A DNA stretch of 64,000 bases from Microbacterium sp. (GTDB taxonomy: Bacteria > Actinomycetota > Actinomycetes > Actinomycetales > Microbacteriaceae): contig JAITLK010000002.1 of assembly GCA_031277945.1 (NCBI GenBank), positions 558,001 to 622,000 of the forward strand, in the 5' to 3' direction. Under the pieces are notes generated by a model. It worked only from the letters and a program-made list of their open reading frames with translations, had not been told where the DNA came from and made no database searches. Positions 1-64,000 of this stretch are shown here, in pieces (position 1 is the stretch's first letter; each line of letters begins with the position of its first letter). The translations under genes and the position numbers were made by a program.

Positions 1-1965
1 TGAGTGGCGCGCGCCCACCAGCGCGCGGGCGAGGTGCGGGGCGACCAGGCCGACGAAGCCGACCGTTCCCACCGCCACCACCGCGACCGCGGCCAGGACG
101 GCAGCGAGGGCCAGCACGGCGAACCGCGTCCGTTCAAGACGAACGCCGAGAATGCGCGGCGTGTCCTCGTCCACGGCGATGAGATCGAGTTGACGTCGCA
201 CCGCGATCACCATGGGAATCGATATCACCAGCACGATCGCGACCGGGAGCACGTCGCCGAGTGAGCGTCCGTACGTGGTTCCGGAGAGCCACGTCAGGAT
301 CCGCGGTGTCTGCCACGGATCCGTGCTCAACAGCAGGAAGGTGGTGACGGCCGTCAGGGCGTATCCCATCCCGATCCCGACCAGCACGAATCGATCGGGA
401 AGCAGTCCGCCGCGCCAGGCTAGGAGCGCGATGAGCGCGAAGGTGAGGAGACCGGCGAGCACTGCCATCACGACGAGCGCCACCCGTCCGCCGCCCGCGA
501 ACCCTGTGGCGACCACGAGCACGGCACCCACGCCTGCACCCGCGGTTATCCCGAGCAGCCCGGGTTCGGCGAGCGGGTTGCGCACGGTTCCCTGGACGAT
601 CGCCCCCGCGAGAGCGAGGGCCGCACCGCCGAGCAGCGCCGCGCACACCCGACCGACGCGCTCGTCGAGCGCGCGACCGACCAGATCAGGGGCCGACGCG
701 GTGAGCCAGAGCCGCACATCACCAAGCTGCAGCCACATGCTGCCCGCGAGGAGTCCGATGACGCCGGCGACGAGGAGCAATGCCACGGAAGCGGTCAGCA
801 CGAGGATGAAGCGCCGACGCGTCCGGATCCGGGACGGAGCGCTACCGGCGAGGCGTGCGGTGCCCGCATCGCGCAGCCGCATCGCAAGGATCACGATCAC
901 GATGCCGCCGACGAACGCGGTGGGGATGCCCGTGGGAATGACCACCGCACCGGCGGGTGTGAGCAGCGCACGCAGCACGGCGTCGGCGAGCAGGATCAGG
1001 AGCGCGCCCAGCAGCCCCGAAGCGGGGACGAGGAACTGATGACGACGCAGCGCCGGCACGCGCTGTGCGATCAGCCGTGCGAGCACTGGAGCCCCGAGCC
1101 CGACGAACCCGATCGGACCGGCCAGCGTGACCGAGATGCTGGTGAGCAGAACGGAGCACAGAATCGAGAGGGCGCGCGTCGAGCGCACCGCGACGCCGAG
1201 CGAGCTGGCCGCATCGTCGCCCAGACCGAGAACATCCAGACGCCGAGATAGAAGAAGCGACGCCACGATGGCGACGGCGATCACGGGTGTCGCGCGCGCC
1301 GAGGCGTCGATGTTCAGCTGAGAGAGCGAGCCGCTGCCCCAGGCGAAAAGGCCGGTCGTGTTCTCCCGGAACAGAATCAGGAGCATCGAGGTGGCGGCGC
1401 CCAGAGCCATCGAGATCGCAGATCCGGCCAGAATCAGGCGGGTGCTCGCCGTCCCCGCGGCGCGACCGGTGAGACCGAGCACCACGGCGGCGGCGAGGAT
1501 CCCGCCTGCAAAAGCGACTCCGGAAGAGGCCCACAACGGTACGGAGAGCCCGAATGCCGCGACGACCGCGAGGGCGAAATAGGCGCCCGCCGTGACGGCA
1601 AGGGTGTCCGGCGAAGCCAGGGCGTTTCGCGTGACCGACTGCAGCAGCGCGCCCGCAACGCCCAGGGCGATTCCCACGGCGACGCCTGCACAGAGACGCG
1701 GGAGACGTGAACCGATGAAGACGTCGTTCACGGAGACGCCGCCGACCGTGAGCTCTTCGCCACCCAGCGCGCGCAGGAGCTCGGATGCACCGACACCGCT
1801 CGTCCCCTGCGTCAGATGCCAGAGGCCGACAGCGCCCACGGCGATGGTGAGCGCCACGAGCGCCAGAACGCCGCCCAGGGTGGCCCCACGTCCCTCCCCG
1901 CCGACACGGCTGGTCGGCCCCCGCTGCTGCGAGGGCCGACCAGTCGCCGGATGTACCCGGGTCAC
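1..1965 (-). CDS. Fused double-domain FecCD-type iron-siderophore ABC permease (3' end outside window)
   Basis: Membrane permease of an iron(III)-siderophore importer. The frame is open from a GTG at 1965, whose GTGA overlaps the stop of the binding-protein gene, to the window edge (655 codons seen). Two FecCD units lie in tandem. The first shows the SRLPR motif (residues 86-90), RNALASPD (113-120) and GFVGLGAPVLAR (about 283-294). The second reaches GFVGLVAPHLAR at about 637-648, just before the edge. This is the FhuB architecture, where one chain supplies both halves of the pore, rather than two separate FepD/FepG proteins. About 60-70 C-terminal residues should be missing. It lies downstream of the lipoprotein and ATPase genes on the same strand, so it should be the last or a late gene of an iron-repressed operon. 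The substrate siderophore cannot be read from sequence. Confidence 0.88.
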   Translation of the reverse strand, partial: MTRVHPATGRPSQQRGPTSRVGGEGRGATLGGVLALVALTIAVGAVGLWHLTQGTSGVGASELLRALGGEELTVGGVSVNDVFIGSRLPRLCAGVAVGIALGVAGALLQSVTRNALASPDTLAVTAGAYFALAVVAAFGLSVPLWASSGVAFAGGILAAAVVLGLTGRAAGTASTRLILAGSAISMALGAATSMLLILFRENTTGLFAWGSGSLSQLNIDASARATPVIAVAIVASLLLSRRLDVLGLGDDAASSLGVAVRSTRALSILCSVLLTSISVTLAGPIGFVGLGAPVLARLIAQRVPALRRHQFLVPASGLLGALLILLADAVLRALLTPAGAVVIPTGIPTAFVGGIVIVILAMRLRDAGTARLAGSAPSRIRTRRRFILVLTASVALLLVAGVIGLLAGSMWLQLGDVRLWLTASAPDLVGRALDERVGRVCAALLGGAALALAGAIVQGTVRNPLAEPGLLGITAGAGVGAVLVVATGFAGGGRVALVVMAVLAGLLTFALIALLAWRGGLLPDRFVLVGIGMGYALTAVTTFLLLSTDPWQTPRILTWLSGTTYGRSLGDVLPVAIVLVISIPMVIAVRRQLDLIAVDEDTPRILGVRLERTRFAVLALAAVLAAVAVVAVGTVGFVGLVAPHLARALVGARHS

Positions 1966-3020
1966 TTCCCGGTGATCACGTCGACGAAGGCGTCGATAGC
2001 CTGCATGTTCGAACGCGGTCCGCCCGCTCCCCACACGCCCGGGGGGAACTCGAAGGCGCGTCTCTCGACCACCGCGGGAAGTGCCGTCCAGATCGGGCTC
2101 TTCTCCAGCTCGTTCACGTAGCTCTCCGCTGTGCCGTCGTTGGCGAAGATCAGGTTCGCCTCGCCGACGCCGGTCAAGCCTTCGATGTCGGTCTGTGCAA
2201 GCCCGTAGGCGGGATCCACTCCGCCGCTGCCGAAGGAGGTGTTGACGTCGTTCGTCCAGGCTCCCGTCAGGCCCAGCTGCTCGCCGAGCTCGGTGAACAG
2301 CGCACCCTGTGCGTAGGGACGGATGACCACGTTGCCGGACTCGATCCAGCCGTCGAAGAACACGAAGTCGGTGGTCTTCAGCTTCGCATCGGCGACCTCT
2401 TCCTTGGCCTCTGCAAGGCGGGCATCGAACTCGGCAAGCACCTCATCGGCGCGCTCCGTGCGACCGGTGGCCTCCGCGATGAGCGAGAAGACGTTCTTCA
2501 TGTTCTCGATCTGACCGCTGGTGTCGGTGCCGATCGTCGCGAGCACGGGCACGTCTCCCTCGCTCAGCTTCGCCAGCAGCTCGTCATCGGGGCTGTTCGC
2601 CTCCATGATGATCAGGTCGGGCTCGGTCGCGTAGATCGCATCCAGGTCGGGCTCACCGCGCTCGCCCACGTTGACCGTCGACGCGGGCAGCTTCTCGGCG
2701 CTGACGTAGGTGGCGTAGTCGGTGATCGATGCAGCACCCACCGGGGCAACGCAGAGCGTGAGCAGATCCTCGGTCTGCTGCCATTCGAGCACGACGACGC
2801 GCTCCGCCGGCTTGTCCAGCTCGAGGGTGCGACCCTGGCTGTCGGTGAGCGAGACCGGACCGGTCGCGGTGCTCGTGGTGTCAGCAGCACAGCTCTCCGA
2901 AAGCGGTGCGACATCAGAGACATCTGCACCGGCTTCAACCTGCGTGGTGCCGCACGCGGTGAGCGTGAGCGCGACAAGGCCGGTGGCGGCAAGAACCACC
3001 AGGCGACGGGGGCGAATCAT
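1962..3020 (-). CDS. Iron-siderophore ABC transporter substrate-binding lipoprotein
   Basis: Extracytoplasmic receptor (FecB/FepB/FhuD-like class III binding protein) of 352 aa. It begins with two-arginine positive charge, a hydrophobic stretch and a lipobox LTAC ending at Cys23, so it should be lipid-anchored outside the membrane. The mature part opens with the family pattern TDSQGRTLELDKPAERVVVL, then the two lobes joined by a long helix rich in Glu/Ala (about residues 170-210). The AGAGG start context AGAGGA lies six bases before the ATG. The gene follows the ATPase by 22 bp and overlaps the permease start, which places it in the same transcript. Ligand choice (hydroxamate, catecholate or xenosiderophore) is not evident. 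Confidence 0.9.
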   Translation of the reverse strand: MIRPRRLVVLAATGLVALTLTACGTTQVEAGADVSDVAPLSESCAADTTSTATGPVSLTDSQGRTLELDKPAERVVVLEWQQTEDLLTLCVAPVGAASITDYATYVSAEKLPASTVNVGERGEPDLDAIYATEPDLIIMEANSPDDELLAKLSEGDVPVLATIGTDTSGQIENMKNVFSLIAEATGRTERADEVLAEFDARLAEAKEEVADAKLKTTDFVFFDGWIESGNVVIRPYAQGALFTELGEQLGLTGAWTNDVNTSFGSGGVDPAYGLAQTDIEGLTGVGEANLIFANDGTAESYVNELEKSPIWTALPAVVERRAFEFPPGVWGAGGPRSNMQAIDAFVDVITGK

Positions 3021-3042
3021 GTGGTGTCCTCTCAGGACGGGT

Positions 3043-3897
3043 TCAGGGACGGGGACAGGGGACGGTCGCGCTGCGCGACGTGCGGCGACTGACAGGGTCG
3101 ATCCGCAAGCGTCCGGAGCGGGGATCGAAAGTGACGTCGACGTCGATGTCGTAGGCGCGACGGATGCTCTCGGCAGTGAGAACCTCCGTCGGTACGCCTG
3201 CAGCGAGGATGTGCCCGTCCTTCATGAGCAGCAGGTCATCGGCAACACGGGCAGCGTGATCGAGATCGTGCAGCACGACGCCGACCGCTGCGCCGCGCTC
3301 ATCGGCCAGATCCCGAATCAGATCGAGCGTCTCGACCTGGTAGCGCAGGTCCAGGTGATTGGTCGGCTCGTCCAGGAGCACCACGCCGGTCTGCTGCGCC
3401 AGGCAACAGGCGAGCCACACACGCTGCAGTTCGCCTCCGGACAGCTCACCCGCGGCACGCTTGCTCATGTCGGTCAGTCCGGTCGCCGCCAACGCGTCCT
3501 CGATCGCACCGTGATCCTCGGCGGTGAGACCACCGAAGCGGCGACGATAGGGGTGGCGACCGAAGGCCACCACCTCTCGAATGCTCAATCCGAGAGGCGC
3601 CGTGCGCGACTGCGCGAACAGTGTCACTTGGCGGGCGAAATCCCGGGCCGACAGGGATCGAACCGGAACGTCCGCGTCATCAGTCCGCACAGCGATGTCT
3701 CCGTCGGCCACCGGGTGAAGGCGTGCCAGCGCGCGCAGGAGGGTCGACTTGCCCGAGCCGTTCGGTCCCACTAGGGCTGTCACGCGGCCCGGGCAGAGCG
3801 CGATCGAAACACCATCGACCACCGTGTGTTCACCGAAGCCGAGCGTGAGGCCGCTGCCTCGGAGGGCGGCCTCGGCAGCGGGCACGACATTGATCAC
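3043..3897 (-). CDS. Iron-siderophore ABC transporter ATP-binding protein (FecE/FepC-like)
   Basis: Cytoplasmic ATPase that powers the importer, 284 aa, near the usual 255-280 aa of the family. Walker A GPNGSGKS is at residues 44-51, the ABC signature LSGGE at 152-156 and Walker B VVLLDEP at 172-178, followed by the NHLD segment typical of the FecE group. The GTG start at 3897 has AGGAG at good spacing (cccccGTG). It is the first gene after an iron-box operator at 3972-3990 and is followed 22 bp later by the lipoprotein gene, so it is the promoter-proximal gene of the uptake operon. Confidence 0.92.
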   Translation of the reverse strand: MINVVPAAEAALRGSGLTLGFGEHTVVDGVSIALCPGRVTALVGPNGSGKSTLLRALARLHPVADGDIAVRTDDADVPVRSLSARDFARQVTLFAQSRTAPLGLSIREVVAFGRHPYRRRFGGLTAEDHGAIEDALAATGLTDMSKRAAGELSGGELQRVWLACCLAQQTGVVLLDEPTNHLDLRYQVETLDLIRDLADERGAAVGVVLHDLDHAARVADDLLLMKDGHILAAGVPTEVLTAESIRRAYDIDVDVTFDPRSGRLRIDPVSRRTSRSATVPCPRP

Positions 3898-3971
3898 GGG
3901 GGCTCCTGCGGTGGATGAGAGGCAGGCATCGCCGTGTTCACACTCGCGAGCGCCAGAGGGCGACGTGATAG

Positions 3972-3990
3972 TTAGGGTTGCCTTGCCTTA
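3972..3990 (-). promoter_or_regulatory. DtxR/IdeR-type iron box
   Basis: The 19 bases TTAGGGTTGCCTTGCCTTA match the DtxR/IdeR consensus TTAGGTTAGCCTAACCTAA at 14 positions, including the TTAGG and GCC cores. The site lies 75 bp upstream of the ATPase start, in the only non-coding gap before the importer operon. The known role of such sites is binding of the Fe(II)-loaded repressor, so transport genes would be expressed when iron is scarce. The operator call rests on sequence similarity and position only. Confidence 0.75.
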
Positions 3991-4052
3991 TCGATGCTAC
4001 GGCGTGACTCCTGTGTCTGCAATCGGGCTTTCACGACAGGGTATGTAGCGAA

Positions 4053-4862
4053 TCAGACATCACGTCCGGCATACACACCAGGAGTGACCCCCATGACGCG
4101 TTTGAAGGCGGCGATGAAGGCGCTCGGCTGGGAGTATCCGAGCTGATCCGAGATCTCATGCACCGCCAGGCCCTCCCCCAGCAGGGTAAGTGCCTGATGA
4201 ACGCGGAGGGACTGCCTCCACTGCAGGAAGGACAGACCCGTGTGCGTCCGGAACAGCCGCGCGATCGTCCGCTCAGAGACACCCGCGCGATCGGCCCACG
4301 CGGCGAGGGTGAGTTCGTTGGTCGGATCCTGCATCAGCGCGTCGACGATCTCCCCGATCCGTGGGGCATCCGGGACACGCAACGCCAGCTGTCGTTCAGC
4401 CGGCAGCAGCACGTCGAACACCACGGCCTCGGCCCGCACACGTGCATCGTCGCTGAGGTCGGTGCGTTCCAGATGGGTGAGCAGCGCGGCGAGCACCGGG
4501 GTGATGTCCACGGCCACGGGAGCCGCGAAGCTCACCCGCGACCGGGCGGGATCGAACAACGCGTCGAAGAGGGATGCGCGCGCGGTCATGCGACCAGAGT
4601 GAATGACCCCGGCCGGAATCCACAGGCCGTGCCCGTCCGGCACCGTCATCAGCTGGTCGTCCAGGCGCACGGTCATCGTTCCGCCGCGCACCCAGACCAG
4701 CTCGTGAAGCGGGTGCGAGTGCGGCTCGAACTCGAGCGGGATGGGGACGTATGCGCTCTCCGTGACGATCGCGAACGGTGCCGGAATCGCCGTCGGCGCC
4801 TGCCCCGCACTCAGGACCACAGTGTCCGGTTCGCGCGCCCAGGAGCCTCGCGGTGAGCTCAC
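4053..4862 (-). CDS. AraC-family transcriptional regulator with N-terminal cupin domain
   Basis: A 269-aa DNA-binding regulator. The N-terminal half is a cupin-like sensor (EPHSHPLHELVWVRGG around residues 45-60, then the PDGHGLWIPAGVIHSG segment). The C-terminal 100 residues hold the double helix-turn-helix of AraC proteins (LTLAAWADRAGVSERTIARL, then VHEISDQLGYSQPSAFIAAF and the closing G-VTPGVYAG). The start is a GTG that overlaps the TGA of the upstream hydrolase gene, so the two are co-translated. It lies immediately upstream of the iron box and importer operon on the same strand, which suggests, without proving, that it controls siderophore uptake. The inducer is unknown. Confidence 0.85.
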   Translation of the reverse strand: MSSPRGSWAREPDTVVLSAGQAPTAIPAPFAIVTESAYVPIPLEFEPHSHPLHELVWVRGGTMTVRLDDQLMTVPDGHGLWIPAGVIHSGRMTARASLFDALFDPARSRVSFAAPVAVDITPVLAALLTHLERTDLSDDARVRAEAVVFDVLLPAERQLALRVPDAPRIGEIVDALMQDPTNELTLAAWADRAGVSERTIARLFRTHTGLSFLQWRQSLRVHQALTLLGEGLAVHEISDQLGYSQPSAFIAAFKRVMGVTPGVYAGRDV

Positions 4863-5725
4863 AGACGCTCCAACAGGGCGACGACCTGTGCTGCGAACGG
4901 ATCGGCACCCTCGTGGTCATGTGCGGTGATCGTGACAACGGCGTCGCCGCGGAAGATCAGCAGCTGACCGTAGGCACCGTGCAACCGCCAGGCGGAGCCG
5001 GGGCCGCCCCAGCCGCCAAGGGCGTACCGGCGGTACGCGGGTTCCGCTTCATGTTCCGACCACTCAGTGTGCAGGATGCGCACCATCTCGGGCGAGACGA
5101 GCTGCTCACCGTCATGGTGCCCACCATTGCGGATCAGCTGCCCGACGGCCGCGAGTTCGTCGAGGGTCAGCTCCAGTCCACCGCCGGCTTCGATGTACCC
5201 ATTCGGGCAGCGCTGCCACGACGGTGCCGCGATTCCCAGCGGAGTGAACAGCCGATCCTCCAACCAGGAGCCGGCATCGCCCACCACGGCCGCGAGAGCG
5301 CGCATCGCGGTGTAGGTGCTGGCGTTCGAGTACTGGAACACCCGACCCCGCGCGGGTCGGGAGAGGAACTCGGCCGCCAGGTCCGGCCAGTCGGTCAGGA
5401 GCGTCGGCGACCAGGGGAAGTCGACGCCGCTGATCATGCCGAGCAGGTGCCGCACGGTGACGTCGCGGGTCTCGGGCGCGATCCCCAGGTCCGGGAGGTA
5501 GTGCGCGACCAGGGTGTCCAGATCGAACACGCCATCGTCGACGGCGATACCCGCGGCGAGCACGCAGATCCCCTTCGCGACAGAGTGGACGTCGCGCCGC
5601 ACATCATCGTGCCAAAGGAACCTCGCGGTGTCGTCCTCCACACGGACATGAATGCCATGTGCGTCGAAGCGCTCTTGGTCCGCCAGCTGGACGAGGTTAT
5701 CGAGAATGTGCTCCGCGGATGCCAT
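4859..5725 (-). CDS. Serine hydrolase of the class C beta-lactamase/esterase-like family
   Basis: A 288-aa protein of the beta-lactamase superfamily with a penicillin-binding fold. The nucleophile motif SVAK is at residues 48-51 (S-x-x-K) and the second catalytic motif YSN at 132-134. A late GAYGQ segment occupies the place of the third motif. It has no signal peptide and is shorter than true secreted class C beta-lactamases, so a cytoplasmic esterase or peptidase activity is more likely than antibiotic resistance. The stop overlaps the start of the AraC gene, giving a two-gene operon. A role in hydrolysing an imported siderophore ester would fit the context but is only an inference. Confidence 0.78.
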   Translation of the reverse strand: MASAEHILDNLVQLADQERFDAHGIHVRVEDDTARFLWHDDVRRDVHSVAKGICVLAAGIAVDDGVFDLDTLVAHYLPDLGIAPETRDVTVRHLLGMISGVDFPWSPTLLTDWPDLAAEFLSRPARGRVFQYSNASTYTAMRALAAVVGDAGSWLEDRLFTPLGIAAPSWQRCPNGYIEAGGGLELTLDELAAVGQLIRNGGHHDGEQLVSPEMVRILHTEWSEHEAEPAYRRYALGGWGGPGSAWRLHGAYGQLLIFRGDAVVTITAHDHEGADPFAAQVVALLERL

Positions 5726-5777
5726 ACCCCGATTCTTTCATCGCCACAGACGCGAGGCCCGGCCGCCAGCCACCACC

Positions 5778-5842
5778 GGTTCCTGAGCGAGCCCTTCGTC
5801 TCGCTGGCGCTCGCTCAGGAACCACGCAGCGAGACGAAGGGC
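5778..5842. repeat. Interleaved double inverted repeat downstream of aconitase and hydrolase genes
   Basis: Two inverted repeats are interleaved in the order A-B-A'-B'. Arm A (5778-5792, ggttcctgagcgagc) is exactly complementary to 5809-5823. Arm B (5791-5806, gcccttcgtctcgctg) is exactly complementary to 5827-5842. The two hairpins cannot form together because B lies in the loop of A and A' lies in the loop of B. It sits in the short gap between the hydrolase start and the aconitase terminator. It resembles dispersed REP-like intergenic elements seen in some Microbacteriaceae. No second copy was spotted in this window. Confidence 0.7.
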
Positions 5843-5850
5843 CGATAACG

Positions 5851-5888
5851 CGGACATCCCGCCAGGCCGAAGCCTGACGGGATGTCGG
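5851..5888 (-). terminator. Stem-loop terminator of acnA
   Basis: An inverted repeat pairs 5851-5867 with 5872-5888 with two mismatches and a 4-base loop, starting 12 bases after the aconitase stop in the direction of transcription. There is no clear U tract, as is common in high-GC actinobacteria. Confidence 0.65.
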
Positions 5889-5899
5889 AGCGATGCGGA

Positions 5900-8734
5900 T
5901 CAGACCAGCGAACGCAGCACGTACTGCAGGATGCCGCCATTGCGGTAGTAGTCCGCCTCACCGGGGGTGTCGATGCGCACCACGGCGTCGAACACGATCT
6001 CCTGCTTGCCCTCGGGCGAGAACTCGCTCGGGGTGGCGGTGACCTTGACCGTCTTCGGGGTGACACCCTCGTTCAGCGCCTCCAGCCCCTCGATCGAGAC
6101 GATCTCGGTGCCGTCCAGGCCGAGCGATGCCCAGCTCTCGCCGGCGGGGAACTGCAGCGGAACCACGCCCATGCCGATGAGGTTGGAGCGGTGGATGCGC
6201 TCGAAGCTCTCCGTGATGACCGCCTTGACGCCCAGCAGGCTGGTGCCCTTGGCGGCCCAGTCGCGCGACGATCCCGAACCGTACTCCTTGCCGCCGAAGA
6301 CGACGAGCGGGGTGCCCTGCGCCTGGTAGTTCTGCGACGCGTCGTAGATGTAGGACTGCGGTCCGCCGGGCTGCGTGAAGTCGCGAGTGAAGCCACCCTC
6401 GACCTCCGCGCCGTCGTTGACCGCGCGCACCAGCTGGTTCTTCAGGCGGATGTTGGCGAACGTGCCGCGGATCATCACCTCGTGGTTGCCGCGGCGCGAG
6501 CCGTACGAGTTGAAGTCCTTCTGCGCCACACCGTGCTCGGTGAGGTACTGGGCGGCGGGGGTGCCGGCCTTGATGTTTCCGGCCGGGCTGATGTGGTCGG
6601 TCGTGACCGAGTCGCCCAGCGTCGCCATCACGCGCGCTCCGGTGATGTCGGTCACCGGGGTGAGCTCCATCGTCATGCCGTCGAAGTACGGTGCCTTGCG
6701 GACGTAGGTCGAGTCGGCGTCCCACTCGAAGACCGGACCGGTCGGGGTGGGCAGGCTCTTCCAGCGCTCGTCACCATCGAAGACGGTGGCGTACTGGGTG
6801 ATGAACTGCTCACGCGAGATGGAGGAGTCGATGATCTCCTGCACCTCTTCCGGGGCGGGCCAGATGTCCTTGAGGAACACGTCGTTGCCGTCGCCATCGA
6901 CACCGAGCGCGTCGTTGTCGAAGTCGAAGTGCATCGAGCCGGCGAGAGCGTAGGCGACCACCAGCGGCGGAGAGGCCAGGTAGTTCATCTTCACGTCGGG
7001 GCTGATGCGCCCCTCGAAGTTGCGGTTGCCGGACAGCACGGCCGTGACAGCAAGGTCGTGATCGTTGATGGCACCCGAGACCTCGGGGATGAGCGGACCG
7101 GAGTTACCGATGCAGATGGTGCAGCCGTAGCCCACGGTGTAGAACCCGAGACCTTCGAGGTCCTTGTCCAGACCTGACTTCTCGTAGTAGTCGGTGACGA
7201 CCTTGGAGCCCGGGCCGAGCGTGGTCTTGACCCACGGCTTCTGCTTGAGACCCTTCTCGCGCGCCTTACGTGCCAGCAGACCCGCGGCGATCATCACCGA
7301 GGGGTTGGACGTGTTGGTGCACGAGGTGATGGCGGCGAGGGTGACCGCGCCGTTGTCGAGGATGTACTTCTGTCCCTCGGGCGTGGTGACCTCAACCGGG
7401 TTGGAGGCCTGCGGAGCTGCGGAGGAGGCGAGGACCTTGGGCGCCGTCACGGCCGCCTCGATCTCGACCTCTTCACCGGGAACCGATCCGGCGTCGGAGG
7501 CGGGGAACGATCCGGCGTCCGCCACGTCCACGGGCGTGGCGTCGGCGTAGTTCAGGATGTCCTGCTCGAACTGGGTCTTGGCCTCGGACAGCAGGATGCG
7601 GTCCTGCGGGCGCTTCGGGCCGGCGATCGACGGGACGACCGTCGAGAGGTCCAGCTCCATGTACTCCGAGTACGAGGGCTCGCTCGCGGCGTCGTGCCAG
7701 AGCTTCTGCTCCTTCGCGTAGGCCTCGACGAGAGCCACAGCGTGCTCGTCGCGACCGGTGAGGCGCAGGTAGTCCAGCGTCACATCGTCGATGGGGAACA
7801 TGGCGGCCGTCGAGCCGAACTCCGGTGACATGTTTCCGATGGTGGCGCGGTTGGCCAGCGGCACGGAGCCGACGCCCTCACCGTAGAACTCGACGAACTT
7901 GCCGACCACGCCGTGCTTGCGCAGCATGTCGGTGATCGTGAGGACCACGTCGGTTGCGGTGACGCCGGCGGGGATCTCGCCGGTCAGCTTGAAGCCGACG
8001 ACACGCGGGATCAGCATGGAGACGGGCTGGCCGAGCATGGCCGCCTCAGCCTCGATGCCACCCACGCCCCAGCCCAGCACGCCCAGGCCGTTGACCATCG
8101 TGGTGTGGGAGTCGGTGCCCACGCAGGTGTCGGGGTAGGCGCGCAGAACGCCGTTGACGTTGCGGTCGTAGATGACCTTCGCCAGGTGCTCGATGTTCAC
8201 CTGGTGGACGATTCCGGTTCCCGGCGGGACGACCTTGAAGTCGTCGAACGCCGTCTGGCCCCAGCGCAGGAACTGGTAACGCTCGCCATTGCGCTCGTAC
8301 TCGATCTCGACGTTGCGCTCGATGGCGTCGGGCCGGCCGAAGAGGTCCGCGATCACCGAGTGGTCGATCACCATCTCGGCGGGCGAGAGCGGGTTGATCT
8401 TGCTCGGGTCGCCGCCGAGGGCGGTGACGGCCTCACGCATGGTGGCGAGGTCGACGATGCAGGGAACGCCGGTGAAGTCCTGCATGACCACACGCGCGGG
8501 CGTGAACTGGATCTCGGTGTCGGGATCGGCATCCGGGTTCCACGATCCGAGGGCCTGGATCTGCTCCTTGGTCACGTTCGCGCCGTCTTCGGTGCGCAGG
8601 AGGTTCTCCAGCAGCACCTTCAGGCTGAACGGGAGCTTCTCGTGACCCGGGACCTGATCGATCCGGAAGATCTCATAGTCGGTGCTGCCGACCGTCAGGG
8701 TGCTCTGTGCACCGAAGCTGTTCACCGTTGACAC
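5900..8734 (-). CDS. acnA: Aconitate hydratase A
   Basis: Cytoplasmic [4Fe-4S] enzyme of the citrate cycle, interconverting citrate and isocitrate through cis-aconitate. The protein has 944 aa, the size usual for actinobacterial AcnA. The three iron-sulfur cysteines are Cys472 ([10 protein letters not shown]) and Cys538/Cys541 ([10 protein letters not shown]). The substrate loop [18 protein letters not shown] is near residue 207 and the swivelling domain 4 with [10 protein letters not shown] is near the C-terminus. A flexible Ala/Glu/Pro-rich linker (about 400-450) separates two core blocks. The start is GTG with AAGGAGAG upstream. A perfect palindrome at 8857-8880 lies in its promoter region and a stem-loop follows the stop. 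It is probably monocistronic. Confidence 0.97.
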
Positions 8735-8856
8735 GAGGTTCTCTCCTTAGCGTCTTTCGTCACCGCTGCGTTCCATCTTGGAGCGCCGAACCGATCAGGG
8801 CTAGCAAGGCCCGCCTAACCAGTGTGCGCCGCGAACGCCTCTCGCAACAGCAGGGA

Positions 8857-8880
8857 ATTTATCTTGACGTCAAGATAAAT
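8857..8880. promoter_or_regulatory. Perfect 24-bp palindrome upstream of acnA, candidate operator
   Basis: The half-site ATTTATCTTGAC is followed directly by its exact reverse complement, giving a 24-bp palindrome about 123 bp upstream of the acnA start. It is strikingly AT-rich in otherwise GC-rich sequence. The TCTTGA/TCAAGA arms resemble MarR-family operators. The TamR regulator of Streptomyces is known to act on aconitase genes, but its exact site could not be compared here. Function is inferred from symmetry and position only. Confidence 0.6.
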
Positions 8881-8920
8881 CTATCACGATGCGCACCCAC
8901 GCACGCGAGGCACGCCACAA

Positions 8921-8963
8921 CGCCGCAGCGGGTGCCACCGACCCGGTTGCACCCGCTGCGGCG
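8921..8963 (-). terminator. Stem-loop terminator of the DUF3159-DUF3710-dut transcript
   Basis: A perfect 14-bp stem pairs 8921-8934 with 8950-8963 around a 15-base loop. It starts 13 bases past the stop of the DUF3159 gene in the minus direction. No U tract follows. Confidence 0.65.
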
Positions 8964-8976
8964 TGTCGACGTGGAA

Positions 8977-9819
8977 TCAGTCGGTGGCGGGCACCGGACG
9001 TGCCGAAGCGTCAGCGGAACCGGAATCAGCGCGGCGGTACAGGGCGCGAACGGTCAGCCACGTCACGGCGACGAGCGGCGCGAACAGCGGCAGCCCCATC
9101 ACCAGTTTGAGAGTGCCCAGCAACGCGACAGCACTGGACTCGCTTCCGGGCTGGAGCGAGGTGAGGTAGACCGGGAACTGTACGGCGAGGCGCAGGAAGA
9201 ACAGCGCAGCCCAGGCGATGGCGAGCCAGAAGTACACCCGTCGCTTGCGCTTGGACTGCCGCCAGGCGGTGCCCTCCCCCATCAGGTAGCCGGCGGCCAA
9301 GCCGATGAGCGACCAGCCGACCAGCGCGGAGGCGAGCAGCGCCACCCCGTACGCCGCGTTGGTGATGAGACCGGGGACGAAGTTGTTCGACGCGTTGCCA
9401 GTGAACAGGGCCAGCGCCGCAGCCACCACAGCGGCCATCAGACCGCCGAGCGCCGCAGTGGGCGTCGATCGCGCGATCAGGCGCAGGACGGTGAACACCA
9501 CCGCGAGGCCCACGGAGATGATGAGGGCCGGGATGAGCTTCTGCATGCTCTCCCCCGTCCACAGCGTGAAGACGAGGATGAACGCAAGGCTCGGAAGCAC
9601 GCTCTCGGCGATGCCGCGCCACCCTCCCATGGCGGCCCAGACCACATGTCCCGTGGAAGCCTGCCGTGACGGGTCGAGACCGGCCTGGCGCGCGGCATTG
9701 CCGAGCGCCGCGCTCAGAAGCTCCGATGCGGAGGGCTCGGGTGGCGTCAGCGCCGTGTTCTCGCCGGCGGCAGTGTCCTCGCCGTCGGAGGCGGGGCTGC
9801 TCTCGCGCGCGTCGGTCAC
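8977..9819 (-). CDS. DUF3159 family membrane protein
   Basis: A 280-aa integral membrane protein. A polar N-terminus of about 45 residues rich in Ser/Ala/Glu precedes the family block ASTGHVVWAAMGGWRGIAESVLPSLAF and then roughly five to six hydrophobic segments (for example about 76-92, 95-115, 124-142, 152-180, 200-220 and 245-262). The function of DUF3159 is not known. It is widespread in actinobacteria and almost always sits next to the DUF3710 and dut genes, as here. Its start overlaps the DUF3710 stop by four bases, so it belongs to a dut-DUF3710-DUF3159 operon ended by the hairpin at 8921-8963. Confidence 0.85.
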   Translation of the reverse strand: MTDARESSPASDGEDTAAGENTALTPPEPSASELLSAALGNAARQAGLDPSRQASTGHVVWAAMGGWRGIAESVLPSLAFILVFTLWTGESMQKLIPALIISVGLAVVFTVLRLIARSTPTAALGGLMAAVVAAALALFTGNASNNFVPGLITNAAYGVALLASALVGWSLIGLAAGYLMGEGTAWRQSKRKRRVYFWLAIAWAALFFLRLAVQFPVYLTSLQPGSESSAVALLGTLKLVMGLPLFAPLVAVTWLTVRALYRRADSGSADASARPVPATD

Positions 9820-10406
9820 GCCGCGCCCGGCGCTGCCGGCATCTTCAGCGGGATGAGATCGCGCGGCGGCATCGGAGACCCGCCCCGCACCACCACGATG
9901 GAGCGGAACAGGTCCTCGACCTGCTCAGCGGCCGCCGTGTCGTTGGTCGCGGCGCCACCGATGACGCCTCGCAGGAACCAGCGCGGGCCGTCCACTCCGA
10001 CGAAGCGGGCCAGGCGCATCTCCGAGGTGCTGCCGGCGACAACAGGAACCTCGGCGAGGAGCTCCGGGCCGAGCGGCCCTTCGCGCTCCTCCACACGGCC
10101 GCCCTGCTGGCGCACCTGCTCGCTGATCTGCGCGCGGGTCTCCTCCCAGAGCCCCGTGGTGCGCGGAGCCGCGAACGGCTGCACCTGCAGCGACGAGTCG
10201 GCGTAGTCGAGCCCGACCGCGACGATCCGCTTACTCTGCTCCTCAACCTCGAGGCGCAGGTTCAGTCCTTCTCGAGGCAGCACCTTGATGCCGCCCAGAT
10301 CGATGTAGGGACGGACCGGGTTGGCCTCGGACTCGTCGAACGGACCGCTGGTGGCGCGGTCCTCGGGTGCCGACTTCTCGGCGGGCGTGGGCGTCTCGTC
10401 GCTCAT
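9816..10406 (-). CDS. DUF3710 family protein
   Basis: A soluble 196-aa protein with an acidic, proline-containing N-terminal tail of about 30 residues, followed by the family core (YIDLGGIKVLPREGLNLRLE, then LQVQPFAAPRTTGLWEETRAQI and the GPRWFLRGVIGG segment). No catalytic motif is visible and the role is unknown. It overlaps both its neighbours by four bases, dut upstream and DUF3159 downstream. This tight coupling is conserved in actinobacteria and suggests a shared but undefined task, possibly in the envelope given the membrane partner. Confidence 0.87.
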   Translation of the reverse strand: MSDETPTPAEKSAPEDRATSGPFDESEANPVRPYIDLGGIKVLPREGLNLRLEVEEQSKRIVAVGLDYADSSLQVQPFAAPRTTGLWEETRAQISEQVRQQGGRVEEREGPLGPELLAEVPVVAGSTSEMRLARFVGVDGPRWFLRGVIGGAATNDTAAAEQVEDLFRSIVVVRGGSPMPPRDLIPLKMPAAPGAA

Positions 10407-10858
10407 GCGTTCACTCCTGTCTGTGTGCCGTAGCCGGTGGATCCGAATCCGCTCTCTCCTCGCGCGGAGTCGGGAAGCTCCGTGACGGGGATGAAAGTGG
10501 CGCGGGTGACCGGCATGACGATGAGCTGAGCGATCCGGTCTCCGACGGCCACGTCATACGCGGCTTCGCGATCGGTGTTCAGCAGGGAGACCTTGATCTC
10601 GCCGCGATAGCCCGCATCCACGGTCCCGGGAGAGTTGACGATCGTGATGCCGTGCTTGGCGGCGAGGCCGCTTCGAGGCACCACGAAGGCCGCATAGCCG
10701 TCGGGCAGGGCGATGGAGACGCCGGTGGGCACGAGCGCTCGCTCGCCCGGCTCCAGTCGCAGAGCGACCGCGGAGCGCAAGTCAGCACCGGCGTCGCCGG
10801 GGTGGGCGTAGCTCGGAGGCTCGGATGCGACAATGAGGACGTCAACGGAATCGGTCAC
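10403..10858 (-). CDS. dut: dUTP diphosphatase
   Basis: Homotrimeric dUTPase that hydrolyses dUTP to dUMP and pyrophosphate, keeping uracil out of DNA and feeding thymidylate synthesis. The 151-aa chain shows all five family motifs in order: DAGADLRS (22-29), PRSGLAAKHG (61-70) with the catalytic-site serine, GTVDAGYRGEIKV (78-90) with the water-activating Asp and the base-stacking Tyr, GDRIAQLIV (106-114), and the glycine-rich C-terminal lid RGESGFGSTG (133-142). It is first in an operon with DUF3710 and DUF3159 and is divergent from the DUF3093 gene 33 bp away. Confidence 0.97.
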   Translation of the reverse strand: MTDSVDVLIVASEPPSYAHPGDAGADLRSAVALRLEPGERALVPTGVSIALPDGYAAFVVPRSGLAAKHGITIVNSPGTVDAGYRGEIKVSLLNTDREAAYDVAVGDRIAQLIVMPVTRATFIPVTELPDSARGESGFGSTGYGTQTGVNA

Positions 10859-10891
10859 CCCACGAGGGTAATGCAGAATGCAGGGCGAAGA

Positions 10892-11362
10892 ATGACCTCC
10901 ACCCCCACCTACCGCGAGCGTCTCACGCCCTCCCTCTGGATCCTGCTGTCCGCAGCAGTGGTCGCTCCCATGGTGGCGCTGGTCTTCGTCCGGGTGGATT
11001 CGACGATCGCACTGGCCATCGGAGCGGTCGTCGGCTTCGCCATCATCTGTGCCCTGATCGCGCTCTCACCTCGCATCGAGATCTCCGGCGGGGAGCTCCG
11101 CGCCGGACGCGCCCACATTCCCGTGGACTTGCTGGGAACTCCCGCACACGCCGTGAACGACGAAGCCCGCGCTGCTCGAGGTCAGGGCCTCGATGCGCGG
11201 GCTTGGCATCTGATCCGGGGCGGAATCGACGGGATCGTCACGGTTCCCGTGATCGATCCCGCCGACCCGACGCCGGTCTGGGTGGTGTCCTCACGGACAC
11301 CGGATCGCCTGGCTGCGGCGATCGTCGCTGCGCAGCTTACGCAGCGCACTCCCGACAGATAG
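10892..11362 (+). CDS. DUF3093 family membrane protein
   Basis: A 156-aa protein with two adjacent transmembrane segments near the N-terminus (about residues 15-33 and 37-55), after the family motif YRERLTPSLW. A cytoplasmic domain follows (SPRIEISGGELRAGRAHIP and AWHLIRGGIDGIVTVPVIDP). Function unknown. DUF3093 is a regular neighbour of dut in actinobacteria. The ATG at 10892 gives the family N-terminus. An in-frame ATG at 10871 would add seven residues and cannot be excluded. Its last 26 bases overlap the 3' end of the convergent DUF4193 gene. Confidence 0.85.
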   Translation: MTSTPTYRERLTPSLWILLSAAVVAPMVALVFVRVDSTIALAIGAVVGFAIICALIALSPRIEISGGELRAGRAHIPVDLLGTPAHAVNDEARAARGQGLDARAWHLIRGGIDGIVTVPVIDPADPTPVWVVSSRTPDRLAAAIVAAQLTQRTPDR

Positions 11363-11630
11363 GACCGGAAGCGGTCTCGTGGTCCAGCTGGGAACGGTGC
11401 TTGACCAGGAAGCAGCTCACGCACGTGAACTCGTCCTCCTGGGCGGGAAGCACGACGACATCGAGTTCGAGGTCGGAGAGGTCGGCACCGGGGAGCTCGA
11501 ACCCTGAGGGGTTGTCCGCATCCTCGGAATCGATCGACCCGGACGCCTTGTCGGGTACGCGTTCCTTGAGGGCCTCGATCGACTCGCTTTCGTCCTCGTT
11601 CTTGCGGGGTGCGTCGTAATCGGTGGCCAT
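11337..11630 (-). CDS. DUF4193 family zinc-ribbon-like protein
   Basis: A 97-aa acidic protein starting MATDYDAPRK, with the family core ELPGADLSDLELDVVVLP. The C-terminal part holds two Cys pairs, CVSC (residues 70-73) and CREC (92-95), a spacing that suggests a zinc-binding knuckle. Function is unknown. In actinobacteria it lies next to dut/DUF3093 and sepH, as here. The ATG at 11630 was chosen because the family sequence begins there. The open frame extends upstream without similarity. The tail overlaps the DUF3093 gene antisense by 26 bases. Confidence 0.88.
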   Translation of the reverse strand: MATDYDAPRKNEDESESIEALKERVPDKASGSIDSEDADNPSGFELPGADLSDLELDVVVLPAQEDEFTCVSCFLVKHRSQLDHETASGPICRECAA

Positions 11631-11850
11631 GACGGGTATATCTCTTCTTCCGTAAATGTGGGGGTTACCTGTGTGAACAGGCGGCGATAGTTTGCATGAC
11701 CGTGGGAAGTTTCGCAAATGGGTGTTTTCCCAGCTTCGCCATGCATCCCTCGCAGCCGACCAAACTCGCGGCACGCCCGCGGTATTCCCCGCCTCCGCCG
11801 GTGGGCGTGGGAGCATGAAACGAACCCACACAGCGGAAGAGGCGTGGCGA

Positions 11851-12942
11851 ATGGAACAGCTCACCATCATCGGTACCGAGGGCGAACGACTCGTTCTGGT
11901 CACCGAGGCCGGCGACCGTTATGCGCTCGCCATCGATGACGTCCTGCGGACCGAGCTGAAGAAGGCCGCCCGCCGCGAATCCGCACCGGAGGCGCCGCAC
12001 GCGAGCCCCCGCGATATCCAGACTCACATCCGCGCAGGTCTGTCCACCACCGAGGTGGCGGAGCTGCTCGGCACCACCGTGGAAGCGGTCCAGCGCTACG
12101 AAGGCCCGGTACTGGCCGAGCGCGAGCACATCGTGAGCCAGGCGCTGGCTGTGCCGGTGCTGGTCGGCAGCGAGGTCGAACCCGACGGAACGCTGAGCTT
12201 CGGCATGGCCATCCGCGCCAAGCTCGCCGAGGCGGAGGCATCCGGGGAACGCTGGACCAGCTGGAAGGGCGACGACGGCTGGATCGTCAAGCTCGAGTTC
12301 ATCTCCGCCGAGGTGGAGCACGATGCGCGCTGGGGATTCGACCCGCGCCGCAGCACTCTGTCGCCGCAGAACTCCGCAGCAACCCAGCTCTCGCGGCAGG
12401 GATCTCTTCCCGAGGGCTTGATCCCCCGGCTGCGGGCGCTGGACACGGCAAGCACGACGGCCACGACGGTCGCGACGACGCCCTGGAAGGACGAGTCGCG
12501 CTTCGACAGCGGCGCCTTCGGTCCTCGGCGCCTGCCCGATCCCGCACCGTCCGATGCCGCGGAGAGCACCGAGACGCCGCAGCGCCCCAGCACTGCGGCG
12601 GATGCCGCGATGAATCGCGCGCCGGAGCCGGACCGTCCCACCCACCCCGATACCGCCGACCTCCTGGAAGCGCTGCGACGCCGCCGCGGTCAGCGCGAGC
12701 CAGCGCCCGCGTTGGAGGACGAGGCCGCCGGTCCCGGATTGGTCACGGCACCGGCACCTCTGGCACGCATCGATGCCGTGCCTGCGGCGCCCAGCCCCGC
12801 ACCCGTTGAGGCGGGCGATGACGCTGAGATCGTTGCCGAGAAGCAGGCCGCCGCCGAGCGTGACAACGGCAAGGGACGGCGCGGGCGCACCTCGATGCCC
12901 AGCTGGGACGAGATCGTCTTCGGCGCACGCACCGAAGACTGA
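11851..12942 (+). CDS. sepH: Septation protein SepH (DUF3071)
   Basis: Actinobacterial cell-division protein, known in Streptomyces and Mycobacterium to bind FtsZ and promote its assembly. Of 363 aa, the N-terminal DUF3071 domain (about residues 1-165) includes the family segment SPRDIQTHIRAGLSTTEVAELL with a helix-turn-helix, then YEGPVLAEREHIVSQA. The C-terminal 190 residues are a low-complexity Pro/Ala/Arg-rich region, as in homologues. The ATG at 11851 was chosen because it matches the family N-terminus MEQLTIIG and has GGAAGAGG upstream. An in-frame start at 11692 would add an unconserved extension. It converges with the phosphodiesterase gene 8 bp away. Confidence 0.9.
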   Translation: MEQLTIIGTEGERLVLVTEAGDRYALAIDDVLRTELKKAARRESAPEAPHASPRDIQTHIRAGLSTTEVAELLGTTVEAVQRYEGPVLAEREHIVSQALAVPVLVGSEVEPDGTLSFGMAIRAKLAEAEASGERWTSWKGDDGWIVKLEFISAEVEHDARWGFDPRRSTLSPQNSAATQLSRQGSLPEGLIPRLRALDTASTTATTVATTPWKDESRFDSGAFGPRRLPDPAPSDAAESTETPQRPSTAADAAMNRAPEPDRPTHPDTADLLEALRRRRGQREPAPALEDEAAGPGLVTAPAPLARIDAVPAAPSPAPVEAGDDAEIVAEKQAAAERDNGKGRRGRTSMPSWDEIVFGARTED

Positions 12943-12950
12943 GTCCGCTC

Positions 12951-14072
12951 TCAGACCGCGAAGGCTCCGGCACGGATGAGGGGCACGATGGTCTCCTCGG
13001 GCGTGATGCCCCCGTGCTGCCCCACCATCTTCTGAGGACGCGTGTCTGTTCCGCGGTCGTCGTAGTACGCCCAGATACCGCGGCTCACCACGAGCAGATC
13101 GCCGATGCGCGGCGCGACTTCCGGATGGACCTCGCCGAACAGACCGAGCGCGATCGCCTCGGCACGGGTGATCACATCCGCGGTGTTCTGCGCGTCGGCC
13201 GCCCACCGGGCGTGAACGCGTAGCGGATCCGCGTCCGCCTCGGTGTAGACGTGCAGCATGCGCGGCTCACCGCCGACATGTGCCACGCCCTCCCAGCGCG
13301 GGTCGTCCTCGCCGAGGAGGACGTGGCGAAACCGCGGCACGTCGATCATCCCGTGGTCCGCGGTCATGACCAGACCGATGTCATCCGGAACGGGAACCAT
13401 GAAGGCACCGTCCACGTCTTCGAGAGCGGCCCGCCACTGCGTGGAGGCCACACCGAACTTGTGGCCGGCCTTGTCGACCTCCGGAAGATAGCAGTAGACC
13501 AGCGCACCGTCGTGCTGTGCGGCGAGGCGCACGGCGACGGAGACGCGGTTGGCGACGTTGTCCACCGCGACGTACTCGCTGCCGCGCAGGATGGCGCGCG
13601 TGAAGCCGGAGTCGGCGTACTCCCCCGGACCGACCGCGAACGATGGGCGACCCTCAGACGCCGCGCGTTCGAACACGGTGTCGCTGCGCTGCCAGGTGTG
13701 CGGATCGACGCCTTCGCGCTCCCAGCCGCTGAGCTGGTTGATCAGCATGTCGGATGCGGGATCGAGAACCTTGTAGCCCACGAGTCCGTGCTGACCCGGA
13801 TCGGTTCCCGTCAGCAGCGATGTCAGGGCAGCCGCTGTGGTGGACGGAAAGACGGAGCGAGCCACATCCCGGCGGCGCATGAGCGAGCCGAGGCGGCGCG
13901 CGTGGCCCGTGTGGGCGCGCAGTTGCAGCGCACCGAGACCGTCGACGACGCAGAGCACCCCCGAGCGTGCGGAGCCGAAACGTCCCTCGCTCCCCAGCGA
14001 CTGCAGGACATCCGACGCCACCCCGGTGATGCTCCGAGCGTGCGCGGGCGCGGGCGGTAGCATGAGGGACAT
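12951..14072 (-). CDS. Alkaline-phosphatase-superfamily nucleotide pyrophosphatase/phosphodiesterase
   Basis: A 373-aa metal-dependent phosphodiesterase of the type I NPP family. Near the start, [14 protein letters not shown] provides the first metal-binding Asp, and [17 protein letters not shown] the threonine nucleophile with its FPSTTA setting. Later come [12 protein letters not shown] and [11 protein letters not shown], the two Asp/His metal sites. There is no signal peptide or membrane anchor, so it is probably cytoplasmic. The ATG at 14072 was preferred over 14090 because the sequence [18 protein letters not shown] matches the normal beginning of such proteins. It is divergent from parC (86 bp gap). 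The substrate is unknown. Confidence 0.83.
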
Positions 14073-14158
14073 CGGGGCCCAGTCTCGCACATTTCACCCG
14101 ATGCACCCCTGCTGTCAGGGCGTTTCCCTCCACCCGAGTCTCCGGAGATCCACACCGC

Positions 14159-16606
14159 ATGGCACGCAAGTCGACCGATATCGAGCCCGTCGTCGAGCGC
14201 ATCGAAGACGTCGATGTCTCGGCGGAGATGCAGGGATCGTTCCTCGAGTACGCGTACTCGGTCATCTACTCCCGCGCTCTGCCCGACGCTCGCGACGGGA
14301 TGAAGCCGGTGCAGCGCCGGATCCTGTACCAGATGGCTGAAATGGGGCTGCGCCCGGACCGCGGTCATGTCAAGAGCGCGCGCGTCGTGGGCGATGTGAT
14401 GGGAAAGCTGCACCCGCACGGCGACTCCGCCATCTACGACGCGCTGGTGCGTCTCGCCCAGCCCTTCTCGCTACGCGTCCCGCTCGTGGACGGGCATGGC
14501 AACTTCGGCTCCCTCGATGACGGGCCCGCCGCTTCCCGGTACACCGAGGCGCGTATGGCGCCGCCGGCGATGGCGATGACGGAGAGCCTGGACGAGGACG
14601 TCGTCGACTTCATCCCGAACTACGACGGTCAGTATCAGCAGCCTGCCGTGCTGCCCGCCGCATTCCCGAATCTGCTGGTCAACGGAGCGAGCGGCATCGC
14701 CGTCGGTATGGCGACCAACATGGCGCCGCACAATCTGATCGAAGTCGTCGCCGCGGCGATCCACCTGCTGGAGAACCCCGAGGCGACGACCGAAGACCTG
14801 ATGGAGTTCGTGCCGGGGCCCGACTTCCCCTCGGGCGGCATCGTCATGGGGCTGGATGGCGTCAAGGACGCCTACGCCACCGGGCGCGGTGCGTTCAAGG
14901 TGCGGGCGAAGACGTCCATCGAGTCGCTGGGGCCGCGCAAGACCGGCATCGTGGTGACCGAGCTGCCGTATCAGGTGGGGCCCGAACGGGTCATCGAGAA
15001 GCTGAAGGACGCCGTCACAGCGAAGAAGCTGCAGGGCATCAGCGACGTCCACGACTTCACCGACCGCAACCACGGTCTTCGGATGGTGATCACGGTCAAG
15101 ACCGGCTTCGATCCGGCCGCGGTGCTGGAGGCCCTCTACCGCTTCACTCCGCTCGAGGACTCGTTCTCGATCAACAACGTCGCCCTGGTGGACGGTCAGC
15201 CACAGACGATGGGGCTGAAGGAGCTGCTGCGGGTCTACCTCGATCACCGCATCGAGGTGGTCACCCGGCGCAGCCAGTTCCGCCTTGACCGACGACGCGA
15301 ACGCCTTCACCTCGTCGAGGGCCTGCTCGTCGCGATCCTCGACATCGACGAGGTCATCCAGGTCATCCGCACGTCCGACGACTCGGACGCCGCTCGTTCA
15401 CGACTGCAGCAGGTGTTCGATCTCTCCGAGCGCCAGGCCGAGTACATCCTCGAGCTTCGTCTGCGGCGCCTGACGAAGTTCTCCCGCATCGAGCTGGAAG
15501 CAGAACGCGACAAGCTGAAGGCCGAGATCGAGGAGCTGGAACGCCTTCTGGGCGACCCGGTGCTGCTGCGTGGCCAGGTGGCGCGCGAGCTCGACGCGGC
15601 CGCGGAGGCCTACGGCACGCCACGGCGCACTCTGCTCCTCAACGCCGCACCGCCCAAGGCACGCACGGCGCGGGCGGCAGCCGCAGCCGATCTGCAGTTC
15701 GCCGACGCGCCGACGCTCCTGCTGCTGTCTGCATCCGGGCGCGCGGTGCGGGTCGACGGCGACGGCGAAACGCCCCTCACCGCCCCCTCACGGCGCAGCA
15801 AGCACGACGCCGTCCTCGCGCGACTGCACACCACCACGCGGAGCGAGATCGGGGCGGTGACCTCCCACGGGCGAGTTCTGCGCTTCTCCCCGGTCGACCT
15901 CCCGTCGGTGCCGCCGGCATCGGTTCAGCTGGCCGCCGGCGTAGCGCTCAAGGACTATCTCGGCATCACGGACAAGGCGGAGCGCATCCTCGCACTGATC
16001 CGCTTCGACGACGACACGCCCCTGGCCCTCGGAACCCGGGACGGCGTCGTGAAGCGCGTCGTCCCCTCCGCGCTCCCCGTGCGCCCGGAGCTGGAGATCA
16101 TCTCGCTGAAGACCAAGGACATGGTGATCGGTGCCGTCCCGGCACCCGACGACGCAGAACTCGTGTTCGTGTCCAGCGACACGCAGTTGCTGCACTTCCC
16201 CGCGGAGCAGGTGCGGCCCCAGGGCGCCCCCGCGGGTGGCATGGCCGGCATCAAGCTCGGCGCCGGCGCCTCGGTCATCTTCTTCGGTGCGGTGGCTCCG
16301 GGAGCGGCAGCGCACGTGGTCACGGTGTCCGGCTCTGACACGATGCTCGCCGGCACCGATGCCGGTCGTGCGAAGGTGAGCGACTTCGCCGAGTTCCCCG
16401 GCAAGGGTCGCGCCACCGGCGGCGTCCGGTCACAGGCCCTGCTGAAGGGCGAGGACCGTCTCACGCTGGCCTGGGTGGGTGAGGAGCCGCGCGCGATCGG
16501 CTCCGATGGGGCCGTGCGCCAGCTCCCCCCCGGCGGGGCGAAGCGCGACGGCTCCGGTGTGCCCCTGGAGTCCGCCATCGCCTGGGTGGGGACCGCCATC
16601 GCCTGA
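14159..16606 (+). CDS. parC: DNA topoisomerase IV subunit A
   Basis: Breakage-reunion subunit of the type IIA enzyme that decatenates chromosomes. The 815-aa chain has the catalytic tyrosine Tyr128 in AASRYTEAR, the quinolone-pocket helix [11 protein letters not shown] (85-95) with Ser90 at the resistance position, and the coiled tower and C-terminal blades. It lacks the GyrA-box QRRGG[KR]G. I call it ParC rather than GyrA because of this and its position far from any gyrB/dnaA cluster. The partner subunit lies 639 bp further on, facing it on the other strand. Some actinobacteria such as mycobacteria lack topoisomerase IV, but Microbacteriaceae have it. Confidence 0.9.
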
Positions 16607-16673
16607 GCGCTTCATCGTACACACACGCTGAAGGCTCACCGGGTGAGAACCACCTGCGCGCCCGGAAACCTGG

Positions 16674-17144
16674 CTAGATCCACGGCACCACGTTCGCCGC
16701 CACGGCGGGGTCGGCGATCGGGCGCGGCGCGGGCGCGATCGACAGCGTCACTCGAGGCGCCTGCTCGTATTGTGCGACCGTCACGAGGTAACGCCCCGGC
16801 GCACGGCCGATGCGCGGAGTCGTCTCGGTGATGAGTCGCCGGCCCGAGAACCCCGCAGCACCGGTGAGCTCCTTGAACGTCGGGACAGCCAGGATGCCGC
16901 GGGAGGCGACGACGGTGTGCGTGAACGTCCGCGCCGGTCGATCCGCGCGCGGTGCTGCCGGCGCAAGCAGATCCAACGCGGCATCGGGACCCAGGTGGAC
17001 CACGACTCCGTGCTCGTGCTGCCGCTCGGCGGCATATCGCGACAGTTGATCGGTGAGGGTCGGCGCCTCGCTGATATAGGACGCGAAGGCGTACGGATCG
17101 ATCAGGCAGAACCAGCCGTCACGATCCAGCTGCAGGCGTGTCAT
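16674..17144 (-). CDS. Hypothetical protein between the topoisomerase IV genes
   Basis: A 156-aa soluble protein that I do not recognise. It has an even alpha/beta composition (GWFCLIDPYAFASYISEA near the start, RTFTHTVVASRGILAVPTFKELTG in the middle and a proline-rich end finishing VVPWI), with no signal peptide, membrane segment or cysteine motif. The ATG at 17144 was chosen over a GTG at 17153 because GGAGG lies ten bases before the ATG but only one base before the GTG. It is on the same strand as parE, about 100 bp downstream, so it may be co-transcribed with it. Codon use is like the neighbours. Confidence 0.6.
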   Translation of the reverse strand: MTRLQLDRDGWFCLIDPYAFASYISEAPTLTDQLSRYAAERQHEHGVVVHLGPDAALDLLAPAAPRADRPARTFTHTVVASRGILAVPTFKELTGAAGFSGRRLITETTPRIGRAPGRYLVTVAQYEQAPRVTLSIAPAPRPIADPAVAANVVPWI

Positions 17145-17244
17145 CTCGGTCACGCCTCCACCGTATCGGGAGGAGATCTGGATTCACGCGCGCGATCGGC
17201 TCCCGAACGCCCCGGATGGGGGCCGTCCGCGCACCGGGAGGCGA

Positions 17245-19332
17245 TCAGGCGTCGATGGACTCGCGCGACAGCCGGTCGGACGAGTCGATGATGAACTCGC
17301 GCCGGGGGGCGACGTCATTGCCCATCAGCAGCTCGAACACCTGATTCGCGGCGTCGGCATCGGCGAGCGTGACGCGCCGCAGCAGCCGGCCGCGCTTGTC
17401 CATGGTGGTGGTGGCCAGCTGATCCGCGTCCATCTCACCGAGGCCCTTGTATCGCTGCACCGGCTCCTGCCAGCGCTTGCCGGCCTTGGTCAGCTTGGCG
17501 AGGAGTCCGTGCAGTTCCGCCTCCGAGTACGTGTAGATCGTCTCGTTGGGCTTGGATCCCGGATTCATCACGATGACCCGATGCAGCGGCGGAACGGCCG
17601 CGTACACCCGCCCCGCCTCGACCAGGGGGCGCATGTAGCGGAAGAACAGGGTGAGAAGCAGAGTGCGGATGTGCGCGCCGTCGACGTCGGCATCACTCAT
17701 CAGGATGATCTTCCCGTAGCGCGCCTGCGTGATGTCGAACGTCCGGCCCGACCCCGCCCCGATGGACTGGATGATGGCGGCGCACTCCGCGTTGCCGAGC
17801 ATGTCGGAAACAGACGCCTTCTGCACGTTCAGGATCTTGCCGCGGATGGGAAGCAGCGCCTGATGCTCGGAGTCGCGGGCGAGCTTGGCCGTGCCGAGCG
17901 CCGAGTCGCCCTCGACGATGAACATCTCGGACTGGGAGACGTCGCTGGAGCGGCAGTCGACCAGCTTGACGGGCAACGACGAGGATTCCAGGGCGTTCTT
18001 GCGCCGCTGGGTCTCCTTGTGGGCGCGCGCTGAGATGCGCGCTTTCATCTCGGAGACCACCTTGTCCAGCAGCTGGGACGCCTGGTTCTTGTCGTCCCGC
18101 TTGGTGGAGGAGAACCGCTCCCCGAGCTCCTTCGCCACGACGCGGGCGACGATCTGTCGCACCGCGGGAGTGCCGAGGACCTCCTTGGTCTGGCCCTCGA
18201 ACTGCGGCTCCGGAACCGTGACGGTGAGCACCGCCGTGAGCCCGGCCAGCACGTCGTCCTTCTCCGGCTTGTCACTGCCGGACTTCAGACGACGGGCGTT
18301 GGCCGCCACCTGGGCACGAATGACCTTGAGGAGCTCCTGCTCGAAGCCCTGCTGGTGCGTTCCTCCCTTGGGCGTGGCGATGATGTTCACGAACGAGCGC
18401 GTCGTGGTGTCATAGCCGGTGCCCCACCGCAGCGCGATGTCGACCGCGCACTCGCGCTCGACATCTGTTGCTTGCATGGAGCCATCCGGCTGGAGCACCG
18501 GTACCGTCTCGTGGAAGGTACCCGATCCCTGTAGCCGCCACGTGTCGGTGATCGGCGCATCGGAGGCGAGGAACTCGACGAACTCGGAGATGCCGCCCTC
18601 GTAGCGGTGCAGCGACTCGTTGCCGCCCTCGGCTCGCTTGTCGGTGATGCGGATGCCGAGACCCGGGACCAGGAAGGCGGTCTGTCGCGCGCGCGTCTCC
18701 AGCTCGGCGAGCTGGAAGGCGGCGTCCTTCGTGAAGATCTGGCGGTCCGCCCAGTAGCGCACACGCGTGCCGCTGACGCCCTTGCGTACCTTGCCCACCA
18801 CGCGCAGCTCGCTGCCATCCGCGAACGGGGTGAAGGGGGCGTCGGGGCGCGGCTCCCCCACGTCGGCGAAGGTACCCGGCTCGCCGCGGCGGAAGGACAT
18901 CGCGTAGGTCTTGCCATCGCGGTCCACCTCGACATCGAGTCTTTCGGACAGGGCGTTCACGACCGACGCGCCCACACCGTGCAGACCACCGGATGCCGCA
19001 TACGAGCCACCGCCGAACTTGCCGCCCGCATGCAGCTTCGTGAAGACGACCTCGACGCCGGTGAGACCGGTGCGAGGCTCCACGTCGACAGGGATGCCGC
19101 GACCACGGTCCTGCACCTCGACGCTTCCGTCATCGCGCAGGATCACATCGATGTCGACGCCGTTACCCGCGACGGCTTCATCCACGGCGTTGTCGATGAT
19201 CTCCCACAGACAGTGCATGAGCCCGGGCGACCCGTTGGATCCGATGTACATGCCGGGGCGCTTGCGGACGGCTTCGAGGCCTTCCAGCACCTGGAGATGA
19301 TGAGCGGAGTACTCGGCAGTCACGATCACCAT
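17245..19332 (-). CDS. parE: DNA topoisomerase IV subunit B
   Basis: ATPase subunit of topoisomerase IV, 695 aa. The GHKL ATPase domain shows LEGLEAVRKRPGMYIGS, EIIDNAVDEAVAG (N-box), DRGRGIPVD and GGLHGVGASVVNAL. The TOPRIM domain shows FIVEGDSALG with the catalytic Glu, and LMSDADVDGAHIRTLLLTLFFRYM with the DxD metal site. The C-terminus has RYKGLGEMDADQL. The start at 19332 (ATGGTGATCGTG) has GGAGGT ten bases upstream. The open frame runs 42 codons further without similarity. The gene is convergent with parC rather than in an operon with it, and divergent from the small DUF7455 gene. Confidence 0.92.
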   Translation of the reverse strand: MVIVTAEYSAHHLQVLEGLEAVRKRPGMYIGSNGSPGLMHCLWEIIDNAVDEAVAGNGVDIDVILRDDGSVEVQDRGRGIPVDVEPRTGLTGVEVVFTKLHAGGKFGGGSYAASGGLHGVGASVVNALSERLDVEVDRDGKTYAMSFRRGEPGTFADVGEPRPDAPFTPFADGSELRVVGKVRKGVSGTRVRYWADRQIFTKDAAFQLAELETRARQTAFLVPGLGIRITDKRAEGGNESLHRYEGGISEFVEFLASDAPITDTWRLQGSGTFHETVPVLQPDGSMQATDVERECAVDIALRWGTGYDTTTRSFVNIIATPKGGTHQQGFEQELLKVIRAQVAANARRLKSGSDKPEKDDVLAGLTAVLTVTVPEPQFEGQTKEVLGTPAVRQIVARVVAKELGERFSSTKRDDKNQASQLLDKVVSEMKARISARAHKETQRRKNALESSSLPVKLVDCRSSDVSQSEMFIVEGDSALGTAKLARDSEHQALLPIRGKILNVQKASVSDMLGNAECAAIIQSIGAGSGRTFDITQARYGKIILMSDADVDGAHIRTLLLTLFFRYMRPLVEAGRVYAAVPPLHRVIVMNPGSKPNETIYTYSEAELHGLLAKLTKAGKRWQEPVQRYKGLGEMDADQLATTTMDKRGRLLRRVTLADADAANQVFELLMGNDVAPRREFIIDSSDRLSRESIDA

Positions 19333-19513
19333 CGTAATTCGCACCTCCGACACCGCCCACCAGGCGCGCGGATCTCCGCTGCGCCCGCGTATTCCCGCGG
19401 AACGCAGCGTACGCGGTGAGCGAAACACGCGGCCGGACGGGCCGCGAACACGTCCCACGTGGTTGACTGAAAGCAGTCTTCAGCCGCGCACCCGATCCAA
19501 GGAGGCACCCGCG

Positions 19514-19729
19514 ATGAACACCACGCTCACCCCCGCCGAGCCGACGGTCTACCGGCTCACCGCGATGGACCGCTGCGATTCGTGCGGAGCCCAGGCCTAC
19601 ATCGCCGCCGAGGTCAACGGCTCGGAGCTCCTCTTCTGCGCCCACCACGGCCGCAAGTACGAAGCCAAGCTCCGTGAGGTCGCCACGTCCTGGCACGATG
19701 AGACCGCCCGTCTCGCCGAGGCCAACTGA
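19514..19729 (+). CDS. Small DUF7455-type zinc-ribbon protein
   Basis: A 71-aa protein with one Cys pair, CDSCG (residues 22-26), and a later FCAHH segment that could complete a Cys/His zinc site. The conserved pattern TAMDRCDSCGAQAYI and LLFCAHHGRKYE is common in small actinobacterial proteins found near sigma factor or topoisomerase genes. Function unknown. The ATG at 19514 has a strong AAGGAGG eight to nine bases upstream, which decides against the longer frame. It is divergent from parE and followed at once by a strong bidirectional hairpin. Confidence 0.85.
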   Translation: MNTTLTPAEPTVYRLTAMDRCDSCGAQAYIAAEVNGSELLFCAHHGRKYEAKLREVATSWHDETARLAEAN

Positions 19730-19755
19730 CAATCGAAGCCAACTGACACATCGAA

Positions 19756-19787
19756 GAAGGGGCTCCCGCTGCGGCGGGAGCCCCTTC
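19756..19787. terminator. Bidirectional stem-loop terminator between DUF7455 and racemase genes
   Basis: A perfect 14-bp stem (gaaggggctcccgc, 19756-19769, with 19774-19787) closes a TGCG tetraloop. It separates converging transcripts, with the DUF7455 stop at 19729 and the racemase stop at 19802. The flanking AAGA/TTCT gives a short U run in both directions. Confidence 0.85.
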
Positions 19788-19801
19788 TCGTGTCCGGGTC
19801 T

Positions 19802-20839
19802 TCACTCCCGGTAGCTGCGCGGCAGGTCGGCGGCGAGGCGGAGCACGATCTCCTCGCCGATCGTGCCGAGTCGCTCCGCGAGGTCGGTCGCTGAATCCGC
19901 CGGTGCGGCGCCGAACAGCGTCACCACCTGCCCGGCCTCCGCGTCGGTCCAGTGCGGGATGCGCAGCGTGTCGGCCGCGATCTCCGTCACGGGCAGTCGT
20001 CCCCCGGGCGTGGCCGCGGTCAGAGATCCGGCGGCCGTCGACATGAGCCCGGTGACGTAGCCGGCATCGATGATGGTGTCCTTGCGGCCGACCTTTGCCA
20101 CCTCGGCCCGCAAGGAGCCCACGATCTGCAGCCCCAGATCGGCCTCCGAGGGACCATCAGCCGATCGGATGCCGTAGTGGAAGGCGCCGATGCGCACCAT
20201 GTCGTAGCGGAACTCGGGGCGAGCGAACGCGGCGGCGCTGGCGGCCAGATGCAGCTTCTCGGGTGCCAGCCCAGCGGCGCACGCCTGCGCCACCGCTGTG
20301 TCGAACACCGCACGGGCGTCATCGTCGTCCGCGTCGGATGCCTCACCGATATGCGACCAGATGCCGACGACCCGGACGAGACCGAGTGCTTCCAGCTGCA
20401 CCGCACGATCCACGAACTCGGGCCACTCCTCGGGGCGGACTCCGTTGCGGTGCAGCCCGGTGTCGATCTTCAGATGAACATCGGCGGTCGCCGACCGCGT
20501 CTGCGCGACGGCCGCCACGTCTTCGAGCAGCGCTGCGGAGCCGACGCCGATGTCCAGGCGCGCCCCGAGCGCGTCGGCCACGTCCTCGCGCCCGGCCAGC
20601 ATCCACGCGAACACCCGCGCCTCGGGAGCCAGCGCGCGAACGGCGACACCGGTGCAGACGTCCAGGGCGCCGATCCAGGTGACGCCTTCGGCGATGGCGC
20701 GGGTCACGATGTGGTCGAGACCGTGCCGGTAGGCATCGTCCTTCACCACGATCATCGGTTCCGCCGGGGCGACGCGCTCTCGCACGACGCGGATGTTGGC
20801 GGACAGCGCCGCCAGATCAACGACGAACTCCGCGCTCAT
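19802..20839 (-). CDS. Alanine-racemase-family protein keeping the PLP lysine but lacking the catalytic tyrosine segment
   Basis: A fold-type III PLP protein of 345 aa. The N-terminal barrel is complete. VVKDDAYRHG (31-40) carries the PLP-binding Lys33, HLKIDTGLHRNGV matches the carbamylated-lysine/arginine strand, GIWSHIGEA keeps the barrel His, and VRIGAFHYGI keeps the phosphate-side Arg. The C-terminal domain is altered: in place of the V-SYG-xx-T segment with the second catalytic base (Tyr265 in Geobacillus Alr), it goes from LRAEVAKVGRKDT straight to IIDAGYVTGL. The ATG at 20839 overlaps the stop of the companion gene. In alanine racemases the active site joins Lys of one chain with Tyr of the other, so this subunit may need its neighbour. 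Substrate unknown. Confidence 0.75.
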   Translation of the reverse strand: MSAEFVVDLAALSANIRVVRERVAPAEPMIVVKDDAYRHGLDHIVTRAIAEGVTWIGALDVCTGVAVRALAPEARVFAWMLAGREDVADALGARLDIGVGSAALLEDVAAVAQTRSATADVHLKIDTGLHRNGVRPEEWPEFVDRAVQLEALGLVRVVGIWSHIGEASDADDDDARAVFDTAVAQACAAGLAPEKLHLAASAAAFARPEFRYDMVRIGAFHYGIRSADGPSEADLGLQIVGSLRAEVAKVGRKDTIIDAGYVTGLMSTAAGSLTAATPGGRLPVTEIAADTLRIPHWTDAEAGQVVTLFGAAPADSATDLAERLGTIGEEIVLRLAADLPRSYRE

Positions 20840-21510
20840 GCGACGACCTCCCGACGCGTCCGGTTGCCGATGGCGGGCAGCAATTCTTCCAGGCCGAGGC
20901 CGGTGAGGGAGATCCACTCGGCCCAGGCCGGCTCTCCGCGCTCCGGGTCTCCGAGGAACACGACGTCATCACCGGTCGCCGCCTCCGTCGCCGCGATGTC
21001 CACGACGCAGACGTCCATCGCCACACGACCGACGATGGGACGACGAGTGCCGTTCACCGTGACGGCCAGACGGTTGCCAAGCGAGCGCACGATGCCTTGC
21101 GCGTAGCCCCCTGTCACCAGCGCGACGCGGGTGTCCTCTGCCGCGGTGAACGTGTAGCCGTACGACACGCTCTCCCCCGCTCGCAGCACCTTGACGCCCA
21201 GGATCTCGCCGCTCAGCGTGACCGCCGGCAGCGTCTGCGGGAGGGCTCCGGCGGCCACCGCCGCCGTCACGACGGCGAAGGTGGGCGGGACCTCGCCCTC
21301 GAATGCCTCGGGGCCATCCGCCCCGACGACACCGGCCAGTGACTGCTCGCGGGCGACCGTCCGGATGAGGTCGGCGCCGAGTCCCCAGCCGTCGTGCCGG
21401 GCATCGGCGTACACCTCACGGGGATGACCGGACAGGTTCCGGCTCACGGCCGAGCGCGATACCCGCAGGGTGGGGTGGGTGCGACCGATGAGGTCGTGCG
21501 CGGAGATCAT
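20836..21510 (-). CDS. Alanine racemase C-terminal-domain protein with a shortened barrel lacking the PLP lysine
   Basis: A 224-aa protein. About 95 N-terminal residues are a remnant of the racemase barrel: VYADARHDGWG (33-43) aligns with the usual V-K-A-D-A-Y-G-H-G, but the lysine position is Tyr34. The rest is a well-kept alanine racemase C-terminal domain, with VSYGYTFTA (115-123) carrying the second catalytic base Tyr117, GGYAQGIVRSLGN and IVGRVAMDVCVVD. It is therefore the mirror image of the gene it overlaps (ATGA), which has Lys but no Tyr. A heterodimer with one composite active site is the simplest reading. Decay into a pseudogene is less likely because the frame and core motifs are intact. 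It is preceded by a possible 15-codon leader. Confidence 0.78.
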   Translation of the reverse strand: MISAHDLIGRTHPTLRVSRSAVSRNLSGHPREVYADARHDGWGLGADLIRTVAREQSLAGVVGADGPEAFEGEVPPTFAVVTAAVAAGALPQTLPAVTLSGEILGVKVLRAGESVSYGYTFTAAEDTRVALVTGGYAQGIVRSLGNRLAVTVNGTRRPIVGRVAMDVCVVDIAATEAATGDDVVFLGDPERGEPAWAEWISLTGLGLEELLPAIGNRTRREVVA

Positions 21511-21554
21511 CGCATACGGCCTTCCGTGCGTTCGAAGGGGGCGTTGTCGTGCAT
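21507..21554 (-). CDS. Possible 15-codon leader ORF coupled to the racemase pair
   Basis: The mini-ORF MHDNAPFERTEGRMR starts at an ATG with GAAAGG five bases upstream and ends in a TGA that overlaps the ATG of the next gene (ATGA). It could be a short leader that couples translation to the racemase genes. No similarity is recognised and codon statistics mean nothing at this length, so it may be chance. Confidence 0.3.
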   Translation of the reverse strand: MHDNAPFERTEGRMR

Positions 21555-21736
21555 AGGAGCCTTTCGGATGCGCTTCGGGGCCCGGCCCCGAGTGGCGGAG
21601 CGCTGGTCCGTCCGCCGTGCGGACACCGCCGTCGATCCTAGTCGCCGCCGCTCCGCAGCCCCTGTGGATCCTGCTCAGATGCTCAGGACCCGACGATGCC
21701 CGCCGGTAAACTGAAGACGAGAATCAAAGGAGCACC

Positions 21737-22768
21737 ATGGCCTCGTCTGCCTCATCCCTCCCGGTGCGCGTCAAGTACGCGGTTGATCGCGCGCTGCGCA
21801 TCAACACCGGATCGCTGATCGCGCGCGCCAAGGAGACCGCCGCGCACCACCACCGTGCGGTCCCCGCCGTGGTGCTGGACATGCTGTGGTCTGCAGCCCG
21901 CCACGACGTGGGCTTCCAGGACTACGTGGACTACGACTTCGCGATCCTCAGCAGGGCTGAGCGCGCCACCTACATGACGCACCCCATCTCGAACCGCATG
22001 TCGCAGATGCTCGACAAGCCCGAGGGCCGTGCCACGTTCCACGACAAGATCGCCTTCAACCGGGCGTTCGCTCCGTATCTCGGCCGCGAGTGGCTCGTCC
22101 TGGGCGAGAACCCGGCCTCGGACGCCGATGCGCTGCAGGCGTTCGCCGAGCGTCACCCCACCTTCATCGCGAAGACACCGCAGGGATCGGCCGGTCTCGG
22201 AGTGCACCGCTACCAGGCGGCGGAGGTGTCCGATTGGAAGGCGTTCACCGCAGAGCTGGTGGCCCGCGGTGAGCTGCTGATCGAGGAGGTCATCCTCCAG
22301 CACGACGACATCGCCGCCTACTGCCCCGGAACGGTGAACACTACCCGCGTCACGGCGTACTTCGACGGCACGAAGACTCACATCCTCGCAGCCGCCCAGA
22401 AGTTCGGGCGTGGCGCCGTGAGCGACCAGATGTCGTTCGGCGGCTTCTACACGATGCTCGACGACAACGGTCACGCTCGCAGCGCCGGTTACGACTCGCA
22501 CGAGAACGTCCACGAGCTGCACCCCGACACCCACAAGCGCATCGCCGATTTCCAGCTGCCCATGTGGGATGAGGTCGTGGCGTACGTGGACCGTATCGCG
22601 CGCGTCATTCCGACGATCCCGTACGTCGGCTGGGACATCGTCGTCACCCCCAATGGCCCCGTCGTGATCGAGGGCAACTGGGCGGCCGGAGTCTATGAGA
22701 ACAAGCCGAGCGTGAGCGGCATCCGCACGGGTCACCGCGAACGCTACCGCGCAGCCACGGGCATCTGA
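21737..22768 (+). CDS. ATP-grasp ligase of the sugar-transfer-associated type (PF14397-like)
   Basis: A 343-aa ATP-dependent carboxylate ligase-like enzyme. Typical blocks are IAKTPQGSAGLGV (ATP-grasp glycine loop, about 145-157), NTTRVTAYFDG, a GGFYTMLDDNGHARSAG strand and LHPDTHKRIADFQLPMWDEV. The metal- and phosphate-binding end is VGWDIVVTPNGPVVIEGNW, with Asp, Glu and Asn in place. There is no membrane segment. A strong AAAGGAG precedes the ATG, and TAAACT at 21707-21712 could be a -10. It is divergent from the racemase pair. ATP-grasp enzymes next to racemases are known in peptidoglycan cross-bridge synthesis (D-aspartate ligase with aspartate racemase in Enterococcus faecium). A similar job here is inferred, and the acceptor is unknown. 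Confidence 0.8.
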   Translation: MASSASSLPVRVKYAVDRALRINTGSLIARAKETAAHHHRAVPAVVLDMLWSAARHDVGFQDYVDYDFAILSRAERATYMTHPISNRMSQMLDKPEGRATFHDKIAFNRAFAPYLGREWLVLGENPASDADALQAFAERHPTFIAKTPQGSAGLGVHRYQAAEVSDWKAFTAELVARGELLIEEVILQHDDIAAYCPGTVNTTRVTAYFDGTKTHILAAAQKFGRGAVSDQMSFGGFYTMLDDNGHARSAGYDSHENVHELHPDTHKRIADFQLPMWDEVVAYVDRIARVIPTIPYVGWDIVVTPNGPVVIEGNWAAGVYENKPSVSGIRTGHRERYRAATGI

Positions 22769-22780
22769 AGCTCGGCAACC

Positions 22781-22828
22781 AACGAAGAAGGGGCTCCGTC
22801 ACACTCGTGACGGAGCCCCTTCTTCGTT
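22781..22828. terminator. Bidirectional stem-loop terminator
   Basis: A perfect 22-bp inverted repeat (22781-22802 with 22807-22828) around the loop ACTC lies between the convergent ATP-grasp and F420-ligase-like genes. AAGAAG and CTTCTT arms give short U runs on both strands. Confidence 0.88.
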
Positions 22829-22832
22829 GTGC

Positions 22833-23531
22833 TCAGGCCTTGCGGATCACGCCGAGCGGGGTGGACTGGTGCCCCTGCCCCAACGGGTTGTCCTTCAGGA
22901 TGCGTACCAGACGCTGCTCCCCCGCCTTCGACAGCGTGGAGCCCAGGATGTTTCCTCCGAGGTCGTTGATGTCGACGACGGCCACATCGGCCGAGGTCTT
23001 CAGCAGCGCCTTGAGGTGGGCGGCGACCTCCGCCGGACGCTCTGGTCCGAGCACCACGGCCTTGTTGTAGGGCGGGATGGTGCCGCTCGTGGGTCCGTCG
23101 ATGGCTCGCGCCTTGTCCCCCGCGATGCGGTAGAAGTCACCCTTGCGCCCGAACGCCTTCGTCACCGCGGCGACGGCCGCGGCGAACAGGATCTTCGGGG
23201 TACCGCACTCGCGCAGGGCCATCTCCATGGTCTCGGGCATACCGAGGCCGATGCCGTACGGGGTGCGGGTGACGTACATGGAGAGGAAATGTGCCAGCTT
23301 GCGCGGCGTGATGTCCTCCACCAGATACGACCGGCCCTGGGTGATCGCAACGATCTTCTCCGTCACGAACAGCGTGTCACCGGGCACCAGAGTGCCCTCG
23401 GTGACGTACTGCTGGATGAACGCGTCCAGGTCGTCTCCGGGCATGACGACATGCGTCTTGATCGGAAGTCGCTGGAACTGCTCACCGTCGACCTCGATGA
23501 GGAGGTTCTTGCCTTCGTTCGCCTCTGCCAT
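22833..23531 (-). CDS. Coenzyme F420:L-glutamate ligase-like (CofE domain) protein
   Basis: A 232-aa protein of the F420-ligase fold. In CofE enzymes this fold joins glutamate to the F420 precursor using GTP. Conserved blocks include GDTLFVTEKIVAITQGRS (family loop around Glu/Lys), ITPRKLAHFLS, YGIGLGMPETMEMAL, GRKGDFYRIAG and DINDLGGNILG. No other F420 genes are present nearby, so a different amide ligation is possible. It follows rpoD on the same strand. The ATG at 23531 was chosen, with GGGAAAG just upstream. Alternatives at 23543 and 23546 would overlap the rpoD stop. Substrate unknown. Confidence 0.75.
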   Translation of the reverse strand: MAEANEGKNLLIEVDGEQFQRLPIKTHVVMPGDDLDAFIQQYVTEGTLVPGDTLFVTEKIVAITQGRSYLVEDITPRKLAHFLSMYVTRTPYGIGLGMPETMEMALRECGTPKILFAAAVAAVTKAFGRKGDFYRIAGDKARAIDGPTSGTIPPYNKAVVLGPERPAEVAAHLKALLKTSADVAVVDINDLGGNILGSTLSKAGEQRLVRILKDNPLGQGHQSTPLGVIRKA

Positions 23532-23542
23532 GCTCTTTCCCA

Positions 23543-24868
<1,326 letters not shown>

Positions 24869-25029
24869 GGTTCACCTTTCACCGGCGTGCTCCGGATGTT
24901 TCACACACACGTAAGACCCTTGTCAAGTCCCTGGGCCTTTCAGCTCGTGGGGTCGACAACGGGTCGGTCCCCTATTGTCTCACACGTCGGCGTGGGGAAA
25001 CACCAATCGACGCGTTGAGGAAAACGCGT

Positions 25030-25060
25030 GCGCAGACCCCGGTATTCCCGGGGTCTGCGC
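25030..25060 (-). terminator. Stem-loop terminator of the PAC2 gene
   Basis: A perfect 13-bp stem (gcgcagaccccgg, 25030-25042, with 25048-25060) and loop TATTC start 24 bases after the PAC2 stop. It separates this transcript from the rpoD promoter region at 24869-25029. Confidence 0.8.
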
Positions 25061-25083
25061 AGGAGGAACGGCGTGTCGGCAGG

Positions 25084-26037
25084 TCAGCCCAGACCGGGAG
25101 CACCCTTGTCCTCGTCGCCGGGACGGTTCGCCAGGAAACGCTCCAGCTCGGCTGCCAGCTCATCGGCGCTCGGGAGAGGAGCACCGTCCAGCAGCGTCTC
25201 GCTCGTGTACTCGCCACGCTCCATCTCGTGGAACTGGCCGGCGCGGTACGCGTCGTAGCGCACCTCGAGCGCGGCGATCATGCGCTGCAGCTCGTCGTTG
25301 TCGGCGATCTGCTCTTCCACCTTGCCGAGGAAGTCCCGGTTCGCCTCCACGATCGGATCGGTCGCGAACACCAGACCGGTAGCGGCTGTCATCTTCTCCA
25401 GCGCCACCAGCATCGCACCGGGGTACTCGGTGTCCGCCAGATAGTGCGGAACGAGGAGGACGAGTCCGGCGATCGAGGTGCCGTTCTCCGCGAGACGGTA
25501 TTCGAGCAGGTGCCCCGCCGTGGCCGGGACCTGCGTCTCGGGCTGCCACACCGACAGCGAGGCGATGAGATCCTCCCGGTTTCCCGAGACCGTGACGCCG
25601 ATGGGCCGCGTGTGGGGAACCGGCATGCCGATCGCATGCACCCACGTGACGCCGGACACACGGTGCTCGGCGGCGAGATCCAGCACCACGTCCGCAAAAG
25701 CCTCCCATGCGAAGTCGGGCTCGTAGCCGGACAGCAACAGGAACTGCTGGCCGAGCACGTCGTGGGCGAGCGAGAGCTCCAGGCGCGGCGGGCGGTAGTC
25801 GGTGAGGTGGTCGCGCACGAACGTCACGATCGGCCGGCGCGCCCGGTAGTCCAGCAGCACGTCATTGGAGAAGCGCCCCAGCACGTCGGCGGTGCCATCC
25901 TCGCGGAAGCGGTTGATCAGGCCCGCGACGGCGCCGCCCGCGTCCGTGAAGCCGGTCATCAGGACGACCAGCGGGAGGCCGGCCGGAACGGCACGCGGAG
26001 GAAGAACGCGTTCGAAGATCTCGGAGGGCTGGGGCAT
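25084..26037 (-). CDS. PAC2 (proteasome assembly chaperone-like) family protein
   Basis: A 317-aa cytoplasmic protein of the PAC2 superfamily (formerly DUF75). The family strands are visible in LPLVVLMTGFTDAGGAVAGLIN near the start, VLGRFSNDVLLDYRARRPIV, LLSGYEPDFAWEAFADVVLDLA and the GMPVPHTRPIGVTVSG loop. A charged helical C-terminus ends with an acidic tail. In eukaryotes PAC2 helps 20S assembly. In actinobacteria the role is unproven, and many carriers, including most Microbacteriaceae, may lack a proteasome. It is divergent from pepA (101 bp gap) and has its own terminator. Confidence 0.86.
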   Translation of the reverse strand: MPQPSEIFERVLPPRAVPAGLPLVVLMTGFTDAGGAVAGLINRFREDGTADVLGRFSNDVLLDYRARRPIVTFVRDHLTDYRPPRLELSLAHDVLGQQFLLLSGYEPDFAWEAFADVVLDLAAEHRVSGVTWVHAIGMPVPHTRPIGVTVSGNREDLIASLSVWQPETQVPATAGHLLEYRLAENGTSIAGLVLLVPHYLADTEYPGAMLVALEKMTAATGLVFATDPIVEANRDFLGKVEEQIADNDELQRMIAALEVRYDAYRAGQFHEMERGEYTSETLLDGAPLPSADELAAELERFLANRPGDEDKGAPGLG

Positions 26038-26138
26038 CCTTCCATGCTACGAGGACCCCGACGAGCGAGGGCCGACAGCCCGAAGCTGTCAGCGAACACG
26101 CCGGCCCGCCATGACGGCGCGCTCCCTAGGATGGGGGC

Positions 26139-27590
26139 ATGTCGGTTCCCGAGATTCAGTTGTCCTCGTCCCTGTCATTCGAACCGGAGGCCGAGGTGAC
26201 TCTCGTCCTCGTTCCGGCGCTCCCGGCCCCCGATGCACTCGCCGCGTGGCCCGGACTCGCCGATGCGCTCGCGGCCATCGGTTTCACGGGATCGTTCGCC
26301 GCGTTCACGCGCGTCCCGTTGCTGTCGCTCACCGACAAGCCCTTTGCTGTGGTCGGGCTCGGCGACCGCACTGACGCCGCGGGCGTTCGTGACGCGGTCG
26401 GTGCGGGAGTGCGCTCCCTGACGGGGTTCTCCTCCGTGCACGTCCACCTGGACGCCGCGCCCGAGGGCACCGCCGCCGCTGCCGTCGAGGGCGCTCTGCT
26501 GGGTGCCTACACGTTCGATTCGTTCAAGACGTCGGGTCGCACGGAGCGCGCCACCAGCCTCACCGTGCACACGACCGAGCAGGTGGACACGGCCGCGGCC
26601 GTCAGCATCGCCGAGGCCGTCGCGCTGGTCAAGGACCTCACCACCACCCCTGCGGAGTGGCAGAGCCCTCAGCAGCTGACCGAGTCCGCCCTCGCCGCCG
26701 TCGACGGGCTGCCTGTCGAGGTGACCGTCTGGGACGAAGAGCGTCTCGCTGCCGAGGGTTTCGGGGGCATCCTCGGCGTCGGACAGGGCTCCGACCGCCC
26801 GCCCCGCCTGGTTCGCCTCAGCTACTCCCCTGCGGACGCCACGCGTCACGTCGCGCTCGTCGGCAAGGGCATCACGTTCGACACGGGTGGCCTCTCCCTG
26901 AAGCCCGCCTCGTCGATGGTCGGCATGAAGGACGACATGTGCGGCGCGGCCACGGTGCTCGCCGTGATCCGCGCGGCCGCACAGCAGGGGCTGTCCACCC
27001 GCGTCACCGCGTGGCTGTGCATCGCAGACAACATGCCCTCCGGTCGTGCCATCCGGCCCGGTGACGTCCTGCGGATGTACGGCGGCCAGACGGTGGAGGT
27101 GCTCAACACCGACGCCGAAGGACGTCTGGTGCTCGGCGACGGCCTCGTGGCCGCCAGTGAAGAGCACCCCGACCTGATCATCGATGTGGCGACGCTGACC
27201 GGCGCGATCATGGTGGCGCTGGGCAACCGCCACACCGGTGTGTTCGGCGACGACGAAGCCGTGGAGGCGTTCCTCGACGCCGCCGCGGTCGCCGGTGAGG
27301 ACGCGTGGCCGATGCCCCTCCCGGACTTCATGGAGAGCGACCTCGACTCACCGGTCGCCGACATGCGAAACGCCAACATGGGCAACCGCAATGGCGGGGC
27401 GCTGTTTGCCGGACTGTTCCTGCGCCGGTTCGTGGGCCGGGTCTCCGACGAGGAGAACGCTCCGCGCATCCCGTGGGTGCACCTCGACATCGCCGCATCG
27501 TCCCTGAATGACTCCGCCCCGTTCGGCTACACCGACAAGGGCGTCACCGGAGCGACCGTCCGGTCGATCCTCGAGCTGATCTCGCGCTAG
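26139..27590 (+). CDS. pepA: Leucyl aminopeptidase (M17)
   Basis: Cytosolic hexameric di-metal exopeptidase that removes N-terminal residues, preferring leucine, in peptide turnover. The 483-aa chain has the substrate/metal segment LVGKGITFDTGGLSLKP, with the first metal Lys and Asp, and the signature NTDAEGRLVLGDGL with Asp, Glu and the catalytic Arg. The C-terminal DSPVADMRNANMGNRNGGALFAGLFL completes the active site. The N-terminal macrodomain-like half is variable as in the family. It is followed 33 bp later by lpdA on the same strand. Confidence 0.95.
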   Translation: MSVPEIQLSSSLSFEPEAEVTLVLVPALPAPDALAAWPGLADALAAIGFTGSFAAFTRVPLLSLTDKPFAVVGLGDRTDAAGVRDAVGAGVRSLTGFSSVHVHLDAAPEGTAAAAVEGALLGAYTFDSFKTSGRTERATSLTVHTTEQVDTAAAVSIAEAVALVKDLTTTPAEWQSPQQLTESALAAVDGLPVEVTVWDEERLAAEGFGGILGVGQGSDRPPRLVRLSYSPADATRHVALVGKGITFDTGGLSLKPASSMVGMKDDMCGAATVLAVIRAAAQQGLSTRVTAWLCIADNMPSGRAIRPGDVLRMYGGQTVEVLNTDAEGRLVLGDGLVAASEEHPDLIIDVATLTGAIMVALGNRHTGVFGDDEAVEAFLDAAAVAGEDAWPMPLPDFMESDLDSPVADMRNANMGNRNGGALFAGLFLRRFVGRVSDEENAPRIPWVHLDIAASSLNDSAPFGYTDKGVTGATVRSILELISR

Positions 27591-27623
27591 CCACAAGCCG
27601 CGCGGGTCCGAACTGGAGATCTC

Positions 27624-28997
27624 ATGACAACCCACACCTTCGACGTCGTCGTCCTCGGCGCCGGCAGCGGCGGATATGCCGCTGCGCTGCGCCTCGCGGA
27701 GCTCGGGAAGAGCGTCGCGCTGATCGAGCGCGACAAGGTCGGCGGCACCTGCCTGCACCGCGGCTGCATTCCGACGAAGGCGCTCCTGCACGCGGCGGAA
27801 GTGGCCGACACCGTCCGCGAAGCATCGCAGTACGGCGTCACGGCTCAGCTGGATGCGATCGACCCCGCAGGGGTGGCGGCCTATCGCCGTGGCATCGTCG
27901 CCAAGAAGCACAAGGGGCTGGAAGGACTGCTTTCTGCCCGCAAGATCACGACGGTGACCGGCGCGGGTCGGCTGGAAGGCGACCGCACGGTGCGCGTGGG
28001 CGATGACCTGTACACCGGTGCCGAGCTCATCCTGGCCACCGGCTCGTACAGCCGGACGCTGCCCGGCATCGAGATCGGCGGTCGCGTGCTCACCAGCGAG
28101 CAGGCTCTCGAGCTCGAGGTGATCCCGGAGCGCGTTCTCGTGCTCGGCGGCGGCGTGATCGGTGTCGAGTTCGCCAGCGTCTGGCGCTCCTTCGGCTCCG
28201 AGGTGACGATCATCGAGGCCCTCGATCACCTGGTTCCGAACGAGGATCTGGCCGTCAGCAAGGGCCTGGAGCGCGCGTTCCGCAAGCGCGGCATCACCCA
28301 GAAGCTGGGCGTGCGCTTCCAGTCGGTGCAGCAGTCGGACACCGGGGTCATGGTGACCCTGGAGGACGGGACGACGCTGGACGGCGACTATCTCCTCGTC
28401 GCTGTCGGCCGCGGCCCCGTGACCGCAGACCTCGGATTCGAGGAGGCCGGGCTCACGCTTGAGCGCGGGTTCGTGATCGTCGACGAGCGCCTGCACACCA
28501 ACCTGCCCGGGGTGTGGGCCGTGGGCGACATCACGCCCGGTCTGCAGCTCGCGCACCGCGGATTCCAGCAGGGTATCGCCGTGGCCGAGCGCATCGCCGG
28601 ACTCGATCCCGTCGCCGTCCCCGACTCCCAGGTGCCGAAGGTCACCTACTCGCACCCCGAGGTCGCCTCCGTGGGGCTCACGGAGGCGCAGGCGGCTGAC
28701 AAGTTCGGGGCCGATCGCATCCGGACCTACGAGTTCAACCTCGCCGGCAACGCGAAGAGCGAGATCATCGGGACAGGTGGCTTCGTGAAGGTCATCCGTG
28801 AGGTCGACGGTCCCGTGATCGGCGTCCATCTGCTCGGCGACCGTGTCGGCGAGCTCATCACCGAAGGACAGCTCGCCGTGGCGTGGGAGGCGTTCCCCGA
28901 AGACCTCGCGCCGCTGCTGCACGCTCACCCCACCCAGAGCGAAGCCCTGGGAGAGGCGTTCCTCGCGCTGGCCGGAAAACCGCTCCACGCGCTGTGA
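27624..28997 (+). CDS. lpdA: Dihydrolipoyl dehydrogenase (E3)
   Basis: FAD- and NAD-dependent disulfide oxidoreductase that reoxidises lipoyl groups of 2-oxoacid dehydrogenases and possibly the glycine cleavage system. The 457-aa chain has the FAD fold GAGSGGYAAALRL, the redox disulfide Cys43/Cys48 in GGTCLHRGCIPTK, an NAD-binding GGGVIGVEFASVW, the second FAD contact VWAVGDITPGLQLAH and the C-terminal dimer motif HAHPTQSEAL with the active-site His-Glu pair. GGAG lies six bases before the ATG. The E2 gene follows 73 bp downstream, so E3 and E2 are probably co-expressed. Their 2-oxoglutarate E1 partner is not in the window. Confidence 0.95.
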   Translation: MTTHTFDVVVLGAGSGGYAAALRLAELGKSVALIERDKVGGTCLHRGCIPTKALLHAAEVADTVREASQYGVTAQLDAIDPAGVAAYRRGIVAKKHKGLEGLLSARKITTVTGAGRLEGDRTVRVGDDLYTGAELILATGSYSRTLPGIEIGGRVLTSEQALELEVIPERVLVLGGGVIGVEFASVWRSFGSEVTIIEALDHLVPNEDLAVSKGLERAFRKRGITQKLGVRFQSVQQSDTGVMVTLEDGTTLDGDYLLVAVGRGPVTADLGFEEAGLTLERGFVIVDERLHTNLPGVWAVGDITPGLQLAHRGFQQGIAVAERIAGLDPVAVPDSQVPKVTYSHPEVASVGLTEAQAADKFGADRIRTYEFNLAGNAKSEIIGTGGFVKVIREVDGPVIGVHLLGDRVGELITEGQLAVAWEAFPEDLAPLLHAHPTQSEALGEAFLALAGKPLHAL

Positions 28998-29070
28998 ATG
29001 GTCGCCGACACTACCAGTGCATCACTAAGCTGGGTATAGACGTTCTGCATTTTTTGAAGGAGAAATCGAC

Positions 29071-30804
29071 ATGAGCACATCCGTCGTCCTCCCCGCTCTC
29101 GGTGAGAGCGTGACTGAGGGTACGGTCACCCGCTGGCTCAAGAAGGTGGGCGACACCGTCCAGGCGGATGAGGGTCTTCTGGAGATCTCGACCGACAAGG
29201 TCGACACCGAGATCCCGTCGCCCGTCAGCGGCGTCATCGAGGAGATCCTGGTTCAGGAAGACGAGACCGTCGAGGTCGGCGCCGTCCTGGCGAAGATCGG
29301 TGACGGCAGCGCCGCACCGGCCGCCGCCCCCGCGCCTGCCGCTGAGGAGCCCGCCGCGGCTGCTGCCCCCGCACCCGAGGCACCTGCTCCCGCCGCACCG
29401 GCGGCTGAGGCGCCGGCAGCTGAGGCCCCGGCCGCAGCTCCCGCGGGTGACGCCACCCCCGTGAAGCTGCCCGAGCTGGGCGAGAGCGTCACCGAGGGCA
29501 CCGTCACCCGCTGGCTGAAGCAGGTGGGCGACGACGTGGCCGTGGACGAGCCCCTGCTGGAGATCTCGACCGACAAGGTCGACACCGAGATCCCGTCGCC
29601 GGTGGCCGGCACGCTGCAGCAGATCCTCGTGAACGAGGACGAGACCGTCGAGGTCGGCGCAGTGCTCGCCCTCGTCGGCAGTGGCGCACCGGCCGCAGCT
29701 CCTGCTGCGCCTGCTCCCGCTGCCGAGGCTCCTGCTGCGCCTGCTCCCGCTGCGCCCGCCGCCGAGGCACCTGCTGCTGCACCTGCGCCCGCCGCTGCTG
29801 CCCCGGCCCCGGCCGCTGCACCCGCCGCTCCGGCACCGGCTGCCGCCCCCGCCGCCGCGGCTCCGGCCGCCGCCCCCGCCTCCGCGTCGGGCGACGAGAA
29901 GGTCTACGTCACGCCCCTCGTGCGCCGCCTGGCCGCGCAGCAGGGCGTGGACCTCGCGTCGGTCACCGGTACCGGTGTGGGCGGACGTATCCGCAAGGAG
30001 GATGTGCTCGCTGCAGCCGCTGCACCTGCTGCCGCGGCTCCGGCCGCCGCCGCACCCGCGGCAGCCGTCAAGCTGGAGGCGTCGCCGCTGCGTGGTACCA
30101 CGGCTCCGATGAGCCGCCTGCGCAAGGTGCTCGCCGAGCGCGCCGTGGCATCGATGCAGCAGACCGCACAGCTGACCACGGTTGTCGAGGTCGACGTCAC
30201 GAAGCTCGCGAACTACCGCGACCAGGTGAAGGGCGACTTCGTCGCCAAGACCGGGGACAAGCTCTCCTTCCTGCCCTTCTTCGCTCTGGCCGCTGCCGAG
30301 GCGCTGAAGGCGTTCCCGATCATCAACTCGACGGTGAACGAGAACAACGAGATCGTCTACCCCGCTACGGAGAACCTCTCCATCGCGGTCGACACCGAGC
30401 GTGGTCTGCTCACCCCGGTACTGCGCGACGCGGGCGACAAGAACATCGCTCAGATCGCGCACGAGATCGCTGATCTGGCAGGTCGCACCCGCGAGAACAA
30501 GCTGAAGCCGGACGAGCTGTCCGGAGGCACGTTCACGCTGACCAACACCGGTTCGCGTGGTGCGCTGTTCGACACGCCCGTCGTGTTCCTGCCGCAGTCC
30601 GCGATCCTCGGCACCGGCATCGTCGTGAAGCGCCCCGGCGTGGTCACGGTCGACGGCAAGGACGCGTTCTCGGTCCGCTCGTACGTCTACCTTGCGCTGT
30701 CGTACGATCACCGCACCATCGATGGCGCAGACGCCGCGCGCTTCCTCGGCGCGGTGAAGGCCCGCCTCGAAGAGGCGAACTTCGCAGCCGACCTCGGCAT
30801 CTGA
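29071..30804 (+). CDS. sucB: 2-oxoglutarate dehydrogenase-type E2, dihydrolipoamide succinyltransferase with two lipoyl domains
   Basis: Acyltransferase core of a 2-oxoacid dehydrogenase complex, 577 aa. Two near-identical lipoyl domains carry Lys43 and Lys169, both in [14 protein letters not shown]. They are separated by Ala/Pro linkers of about 50 and 75 residues that act as swinging arms. A peripheral-subunit-binding domain ([19 protein letters not shown], about 275-310) and the catalytic domain follow, with the active-site [18 protein letters not shown] near the end. The [12 protein letters not shown] lipoyl motif is typical of actinobacterial SucB. Some actinobacteria use one such E2 for both pyruvate and 2-oxoglutarate complexes, so substrate choice is not fixed. 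AAGGAG precedes the ATG. Confidence 0.92.
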
Positions 30805-30808
30805 TCGA

Positions 30809-30849
30809 CGAGATGGGCCCCGTGGCGATCCGCCACGGGGCCCATCTCG
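30809..30849 (+). terminator. Stem-loop terminator of sucB
   Basis: A perfect 19-bp stem (30809-30827 with 30831-30849) and a three-base loop start five bases after the sucB stop. It is followed by TTTA, a short U run. Confidence 0.88.
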
Positions 30850-30865
30850 TTTACGGCGGCGAACG

Positions 30866-30905
30866 CGAAGGCCGGCCCGTTCCCTGAGGAACGGGCCGGC
30901 CTTCG
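30866..30905 (-). terminator. Stem-loop terminator of the DUF4097/two-component operon
   Basis: A perfect 18-bp stem (30866-30883 with 30888-30905) with loop CTGA lies six bases after the DUF4097 stop on the minus strand, back to back with the sucB terminator. Confidence 0.85.
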
Positions 30906-30911
30906 GTCGTA

Positions 30912-31781
30912 TCAGCGGGTGTACCCGACCGTGAGGTCCCCAGCCGCGACGCTGAGCTGCAGCGCGTTGGGTGAGGAATCGGAGGTATCGACGTTCACGG
31001 TCAGATCCCCGAACGCGCCGTCGCGTTCGACGTCGTAGGTGCCCTGCGGCACCCGGACCTCCGCGCTACCCGCGGTGACGCTCACGGTCGTCTCGCTGGG
31101 GACGGAACCTGTGACGTCAGCGATGAGACGGCCAGCGCTGATCGACAGGTCCAGACCGTTCGCATCGTTGACCGCGACCTTCGCGCTGCCTGCGTTGACG
31201 GTGGTCGACAGATCCTTCGAGGAGCCCTCGTAACTGAGCTCGCCGGCGTTGACGGTCAGATCGAGCTCGTCGAACCCGCCCGTAACGGTGGCCCGCCCGG
31301 CGTTGAGCGTCACCGACGCATCGATCCGGTCCTCCAGTGACCGAGGCAGCACGATCTCGGCGTGCACCTCGCCATCGTTGCGGAAGCCGAACCAGCGCCA
31401 GCCTCGCCAGCTCTGATCCTGCGAGATGACGAGCTCTCCGTCTCGCACGTCCATCCGCCACCCGTCGGCGGCACGCGACCCGTTGGAGGACACATCCAGC
31501 GTGGCCTCGCGAACGTCGTCGAAGCGCACGCTCACGGTCCCGGCGTTCATCTCGATGTCGACCTCGTCGACTCCCGCAACGGAGCTGCTCGTGGAGTACG
31601 TCCCCGGTCCCGCCGGTGCGGCTACCGCCGCCACCGCGCTTGTGCCGATCGCACCAGCGACGATGACGGCGCCCACCACTCCGACGCCGATCGCGACGCC
31701 GCGGCCGCGACGAGGGGCAACGGGCGCTGACGCAGAGGATGCGGGAGCGGGAGGGGTCGGGGTGCTCGGGAAGTCAGTCAT
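30912..31781 (-). CDS. DUF4097 family membrane-anchored beta-repeat protein
   Basis: A 289-aa protein with a Pro/Ser-rich cytoplasmic tail, one transmembrane helix (about 28-54) and an extracellular region of repeating short beta strands (VDEVDIEMNAGTVSVRF, DELDLTVNAGELSYEG, LSTTVNAGSAKVAV, LDLSISAGRLIADVTG, TVSVTAGSAEVRVP, LQLSVAAGDLTVGY). The recurring N/S-AG turn is typical of the DUF4097 right-handed helix, also called a putative adhesin domain. It is the third gene of an operon with a LuxR response regulator (10 bp upstream) and histidine kinase. Similar DUF4097 proteins accompany envelope-stress two-component systems, so it may be a sensor partner or target. This is inferred from context. 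Confidence 0.82.
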   Translation of the reverse strand: MTDFPSTPTPPAPASSASAPVAPRRGRGVAIGVGVVGAVIVAGAIGTSAVAAVAAPAGPGTYSTSSSVAGVDEVDIEMNAGTVSVRFDDVREATLDVSSNGSRAADGWRMDVRDGELVISQDQSWRGWRWFGFRNDGEVHAEIVLPRSLEDRIDASVTLNAGRATVTGGFDELDLTVNAGELSYEGSSKDLSTTVNAGSAKVAVNDANGLDLSISAGRLIADVTGSVPSETTVSVTAGSAEVRVPQGTYDVERDGAFGDLTVNVDTSDSSPNALQLSVAAGDLTVGYTR

Positions 31782-31791
31782 GGTGTTCTCC

Positions 31792-32442
31792 TCAGGAAGT
31801 GGCGTCGAGATGGGCGAGTACGGCGAGGACCCGGCGGTTTCCCGCGGCGTCCTGGTCGAGGTCGAGCTTGGTGAAGACCGCCGAGATGTGCTTCTCGACG
31901 GAGCCCTCCGAGATGTGGAGAGCGCGGGCTATGGCCTGGTTGCTGCGTCCCTGGGCCATGAGGGCGAGCGTTTCGCGCTCCCGGTCGGTCAGCCGATCGA
32001 ACCTGCTGTCCTGTCGGCGACGGGTGAGCAGCTGTGAGACGACTTCGGGGTCCAGAACGGTTCCTCCTGCGGCGACGGTGGCCGCCGACTCGAGGAAGTC
32101 GGCCACATCAGTCACGCGGTCCTTCAGCAGGTAGCCGAGTCCTCCGGAGCTGGAGGCGATGAGGTCGGTCGCGTACCTCTCTTCGACGTACTGGCTGAGC
32201 ACCAGGATCGGCAGCCGCGGATCGCGGGCCCGTAGGCGGATGGCGGCGCGAATGCCCTCGTCCGTGAAGGTGGGCGGAAGCCGGACGTCGAGGATCACGA
32301 GATCTGGCGCGTCCTCGACGACGGCGTCGTCGAGCCTGTGGGTGTCGGCCAGCGCCGCGACCACGGTGTGCTGGGAGTCTTCGAGAATACGGATCAATCC
32401 GTCGCGGATGAGGCCCGAGTCCTCGCAGATCAGAATGCGCAT
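31792..32442 (-). CDS. NarL/LuxR-family response regulator
   Basis: A 216-aa two-component regulator. The receiver domain carries acidic pocket Glu7/Asp8, phospho-acceptor Asp52 (VILDVRLPP) and the switch segment LSQYVEERYATDL, with Lys in YLLKDRV. A C-terminal helix-turn-helix of the LuxR type (LTDRERETLALMAQGRSNQAIARAL, then EGSVEKHISAVFTKLDL) binds DNA. It lies 37 bp downstream of the histidine kinase gene and 10 bp upstream of DUF4097, which makes it the cognate partner of that kinase. The target promoter is not identified. The operon's own promoter is a likely candidate. Confidence 0.92.
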   Translation of the reverse strand: MRILICEDSGLIRDGLIRILEDSQHTVVAALADTHRLDDAVVEDAPDLVILDVRLPPTFTDEGIRAAIRLRARDPRLPILVLSQYVEERYATDLIASSSGGLGYLLKDRVTDVADFLESAATVAAGGTVLDPEVVSQLLTRRRQDSRFDRLTDRERETLALMAQGRSNQAIARALHISEGSVEKHISAVFTKLDLDQDAAGNRRVLAVLAHLDATS

Positions 32443-32479
32443 GGCTGTTCTCCGGTTGAAGGGATGACGATGTCAGATC

Positions 32480-33712
32480 TCAGAGCTGGCACGGCAGGCT
32501 CACATCGATGGTGGTGGGCCCACCGACCGGGCTGCTCAGGGTGAGCACTCCTCCGGCCGCGGCGATCCGCCCGCTGATGCCATCGATGCCTCCCCCGGCC
32601 ACACGACGTGCACCGCCGTGACCGTCATCCTCGATGCGCGCCCAGAGCATCCCGCCCGGCCGCTCCAGCACGGTCACGCGGCACTGCGTGGCGCCGGAGT
32701 GCTTGGCGATGTTGGTGATGCTCTCTGCAACGGCGAAGTACATCGCGGACTCGATCTGGGCGGGGTAGCGGCGTGGCGCGCGGACGTCCAGGGTGACCGG
32801 GATCGGACTGCGGGCCGCCAGCGCAGACAACGCCGCGTCCAGGCCACGATCCTCCAGCACTGCTGGGTGAAAACCCCGGGCCAGCTGTCGCAGCTCGGTC
32901 ATCGCCGCCTTCGTGGACGTGTGCGCCTCATCGATCAGACCGATCGCGGCCTGCGGGTCCGATTCCACCTTCGTGCGCGCGAGGCCCAGGGTCATTCCGA
33001 TCGACACCAGCCGCGGCTGGACTCCGTCATGGAGGTCGCGCTCGATGCGGGTGCGCTCGATGCTCGCGGCACTGACCGCGTCATCACGGCGACGAGTCTC
33101 GGTCGCAACGGTGCGCTCAAGCTCGTCGATGCGCGACGGCGCCAGCATGGCCGTGGAGATTCCGCGGTGGGCACGGGTGAGTCCCCACACTCCGGCCAGG
33201 CAGAGCAGCATGGCGCCGATGCCGATCAGGGCGGCCGCCCACGTCGGCGGGAAGAGCGTGCTGTTCGGCAACATCAGCGGCTCAGCGGCGAAGGAGCCGC
33301 GGATGATGTACACCAGGTAGGACGCCACGGCGCCGAGAAGCCAGAGTGCCACGCCACCGAGGCATGTGATGATCAGGAAGTGCAGCAGGCCGATCCAATT
33401 GCGACCGTCCGTGATCTGCAGCCACAATGTGTGCGGCACGCGCAGCCAGTCGGTGCGAGGCGAGCGGCGTAGGGCACGCGGGGTCAGGTCGAAGTCGTAC
33501 AACCCACCGACGCGCAGCTCCTCGAAGCGGGCGATACCCGGCAAGCTCACCGCGAACAGCGCCAGGAACAGCAACCCGACGCCCAGGACCAGGAGGAACC
33601 CGACGCCGAAGCCCAGGAACACCCCCAGCAGGGTGAGCACGACGGGTCCGATCAGCCCCAGGGCAGCCAGATGGCCCGCGGCCAGAGCGTCTTGCGCGAG
33701 TCGTTTCTTCAT
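32480..33712 (-). CDS. Sensor histidine kinase (HisKA_3/DesK-type)
   Basis: A 410-aa membrane kinase. Four hydrophobic segments (about 17-38, 40-58, 108-138 and 158-178) with a PF13796-like sensor region between them precede a linker helix. The dimerisation/phospho-acceptor motif is IERDLHDGVQPRLVSIGM with His228. The ATPase domain has the N box ESITNIAKHSGA, then EDDGHGGARR and GGGIDGISGRIAAAGG. The short extracellular loops suggest sensing within the membrane rather than of a soluble ligand, as in LiaS- and DesK-like kinases. It is first in the operon with its response regulator and a DUF4097 protein. Confidence 0.9.
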   Translation of the reverse strand: MKKRLAQDALAAGHLAALGLIGPVVLTLLGVFLGFGVGFLLVLGVGLLFLALFAVSLPGIARFEELRVGGLYDFDLTPRALRRSPRTDWLRVPHTLWLQITDGRNWIGLLHFLIITCLGGVALWLLGAVASYLVYIIRGSFAAEPLMLPNSTLFPPTWAAALIGIGAMLLCLAGVWGLTRAHRGISTAMLAPSRIDELERTVATETRRRDDAVSAASIERTRIERDLHDGVQPRLVSIGMTLGLARTKVESDPQAAIGLIDEAHTSTKAAMTELRQLARGFHPAVLEDRGLDAALSALAARSPIPVTLDVRAPRRYPAQIESAMYFAVAESITNIAKHSGATQCRVTVLERPGGMLWARIEDDGHGGARRVAGGGIDGISGRIAAAGGVLTLSSPVGGPTTIDVSLPCQL

Positions 33713-33791
33713 ACCTCCACGCTAGGTGGCCCACCACGCCCGCACAGCCAGGGAATCCCGAATGCTTCCGGGGGTTATCCCCCACGGGGCA

Positions 33792-35288
33792 TCACCCACC
33801 TCCCGTGATCGTCGTCGCCCCCCTCACCCGCCACGCTCCGTCCACCCGCTCGATGCTGATCAGATTCGTCGTCGCGCCATCCGTCACTACTCGCAGGACG
33901 ACAACGCCGCCGAAGTCCTCGATGAGCTCAATCGCCCCGCCCCGCGGTATGCGCTCCGGATCGACACCATCGGCCAGCAGCGGCCCGCAGGTCTGCTGCT
34001 CGCGGCAGCCGGCCACGGCGGCGAGCAGGTCAGCCGTCGCCGCGATGACCTCTGCGTCGCGGGGAGACGCCGAAGCGGGCCCTTCCTCCGGCGCGGGCGT
34101 CGCAAGCACCGGCTCGGTGCCCTCTGTGCCGGAGCCGTCCGCTGACGACGGATCCTGCGCCGACGGCGGGCTGTCCTGAAGGTCCTGGCCGCCGCGCTGG
34201 CCTTGCTCTCCTGTCGCCGCAGCCGGTGCCGTGGCCTGGGGTACCGCCGAGGATGGGCTCGCGTCGACGTCCTCACGGGGCACCGTCGGCGCATTCGGCC
34301 CCAGCGTGGACGAGCTCACGTCGCCGTCGGGCTGCGGCCACAACAGCCCCGCGGCCAAGATCGCCGCGGCGAGCGATGCGCCGATCAGCAGGGGCATCCG
34401 CCGCGGATGCCGGTCCGTAGCAGCTCGCCGTTCGCCCACGCGAAGACTGCGGCGCTCCTCCACGCGGAGAAGGCCGGCCCACGCCGATCTCGCCCTGTCC
34501 CGCCACCCCGCGGCGGAGCGCAGGCGAGCGCGTTGCGCCGGCTCTGCCCCAATGAATCGAGGAGCGGCTGCGCCACCTCCGCGGTCGCTGTGAGGTCGCA
34601 ACTCCTGCGCACCCAGCGGGTGCAGCGTCACGGGATCGGTGACGCGGACGAGAAGCGGCCGTGGCGCGCACGCTTCGAACATGCTCTCCTCCAGCCGGAC
34701 GAGAACTCCCACAGGAGATCGCACCCGTATGGAGTCCGCAGCCTCGGTGGCAAGTCGCGCCACGACACGGTCTGCGCAAGCGCCTGCCAGCAGAGCCAGC
34801 AGCTCAGCCGTTTCCTCTCGCGCCGGTGTGCCCTCTCCGACCGCGAACAGTGGCCTCCCCTGGTCGGTGAGCCACCAGCGACCGTGCGGCACCGGGACGG
34901 GGTCGTCGCCGAAGCGCGCAGGCAGGGCGGCTTCGGCGCACCCACGCATGAGGCTCACGGCAAGAGTCACGCCCTCACCGCCGGACAGCGGCTCGTCGGT
35001 CCGGGCGCGAAGGTAGGAGCCGACGGTCACCACGCACCAGGGAAGCACCGCATCATGGCCGTCAGCACGTCGAGCAACGTCGACCGGCGCGAGCAGATGC
35101 GCCGCGGGATCATCACGCCACCACGGTGCAGGCACAGCATCCACGTCCACCAGGAGCACCGTGTTCTCGCCTTCCGCAGCGAGGACGCCGGCAATCGGAA
35201 CGTCGGGTGGTGCGATGCGGCGGATCGGCCGGTAGGTGCTCTCCAGAGGGTTCTGCGTCATGTCCACACTGTGAGCTCTCCCGCTCAT
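33792..35288 (-). CDS. Single-pass membrane protein with possible pseudokinase-like N-terminal region
   Basis: A 498-aa protein of unknown function. The cytoplasmic N-terminal 295 residues contain LSGGEGVTLAVSLMRGCAEAAL followed by PVPHGRWWLTDQGRPLFAVGEG. This resembles the helix and catalytic-loop region of serine/threonine kinase folds but lacks the HRD and DFG catalytic residues. One transmembrane helix follows at about 297-316, then an 85-residue Ser/Pro/Gln/Glu-rich stalk and a small C-terminal outer domain with a Cys pair (CREQQTC). The ATG at 35288 was chosen for its GGAG at nine bases. MTQNPLES at 35261 is an alternative. It is divergent from the DUF4191 gene. The kinase resemblance is tentative. 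Confidence 0.65.
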   Translation of the reverse strand: MSGRAHSVDMTQNPLESTYRPIRRIAPPDVPIAGVLAAEGENTVLLVDVDAVPAPWWRDDPAAHLLAPVDVARRADGHDAVLPWCVVTVGSYLRARTDEPLSGGEGVTLAVSLMRGCAEAALPARFGDDPVPVPHGRWWLTDQGRPLFAVGEGTPAREETAELLALLAGACADRVVARLATEAADSIRVRSPVGVLVRLEESMFEACAPRPLLVRVTDPVTLHPLGAQELRPHSDRGGGAAAPRFIGAEPAQRARLRSAAGWRDRARSAWAGLLRVEERRSLRVGERRAATDRHPRRMPLLIGASLAAAILAAGLLWPQPDGDVSSSTLGPNAPTVPREDVDASPSSAVPQATAPAAATGEQGQRGGQDLQDSPPSAQDPSSADGSGTEGTEPVLATPAPEEGPASASPRDAEVIAATADLLAAVAGCREQQTCGPLLADGVDPERIPRGGAIELIEDFGGVVVLRVVTDGATTNLISIERVDGAWRVRGATTITGGG

Positions 35289-35379
35289 TCCCCGTTTCTC
35301 CCGCCCGCGCGCCGTGGAACGAGGCCATCCGACACGGTGGTGGGGAGGAACCGGTGCCGTGGCCCGGTATTCTGGGATC

Positions 35380-36090
35380 ATGGCCGCACGCAGCACAGCC
35401 CCTGAGAAACGTCAGGGCTTCTTCTCCCAGATCAAGACGCTCTTCACCTTCACCAAGGACGTCTTCCCCTGGCTGCCGTGGGTTCTCATCGGCATCCTTG
35501 TCGTCGGCGCCGCGCTCGGCGTCGTGGTGGGCTTCCTGATCCCGCCGGCGGAGATCTGGAGCATCATTCTCTGGGGCATCACCGGCCTCATGCTCGGCGT
35601 GCTCGGTGCGATGATCACGCTCACCCGCTTCGCCACGCAGGCGATGTATCGCAAGCTCGAGGGCGTCCCGGGCGCCACCGGACATGTGCTCAGCACGGGC
35701 CTCGGCCGCTCGTGGACCGCCAGTGACGAGCCGGTGCAGGTCAACGCGAAGACCCAGGAGGCGGTCTACCGCACCGTCGGCAAGGGTGGCATCGTCCTCG
35801 TCGGCGAAGGCAGCCGTTCCCGTCTCACGCGACTCATCAACGAGGAGCGCAAGAAGGCGGACCGCGTCGCTCACCAGGTGCCGGTTCACGTGCTCTACGT
35901 CGGTCAGGACGAGGAGGGCCTCGCGCTCAAGGACCTCGCGAAGGCGATCAAGGCTCTGCCCAAGTCCACCGACAAGGCCACGCGCGTGGCAGTCATCCAG
36001 CGACTGGCATCCATGCAGACGGGCCTGGCCTCCATGCCGATCCCGAAGGGCATCGATCCCACGAAGGTGCGGGCGCCCCGGCCCCGCTGA
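35380..36090 (+). CDS. DUF4191 family membrane protein
   Basis: A 236-aa protein with two transmembrane helices (about 28-52 and 58-80) joined by a short loop and followed by a cytoplasmic domain. The family blocks are FFSQIKTLFTFTKDVFPWLPW, TRFATQAMYRKLEGVPGATGHVL, SWTASDEPVQVNAKTQEAVYR and the basic-rich VGEGSRSRLTRLINEERKKADRV. Function unknown. It is conserved in actinobacteria immediately before RDD and glnA, as here. The ATG at 35380 matches the family N-terminus, while the longer frame from 35314 lacks similarity. A strong hairpin follows. Confidence 0.85.
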   Translation: MAARSTAPEKRQGFFSQIKTLFTFTKDVFPWLPWVLIGILVVGAALGVVVGFLIPPAEIWSIILWGITGLMLGVLGAMITLTRFATQAMYRKLEGVPGATGHVLSTGLGRSWTASDEPVQVNAKTQEAVYRTVGKGGIVLVGEGSRSRLTRLINEERKKADRVAHQVPVHVLYVGQDEEGLALKDLAKAIKALPKSTDKATRVAVIQRLASMQTGLASMPIPKGIDPTKVRAPRPR

Positions 36091-36102
36091 TCGCACAGAC
36101 AT

Positions 36103-36136
36103 GAGGAGGCCCGCACCAGATGGTGCGGGCCTCCTC
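36103..36136. terminator. Bidirectional stem-loop terminator between DUF4191 and RDD genes
   Basis: A perfect 16-bp stem (gaggaggcccgcacca, 36103-36118, with 36121-36136) lies between the convergent stops at 36090 and 36150. The loop is only two bases (GA), so one or two stem pairs probably open. Confidence 0.85.
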
Positions 36137-36149
36137 GTCTGTCTGGGAC

Positions 36150-36593
36150 TCAGCGCGTGCTGATGAGGATCGTCCCGGCTGCCTTGTCATGCAGGCCGCG
36201 CTGATCCGCGTCCCAGATGACCGCGGGGATCACCAGGACCAGGAGGATCGTGCGGACGATCGGGCGCCACAGACCCGTCCAGGCGCCGTCGGCGCGGATC
36301 AGGCGCATGCCCATGACCCGGTGGCCAGGACTGCCGCCGAGGGTGGGGATGAAGAGGATCTGAACGACAGCGAAGATCGCCATGACGATCGACGGATTGA
36401 AGTCGAGGAAGGGAATCGGCTCAACCCCGGCACCCCGATCGAGCGGGGGGAAGAACGCGATCGTGATCATCACGGCACAGACGTAGTCGATCAGCAGCGC
36501 TACGAGCCGGCGCCCGGCGCGAGCGATACTGCCCGGCCCCTGCTGCGGCATTCCGAGACGTTCGCCGGGATAGGTCTGGGGGGATGCACTCAC
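36150..36593 (-). CDS. RDD family membrane protein
   Basis: A 147-aa protein with the RDD pattern: [20 protein letters not shown] opens the first transmembrane helix with Arg and Asp, the second helix is about 66-85, and [18 protein letters not shown] precedes the third (about 108-128). The short C-terminus [17 protein letters not shown] is also typical. The role is unknown; some RDD proteins have been linked to ion exchange. It is conserved next to glnA and DUF4191 in actinobacteria. It is divergent from glnA with 127 bp between starts, a region that holds the GlnR-type site. Confidence 0.87.
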
Positions 36594-36616
36594 ATCTCCA
36601 GTCTATGAAGCGCTCT

Positions 36617-36632
36617 GTAACAAGCCGGAAAC
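36617..36632 (+). promoter_or_regulatory. GlnR-type box upstream of glnA
   Basis: GTAAC, six bases, then GAAAC match the a-site/b-site pair of the actinobacterial GlnR consensus (GTnAC-n6-GAAAC) exactly. A weaker GATAC follows six bases later at 36639-36643. The box begins 104 bp upstream of the glnA start. GlnR is known to control glnA by nitrogen status in Streptomyces and Mycobacterium. Binding here is inferred. Confidence 0.65.
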
Positions 36633-36720
36633 ATCCGGGATACGCGTGAGCAATCCCGTACCGCTAACTTCATCCTCAGCTCCCCTCTCAGGGCCGCTCG
36701 AAAAAGAATCTGGAGTGCGC

Positions 36721-38145
36721 ATGTTCCGCGAACCATCCGAGGTACTGGCTTACATCAAGGAGAACGACGTCAAGTTCCTTGACATCCGCTTCACCGATCT
36801 CCCCGGCGTGCAGCAGCACTTCAACATTCCCGCTGCCACCGTGGACGAGGACTTCTTCGCCAACGGACAGCTCTTCGACGGCTCCTCGATCCGTGGTTTC
36901 GCGTCGATCCACGAGTCGGACATGCAGCTGATCCCCGATGTGACGACGGCGTACATCGACCCGTTCCGCGAGGCGAGCACGCTGGTCATGGTGTTCGACA
37001 TCTACAACCCGCGCACCGGGGAGATCTACAGCAAGGACCCGCGTCAGGTCGCCAAGAAGGCGGAGAAGTACCTCTCCTCCACCGGCATCGCGGACACCGC
37101 GTTCTTCGCCCCCGAGGCGGAGTTCTACATCTTCGATGACGTGCGCTACTCCGTCACCGCGGGTGAGAGCTTCTACAAGGTGGACTCCGAGGAGGCCGCG
37201 TGGAACAGCGGTCGCAAGGAGGAGGGTGGAAACCTCGGCAACAAGACGCCCTTCAAGGGTGGCTACTTCCCGGTGGCCCCGGTCGACAAGACGGCTGATC
37301 TCCGCGACGACATGACACTGCGCCTCATCGACGCCGGCTTCGAGCTGGAGCGTTCGCACCACGAGGTGGGCACGGCCGGTCAGCAGGAGATCAACTACCG
37401 CTTCGACACGATGGTGTCCGCGGCGGATGACATCCTGAAGTTCAAGTACATCGTCAAGAACACCGCCGAGGAGTGGGGCAAGACGGTCACGTTCATGCCG
37501 AAGCCGCTGTTCGGCGACAACGGCTCGGGTATGCACACCCACCAGTCCCTGTGGCTCGACGGCAAGCCCCTCTTCTTCGATGAGAAGGGCTACGGGCAGC
37601 TCAGCGACATCGCCCGCTGGTACATCGGTGGCTTGCTGAAGCACGCCAACGCCGTCCTCGCGTTCACCAACCCGTCGCTGAACTCGTACCACCGCCTGGT
37701 GAAGGGCTACGAGGCCCCGGTCAACCTGGCGTACTCCGCCGGCAACCGCTCCGCCGCCATTCGCATCCCGCTCACGGGTTCGAACCCGAAGGCCAAGCGC
37801 ATCGAGTTCCGCGTCCCGGATGCATCGGGCAACCCCTATCTCGCGTTTGCCGCTCAGCTCATGGCCGGCATCGACGGCATCAAGAACCGCATCGAGCCGC
37901 TCGAGCCGATCGACAAGGACCTGTACGAGCTTCCCCCGGAGGAGGCCGCCAACATCCCGCAGGTGCCGAACTCCCTGCTGGACTCGCTCGAGGCCCTCCG
38001 CGAGGACCACGACTTCCTTCTCGAGGGCGGCGTGTTCACGCAGGAGCTGATCGACACCTGGATCAACTACAAGATCGAGAACGAGATCAAGCCGATCGCC
38101 GCTCGTCCGCACCCGTACGAGTTCGAACTGTATTACGGGGTCTGA
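36721..38145 (+). CDS. glnA: Glutamine synthetase type I (beta subtype, adenylylatable)
   Basis: Dodecameric enzyme that makes glutamine from glutamate, ammonium and ATP, the main ammonium-assimilating step. The 474-aa chain has the beta-grasp segment [14 protein letters not shown], the Asp50-type latch DGSSIRGF, metal ligands in [10 protein letters not shown] and [24 protein letters not shown] and NRSAAIRIP. The adenylylation loop DLYELPPEE carries Tyr402, the residue modified by GlnE, whose gene is in this window. The ATG at 36721 has GGAG upstream and matches the family N-terminus MFREPSEV. A GlnR-type box precedes it. Both transcriptional and covalent control are therefore expected. Confidence 0.96.
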
Positions 38146-38195
38146 TCCGGGCAGGTCAGTCGGACGTTCCCAGAGTCTGCAGAATCTGTGAGTGG

Positions 38196-38231
38196 CTGAG
38201 GTCCAGGTGCGCGATGCGACCTGGACCTCAG
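38196..38231 (+). terminator. Stem-loop terminator of glnA
   Basis: A perfect 13-bp stem (ctgaggtccaggt, 38196-38208, with 38219-38231) with a 10-base loop starts about 50 bases after the glnA stop and before the CmtR-like gene. Confidence 0.7.
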
Positions 38232-38265
38232 TCGTGGTCTGAGTGAAATAGGTCAGCTCCTGCTG

Positions 38266-38285
38266 TATAGTCAGTTTATGCTGAC
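38266..38285 (+). promoter_or_regulatory. Leaderless promoter and operator of the CmtR-like operon
   Basis: A good -10 hexamer TATAGT (38266-38271) lies six bases before the ATG at 38278, so the transcript would begin at or next to the start codon. The inverted repeat GTCAG (38270-38274) / CTGAC (38281-38285) brackets the start codon and overlaps the -10, a suitable place for repressor binding. No ribosome-binding site is present. Confidence 0.55.
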
Positions 38286-38637
38286 CATTGCGCCTCGTGT
38301 AGATGTCATGAACCGGCTGGGACGCGCCCTGGCGGACCCGACGCGTTCGCGCATCCTGCTCGCCCTGTTGGAGGGACCTGGGTATCCGGCGCGGCTTGCG
38401 CGGGATTTGGAACTGACGCGCACGAACGTGTCGAACCATCTGGCGTGCCTGCGCGGATGCGGGATCGTCGTCGCCGAGCCGGAGGGCAGGCAGACTCGAT
38501 ACGAGATCGCCGATCCACACCTCGCCGCTGCGCTGACGACGCTGGTCGACGTGACTCTCGCGGTCGATGAGAACACCCCCTGTATCGATCCGGCATGCCA
38601 GGTGGCCGGGTGCTGCGACCCGGAGCTGCTCACATGA
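38278..38637 (+). CDS. cmtR: ArsR/SmtB-family metal sensor, CmtR-like
   Basis: A 119-aa winged-helix repressor that should leave DNA on binding Cd(II) or Pb(II). It closely resembles mycobacterial CmtR. LGRALADPTRSRILLALLEG and the recognition helix TRTNVSNHLACLRGCGIV carry Cys57 and Cys61, and Cys102 lies in the C-terminal tail, exactly the three ligand positions of CmtR. The tail here has three further cysteines (Cys107, Cys112, Cys113), which could alter metal choice. The gene overlaps the efflux gene by four bases (ATGA), and its promoter appears leaderless. Confidence 0.88.
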   Translation: MLTIAPRVDVMNRLGRALADPTRSRILLALLEGPGYPARLARDLELTRTNVSNHLACLRGCGIVVAEPEGRQTRYEIADPHLAAALTTLVDVTLAVDENTPCIDPACQVAGCCDPELLT

Positions 38638-39278
38638 CGGTAACGGCGCCGAACCCGACCCGGGTCGGAGTGCTGCGGCGACGAATCCGCGTCGTCGTGA
38701 TGATCACGATCATCTGGAACATCCTTGAAGCGATTGTGGCTCTTGCAGCAGGTGGCGCCGCATCCTCGGCGGCGCTCATCGGGTTCGGGCTGGATTCCAT
38801 TGTGGAAGTCCTCTCAGCCGCCGCGATCGCGTGGCAGTTCGCCGTCCCTGACCCGGAGAAGCGAGAGAAGGCCGCTCTCCGGGTCATCGCCATATCGTTC
38901 TTCGCGCTCGCCGCATACGTCACGGTCGACGCAGCCCTGTCCCTGATGGGCGTTCGTGAGGCCGAGCACTCCCCTGTCGGGATCGTGATCGCGGCTCTGA
39001 GCCTGGTCGTGATGCCTTTCCTGTCCTGGTTCGAGCGTCGCACAGGGCGCGAACTAGGCTCTGCATCAGCAATTGCCGACTCCAAGCAAACCCTCATCTG
39101 CACCTATCTGTCCGCCGCATTACTCATCGGTCTTGTGCTCAACAGCCTGTTCGGATGGGCATGGGCCGATTCCGTCGCCGCACTCGTCATCGCTGTATTT
39201 GCCATCCGTGAGGGCGTCGAGGCCTGGCGCGGCGACGCGTGCTGCGCAACGCCCGTCACGGCTCTCACCGGGGAATGA
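38634..39278 (+). CDS. Cation diffusion facilitator-like efflux protein
   Basis: A 214-aa membrane protein with about six hydrophobic helices (roughly 19-40, 45-65, 83-105, 115-130, 155-175 and 180-198). Typical CDF blocks are LIGFGLDSIVEVLSA, with the metal-site Asp, and ADSKQTLICTYLSAALLIGLVLN with WADSVAALVIAVFAIREGVEAW. It lacks the large cytoplasmic C-terminal domain of classic CDF exporters, ending in a short tail with GDACCAT, a possible metal-binding Cys pair. Co-translation with the CmtR-like sensor argues for export of Cd, Pb or a similar ion. No RBS is needed because its ATG overlaps the upstream stop. Confidence 0.82.
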   Translation: MTVTAPNPTRVGVLRRRIRVVVMITIIWNILEAIVALAAGGAASSAALIGFGLDSIVEVLSAAAIAWQFAVPDPEKREKAALRVIAISFFALAAYVTVDAALSLMGVREAEHSPVGIVIAALSLVVMPFLSWFERRTGRELGSASAIADSKQTLICTYLSAALLIGLVLNSLFGWAWADSVAALVIAVFAIREGVEAWRGDACCATPVTALTGE

Positions 39279-39850
39279 GAGGCAGCACACTGCGGCGACG
39301 ACTGCTGCGCCTCACGCTGATCCCCACGCGATCGTAAGAATGAGAACTCGCATTGAGCTGTCGCCTCGACCCCTGCTGGTGCTGCACCCAGAGGCGGCGC
39401 TGCATCATCCTCCGACCCACCACCTCGAACGGAATCGGGCGCTACCGGCGCGGTGATTCAACGGTCGATGCATGGGTGGAAAACAGCGCACACCAGGCAA
39501 ATTCGCGTTCTCGGCCTCATAAGATGAGAGAGTCCGAAACCTGATCCGGGGGGATCACAGGGGGGTGCTGCTTCGGGGGAAGCGCACCAGGGTGTATCGG
39601 AACACCTGACGGACGATGGCGTGTGCGCCGAGCCCTCCACCTCTTCTCAGGCGCACACGCCCTCTCCCCGACGCCGAGCCGCTCCCCTGCTCGGCGTTTG
39701 CGCTGTCCGACAGACATCGATTCGGTCCCCGCCGCGTGCTGACATCGCACACGTCGCGCATATGTCTCGGGCGGGCAAGCCGCGTCGGCACGTCCGGTGG
39801 GTGAAGAAGAGGCGCACGCAGCTCTCGCCGCGTGCGCCTCCTACTCCACA
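39279..39850. other. 572-bp intergenic region, no gene recognised
   Basis: No convincing coding sequence is seen between the efflux gene and the LPxTG operon. The stretch contains two small inverted repeats, CTCAT-aag-ATGAG (39516-39528), which overlaps a possible -10 TAAGAT, and TGATCC-gggg-GGATCA (39542-39557). The minus-strand terminator hairpin lies near its right end. Small ORFs here lack a ribosome-binding site and recognisable similarity. Confidence 0.5.
39809..39840 (-). terminator. Stem-loop terminator of the LPxTG operon
   Basis: A perfect 11-bp stem (gaggcgcacgc, 39809-39819, with 39830-39840) with a 10-base loop lies 10 bases after the stop of the large surface protein. TTCTTC follows on the minus strand. 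Confidence 0.75.
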
Positions 39851-42800
39851 TCAGATCCGTGTACGTCGCCTTGCCAGCAGGACCATCATCCCGAGCAAGA
39901 GCACCCCGATGCCGAAGCCACCGAGCGCGACTGACGCGCTCAAGTCATGGCCAGTCTGCGGAAGCGCCGAAGCTGTCGGCTCCGGCGTCACGGTCGGTTC
40001 CGGCGTCACGGTCGGTTCCGGCGTCACGGTCGGTTCCGGCGTCACGGTCGGTTCCGGCGTCACGGTCGGCTCCGGCGTCACGGTCGGCTCCGGCGTCACG
40101 GTCGGTTCCGGCGTCACGGTCGGCTCCGGCGTCACGGTCGGCTCCGGCGTCACGGTCGGCTCCGGCGTCACGGTCGGCTCCGGCGTCACGGTCGGCTCCG
40201 GGGTCACCGTCGGCTCCGGCGTCACGGTCGGCTCCGGCGTCACCGTCGGCTCCGGCGTCACGGTCGGCTCCGGTCCGGCACACACGCGTGTCGTGGTGCT
40301 GCTGTCGACGCCAGTGTCCACGCGCGCCGTGTTGTTCACCACCACGCACGAACCGAGCCCCACGGGGACATCAAGCGTGTAGCTCTCCGTGAACTCAGCA
40401 CCCTCAGCCCAGGTGTACGGACCGAATGCCCGATCGCTGATCGCGACCGTGTCCGCCGTGGCGGCGTCGGTCACCGTCGCGGTACGACCCACCTCGGTGA
40501 CGCTGTACGCGACATCACCCGAACCCGACTCCGACACCGATCCGGATGTCACCGTCGCCGTCACCGTGCGGTCGAGGTCAGAGCCGGGAGATCCCTCACA
40601 GGAGTAGTCGAGCGCCAGCTCCTCCCCCGCAGCGATGACTCGGTCAGCACCCTCCGCCACCGTGCAGGTGAGACCGACGCCGTCGGTCGCTGCCGTCACG
40701 GTCACGGTGCGTGTCACCGCGTCGGCCGGGTTCAGTACGCGAATGGTTCCACCCAGGTGGGCGTCGGCATCGGTCACTGTGGTGGCCGTCGTCTCGACCT
40801 CGTACTCGATTCGCGCAACACCGGAGGCGGGATCCGGACGAATCGGAGCCGGTGTGGTGACGTGCTTGGCGATGTCCCAGGCGAATGTCCGCGTGAGCGA
40901 GGCCTGCGCGTCGACGACGAGCTGCATTCGCACCGGAATCACCCCGGCATCGAGGGCTCCAATGTCCTGGCTCCGGGCGAGGGCCACCGTTGCCACGGCA
41001 CCGGTGGCGGGGTCGGCGTCCGAGTCGATGGCGGAGTCGTCGCCCACCAGCGGATCCGTGATGCGGTACCCCCGCGTCGCGAGATCATCCCGGTCGAAGA
41101 CCACCTGATAGTCAGCGCTGTGCAATTGATCGAAGAGGTAGCGACCGTCCGGTCCGGTGACTGCGGTGCGGAACGCTGCGGTGTCGCCGTCGCGGTAGAG
41201 CTTCACCTGCACTCCCGCGAGGATCGCTTCGTCCGCCTGCCTGACGCCGTCTGCGTTCGCATCGATCCACGCGAGACCGGCGATGGAACTGGCGACCACC
41301 CGAACCGGGTCGGCTGTGCGCACACCCAGCGGAATCGTCTGATCGCGCTGAGGGTCATAGACCAGCCCGGATGCGTCGTTGTGGTACTCGTCCCCCTTCA
41401 GTTGTCCCGACACAGCGAACCGGAGGTCGATGGCGCCGTATCCCTGAGTGCTCGCCTCGATGTTCGGAACGATCACCCGCACCGCTGTCGCGCCCGCGGG
41501 CCAGGATGTGGGGTCCGCCGGGTTCACCGTCGTCCAGGTCACACCGCTGGCCGGCGCCGCCCCCACTGTGGCGGGCGGGGCGGTGGTCAGCTGAACCCGC
41601 GTTCCCGGTTGCAGCGCCGAGCCGATGCGATCAAGCGCCACGAGTTGCGCCGAGCCGTGGAATGCGGAGCCGCGACCATCGGAGTCGTAGGGGAAGACAT
41701 CGACGAACGTGCCCTGCCCCAGGTCGTAGTTGTTGTAGTTGACCCACTGCACCCGCCACGCGGCCGGTTCGTCCTCGACCTCGATCTCGGGGTCCGAGAT
41801 CAGCTGCTTCGAGAAGAACGCGGCTTCCGGGGTCGTGGCGACCACGGTTGCGGTGTCCGAGTGCCTCTTCGGGAACACTCCGGCGGCCACCTCCGGGTCA
41901 GACCCGGTGGCCGTCACCGAGGCGGTGTTCGTCACCGTCGCACGATACGGGTCTCCCGGCGGTGGCAGGAGGACCCCCATCGTCGCCGTGTAGGTGATCG
42001 GTGGCAGAACAGCGTCGCTCGTGATCGCCGATGCGGGCGTGAAGTCCAGCGTGATGCCGTGCACGTCGTCGGTCGTGTACGGAACGGCGTCCGGGCCGTA
42101 GTCGGCGGGTGTCTGCGTCACGATCCAGAACGGATCCAGAGAGGCGAGGTCCACACCCACGACGCCGATGTCGAGTCGGTCCACGACATGGAGGTCGGGG
42201 ACGCCTCCCGGAAGGAAGGTACCCGCAGGAGTGGTGACCGTGGGCTGGATGACGTAGTCGATCTTCCCCTCGGGCATCACCTGGGACTGCTGCGCATCCT
42301 TGGCGATCCGCAGCACGTTGCCGATCACGGTGGCTGCGACGTCGTAGGTCGTCGTCTTCGCCAGTTCCGTTGCCTGCCAGATGGTGTGGGTGGGCAGGAC
42401 ATCGCCGACCTGTCCGACGACGAGCATCGGGATCTGGGAGAACATCAGCTTGGACTGCGGGAAGTTCGCATTGAAGTTCTCGCCCGTGAACACTCCGGGA
42501 CGGAGGAACCGCGCGCCGCTGATGAGCGCGGGATCGAGCGTGGTGCAGTCCGCCCAGGTCATCGTCGCGGTGGACGCCGCGTTCGTCCCGTCGTAGTCCG
42601 TGGTGCACATGAGCGAGTACGTCGACGGATCGAGGGCACGCGATGCGGGCGCCGAACTCGCCGGGCGCATCGCGCCCAGCACGGCACCGTCCAGGTGAGC
42701 CGTATCGATGCGCTGCACCGACGGATCCCACAGGTGCACGCTGGTCAGGTCAGTGAGGGTCGGCGCTGACGGAGAGAGAGCCGCTTCACTCGTGAAGGAG

Positions 42801-44109
42801 CCGCCGACGCCGATGAACCCGGCCGACGTCCCGGTGCCGCTGGAGAGCAGCGCCCAGTCGTTCTGGGATGCCGACGCCACGATGGGGTGGCCCGTGCTGT
42901 TTTCGGGGTAGGCCGAATCCAGCGAAGCGGTCGATGTCTTGGGGGTGAAGTACGCCGACCCCCAGTTCGAGTCGTACACCACGCTCTGGCACGCCAGGTG
43001 AACCGCCGCCGTGTTGTTGTTCGGATCCGAGTCCGCGATCGGGCGGCCCTGGTTGTCCTGCCAGCCCGCGGTCGGAGCGACGGTCGCGCGCAGATCCGCG
43101 CTGCAGCCGTACGAATCGGTCAGCACCTGCTGCGGAGTGTAGGAGTAGATCACGAGCTTGTTGCCGTTGTCCGCGAGCATCGCATCGCAAGCCGGGCTCT
43201 TCTTCATCGTGATCGTGACCGTCTGCGCGGAGGACGACGGGTAGTACTGGTTGTTGTTCGTGGCCGACGGCGATACGTACACCCAGCACCCAGCCCCCTG
43301 CACGTTCGGCGTGCCGGAACCCGTTCGCGGCATCTGGAACTGAGATCGAGGTCCGTTGTATGCCACCGTGAACGTGATGTTGCCCTGCGGATCGGCATAG
43401 CCGGTCTTGGCGATCGTGTCCGGACGCAGAGCGACATCCCAGCGCTGGGCGAGTGCCGGTCCGGCGCCCCCCGTGCCGCCCCACTCAGTCGCGCCACCGG
43501 CGAACCACCAGGCAGGTTCCTGCGTCGGCTGCCCGACCGCCTGGATGGAGATGTCCGCGCTCGCGACAGAACGGACGGTGATCGGGGCGACGTCGTAGGT
43601 GTGGGTCCCTGCGGAGTCCGTCACCTGAAGGCTGGGCGCCCAGGTGCTGCCGTCCACGCATCCTTCGCCCGCCTTGACTTTGAAGGACACCCGGACGGTG
43701 CCGCTCGGCGCCTGTGACCACGTGACCTGGATGGTGTCGGCGTCGGGGTGGGAGACGGCTCCCGTCGACTGACCTCCGTCCAGATTCCAGGTGAGGGAGC
43801 TGTCCAGTGACGTATCCCATACCCAGCAGGGCGGCTTGGTGAGAGTCATGGTCGACTCCCCCACCGCATCCGTCGTGGTGGCCTGGATACGCAGCTCGAC
43901 GAGGTCGCGCACCGCCACGATGTCGTTGTCGTTCGAGGAGTCGACAGGATTGTTCGTGAACGAGAATCCGTCGGCGACGTTGTCGAACTGCACGGACTGA
44001 AACGCGCCGGTCGGCGCAGCAACGGCCGCCGTGGGCACGAGCAGGGCGATCAGCAGGCTCGCTGCTGCGGCCAGCACCGCGATGACGGTGCTGGCCTTGC
44101 GGCGCTCAC

Positions 44110-44113
<4 letters not shown>
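39851..44113 (-). CDS. Large LPxTG cell-wall-anchored surface protein with SdrD B-like domain and (TPEPTV)n stalk
   Basis: A 1420-aa secreted protein. An Arg/Lys-led signal peptide of about 32 residues ends at AVAA. Long beta-rich regions similar to DUF11/isopeptide-type surface domains follow, then an SdrD B-type domain ([34 protein letters not shown] and so on, about 938-1050) with its Asp-rich calcium-type loop. Next are another beta region, a stalk of about 17 hexapeptides TPEPTV (about 1280-1380) and the sorting signal LPQTG (about 1384) with a hydrophobic helix and RRRTR. It is anchored by a sortase, which is not in the window. It starts at GTG overlapping the stop of the smaller LPxTG gene. 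An adhesin or surface-layer role is inferred. Confidence 0.88.
39976..40272 (-). repeat. Tandem 18-bp repeats coding for TPEPTV
   Basis: About 16.5 tandem copies of an 18-bp unit (ggctccggcgtcacggtc on the plus strand) differ mainly by single silent changes (ggctcc/ggttcc, gtcacg/gtcacc). Each unit encodes one TPEPTV hexapeptide, so gain or loss of copies keeps the frame and changes only stalk length. Confidence 0.95.
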
Positions 44114-45474
<1,361 letters not shown>

Positions 45475-45867
45475 TTTTCTCCCCCCAAGGAGTTCGCGTT
45501 CGTAAGTCGGGACGAACGACCGTTCCGCTCAGGCGTCGGGTCGGCCTGAGCGAGACATCGATCTGCCACCCCTGACACATCGATTCCGGTGAAACGTACC
45601 GCGCGACCGCACCAGGTTTCAACCCCCGGCACAACCGAGGGCGGACATCCGGCGCAGATTCCACCCGATATTCAACCGCCCCGTCCTGTTCACTGTCCTC
45701 CGGCGCTGCGCGGCATGACACGGGCACGGCACGAAGCGGAACGGTCACGATGTGCAAGGACCGATCATCGGCCCGCATAGACTGACCTCCACTTGGGAGA
45801 CGGACCCGACTCGTCTCACACTTTTTCCTTCGCGTCACCCGACGGCGCGGGGACGCAGGAGGTAACG
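45475..45867. other. 393-bp divergent regulatory region between surface operon and LuxR gene
   Basis: No coding sequence is seen. Promoters for both divergent units must lie here. The octamer ACATCGAT occurs twice in direct orientation at 45555-45562 and 45577-45584, 22 bp apart (about two helical turns). TAGACT at 45778-45783 is a possible -10 for the LuxR gene. Operator function is inferred. Confidence 0.5.
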
Positions 45868-47283
45868 ATGTTGCGTGCGTCAGCCACGGCCATCGTGGAT
45901 TCGATGCTGGTCGAGACGCCGCCAGCCTCGATCCAGGACTACGAGATCGTGAGGGCGGCAACACCTGCTCAGATCGCCGCACTGGACCGAGACACGCGCC
46001 GGCTCGTCGAGAGCGCCCGCCTCACCACGTTCACCCGCCTTGGACATGTGGCCGACGCGAAGGCGACAGCCGAGCGGCTGGAGGAGGATCTGCGTCTGGC
46101 GACGAACGGCCCGCTCACCGCGCGGTCCGCGATTCCCGTCCTCTCCGCGCTCGCCGAGGCGCACCTGGCCGCAGGAAACCCTTCGGAATCCTTGCGACAC
46201 TCCTCGGCTCTCGTGCAGCTCGACTTCACCGCAGAGCCGAAGTGGCGCTACCGCAGCCTCGGGCTGCTGGCGGCAGCCGCGGCGCTCAACGGCGATCACG
46301 ACGAGGCCGAGACCGCACTGGCCGGCATGACGGCTCTGCTCACCGAGCAGCACTGGGACCCGGAGTGCGCCGATTACATGGGCGGCATCGCCGAAGGCAT
46401 CCTCGCACTCATGTCGATGGACGCGGAGCGGGCCCGGCGCGTGGCCGGGCGCCTGCGCGTCCTGTCGCGCATCGAACCCATCACGGTGTCACTCGCCGAC
46501 GTCATGGAGAGCCTCTCCTGGGCTCTCAACGGCGATCCATACACCGCCATGGCGATAGCCGCTCGTGTGTCGCAGGGCATCTCCCTTCCCAACGGGCCAC
46601 GCCTCATCACCCAGTACAGCAGACTCCTGCAGGCCTTCATCCTGCTGCGCATGGGCGAGCCGCTTCGCACGCTGAGCGTCCTGGAGGGGATGCCGGCGGG
46701 AGAGTTCCACATGATCTGTCCGGGCAGTCTCCGGGCGGTGGCGCACATCGCCGTCGGCGACTATCGCGCTGCTCTCCGGGACACCGGCGACTGCGTGAAG
46801 CGGCGGCTTGAGCACAACCTCTGGCTGCTGCCGCTCGTTCTGCTCTGCCGGGCGATCGCGCACGTCCGGCTGGGGAACACCCTCGCGGGACTACGCGAGG
46901 CCGCTGCGGCCGCGGCGTACGGACGTCACGCGGACCTGTCCGTGATGTTCTCCTTCCTCCCCGGGGGTGAGGTCGCAGCGCTCCTGGACTCGATCGATGC
47001 CACGATGCCGGATGTGGTGGACACCGCGCAACTCCGGATAACGCTGGCTCGATCAGGTGGCGCAGAGTCGCCCTACGGATCCTTTCCCCGTCTCTCCGAG
47101 CGGGAGAAGGTCGTGGCGCACTACCTCCGCACGGAGTTGAGCTTCCCCTCCATCGCGCAGGAGCTGTTCGTCTCGCCCAGCACTGTCAAGAGCCAGGCGC
47201 TCGCCGTCTACCGCAAACTCGGCGTCGACGGCCGTGACGAAGCCGTGGCAGCGCTGGAAGCCGCGGGGTTCTACGAAACGTGA
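45868..47283 (+). CDS. LuxR-type transcriptional regulator with helical-repeat sensor region
   Basis: A 471-aa DNA-binding protein. The first 400 residues are almost all alpha-helical, with Ala-rich pairs like TPR repeats (SALAEAHLAAGNPSESLRH, LAAAAALNGDHDEAETAL, AHIAVGDYRAALRD), as in MalT-like regulators but without an ATPase domain. The C-terminal helix-turn-helix is LSEREKVVAHYLRTELSFPSIAQELFVSPSTVKSQALAVYRKLGV (about 405-450). The ATG at 45868 has AGGAGGT at ideal spacing, which rules out the longer frame. It is divergent from the LPxTG operon and so probably controls it. The signal is unknown. Confidence 0.82.
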   Translation: MLRASATAIVDSMLVETPPASIQDYEIVRAATPAQIAALDRDTRRLVESARLTTFTRLGHVADAKATAERLEEDLRLATNGPLTARSAIPVLSALAEAHLAAGNPSESLRHSSALVQLDFTAEPKWRYRSLGLLAAAAALNGDHDEAETALAGMTALLTEQHWDPECADYMGGIAEGILALMSMDAERARRVAGRLRVLSRIEPITVSLADVMESLSWALNGDPYTAMAIAARVSQGISLPNGPRLITQYSRLLQAFILLRMGEPLRTLSVLEGMPAGEFHMICPGSLRAVAHIAVGDYRAALRDTGDCVKRRLEHNLWLLPLVLLCRAIAHVRLGNTLAGLREAAAAAAYGRHADLSVMFSFLPGGEVAALLDSIDATMPDVVDTAQLRITLARSGGAESPYGSFPRLSEREKVVAHYLRTELSFPSIAQELFVSPSTVKSQALAVYRKLGVDGRDEAVAALEAAGFYET

Positions 47284-47292
47284 GGGCCACGC

Positions 47293-47952
47293 TCAGAATG
47301 TGAGCGTGTATGTTCCCGGTTCCTCGCCGGCCACCACACGCGCGGAGCTGAGATCTGCGAGACGCGGGGCATCCACCGGGGAGCGCAGATTCGTCTCACC
47401 CACCACCACCAGCTGGGCGCCGGCGGATCGCACCGCGGCGACGCCGGCATCGGCGTCTTCGAAGCCGATGCAATCCTCAGCGGGCAGACCCAGGAGGGAC
47501 GCTCCAAGGAGATACCCGTCCGGGTGGGGCTTGCTGTGCTCGACCCGCTCGGCGGTGACGATCACCTCCGGCATCGGAACACCGGCAGCACCCATCCGCG
47601 CGAGGGCGAGCGGCAGGCTTGCACTCGTCACCAGGGCCACAGGCGCTCCCAGGTCGCGCAGTGCACCCAGCAAAGCCGCAGCACCGGGGATCTCCACCAC
47701 GCCGTCGAGCCGGGTCTCCTCCTCCGTGTCGACGAAGCGGAGCGCCGCGGCAGCCACCTCTCCCCCGCGGTCCGCGAGGAAGTGGTGGATGGTGGTGCGC
47801 GACTGACGTCCGTGGCCGAACGCATGCAGTTCCGCGAGGTCCAGATCGTACTGAACGGCCAGTTCACCCCAGACGGCCTCCACGACGGCGGTGGAGTCCA
47901 CCAGCGTCCCGTCCATGTCGAACAGGAACCCGCGGGTGGTCATCGTGGTCAT
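47293..47952 (-). CDS. HAD-IA family phosphatase (sugar-phosphatase/phosphoglucomutase-like)
   Basis: A 219-aa haloacid-dehalogenase-type phosphohydrolase. Motif I FDMDGTLVDS gives nucleophile Asp12 and general acid Asp14. Motif II is VTSAS, motif III the Lys in SKPHPDGYLLG and motif IV GFEDADAGVAA. The helical cap between motifs I and II is of the C1 type. The substrate is probably a small sugar phosphate but is not identified. The ATG at 47952 with GAGGAG upstream was preferred over the longer frame. It follows glnE by 34 bp in the same direction. An 8-bp hairpin overlapping its stop (47288-47308) may end this and the convergent LuxR transcript. Confidence 0.85.
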   Translation of the reverse strand: MTTMTTRGFLFDMDGTLVDSTAVVEAVWGELAVQYDLDLAELHAFGHGRQSRTTIHHFLADRGGEVAAAALRFVDTEEETRLDGVVEIPGAAALLGALRDLGAPVALVTSASLPLALARMGAAGVPMPEVIVTAERVEHSKPHPDGYLLGASLLGLPAEDCIGFEDADAGVAAVRSAGAQLVVVGETNLRSPVDAPRLADLSSARVVAGEEPGTYTLTF

Positions 47953-47986
47953 CGTCTCTCCTCGATCGATGGGCGGGAGCCGCAGC

Positions 47987-50974
47987 TCACCCGTAGAACA
48001 GCTTCTCGAACACCCGTCGTGATCGGCGGGTGGCGGCCAGGTAGTCCTCCTCCAGCTGAGAGGCGGATCGCGCCGGATAGCCGAGGAGGCGGGCGATCCC
48101 GTCCAGCTGACGGCGGTCGATGGGCAGCACATCGCTGGTGCGCCCCGTGAGCAGCGTGTTGGCCGAGCGCAGCCGGCTGGACAGCAGCCAGGCAGCCCTC
48201 AGCCGCTCGGCGTTCGCATCGCTGACGATTGCTTCTGCCCGTGCCACCTCAAGTGCGTCCAGGGTCGATGTGGTGCGCAGGCCCGGGATGCGATGCGCAT
48301 GCTGGAGCTGCCACAGCTGCACCAGCCACTCGACGTCGCTGAGGGACCCCGGGCCGAGCTTCAGGTGTCGCTTGCGGTCGACGCCCTGCGGAAGTCTCTC
48401 GTTCTCGACACGGGCCTTGATCCGCTTGATCTCCCGCACGGCCGCGGGATCTGCCGTCTCGGGATAGCGCACATCATCGGCCAGTGCGAAGAACGCATCG
48501 ATCAGGTTGTGGCTGCCCGCCGCTCCGCGAGCCCGCAACAGCGCCTGGGCCTCCCACGGGTGGGACCAGCGCCCGTAGTACTCGCCGTAGGCATCGAGGG
48601 AGCGCGCCATGGGACCGTTTCGGCCCTCCGGCCGCAGGTCTGCGTCCAGATCGAGCGGCACCCGTGGATCCTCGCTCAGACGACGCAGCTCGGACACCAG
48701 CTTGAGGGAGAGCCGGGTGGCCCGTTCGCCGGGCAGGCCCTGCGCATCGAACACGAACATGATGTCGGCATCGGAGCCGAAGCCGAGCTCGCGTCCGCCG
48801 AATCGTCCCATCGCGATCACCGAGAAGTCCAGCGCGGCGTCCTCCGCCGACACGACCTCGCGGCGAGCCGCACGGAGGGTCGCCTGAATCGTGGCCTCCG
48901 TGATCGCGGTGAGCGATTCGGCCAGCTCCGTGATGGTGGTGACATCCAGCAGCGCAGCCATCGCGGTGCGCAGCAGCTCGCGTCGGCGCAGTGCGCGCAC
49001 CGACTTCATGGCCCCCTCACTCGTGCTGTGCCGGTCCTGGATGGCACGGGCCTCGTCCAGCAGCGCCTGTCCAGAACGCGGGCGCAGTAGCTCCGGATTG
49101 TCGAGCCAGGCGACCGACTCCGGAATCCACTCCATCAGTTCCCCTGCGTACCGCGATGATGTCAGCACGCGAGTGAGGTGTTCGGCGGCTTGAGAGGAGT
49201 CGCGCAGCATTCGCAGGAACCACGGCGTATCTCCCAGCCGCTCCGAGATCCGCCGGAAGGCAAGCAGTCCGTAGTCGGGGTCGATCCCTTCACTGAACCA
49301 GCGGAGCATCACCGGCATCAGGTGGCGCTGAATGGTGGCCTTCCGGCTGAGTCCCGAGGTGAGCGAGCCGATGGTGCGCAGGGCTCCGGCCGGATCGCGG
49401 AATCCGATCGCGGCCAGTCTGCTGTGCGCCTCGTCGGCGGTGAGCGCCCGTTCGTCTGCGCTCAGCCCGGCCACGGCGCTGAGCAACGGGCGGTAGAACA
49501 GCCGCACGTGGATCTCGCGCACCTCCCGCCCCAGCCGCTCCCACATCGCCTGGATCTCGTCGCCGGTCTCGGCGAGACGTGAAGCACGGGCGAGAAAACG
49601 CAGGCCCTCCGGCGTGCGCGGCATCAGGTGAGTGCGGCGGAGGCGGTGCAGTTGCAGCCGGTGCTCCCACACCCGCAGCACACGATAGTCACGGGCGAAC
49701 GCGGCGGCGTCCTCGCGGCCGATGTAGCCGCCGGCGACAAGGGCGTCGAGGGCCGGAACCGTCCCCCGCTGGCGCACGGCCTCGTCACTCAGTCCGTGGA
49801 CGAGCTGCAGCAGCTGCACCGTGAACTCGATGTCTCGCAGTCCGCCCGCCCCGAGCTTGAGCTGGTACCCCTGATCCTCGGCGGGGATGTGCTCCATCAC
49901 GCGCTCGCGCATCCTCTGCACGCTCTCGACGAAGTTCTCGCGAGCGGCACTGCTCCACACCCGCGGAGCGAGCGCGGAGACGTACTCCTCCCCCAGCACC
50001 AGATCCCCGGCGATGGCGCGCGCCTTCAGCAACGCCTGGAACTCCCAGCTCTTCGCCCAGCGTTCGTAATAGGTGAGGTGGGAATCCAGGCTCCGCACGA
50101 GCGCACCCTGCTTGCCTTCGGGGCGCAGATTCGCATCGACCTCCCAGAGCGCGGGCTCCGCCTCGGTGCCGGACAGCCCCCGCATCGTCTCCACGGCGAG
50201 CCGCGTCGCAGCGTCGATCGCACGGGATTCGGAGATCACATCCTCATCCGCCGTGCCACCGACGAAGATGACGTCGACGTCACTGACGTAGTTGAGTTCG
50301 CGGGCACCGGTCTTTCCCATGCCGACGATCGCCAACCGCGTCGCCGCGACCTGATCACGGCTGAACGCAGCGAAGGACCCCCCGCTCACGCGGGTGCGGG
50401 CCACGGCCAGAGATGCTTCCAACGCGGCGGCGGCGGCATCCGCCAGCGCTGCGGCGACATCGTCCAGCACGGCGACGGCGTCGGGAGCCGCGAGGTCGAA
50501 GGCGGCGATGCGCGCCAGCATACGGCGATAGCGAACGCGCAGATCGATCCACGCGGACTCATCGCCGCGAGCGGCGAACCCGTCAACCGCGCCGACGGAA
50601 TCGAGCAGTTCAGCCCGGAGCTCGTCCGCGGCGGGAAGGCGCGCGGGGATCTCGGCCAGCCCCGCGAACTCTGCGGGACGGCGGAACACGAAATCGCTCA
50701 GTCCCTCTGAAGCCCCGAGGATACGCCACAGCGCCTCGATTCCCTCCGGCGTGCGCGGGGCGCGACGTGCGGCCGTGGGGTCGCGCCGCGCGACCCGCAC
50801 GAACCCGCGCAGAGCCGCGTCGGCGTCCGCCGCCACGGCGGCCGATGCCACCAGATCTGCCGTCGCGATGCCGGTGAGCTCGGACAGCTCCGCCAATGCA
50901 TCGCGCGCCTCGCCCAGCTCGGTGAAGCCGCGTCGTGCCAGCTCCGTCAGCGACAGGGCGCGTTTCCGCTCCAC
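47987..50974 (-). CDS. glnE: Bifunctional glutamine synthetase adenylyltransferase/deadenylase
   Basis: Regulates GlnA by adding AMP to its tyrosine (Tyr402 in the GlnA of this window) or removing it. The 995-aa chain has two nucleotidyltransferase domains: the N-terminal one with GMGKTGARELNYVSDVDVIF (deadenylase side in the E. coli enzyme), and the C-terminal one with AMGRFGGRELGFGSDADIMF (adenylyltransferase side). Both keep the G-x(n)-D-x-D metal pair. Helical regulatory regions lie between and after them. Start is GTG, 7 bp after glnA2, an arrangement also seen in streptomycetes. No PII gene is in the window. Confidence 0.95.
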   Translation of the reverse strand: MERKRALSLTELARRGFTELGEARDALAELSELTGIATADLVASAAVAADADAALRGFVRVARRDPTAARRAPRTPEGIEALWRILGASEGLSDFVFRRPAEFAGLAEIPARLPAADELRAELLDSVGAVDGFAARGDESAWIDLRVRYRRMLARIAAFDLAAPDAVAVLDDVAAALADAAAAALEASLAVARTRVSGGSFAAFSRDQVAATRLAIVGMGKTGARELNYVSDVDVIFVGGTADEDVISESRAIDAATRLAVETMRGLSGTEAEPALWEVDANLRPEGKQGALVRSLDSHLTYYERWAKSWEFQALLKARAIAGDLVLGEEYVSALAPRVWSSAARENFVESVQRMRERVMEHIPAEDQGYQLKLGAGGLRDIEFTVQLLQLVHGLSDEAVRQRGTVPALDALVAGGYIGREDAAAFARDYRVLRVWEHRLQLHRLRRTHLMPRTPEGLRFLARASRLAETGDEIQAMWERLGREVREIHVRLFYRPLLSAVAGLSADERALTADEAHSRLAAIGFRDPAGALRTIGSLTSGLSRKATIQRHLMPVMLRWFSEGIDPDYGLLAFRRISERLGDTPWFLRMLRDSSQAAEHLTRVLTSSRYAGELMEWIPESVAWLDNPELLRPRSGQALLDEARAIQDRHSTSEGAMKSVRALRRRELLRTAMAALLDVTTITELAESLTAITEATIQATLRAARREVVSAEDAALDFSVIAMGRFGGRELGFGSDADIMFVFDAQGLPGERATRLSLKLVSELRRLSEDPRVPLDLDADLRPEGRNGPMARSLDAYGEYYGRWSHPWEAQALLRARGAAGSHNLIDAFFALADDVRYPETADPAAVREIKRIKARVENERLPQGVDRKRHLKLGPGSLSDVEWLVQLWQLQHAHRIPGLRTTSTLDALEVARAEAIVSDANAERLRAAWLLSSRLRSANTLLTGRTSDVLPIDRRQLDGIARLLGYPARSASQLEEDYLAATRRSRRVFEKLFYG

Positions 50975-50981
50975 AGCGGCC

Positions 50982-52322
50982 TCAGAGCATCTCGAGGTTG
51001 GTCTTCAATTCGAACGGCGTGACCTGGGCACGGTAGTCGGCCCATTCCTTGCGCTTGTTGTTCAGCACGTACTGGAACACCTGCTCACCGAGCGTCTCGG
51101 CGACCAGCTCCGACTCCTCCATGTACTCCAGTGCGTGATCGAGGCTCGCCGGCAGCGGCGAGTAGCCCAGCGCGCGCCGCTCCGCATCCGTGAGCGACCA
51201 GACGTTGTCCTCGGCCTCCGGAGGAAGCTCGTACCCCTCTTCGATGCCCTTGAGCCCGGCCGCCAGCATGAGCGCGTATGCGAGGTACGGGTTCGCCGCC
51301 GAGTCGAGCGCGCGGTACTCGATGCGCGTGGACTGCGTCTTGTTCGGCTTGTACATCGGAACGCGGATCAGCGCGGAGCGGTTGTTGTGCCCCCAGCACA
51401 CGAAGCTCGGCGCCTCGTCACCGCCCCAGAGTCGCTTGTAGGAGTTGACGAACTGGTTGGTGACGGCGGTGATCTCGTTCGCATGGCGAAGGAGCCCGGC
51501 GATGAACTGCCGTCCGATGCGGGACAGCTGGTACTGCGCGCCCTCTTCGTAGAACGCGTTGGTGTCGCCCTCGAACAGCGACATATGGGTGTGCATGCCG
51601 GATCCCGGATGACCGGAGAGCGGCTTCGGCATGAAGGTGGCGTACACCCCCTGCTCGATGGCCACTTCCTTGATCACGGTGCGGAACGTCATGATGTTGT
51701 CCGCCGTGGCCAGCGCATCGGCATAGCGCAGATCGATCTCGTTCTGCCCCGGTCCCCCCTCATGGTGGCTGTACTCCACCGAGATCCCGATGTCTTCGAG
51801 CATGCGCACGGAACGGCGCCGGAAGTCGTGCGCGGTGCCGCCGGGAACGTTGTCGAAGTACCCCGCCGAGTCGACCGGCACGGGGATCCCGTCCGGCCCG
51901 AGCTGGGAGGACTTGAGCAGGTAGAACTCGATTTCCGGGTGCGTGTAGAAGGTGAAGCCGGCATCTGCCGCCTTCGCCAGGGCTCGCTTGAGGACGTGAC
52001 GCGGATCGGAGACCGCGGGACGGCCGTCCGGGGTGGTGAGATCGCAGAACATGCGCGCCGTCGGGTCGGTCTCACCGCGCCAGGGCAGGATCTGGAACGT
52101 TGCGGGATCCGGCTGTGCGAGCAGATCGGATTCGTAGGTGCGCGTGAGCCCCTCGATGGCGGATCCGTCGAAGCCCAGCCCCTCCGCAAAGGCCCCCTCG
52201 ACCTCCGCGGGCGCCAAGGCGACGGACTTCAGCGTTCCGGTCACGTCGGTGAACCACAGGCGGACGAATTTGACCCCGCGCTCCTCGATGGTGCGAAGAA
52301 CGAAGTCGCGCTGCTTGTCCAT
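50982..52322 (-). CDS. glnA2: Glutamine synthetase type I, alpha subtype without adenylylation loop
   Basis: A 446-aa second glutamine synthetase. Core motifs are intact: FTDVTGTLKSVALAP, DGSAIEGL, THPEIEFYLL, GPGQNEIDLRYADA, KPLSGHPGSGMHTHMSLFEG and NRSALIRVPMYKP. The adenylylation loop with Tyr is replaced by EDNVWSLTDAERRALGYSPLP, and the 25-residue insertion of the beta subtype is missing, so GlnE probably does not control it. Homologues in actinobacteria are GlnA2. Some have a role in polyamine or other gamma-glutamyl ligation, so strict glutamine synthesis is not certain. It forms an operon with glnE. Confidence 0.9.
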   Translation of the reverse strand: MDKQRDFVLRTIEERGVKFVRLWFTDVTGTLKSVALAPAEVEGAFAEGLGFDGSAIEGLTRTYESDLLAQPDPATFQILPWRGETDPTARMFCDLTTPDGRPAVSDPRHVLKRALAKAADAGFTFYTHPEIEFYLLKSSQLGPDGIPVPVDSAGYFDNVPGGTAHDFRRRSVRMLEDIGISVEYSHHEGGPGQNEIDLRYADALATADNIMTFRTVIKEVAIEQGVYATFMPKPLSGHPGSGMHTHMSLFEGDTNAFYEEGAQYQLSRIGRQFIAGLLRHANEITAVTNQFVNSYKRLWGGDEAPSFVCWGHNNRSALIRVPMYKPNKTQSTRIEYRALDSAANPYLAYALMLAAGLKGIEEGYELPPEAEDNVWSLTDAERRALGYSPLPASLDHALEYMEESELVAETLGEQVFQYVLNNKRKEWADYRAQVTPFELKTNLEML

Positions 52323-52396
52323 TCAGATCCTCTCCTGGCCTCGTGCCAGACTACTGGGCCGCCGCCTCGCTCACGCCGAGCTCACGACGCGCGGGT

Positions 52397-52612
52397 TCAT
52401 GAACCCCAGGAGTCCTCCTGAGCCTCCTCCTCGGCCCACGCACGAGAACGTGCCTGGAGCACCTCGGGAGCGTTGGCGGCTTCCGCAGCCGAGTGGAACG
52501 GACCGATGCGGTCGTATCCAGGCGATTCCATGCCCTCCTCGACAACACCCGTCTTGGGATTGAACCAGAACGTGCCGGCTTCGGCGGGATCGGGCAGATT
52601 CGTCTCGGACAT
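52397..52612 (-). CDS. SPOR-domain-like small protein
   Basis: A 71-aa soluble protein with the pattern TFWFNPKTGVVEEGMESPGYDRIGPFHSAAEAANAPEVLQARS. This resembles the short SPOR-type proteins common in Microbacteriaceae, where FWFN-x-x-TG-V-E and GPF-x-S-x-x-EA are the conserved parts. It has no signal peptide or membrane helix and an acidic C-terminal tail. Its role is unknown, as true SPOR domains bind denuded peptidoglycan outside the cell. It sits upstream of glnA2 on the same strand (75 bp gap) and is divergent from ppgK, with AGGAGG near its start. Confidence 0.72.
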   Translation of the reverse strand: MSETNLPDPAEAGTFWFNPKTGVVEEGMESPGYDRIGPFHSAAEAANAPEVLQARSRAWAEEEAQEDSWGS

Positions 52613-52698
52613 GGGTCCTCCTTCGTCATGTTCAGCCTACGGTCGAGCACCGCCGACGACCAGCATCGTGCGGCGCGTCCCGCCAGTAGGCTGAACAC

Positions 52699-53454
52699 AT
52701 GACTACTTCGCGTGCGATCGGTGTCGACATCGGCGGCACCGGCATCAAGGCCGGCATCGTGGACCTGGACAAGGGCGAGCTCATCTCATCCCGCGTCCGT
52801 GTGTCCACCCCCGAGGGGGCTGAGCCGAAGGACGTGCTCGCTGCGGTCCAGCAGGTGCTCGAGACGCTTGAGGTCGCCGATTCCGATCTGCCGCTGGGTG
52901 TTGCATTCCCGGCCATCGTGAAGCGCGGTATGACGCTCTCTGCCGCGAACATCTCGCCGCTGTGGGTCGATTTCGAAGCGGAGAAGTTCTTCGAGAGCGG
53001 CCTCGGACGCGACATCACGTTCGTGAACGACGCCGACGCCGCCGGCGTTGCCGAGGTGCGTCACGGTGCAGCACGCGGCCAGCAGGGTCTCACGATCCTG
53101 ACCACGCTGGGCACCGGTGTCGGCTCCGCGTTCCTCTACGACGGCGTCCTGATCCCCAACACCGAGCTCGGCCACCTCAAGCGCAAGGAGAAGTCCATCG
53201 AGAAGTGGATGGCGTACTCGGCGAAGGAGCGCGACGACCTGTCCTGGAAGCAGTGGGCGAAGCGGTTGCAGGAGTTCTATGCGCACGTCGAGTTCATCTT
53301 CTCCCCCGACCTGTTCGTGGTCGGCGGCGGCGTCTCCAAGCACCCGGACGAGTTCCTGCCGCTGCTGGATCTGAAGACTCCGATCGTGCCGGCCGTACAC
53401 CGCAACGCCGCGGGGATCATCGGCGCAGCGAGCCTCGCCGGCGACGGCCACTGA
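52699..53454 (+). CDS. ppgK: Polyphosphate glucokinase (ROK family)
   Basis: Phosphorylates glucose using polyphosphate, and usually ATP, to feed glycolysis. The 251-aa chain opens with the phosphate-binding GVDIGGTGIKAGIVD (8-22). VNDADAAGVAEVRHGAARG carries the catalytic Asp, and LTTLGTGVGSAFLYDG and the ROK-type GH of NTELGHL follow. The KRKEKSIEKW insertion and the compact size match actinobacterial PpgK rather than ATP-only glucokinase (GlkA). It is monocistronic, ended by a strong hairpin. Confidence 0.93.
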   Translation: MTTSRAIGVDIGGTGIKAGIVDLDKGELISSRVRVSTPEGAEPKDVLAAVQQVLETLEVADSDLPLGVAFPAIVKRGMTLSAANISPLWVDFEAEKFFESGLGRDITFVNDADAAGVAEVRHGAARGQQGLTILTTLGTGVGSAFLYDGVLIPNTELGHLKRKEKSIEKWMAYSAKERDDLSWKQWAKRLQEFYAHVEFIFSPDLFVVGGGVSKHPDEFLPLLDLKTPIVPAVHRNAAGIIGAASLAGDGH

Positions 53455-53460
53455 CACGAC

Positions 53461-53504
53461 GAAAGCGCGAGAGCCCCGTCATCGGACGGGGCTCTCGCGC
53501 TTTC
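53461..53504. terminator. Bidirectional stem-loop terminator between ppgK and rnpB
   Basis: A perfect 20-bp stem (53461-53480 with 53485-53504) with loop ATCG starts seven bases after the ppgK stop. The ends read GAAA/TTTC, giving short U runs for both the ppgK transcript and the convergent RNase P RNA. Confidence 0.9.
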
Positions 53505-53536
53505 ACCTCAGGACGTCACCCGGACGTTCTGAGGGT

Positions 53537-53896
53537 GAACGGGCCGGCCGGTACGCCGGGTTCTGTCCGGTGATGAATCACCGTGACGGCCATCTCTCTC
53601 GGCGACACGTTGCCGCGCCGCTCCAGCGACCTACCCGAGGACTCGGCGAGCCGCGTCAACATCCTCTGTCTGGTCTTGCTCCGGGTGAGGTTTACCGAGC
53701 AGATCGTGTCACCACGACCCCTGGTGGTCTCTTACGCCACCCTTTCACCCTTACCGGGACGAATCCCGGCGGTCTTCTCTCTGTGGCACTGTCTCGCGGA
53801 TTACTCCGGGTGGGTGTTACCCACCACCCTGCTCTGTGGAGCCCGGACGTTCCTCGGTGCGGTTTCCCGCCACGCGACCGTCTGGCCGACCCATTC
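53537..53896 (-). ncRNA. rnpB: RNase P RNA (bacterial class A)
   Basis: Catalytic RNA that removes tRNA 5' leaders. On the minus strand, GAGGAACGTCCGGGCTCC (53855-53838) is the conserved P4/CR-I region near the 5' end, and ACAGAACCCGGC (53566-53555) is the matching CR-V segment near the 3' end. The ends pair as helix P1: GAATGGGTCGGCC at 53896-53884 with GGCCGGCCCGTTC at the 3' side. TAGACT (53908-53903) is a likely -10. Length is about 360 nt. Ends are estimated to within a few bases. Confidence 0.93.
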
Positions 53897-53922
53897 GTCT
53901 CCAGTCTACGCCGGGCGCCCCG

Positions 53923-55638
53923 CTACTTCGACGCGTCCCCGCCGATACGCAGGTCGAGCCGGAAATCGAGCGGGAAGTCGCCGAACAGCAGGCGCCCCGC
54001 CGCGTCGGCGGCGTCGCGGACCACCTGTGCCGCTGCATCGGCGAGGGACGTCGGAACGTGCAGCATGACTTCGTCGTGCAGGAAGAACGCCAGATGCGCG
54101 CGGGAGGAGAACACCGGGCCCGAGCTGGGGGCGACCTCGTCGTGCCGACCGTCCGGGAGCTTCTCCAAGCGGGTGCGGATCTCCGCGAGCCAGACCAGGG
54201 CCCACTCGGCTGCTGTGCCCTGAACGACGAAGTTGCGCGTGAACCGGCCGCGGTCCTTCGCCCACCGGCGGGCGCGCTCCTCGTCGCTGCCGCGCGCATC
54301 CGCGTCTGACGCCCGGCGCTGCGCCCCGATCCAGTCCTCACCGGGTGCCGGCGATGTCCGACCGAGCAGCGTCGAGACCTGCCCGCCGTCTTCACCGGTA
54401 CGGGCGGCGTCGTCGACGAGGGCCATGGCTCTCGGAAAAGCACGGCGAAGGCGCGGCACCAGCCGGCCCGCCTCTCCGGTCGTCGAGCCGTACATCGCCC
54501 CGAGCACAGCGATCTTCGCTTCCTGTCGCGTTGCGACGACGCCGGCTTCGACCAGTCCCGTATAGAGGTCGCGGCCGCGCGCGGCGTCGGCCATGGCGCG
54601 GTCGCCCGACAAGGCAGCCAGCACCCGTGGTTCCAGCTGGGAGACGTCCGCGAGCACGAGCGACCAGCCCGGATCAGGGCGGACGGCAGGGCGAAGCTGC
54701 CGGGGCAGCTGGAGCGCTCCGCCGCCCGCCGAGGCCCAGCGTCCCGTCACGACACCGCCGGGGATGTAGACGGGACGGAATCGTCCATCATGTACCCATT
54801 CAGTCAGCCAGGCACGGCCATTGGCACTCTGCAGGCGGGTAATCCGGCGGTACTCCAGCAGAGGCGCGATCGCGGGATGATCCACTTCCGCCAGCTCCCA
54901 CTTGCTGGTGGATTCGACGAGGATGCCCGCCCGATGCAGCCCACGCAGCAGCTTCGGCTGGCTGTCGAGGCTCAGCGCGGGATCGCCGAGCAGGTCGCGC
55001 ACCTGCGCGCCCAGCTCGGCGATACGCCGCGGCGTGCCGGTCGCATCGCGTGGTCCGAGTTCCTCATCGAGGATCGCTTCGTGGGTGGCCACATGCCAGG
55101 GAAGACCGGCTGCGCGCAGCTCGGCCGCGATCAGAGCGCCGGCGGACTCAGCCACCGTGAGCAGCCGCAGGCGGCCGTCCACGGCATCGAGAACCGCTCG
55201 CTGCCGGGCGAACTCCGCGAGAGCGTCGTCGATGGTGTGCGACACGCCGCGTGCCGTGTCGTCAAGGTCGAACAGGGCGGCTGCTCGGGGGGCCTCGACG
55301 TCCACCGGCGCATCCCATCCGGACGGTAGGCGCAGCGCCTGGGCCTCGGGGTGCGCGGCCGGAACCAGCACCGAGTCGCGGAGGATCGCGTGGCACAGGC
55401 GCAGATCGAGGCAGCGCTGGATGCGGACACCGGCCGCCAGGAGTTCGGGATACCAGTGGGCGGTGTCACTCCAGACCCATCGGGGGCGGGCGGACAGCTC
55501 GCGCTCTGCGATCCACTGCGGCAGTGCTGCACGGGTGAGGACGATGCGATCGACCTCGGCGTGGTCGCGGAGAGAGATCTCCACCGTGTCTCCGCGCGAG
55601 CCGATCACGGCCCAGGGCGCGGCGGTGGCTGTGGTCAT
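53923..55638 (-). CDS. Short family A DNA polymerase with degenerate 3'-5' exonuclease domain
   Basis: A 571-aa Pol I-like protein without a 5' nuclease domain. Polymerase motifs are motif A LVLADVSQLEPRVLAALSGD (catalytic Asp and Glu, with the usual Tyr replaced by Val), motif B RQEAKIAVLGAMYGSTTGEA (Arg, Lys and Tyr-Gly) and motif C FFLHDEVMLHVP (His-Asp-Glu). The first 190 residues resemble the exonuclease fold (DTAHWYPELLAAGVRIQRCLDLRL) but lack a DxE Exo I motif, so proofreading is doubtful. Database names call this group bifunctional exonuclease/polymerase. The ATG at 55638 was chosen because similarity begins there. A repair role beside a full PolA is inferred. Confidence 0.83.
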   Translation of the reverse strand: MTTATAAPWAVIGSRGDTVEISLRDHAEVDRIVLTRAALPQWIAERELSARPRWVWSDTAHWYPELLAAGVRIQRCLDLRLCHAILRDSVLVPAAHPEAQALRLPSGWDAPVDVEAPRAAALFDLDDTARGVSHTIDDALAEFARQRAVLDAVDGRLRLLTVAESAGALIAAELRAAGLPWHVATHEAILDEELGPRDATGTPRRIAELGAQVRDLLGDPALSLDSQPKLLRGLHRAGILVESTSKWELAEVDHPAIAPLLEYRRITRLQSANGRAWLTEWVHDGRFRPVYIPGGVVTGRWASAGGGALQLPRQLRPAVRPDPGWSLVLADVSQLEPRVLAALSGDRAMADAARGRDLYTGLVEAGVVATRQEAKIAVLGAMYGSTTGEAGRLVPRLRRAFPRAMALVDDAARTGEDGGQVSTLLGRTSPAPGEDWIGAQRRASDADARGSDEERARRWAKDRGRFTRNFVVQGTAAEWALVWLAEIRTRLEKLPDGRHDEVAPSSGPVFSSRAHLAFFLHDEVMLHVPTSLADAAAQVVRDAADAAGRLLFGDFPLDFRLDLRIGGDASK

Positions 55639-55654
55639 CGCCGCAGACGCGCGG

Positions 55655-56383
55655 TCACAGCCCCGACTCGTCAGTGCGAACGAGGATGGCACCGCACTGC
55701 GGGCAGAACACGACCTCGTCGGAAGCGGCGGCTGCCACCTCAGCCAGGTCGCTGCCGGCGAGCTCCATGCGGCACGCCTCACACATGCGCGCGCGCAGCA
55801 GACCAGCACCGGTGCCCGTGCGGGCGAGCCGGTCATACTGCGCCAGCAGCGCTTCCGGCACGGTTGCGGCCACGGCGTCACGATCCCGACGCAGCTGCTC
55901 CACCGCAGTCGTCGCGTCGGCAACCTGGGCCTTCGCCTCGGCGGTCAGACGCGATCCCTCCGCGTTCGTGCTCGCGATGATCGCCTCTTGCTCGGCTACG
56001 CCGGACTCCGCTGTCTCCAGCTTCTCCATCGCCTCGAGCTCCGCGTCCTCGAGGTCACTGAGTCGCTTGGCCAGACTGGCGATCTCGTTTTCGAGTGCGA
56101 CGGCCTCCTTGGCGGACGCGCTGGTCAACCGGTCCTTGTCGCGCTCACGGCGGGCCCGGGCGGTGGTGACGTCGGACTCGATACGGCCGATCTCCGCCTT
56201 GAGGTCGTCACGCACGCCGATGCGCTGCATGAGCTCCTGCGTCTGGGTGGCGCGCTGCGCGGCGAGTTCGGCGATCCGCGCCGTGTGCGCGGGATTCGTG
56301 CGCTGGTGCTCAGCGTGCTTCAGGCGGCGGTCGATGTCCGCCACGTCGAGAAGGATGCGCTGGTCTGCCTGGCTCGCTTTCAC
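55655..56383 (-). CDS. Coiled-coil zinc-ribbon protein (C4-type, CT398/DUF164-like)
   Basis: A 242-aa cytoplasmic protein. About 180 residues form a long antiparallel coiled coil rich in Glu, Ala, Arg and Leu. A C-terminal zinc ribbon follows with CEAC (residues near 203-206) and CPQC (near 229-232). The segment LLRARMCEACRMELAG is the family hallmark. Homologues bind or bridge macromolecules, but no enzymatic function is established. It is 17 bp upstream of the polymerase gene on the same strand and so probably co-transcribed with it. Confidence 0.87.
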   Translation of the reverse strand: MKASQADQRILLDVADIDRRLKHAEHQRTNPAHTARIAELAAQRATQTQELMQRIGVRDDLKAEIGRIESDVTTARARRERDKDRLTSASAKEAVALENEIASLAKRLSDLEDAELEAMEKLETAESGVAEQEAIIASTNAEGSRLTAEAKAQVADATTAVEQLRRDRDAVAATVPEALLAQYDRLARTGTGAGLLRARMCEACRMELAGSDLAEVAAAASDEVVFCPQCGAILVRTDESGL

Positions 56384-56412
56384 TCCACCAATCTACCGTG
56401 CGAGCGCGCCTC

Positions 56413-57072
56413 TCACCCCTCGGCGAGGATCTCGTCGACGCTGCCGAGGATCGGCTCGTCCCCATCGATCACGGCGCGCACGATCGCGTTGATTGCGAAT
56501 GCGCTCGCGCGGCCGAGATCCACCTCCCCCGGCGCATGCAACCACTGCACCTGGAGTCCGTCCATCACGCCGAGGATGGCGACGGCGGCGTCTGCAACGA
56601 CGGCGCTGTCCGCGACGCCGCGCTCGGCACACATCTCGGTGAACGCATCCGCGATCTCACATCGCAGCGTGGCGTAGCGGCTCGCGAAGAACTCGCGAGC
56701 GGGATGTTCCTCCGTGACCGACTCCCCCGACAGCACGACGAACGCCTGAACGATTCCGGCGCGGCGGGCATTGGAGAACGCGGTGCGGATGAGATGGCGG
56801 AAGAGGTCGATCCCTCCGGGGATGTGCTGCTCTGCGAGGTGTTCCACGTCGCTGCGGTCGCGGAACGTGAGTACGTCCAGCAGGAGCTGATCCTTGGAGC
56901 CGAAGTGATGCAGGATGCCCGCGTGTGTCATCCCGACCTGCTCGGCGATGTCCGCAAGCGTGCCGCCGGCATAACCCTTGGCGCCGAAGACCTCGGTAGC
57001 TGCGCGCAGGATGTCCCGTCGCTTCTCCAAGGTCTCGGGACGCGGCTTCGTGGCCCTCTTCGCTGCCGCCAT
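56413..57072 (-). CDS. TetR-family transcriptional regulator
   Basis: A 219-aa repressor. The N-terminal helix-turn-helix is TLEKRRDILRAATEVFGAKGYAGGTLADIAEQVGMTHAGILHHFGSK (about 14-60), and the rest is a helical ligand-binding domain. The ATG at 57072 was chosen, with GGGAG six bases upstream, over frames at 57078 and 57096. It is divergent from the sugar/peptide importer operon with 185 bp between starts, and the palindrome at 57159-57174 lies between them, so it probably represses that operon until a sugar or peptide ligand binds. The ligand is unknown. Confidence 0.88.
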   Translation of the reverse strand: MAAAKRATKPRPETLEKRRDILRAATEVFGAKGYAGGTLADIAEQVGMTHAGILHHFGSKDQLLLDVLTFRDRSDVEHLAEQHIPGGIDLFRHLIRTAFSNARRAGIVQAFVVLSGESVTEEHPAREFFASRYATLRCEIADAFTEMCAERGVADSAVVADAAVAILGVMDGLQVQWLHAPGEVDLGRASAFAINAIVRAVIDGDEPILGSVDEILAEG

Positions 57073-57147
57073 CGACATCTCCCATCTGACGCGCACCGGC
57101 GCGGCACGTCATTCTCCCGCAGGACTCCGACGTGTCCTAATCGCGAC

Positions 57148-57177
57148 TTGCACACTTACTTACTTGTGAGTAAGGAT
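57148..57177 (+). promoter_or_regulatory. Promoter and TetR-type operator of the importer/GH3 operon
   Basis: A -35-like TTGCAC (57148-57153) and -10-like TAAGGAT (57171-57177) are 17 bp apart. The palindrome CTTACT-tgtg-AGTAAG (57159-57174) fills the spacer and covers the -10, a typical repressor placement. It faces the lipoprotein gene and is close to the TetR start on the other side. Confidence 0.6.
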
Positions 57178-57257
57178 ATCTCAGCACCGCGATGCGCCCT
57201 TGCGCAGCGCAGATCACCGCCCGACAGCGATGCCGGGCCTTGAACAAGGAGACAGCA

Positions 57258-58937
57258 GTGAGGCTGAAGTCCAAGCTCGCAGCGGCAGCGCTCGGCGCCG
57301 CACTCATGGTGACAACGCTGGCGGGATGCTCCGCCGGCGATTCCGGCGGGAACAACGGCTCCGAGGGCGCAGGCTCGGGTGCACCGCTCACCATCGCCAA
57401 ACCCGACGGGTCGATCTCGACCGAGTCGAACAACCCGTGGATTCCGGACTCCTCCGCAAACCGCCTCGGCTACATCAACGCGATGCTGGAGCCCCTCGGA
57501 ATCGTCAGCCTGATCGATCCCACCAAGCCGACGGAACCGTGGCTCGCCCAGGAGATCACCTGGGCCGACGACTACAAGTCGGTCACCCTCACGGCCCGCG
57601 ACGGCGTCACCTGGAGCGACGGAGAGCCCTTCACAGCCGACGACATCGCCTACACATTCACCCAGCTGCGCGACGTCGAGGGCCTCGACAACTCCGCGCT
57701 CGGGCTCACCGACATCACCGTGGACGGCAGCACCGTCACGCTGGGCTTCGAGAACTCCATGTTCGCGAAGCAGGACAAGGTGCTGCACAAGCTGATCGTG
57801 CCGCGTCACATCTTCGAGAAGTCCTCCGACGTCACCACCGACACCTTCACGGACTTGGTGGGCACCGGGCCCTACGTGCTGTCGAACTGGACGACGGAAT
57901 CCATCGAGCTGACAGCCCGCTCGGACTACTGGGGCGGTACGCCGGCAGCGCCGACGCTGTACTACGTCTCCTACAACGACAACACCGCTCTGACCACGGC
58001 GCTCGCCAACGGCGATGCGGACTGGGCGCAGTCCTTCATCCCGAACGTCCAGGACGCCTACCTCAACAAGGACAAGGAGCACAACGTGTACTGGGCCCCC
58101 GCGGGCCTGGCGATCGACACGATGTTCCTCAACACGACCAAGGCACCGTTCGACGACCTCGCCTTCCGTCAGGCGGTGAACGCCGTCGTCGACCGCGAGA
58201 AGCACCAGTCGATCGCCCGCGAGGGAGGCGTTCCGGAGCTCACCTCCGTCACCGGCCTGCCGACCCCCGCCGGTGACGCCTTCATCGCCCCGGACTACGC
58301 AGACTCGTCATACAAGGTCGATGTCGACGCCGCGAAGAAGATCCTGACCGATGCCGGCTACACCTACGACGGCGACACGCTCGTGGGCAAGGACGGAAAG
58401 CCGGTGACCTTCACCCTGAGCGTCCCGCAGGGCTGGAACGACTATGTCACCGGCATCATGCTCATCAGCGACGAGCTCAAAGCCATCGGCGTGGAGGCGA
58501 AGGTGGACACCCCCGACGCCGACACCTGGTGGGCGAACAAGGAGAAGGGCGACTTCGACGCCATCCTGCATTGGACCGATACCGGTGCCACGCCGTACGA
58601 CTTGTACAGCGACATCATGGACGGCCGCTGGCTGAAGCCGATCGGCGAGAACGCGTCGTACAACTTCGGTCGGTTCGACAATGCCGAGGCCACCAGTGCG
58701 CTCAACGCGTATGCGAACGCCACGGACGACGCCACCCGCACGGCGGCACTCGCCACCATCGAGAAGATCTTCGTGGAGCAGGTACCCGCCATCCCCGTCG
58801 GGACACGTCCGTTCATCAGCCAGTACAACACGCGCTCGTACGTCGGCTGGCCCGACGACGCGAACCCCTACGTCCCGGCCGATCCGACGCAGCCCACCGC
58901 GGTGAAGATCCTCATGAGTCTCACGCCTGCGAAGTGA
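57258..58937 (+). CDS. Family 5 ABC substrate-binding lipoprotein (peptide/oligosaccharide)
   Basis: A 559-aa extracellular receptor of the OppA/DppA superfamily. The signal peptide ends in lipobox LAGC. Family strands include WLAQEITWADDYKSVTLTARDGVTWSDGEPFTADDIAYTF and LVGTGPYVLSNWTTESIELTARSDYWGG, with DLAFRQAVNAVVDREKH further on. The GTG start at 57258 was chosen because AAGGAG lies six bases upstream and the signal peptide begins there. Its operon contains a GH3 glycosidase, so the ligand is more likely a beta-linked oligosaccharide such as cellobiose than a peptide. This is inferred by analogy with Opp-type sugar importers of Thermotoga. Confidence 0.87.
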   Translation: MRLKSKLAAAALGAALMVTTLAGCSAGDSGGNNGSEGAGSGAPLTIAKPDGSISTESNNPWIPDSSANRLGYINAMLEPLGIVSLIDPTKPTEPWLAQEITWADDYKSVTLTARDGVTWSDGEPFTADDIAYTFTQLRDVEGLDNSALGLTDITVDGSTVTLGFENSMFAKQDKVLHKLIVPRHIFEKSSDVTTDTFTDLVGTGPYVLSNWTTESIELTARSDYWGGTPAAPTLYYVSYNDNTALTTALANGDADWAQSFIPNVQDAYLNKDKEHNVYWAPAGLAIDTMFLNTTKAPFDDLAFRQAVNAVVDREKHQSIAREGGVPELTSVTGLPTPAGDAFIAPDYADSSYKVDVDAAKKILTDAGYTYDGDTLVGKDGKPVTFTLSVPQGWNDYVTGIMLISDELKAIGVEAKVDTPDADTWWANKEKGDFDAILHWTDTGATPYDLYSDIMDGRWLKPIGENASYNFGRFDNAEATSALNAYANATDDATRTAALATIEKIFVEQVPAIPVGTRPFISQYNTRSYVGWPDDANPYVPADPTQPTAVKILMSLTPAK

Positions 58938-58942
58938 CCCAC

Positions 58943-58974
58943 GAGGCGGGGCGGCACCCTCGCCGCCCCGCCTC
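58943..58974 (+). terminator. Intercistronic stem-loop between the binding-protein and ATPase genes
   Basis: A perfect 12-bp stem (gaggcggggcgg, 58943-58954, with 58963-58974) with an 8-base loop starts five bases after the lipoprotein stop. It lacks a U tract and lies inside an operon. A partial terminator or 3' RNA stabiliser that keeps the binding protein more abundant than the membrane parts is likely. Confidence 0.6.
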
Positions 58975-59003
58975 CCCCTCTCCAGCCACGACACGGGACT
59001 CCC

Positions 59004-59870
59004 ATGACGAATGACACCCTGCTGACGGTCAGCGACTTCTCCGTCACCTATGACGTCGACCCACCCGTCGACGCTGTGCGTGACGTCTCACTCAGCCTGG
59101 CGCGCGGCGAGATCCTCGGCCTCGCGGGCGAATCCGGCTGCGGCAAGACCACCCTCGCCTACGGCATCCAGCGGCTGCTCAAGGCGCCCGCGGTCATCAC
59201 CAACGGCCGCGTGACCTTCCACGACGCCGATGACGGAGACGTCGACGTGCTCTCGCTGAGCGTTGCAGAGATGCGCGCGTTTCGCTGGGACAAGGCGTCG
59301 ATGGTGTTCCAGGGAGCCATGAACGCCCTCAACCCGGTGATGAGCATCGGCAGACAGCTGGGCGACGTCTTCACCACACACCGCCGGGGCATGAGCCGGG
59401 GCGAGCGCATCCGCGAGTGCGGCGACCTCCTGGAGATCGTCGGGGTAGGACGCGAGCGACTGCGCTCGTACCCGCACGAGCTCTCCGGTGGCATGCGCCA
59501 GCGCGTGATGATCGCGATGGCCCTCGCCCTCAAGCCCCAGTTGATGATCATGGACGAGCCCACGACGGCCCTCGACGTCCTGGTCCAGCGCGAGATCCTG
59601 CAGCAGATCTCGGAACTGCGACACGAGTTCGGCTTCTCCGTCATCTTCATCACGCACGATCTCCCCCTGCTGTTGGAGATCTCCGACCGCATCGCGATCA
59701 TGCGGGAGGGGCGGATCGTCGAACTGAACACCGCCGAGCGCATCTATCGCTCACCCGAGCACGAGTACACGCGGCGTCTGCTGTCGTCGTTTCCCAGCCT
59801 CACCGGCGAGCGCGGCGACTTCGTGCGCGGCACCGGCGCCGTCGCGGAGAATCCGGAGGCACAGAAGTGA
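59004..59870 (+). CDS. OppD-like ABC transporter ATP-binding protein
   Basis: A 288-aa ATPase of the peptide/nickel/oligosaccharide importer group. Walker A GESGCGKT, the Q-loop in MVFQGAMNALNPVM, signature LSGGMRQR, Walker B LMIMDEPTTALD and switch His in FITHDLPLLLEIS are all present. EHEYTRRLLSSFPSL is the typical OligoHPY-like tail, but the C-terminus is shorter than in OppD proteins (usually 320-350 aa). Its stop overlaps the next ATPase gene by GTGA. It should pair with the OppF-like subunit to power the two permeases. Confidence 0.92.
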   Translation: MTNDTLLTVSDFSVTYDVDPPVDAVRDVSLSLARGEILGLAGESGCGKTTLAYGIQRLLKAPAVITNGRVTFHDADDGDVDVLSLSVAEMRAFRWDKASMVFQGAMNALNPVMSIGRQLGDVFTTHRRGMSRGERIRECGDLLEIVGVGRERLRSYPHELSGGMRQRVMIAMALALKPQLMIMDEPTTALDVLVQREILQQISELRHEFGFSVIFITHDLPLLLEISDRIAIMREGRIVELNTAERIYRSPEHEYTRRLLSSFPSLTGERGDFVRGTGAVAENPEAQK

Positions 59871-60682
59871 CAACGCTCGAAGTGAAGAACCTCGTCAAGC
59901 GATACCGCGTACGCGGCACCGGCGACATGCGCGCCCTCGACGACGTGAGCTTCACGCTCACCAGCGGCCAGACGATCGCTCTGGTCGGCCAGTCCGGCTC
60001 CGGCAAATCGACGATCGCCAAGATCCTCACCCAGCTGGAGCGTCCGACCTCCGGCCAGGTTCTGCTGGACGGCAAGCCGGTCCCCCGCCATGGCGCCGGC
60101 CTTCGCCGATACCGACAGCAACTGCGGATGGTCTTCCAGGACCCCTTCGCCTCGCTGAATCCTTACCACACGATCCGGTACCACATCGAGCGTCCGCTGC
60201 GCCTGGACTCGGTCGTCCCGAACGACCAGATCGAGCAGGAAGTACGCCGTCTCCTCGCCCGTGTGCGGCTCGACGTCGACAGCGCCATCGACCGACGACC
60301 CCATGAGCTGTCCGGCGGTCAGCGCCAGCGCGTCGCGATCGCGCGGGCGCTCGCGTCACGCCCTGCCCTGCTCGTCGCGGACGAGCCCGTCTCGATGCTC
60401 GACGTCTCGATCCGGCTCGGAGTACTGAACCTGCTCGCCGATCTGCAGCGCGAGAGCGATCTGGGAGTGCTGTACATCACTCACGACCTCGCCACGGCGC
60501 GTCACTTCTCTGACGAGATCATGGTGCTCAACCGCGGTCGAGTGGTCGAACACGGCCCGGCCGACGACGTGATCCTGAGACCGCAGAACGACTACACGCG
60601 GCAGTTGCGGGATGCCTCCCCCGATCCCGAACGGCACTTCGCCGGCCCAACCGACACCGACCTGAACCACGCCGGGAGCTGA
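59867..60682 (+). CDS. OppF-like ABC transporter ATP-binding protein
   Basis: A 271-aa ATPase, the second NTPase of the importer. Walker A GQSGSGKS, the Q-loop MVFQDPFASLNPYHT, signature LSGGQRQRVAIARAL, Walker B LLVADEPVSMLD and switch His in YITHDLATARHFSDEI are intact. It starts at GTG overlapping the upstream stop (GTGA). A longer open frame from 59417 has no similarity and was rejected. The permease gene follows three bases after the stop. Confidence 0.92.
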   Translation: MTTLEVKNLVKRYRVRGTGDMRALDDVSFTLTSGQTIALVGQSGSGKSTIAKILTQLERPTSGQVLLDGKPVPRHGAGLRRYRQQLRMVFQDPFASLNPYHTIRYHIERPLRLDSVVPNDQIEQEVRRLLARVRLDVDSAIDRRPHELSGGQRQRVAIARALASRPALLVADEPVSMLDVSIRLGVLNLLADLQRESDLGVLYITHDLATARHFSDEIMVLNRGRVVEHGPADDVILRPQNDYTRQLRDASPDPERHFAGPTDTDLNHAGS

Positions 60683-60685
60683 GCC

Positions 60686-61672
60686 GTGATCATCTTCATC
60701 CTGCGCCGCGCGGCATTCTACCTGTTCACGGCCTGGGCCGCCATCACCATCAACTTCATCCTGCCCCGGCTGATGAAGGGCGATCCGATCAGCGCCTATC
60801 TGCTGAAGAACCAGGGCCGTGTGTCGCCCGAGGCCATCGAGTCCCTGAAGGTCCTCTTCGGCCTGGATCAGAACCGCTCCCTGGTGGAGCAATACGTCGA
60901 CTATTGGGGACTGCTCCTGCGCGGCGACCTCGGTCAGTCGTTCTCACGCGGGCTGGCACCGGTCACCGAAGTCATCGCGGCCGCGGTGCCGTGGACGGTA
61001 GGCCTCGTCGGCATCGCCACGATCATCTCCTTCGTCCTCGGCACCACCGTCGGCGCCGTGATCGGCTGGCGACGGGGCGGCCGCGGGGAGATCGTCGTCC
61101 CGATCGCTCAGTTCTTCGCCACGGTGCCGTATTTCTGGCTCGGCCTCATCGCCATCGCCGTCTTCTCCTCCACGCTGGGGTGGCTACCGGCCTCCCATGC
61201 CTACGACAAGGGCGCACGCCCCGCCTTCACACTCGAGTTCATCGGGCAGATCATCGTGCACGGCACGCTGCCGGCGCTGACCATCGTGATCTCATCGCTC
61301 GGCGGGTGGATCCTGGGGATGCGCAACATGATGGTGACCGTCCTCGACGAGGACTACATCACCGTCGCCGAGGCCAAGGGGCTCACGCCACGCCGGGTCC
61401 TCGTGGCCTACGCCGCCCGCAATGCCGTGCTCCCCCAGCTGTCGAGCTTCGCGCTCTCCCTGGGGTTCATCGTCGGCGGCACCCTCGTGATGGAGCTGGT
61501 GTTCTCCTACCCGGGAGTCGGCAAGCTGCTGCTCGACGCGACGAACGCCAAGGACTACCCCCTGATGCAGGGCGTGTTCCTGATCATCACACTGACCGTC
61601 CTGGTCGCGAACATCCTCGCCGACATCGCGTACGCGGTCCTTGATCCGCGCACCCGACAGATGGAGTCCTGA
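60686..61672 (+). CDS. OppB-like ABC transporter permease
   Basis: A 328-aa membrane subunit of the oligosaccharide/peptide importer. It has six membrane helices in the OppB pattern, with a large outer loop after the first helix (LMKGDPISAYLLKNQGRVSP and so on). The EAA coupling motif is AEAKGLTPRRVLVAYAARNAVLP, and GFIVGGTLVMELVFSYPGVGKLLLDA follows. The GTG start lies three bases after the OppF stop. The next permease begins one base after its own stop, so the two are made together and should form the heterodimeric pore. Confidence 0.93.
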   Translation: MIIFILRRAAFYLFTAWAAITINFILPRLMKGDPISAYLLKNQGRVSPEAIESLKVLFGLDQNRSLVEQYVDYWGLLLRGDLGQSFSRGLAPVTEVIAAAVPWTVGLVGIATIISFVLGTTVGAVIGWRRGGRGEIVVPIAQFFATVPYFWLGLIAIAVFSSTLGWLPASHAYDKGARPAFTLEFIGQIIVHGTLPALTIVISSLGGWILGMRNMMVTVLDEDYITVAEAKGLTPRRVLVAYAARNAVLPQLSSFALSLGFIVGGTLVMELVFSYPGVGKLLLDATNAKDYPLMQGVFLIITLTVLVANILADIAYAVLDPRTRQMES

Positions 61673-61673
61673 C

Positions 61674-62699
61674 ATGACCGATGCACCCCCGTCGACGCGC
61701 ACCCTCGCCACCGACCGCGCCCGTGCCACGGATCCGAGCCGATCGTTCCTCGCTCGCGTCGGAACCTCGTTCGCGATGTTTCGCAATGCCAAGTCCGTCA
61801 CCGGGCTGATCATCATCGGCGTGTTCGTGCTGGTGGCGATCTTCGGCGACCTGCTGGCACCGTACGGTCCCCTCGACAAGGACTTCACGGCGCTCAAGCA
61901 GCCGCCGTCCAGCGCCCACTGGCTCGGCACCACGCACATGGGCGAGGACGTCCTCAGCCAGCTGATCTACGGCACGCGCGGTGTCATCGTGGTGGGCTTC
62001 CTCGCCGGTGTGCTCGCCACCGTCGTGGCCGTGCTCATCGGTGTGATCGCCGGCTATGTGTCCGGGTGGGTCGGGGAGAGCCTGTCCGCGCTGACGAACG
62101 TGTTCCTCGTGATCCCAGGTCTGCCCCTCATGATCATCGTGGCCTCGCAGTTCGAGAACCCGTCGCTGATCCTGGTGGCGAGCGTGCTGGCCATCACGGG
62201 CTGGGCGTGGGGAGCTCGCGTGCTGCGCGGGCAGACCATGTCCTTGCGCAACCGTGACTTCATCCAGGCGGCGAAGGCGAATGGCGAATCGCTCTGGCGG
62301 ATCATCACGGTGGAGATGCTCCCCAACCTCATCGCGATCATCGCGTCCAGCTTCGTGGGCACGGTCACGGCCGCAGTCCTCGGGCTGACGACGCTCGCCT
62401 TCATCGGCGTGATCCCGATCACCAACCTCAACTGGGGCACGATCCTGTTCTGGGCGCAGCAGAACGGCGCGTTCCCCGGGTTCTGGTGGTGGTACGTGCC
62501 CGCCGGCCTCTGCATCGCGATCCTCGGGATGGCGCTCTCGCTGGTGAACTTCGGTATCGACGAATACGTCAATCCGCGGCTGAGGTCGGCTGGTGAGCGG
62601 GCGCGCGCGATGCGGCGCAAGGGCCTGAACCCGTCGTCGGGTGTCACCGTGGTGCGCGAGAATGCCACGTCCGACGCGCCCGCCCCCTCCTCCCCGTGA
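61674..62699 (+). CDS. OppC-like ABC transporter permease
   Basis: A 341-aa second pore subunit. A polar N-terminus of about 45 residues, typical of OppC, precedes the first helix (TGLIIIGVFVLVAIFGDLLAPYG). A periplasm-facing loop ends in HWLGTTHMGEDVLSQLIYGTR, the OppC hallmark, and the EAA motif is AAKANGESLWRIITVEMLPNL. The C-terminal GIDEYVNPRLR is also typical. The ATG at 61674 was chosen over 61641 because it follows the OppB stop directly. The GH3 gene follows 62 bp later. Confidence 0.93.
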   Translation: MTDAPPSTRTLATDRARATDPSRSFLARVGTSFAMFRNAKSVTGLIIIGVFVLVAIFGDLLAPYGPLDKDFTALKQPPSSAHWLGTTHMGEDVLSQLIYGTRGVIVVGFLAGVLATVVAVLIGVIAGYVSGWVGESLSALTNVFLVIPGLPLMIIVASQFENPSLILVASVLAITGWAWGARVLRGQTMSLRNRDFIQAAKANGESLWRIITVEMLPNLIAIIASSFVGTVTAAVLGLTTLAFIGVIPITNLNWGTILFWAQQNGAFPGFWWWYVPAGLCIAILGMALSLVNFGIDEYVNPRLRSAGERARAMRRKGLNPSSGVTVVRENATSDAPAPSSP

Positions 62700-62761
62700 C
62701 ACGCTGCAGCACAACCTCTGAACATGCGCGCTCCTGCGGGAGCACCGACAAGGAGTCCCTC

Positions 62762-64000
62762 ATGACCACCCTGCCGCCCTACCAGGACGCCTCCCTCCCG
62801 ATCCCGGCCCGCGTCGACGACCTCGTCTCGCGCATGAGCGTCGAGGAGAAGGTCGGGCAGATGATGCAGCTCGACGCCCGCGACGACCTCGTCGACCAGG
62901 TGACGCACAAGCATGTCGGCTCCATTCTTCACGCGTCCCCCGAGCGGTTGCAGCAGGCTCACGCGCTGACCGATGGCACACGGCTGCGCATCCCGCTCAT
63001 CGTGGGCGAGGACTGCATCCACGGCCACTCCTTCTTCGAGGGCGCCACCATCTACCCCACGCAGCTCGGCATGGCCGGCTCCTGGAACGCTGAGCTCATC
63101 GAGAAGGCGGCGCGTGCCACCGCCGTGGAGGTCTCGGCCACCGGGGTGCACTGGACGTTCTCCCCTGTGCTGTGCATCACGCGTGACCTGCGATGGGGAC
63201 GCGTGAACGAGACGTTCGGGGAGGACCCGTATCTGATCGGTGAGCTCGCCTCCGCCATGGTTCGCGGCTACCAGGGTGAGGGCCTGAGCGATCCGACCGC
63301 GATCCTCGCCACCGCCAAGCACTTCGCCGGGTACTCGGAGACCCAGGGGGGTCGAGACGCCAGCGAAGCCGACATCTCCCGACGGAAGCTGCGCTCCTGG
63401 TTCCTGCCTCCGTTCGAACGAGTGGCCCGCGAGGGTGCGCGCACCTTCATGCTCGGCTACCAGTCCACCGATGGCGTTCCGATCACGGTGAACGACTGGC
63501 TGCTCACCGACGTGCTCCGGGGCGAGTGGGGCTACACCGGCACTCTGATCACGGACTGGGACAACGTCGGCCGCATGGTGTGGGAGCAGCGGGTGCAGCC
63601 GGACTACGCACACGCCGCGGCAGCAGCCGTCATCGCGGGCAACGACATGATCATGACCACACCCGGGTTCTTCGAGGGCGCGCTCGACGCCATCAGCATG
63701 GGGCTGCTCTCAGAGGCGGATCTGGATCGTGCCGTGCGGCGCATCCTGACGCTGAAGTTCGAGCTGGGCCTCTTCGAGGATCCGCGCCGCCCCGATGCGG
63801 ACCGGATCACCGCGGCACTGCGTACTCCCGATCACCGCGCGCTGAACCTCGACCTCACTCGCCGCTCGCTGGTCTTGCTGGAGAATGACGGCGTTCTGCC
63901 ACTGGATGTCTCTCGGGAGCCCGGCGCGGGGGTGGCTGCGGCTCCCCGCCGCATCGCCGTCGTGGGTCCTCTCGCCGACGACGCGCAGACCCAGCTAGGC
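62762..64000 (+). CDS. Glycoside hydrolase family 3 beta-glucosidase/xylosidase-like (3' end outside window)
   Basis: The first 413 residues of a GH3 enzyme run off the window. The N-terminal (beta/alpha)8 domain is complete: SVEEKVGQMMQLDAR, LIVGEDCIHGH, SWNAELIEKAARATAVEVSATGVHWTFSPVL, RVNETFGEDPYLIGELA and the KHFAGYSETQGGRDAS loop. The catalytic nucleophile is Asp265 in TLITDWDNVG. It continues into the second domain (LTRRSLVLLENDGVLPL). Without a signal peptide it acts in the cytoplasm on sugars imported by the adjacent ABC transporter. AAGGAG precedes the ATG. Whether it cleaves glucosides or xylosides is unclear. Confidence 0.9.
   Translation, partial: MTTLPPYQDASLPIPARVDDLVSRMSVEEKVGQMMQLDARDDLVDQVTHKHVGSILHASPERLQQAHALTDGTRLRIPLIVGEDCIHGHSFFEGATIYPTQLGMAGSWNAELIEKAARATAVEVSATGVHWTFSPVLCITRDLRWGRVNETFGEDPYLIGELASAMVRGYQGEGLSDPTAILATAKHFAGYSETQGGRDASEADISRRKLRSWFLPPFERVAREGARTFMLGYQSTDGVPITVNDWLLTDVLRGEWGYTGTLITDWDNVGRMVWEQRVQPDYAHAAAAAVIAGNDMIMTTPGFFEGALDAISMGLLSEADLDRAVRRILTLKFELGLFEDPRRPDADRITAALRTPDHRALNLDLTRRSLVLLENDGVLPLDVSREPGAGVAAAPRRIAVVGPLADDAQTQLG

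What the first reader, a model, noticed from the sequence alone, without database searches (positions are those of the whole stretch)
19802..22768. Split racemase pair beside an ATP-grasp ligase: candidate D-amino acid cross-bridge module
Two racemase-family genes in an ATGA-coupled operon stand divergent to an ATP-grasp ligase, sharing a 182-bp control region. In Enterococcus faecium an ATP-grasp D-aspartate ligase is encoded next to aspartate racemase and builds the peptidoglycan cross-bridge. Microbacteriaceae have B-type peptidoglycan, whose bridge runs through the alpha-carboxyl of D-Glu and uses a D-diamino acid such as D-ornithine or D-lysine. A racemase plus carboxylate-amine ligase is exactly the activity pair required, and to my knowledge no such module has been described. 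The link is inference from gene order and families.
Basis: partly seen in the sequence, partly recalled or inferred. Interest (0 to 1): 0.72.

Follow-up and report, generated by a model that had tools for sequence, protein, structure and literature searches.

The report
Split racemase in cell-wall bridge locus
Two half-broken copies of a wall-building enzyme appear to have become one two-part enzyme, sitting in a gene cluster where bacteria seem to have swapped two unrelated sets of joining enzymes for building the unusual cross-links of their cell wall.

Summary
The trio is real and conserved, but belongs to a larger locus. The two "racemases" (A, B) are complementary halves of one alanine-racemase-type active site: of 229 racemase-type proteins compared, 105 have the PLP lysine but not the catalytic tyrosine, 101 the reverse, 22 both, 1 neither. 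The Tyr that lines the substrate pocket of alanine racemase is Glu/Asp in 104 of 105 B proteins (one cut off), which suggests a cationic substrate such as ornithine. The ATP-grasp gene travels with a CofE-like ligase gene (22833-23543). In sister species MurT-GatD, known to act on the D-Glu alpha-carboxyl of lipid II, holds their place. In 149 Microbacterium genomes the two sets never co-occur (120 versus 28; one partial genome has neither). That GatD has lost its glutaminase cysteine in 88 of 93 family loci examined, against 0 of 22 outside the family. Best reading: a B-type peptidoglycan bridge locus, with a heterodimeric diamino-acid racemase plus either of two exchangeable ligase sets. Chemistry is untested.

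The parts
19802..20839 (-). Gene B: alanine-racemase-family subunit (345 aa) with intact PLP barrel (K33 = Lys39) and degenerate C-domain lacking the catalytic Tyr; Glu329 at the Tyr354 position
20836..21510 (-). Gene A: alanine-racemase-family subunit (224 aa) with intact C-domain (Y117 = Tyr265, Y136, M165, R142, R162) and only a stub of the barrel without the PLP lysine; ATGA overlap with B
21507..21554 (-). 15-codon open frame whose TGA overlaps the ATG of gene A; possible leader or coupling element
   Evidence: sequence printed; not tested for conservation
21737..22768 (+). ATP-grasp ligase of the PF14397 (ATPgrasp_ST) family, divergent from A-B
22833..23543 (-). CofE-like (PF01996) amide ligase, the constant partner of the ATP-grasp gene; its start lies within a base of the sigA stop
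23543..24868 (-). Primary sigma factor gene (sigA/rpoD type; named from its sequence, no family search), left flank of the locus in relatives
17245..19332 (-). DNA gyrase/topoisomerase B subunit type gene (parE/gyrB; named from its sequence, no family search), right flank of the locus in relatives
19514..19729 (+). Small DUF7455 protein between B and parE, frequent neighbour

Best explanation
This is a biosynthesis locus for the cross-bridge of B-type peptidoglycan. Genes A and B encode one obligate heterodimeric PLP racemase with a single working active site: B brings the barrel, the PLP lysine and an acidic residue in the substrate pocket; A brings the catalytic tyrosine and the C-domain residues. 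It most likely racemises a diamino acid (ornithine in most Microbacterium, perhaps diaminobutyrate or lysine elsewhere). The neighbouring CofE-like ligase and ATP-grasp ligase form an amide-ligase set that replaces MurT with a glutaminase-dead GatD, which holds the same place in other species. Either set is proposed to join bridge amino acids (glycine and/or the diamino acid) to the alpha-carboxyl of D-Glu in a lipid-linked or nucleotide-linked precursor. Shown: gene structure, residue complementarity, conservation, exclusivity of the two ligase sets in the samples, loss of the GatD cysteine in most loci examined. Inferred: heterodimer assembly, substrates, order of ligation.
Against: No complex, activity or muropeptide was measured. 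28 of 149 Microbacterium genomes have no strong ATP-grasp match and the same 28 no CofE-like match; 25 lack B. PMC3485190 also reports that in Lyr the change of that site to Tyr (T391Y) kept 53% of lysine activity, gave no alanine activity and did not change Lys/Arg preference, so position 354 alone does not set the substrate. M. gubbeenense (L024) has the trio although PMC10757982 lists it as L-lysine. That the 25 B-less genomes are L-lysine species rests on 2 of 19 compared whose Dps is 92-94% identical to PDB 2yjj (its species, M. arborescens, is recalled). Five family loci keep an intact GatD Cys/His (L191, L194, L195, L199, L205), all five among the 20 lower-scoring loci that I picked; the search profile was built from Cys-less sequences, so the 88 of 93 is not a random sample. 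G147 has a strong GatD and an intermediate CofE-like match. Some genomes with a dead GatD have only one racemase match (G002, G018). MurT keeps the Asp349 equivalent. B-type bridge chemistry is recalled. Genomes are related, so the p values are not true probabilities.
Confidence: 0.57

Rival explanations
1. A+B is a heterodimeric but ordinary D-alanine racemase (an isozyme), and its neighbours are linked only by position.
For: Closest solved relatives are alanine racemases; Alr homology in Pfam/NCBIfam. In Lyr the Tyr354-equivalent site does not by itself set specificity (PMC3485190 passages).
Against: 104 of 105 B proteins have Glu or Asp (one cut off) where the 22 full-length copies have Tyr (14), His (1) or, in the second copies of tandem pairs, Asp/Glu (7); G000 carries another full-length Alr-family gene (L002, itself with atypical residues); ATP-grasp-A-B stand together away from the usual site in L015, L017 and L036, with a VioC/GntD-like basic-amino-acid hydroxylase.
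Confidence: 0.22
2. A is a decaying pseudogene and B an inactive or regulatory relic.
For: A lacks most of the barrel; B lacks the catalytic Tyr.
Against: dN/dS 0.08-0.38 for A and B in seven pairs, strong B matches without internal stops in 123 of 149 Microbacterium genomes, co-segregation of further active-site residues.
Confidence: 0.04
3. The ATP-grasp enzyme acts on an exported polysaccharide or teichoic-type polymer, as the Pfam name (sugar-transfer associated) suggests, and not on peptidoglycan.
For: Pfam name only; two B-lacking genomes carry an extra copy among genes that look flagellar (L106, L117).
Against: Near-complete co-occurrence with the CofE-like gene and exclusion of MurT in 149 genomes. 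Neighbours that I labelled are housekeeping genes; the unlabelled ones were mostly not annotated, so polysaccharide genes nearby are not excluded.
Confidence: 0.15
4. The CofE-like gene is the F420 glutamate ligase and its linkage is accidental.
For: PF01996 match.
Against: 24.2 bits against a 180.65-bit cut-off for the CofE equivalog; found with the ATP-grasp in 119 of 149 and never with MurT. Other F420 genes were not searched.
Confidence: 0.03

Closest known systems
Alanine racemase (Alr, fold-type III PLP enzyme, homodimer with two active sites)
   Same: Fold, PLP lysine, catalytic tyrosine from the partner subunit, barrel plus C-domain
   Different: Two unlike subunits, each missing the residues the other keeps, so one predicted site per dimer; Tyr354 replaced by Glu/Asp in B
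Lysine-preferring racemase Lyr (Proteus mirabilis) and broad-specificity racemase Bar
   Same: The Tyr354 position is not Tyr (PMC3485190 passages)
   Different: Those have Thr/Ala there and both residue sets in one chain; B has Glu/Asp
MurT-GatD lipid II isoglutaminyl synthase
   Same: Homologous MurT and GatD genes occupy the same site in other species; MurT ATP-site residues are kept
   Different: The GatD glutaminase Cys is gone in 88 of 93 family loci examined; in the window's species the pair is replaced by CofE-like plus ATP-grasp
Enterococcus faecium D-aspartate ligase plus aspartate racemase (recalled)
   Same: Idea of an ATP-grasp ligase beside an amino-acid racemase making a cross-bridge
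   Different: No sequence link found: the A3 profile's best solved match is glutathione synthetase at E 0.25; the ligase itself was not compared; racemase family differs (recalled)
Coenzyme F420-0:L-glutamate ligase CofE
   Same: PF01996 family
   Different: Far below the equivalog cut-off and linked to the ATP-grasp gene

Membership tests
Alanine racemase (Alr) | PLP lysine and barrel active-site residues | tested here: met
   In B only: sorted by Lys39; Lys129 in 104 of 105
Alanine racemase (Alr) | Catalytic Tyr265 and Met312 of the C-domain | tested here: met
   In A only: sorted by Tyr265; Met312 in 101 of 101 (up to 2 may be truncated full-length copies)
Alanine racemase (Alr) | Both sets in one polypeptide (homodimer) | tested here: not met
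   Neither window protein has both
Alanine racemase (Alr) | Tyr354 in the substrate pocket | tested here: not met
   Glu in the window B; E 90, D 14, one cut off of 105
Alanine racemase (Alr) | Racemises alanine | not testable with these tools
   Needs an assay
ATPgrasp_ST (PF14397) | Score above Pfam cut-off | tested here: met
   115.6 bits against 31.4
E. faecium-type D-aspartate ligase | Sequence relation to that ligase | tested here: inconclusive
   Best solved match of the profile at E 0.25 is glutathione synthetase; the ligase itself was not compared
MurT-GatD isoglutaminyl synthase (GatD of sister species) | GatD nucleophile Cys94 | tested here: not met
   88 of 93 Microbacteriaceae loci have G/A/S, 5 have Cys; 22 of 22 other-family loci have Cys
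MurT-GatD isoglutaminyl synthase (MurT of sister species) | MurT P-loop, Glu108, Asp349 | tested here: met
   Kept in the A4 profile against S. aureus MurT
CofE (F420-0:L-glutamate ligase) | NCBIfam equivalog cut-off | tested here: not met
   24.2 bits against 180.65

The most novel reading that the evidence does not exclude
Microbacteriaceae turned the D-Glu amidating enzyme MurT-GatD into an amino-acid ligase by killing its glutaminase, then in many lineages replaced it with an unrelated CofE-like plus ATP-grasp pair; next to it an alanine racemase duplicated and split into an obligate heterodimer with one active site for a diamino acid. Together these are the long-missing enzymes of the B-type peptidoglycan bridge.
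Probability: 0.47. Interest if true: 0.87.

Novelty: new variant of a known kind. Interest (0 to 1): 0.78.

Why it matters
B-type peptidoglycan, in which the cross-link leaves from the alpha-carboxyl of D-Glu, has been known from chemistry for decades (recalled). In five searches of the open library I saw no listed paper on the enzymes that build its bridge (in only the best 20 of 90 and of 57 papers are listed, and subscription journals are mostly missing). The locus gives four to six named genes to test in harmless soil bacteria. It would also supply a natural case of a homodimer becoming a heterodimer by complementary loss, with long intermediates still present, and of two unrelated enzyme sets exchanged repeatedly at one chromosomal site.

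Tried and rejected
Rejected: loss of the MurT zinc ribbon as evidence of repurposing, since other families lack it too. Rejected: the ATP-grasp as the universal bridge ligase, since 28 of 149 genomes have no strong match. Defence role: no PADLOC match for four proteins. RNA elements: only RNase P reached a gathering score in the window. The first ORF clustering merged antisense frames and was dropped. Structures of the ATP-grasp enzyme and of B were not predicted and no A+B complex can be modelled here; only A was modelled. The Foldseek library 'pdb' was asked twice and busy; VIA-align was used. The CofE-like profile had one chance-level solved match. Literature: (generic terms, 12 of 1,696 listed) gave nothing relevant; two searches found 0 papers; one search found one irrelevant paper, only PMC10757982.

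Papers: PMC10757982, outline with abstract, passages and section 14; PMC3485190, PMC6113224 and PMC3266927, passages only; all others as search listings with abstract starts.
Full report
What is there. The window is from a genome held as G000 (1.68 Mb, 44.5% complete). The nearest named relative found is Microbacterium nymphoidis (L006): 87.5% identity in A, 91% in B, 98.5% in the ATP-grasp protein. Gene B (19802-20839, -) and gene A (20836-21510, -) overlap by ATGA. The ATP-grasp gene (21737-22768, +, PF14397) is divergent. Between it and sigA lies a CofE-like gene (22833-23543, -) whose start lies within a base of the sigA stop.

How it may have arisen. Other genera of the family have adjacent full-length racemases (L052, L053, L056, L058, L061, L063, L066; reading frames overlap by 4 bases in all but L061 and L066, with starts chosen by my script). 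In these seven the first copy has Tyr at position 354 and the second Asp or Glu. In midpoint-rooted FastTree trees (138 C-domains, 78 barrels, thinned at 80% identity) the C-domains of A form one clade next to three first copies (support 0.87). Eight Asp-type B barrels group with two second copies (0.95 and 0.90 within the group), but the 47 other B barrels form a clade of their own (0.92), so the origin of the Microbacterium B is not resolved. Some A genes still have a long barrel but no lysine (L288, 356 aa; L296, 389 aa). This fits duplication, complementary loss, then shortening. dN/dS shows purifying selection on both.

Substrate. Position 354 in B is E in 90, D in 14 and cut off in 1 of 105; in full-length copies it is Y 14, D 4, E 3, H 1 of 22. 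PMC3485190 ties this Tyr to the strict alanine specificity of Alr and finds Thr or Ala in Lyr and Bar; but it also reports that T391Y in Lyr kept 53% of lysine activity, gave no alanine activity and did not change the Lys/Arg preference (passages). So the acidic residue suggests a basic side chain but does not prove it. Independently, in L015, L017 and L036 a gene of the VioC/GntD kind, beta-hydroxylases of basic amino acids (L015 and L036 scanned: 175-218 bits, below the equivalog cut-offs; L017 by 69% identity), with an HxE...H pattern, stands directly before ATP-grasp-A-B in one direction. L036 is M. sufflavum SSW1-51; PMC10757982 reports D-ornithine for its study strains, which include it.

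The ligases. I mapped 34 loci and 40 further loci. Where the genes lie between sigA and parE, the space holds either CofE-like plus ATP-grasp, or MurT plus GatD (families). In ten of the 74 loci (L015, L017, L033, L036, L100, L102, L106, L117, L130, L134) the genes lie elsewhere. MurT-GatD amidates the D-Glu alpha-carboxyl of lipid II (PMC3266927 and PMC6113224, passages). In 149 Microbacterium genomes (checked): CofE-like (E 1e-20) 120, MurT (E 1e-30) 28, overlap 0, neither 1 (G327, 72% complete). An ATP-grasp match of E 1e-67 or better is in 120, of which 119 have the CofE-like gene; G239 has only CofE-like (partial) and G327 only ATP-grasp (partial); seven more genomes have weak ATP-grasp matches (3e-28 to 3e-4), six of them MurT genomes. 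B is strong in 123, weaker in G285 and missing in 25; all 25 carry CofE-like and ATP-grasp, often two ATP-grasp copies. All 28 MurT genomes have B (27 strong, plus G285). In 199 genomes of the family: GatD matches 156 at E 1e-3 (some weak), CofE-like strong (below 1e-100) 28, overlap 0, neither 15; both states occur in different species of nine genera. The other 22 of the 50 CofE-like matches are 3 intermediate (G053, G123, G147; 1e-36 to 1e-42) and 19 weak; G147 also has a strong GatD. Repeated exchange at one place argues that the two sets do the same job.

GatD looks dead in most of the family. The nucleophile position is G 68, A 17, S 3, C 5 in 93 Microbacteriaceae loci (about 75 genomes by my count of handles, out of 156 with a match plus genus loci); in 22 loci of other families of the order it is C with H in all 22. 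The sample is uneven: loci are the top-scoring ones for a profile built from Cys-less sequences, plus 20 lower-scoring ones that I picked, and all five Cys loci (L191, L194, L195, L199, L205) are among those 20. Their genomes have one racemase match each and no CofE-like match. At the His189 position the 93 have H 42, Q 38 and others 13. Alignment of the profiles to S. aureus GatD and MurT supports the placing of Cys94 and His189 and shows the MurT P-loop, Glu108 and Asp349 kept. In S. aureus C94G and C94S abolish glutamine-dependent amidation, while C94G keeps ammonia-dependent activity at pH 8.5. So a MurT that takes its amine from outside is plausible, and in a wall whose D-Glu alpha-carboxyl carries the bridge (recalled B-type chemistry) a working amidase would compete with the bridge.

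Link to wall chemistry. A MurJ gene (lipid II flippase; Pfam for L022, 57-63% identity for L023 and L140) lies inside the locus in three loci. The ATP-grasp subfamily is strong in 8 of 374 genomes of a class-level sample, all 8 among at least 18 genomes of the window's family; 8 genomes outside the family had only weak partial matches, E 7e-16 to 2e-34, and G271 (own genus) one at 1.5e-15. PMC10757982 says that most Microbacterium clusters have only one diamino acid, and lists D-ornithine, L-lysine or diaminobutyrate for the genus. By its text M. testaceum (L018) and M. excoecariae (L034) fall with the D-ornithine species, as does M. sufflavum (L036); M. gubbeenense (L024) is given as L-lysine, against my reading. 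Among B-less genomes, 19 Dps proteins from 19 genomes were compared with PDB 2yjj (M. arborescens, recalled): G341 94% and G254 92%, next 78%. This places 2 of 25 near the imperiale clade, in which two of three species have L-lysine; Dps of B-carrying genomes was not compared.

Verdict. The heterodimeric racemase is well supported by sequence (my estimate 0.85), a diamino-acid substrate moderately (0.55, lowered for the Lyr mutant result), the bridge-ligase role of the exchangeable sets likewise (0.6). In the open library I found no paper with any of six phrases for a heterodimeric or split alanine racemase or a diaminobutyrate racemase (0 papers), and none relevant on MurT-GatD in Microbacteri- with B-type walls (one irrelevant paper).

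Noticed in passing
window 21507-21554 (-): A 15-codon open frame whose stop overlaps the ATG of gene A; could be a leader peptide or chance.
   Followed up: no
L015 3923-4903, L017 3923-4903, L036 3978-4961: VioC/GntD-like Fe(II)/2-oxoglutarate hydroxylase directly before ATP-grasp-A-B; may hydroxylate the bridge diamino acid.
   Followed up: partly
L022 2272-3861, L023 1929-3512, L140 2599-4191: A MurJ gene between the CofE-like gene and the ATP-grasp pair.
   Followed up: partly
L002 (G000:C3:40090-40743): The other full-length Alr-family gene of the window's genome has unusual residues (His at 354, His at 129); the genome is only 44.5% complete.
   Followed up: no
L106, L117: An extra ATP-grasp copy sits among genes that look flagellar (named from sequence, not searched) in two B-less genomes.
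   Followed up: no
L191, L194, L195, L199, L205: Five family genomes keep an apparently active GatD and have a single racemase match; their wall type would be a natural control.
   Followed up: no
L209 (G015): A 0.93 Mb genome of the family (length fits Tropheryma whipplei as I recall it) has a GatD with Ser in place of the nucleophile Cys.
   Followed up: no
window 39851-44113 (-): Large predicted surface protein with a long PEPTVT-type repeat and a C-terminal hydrophobic stretch (seen in the translation).
   Followed up: no
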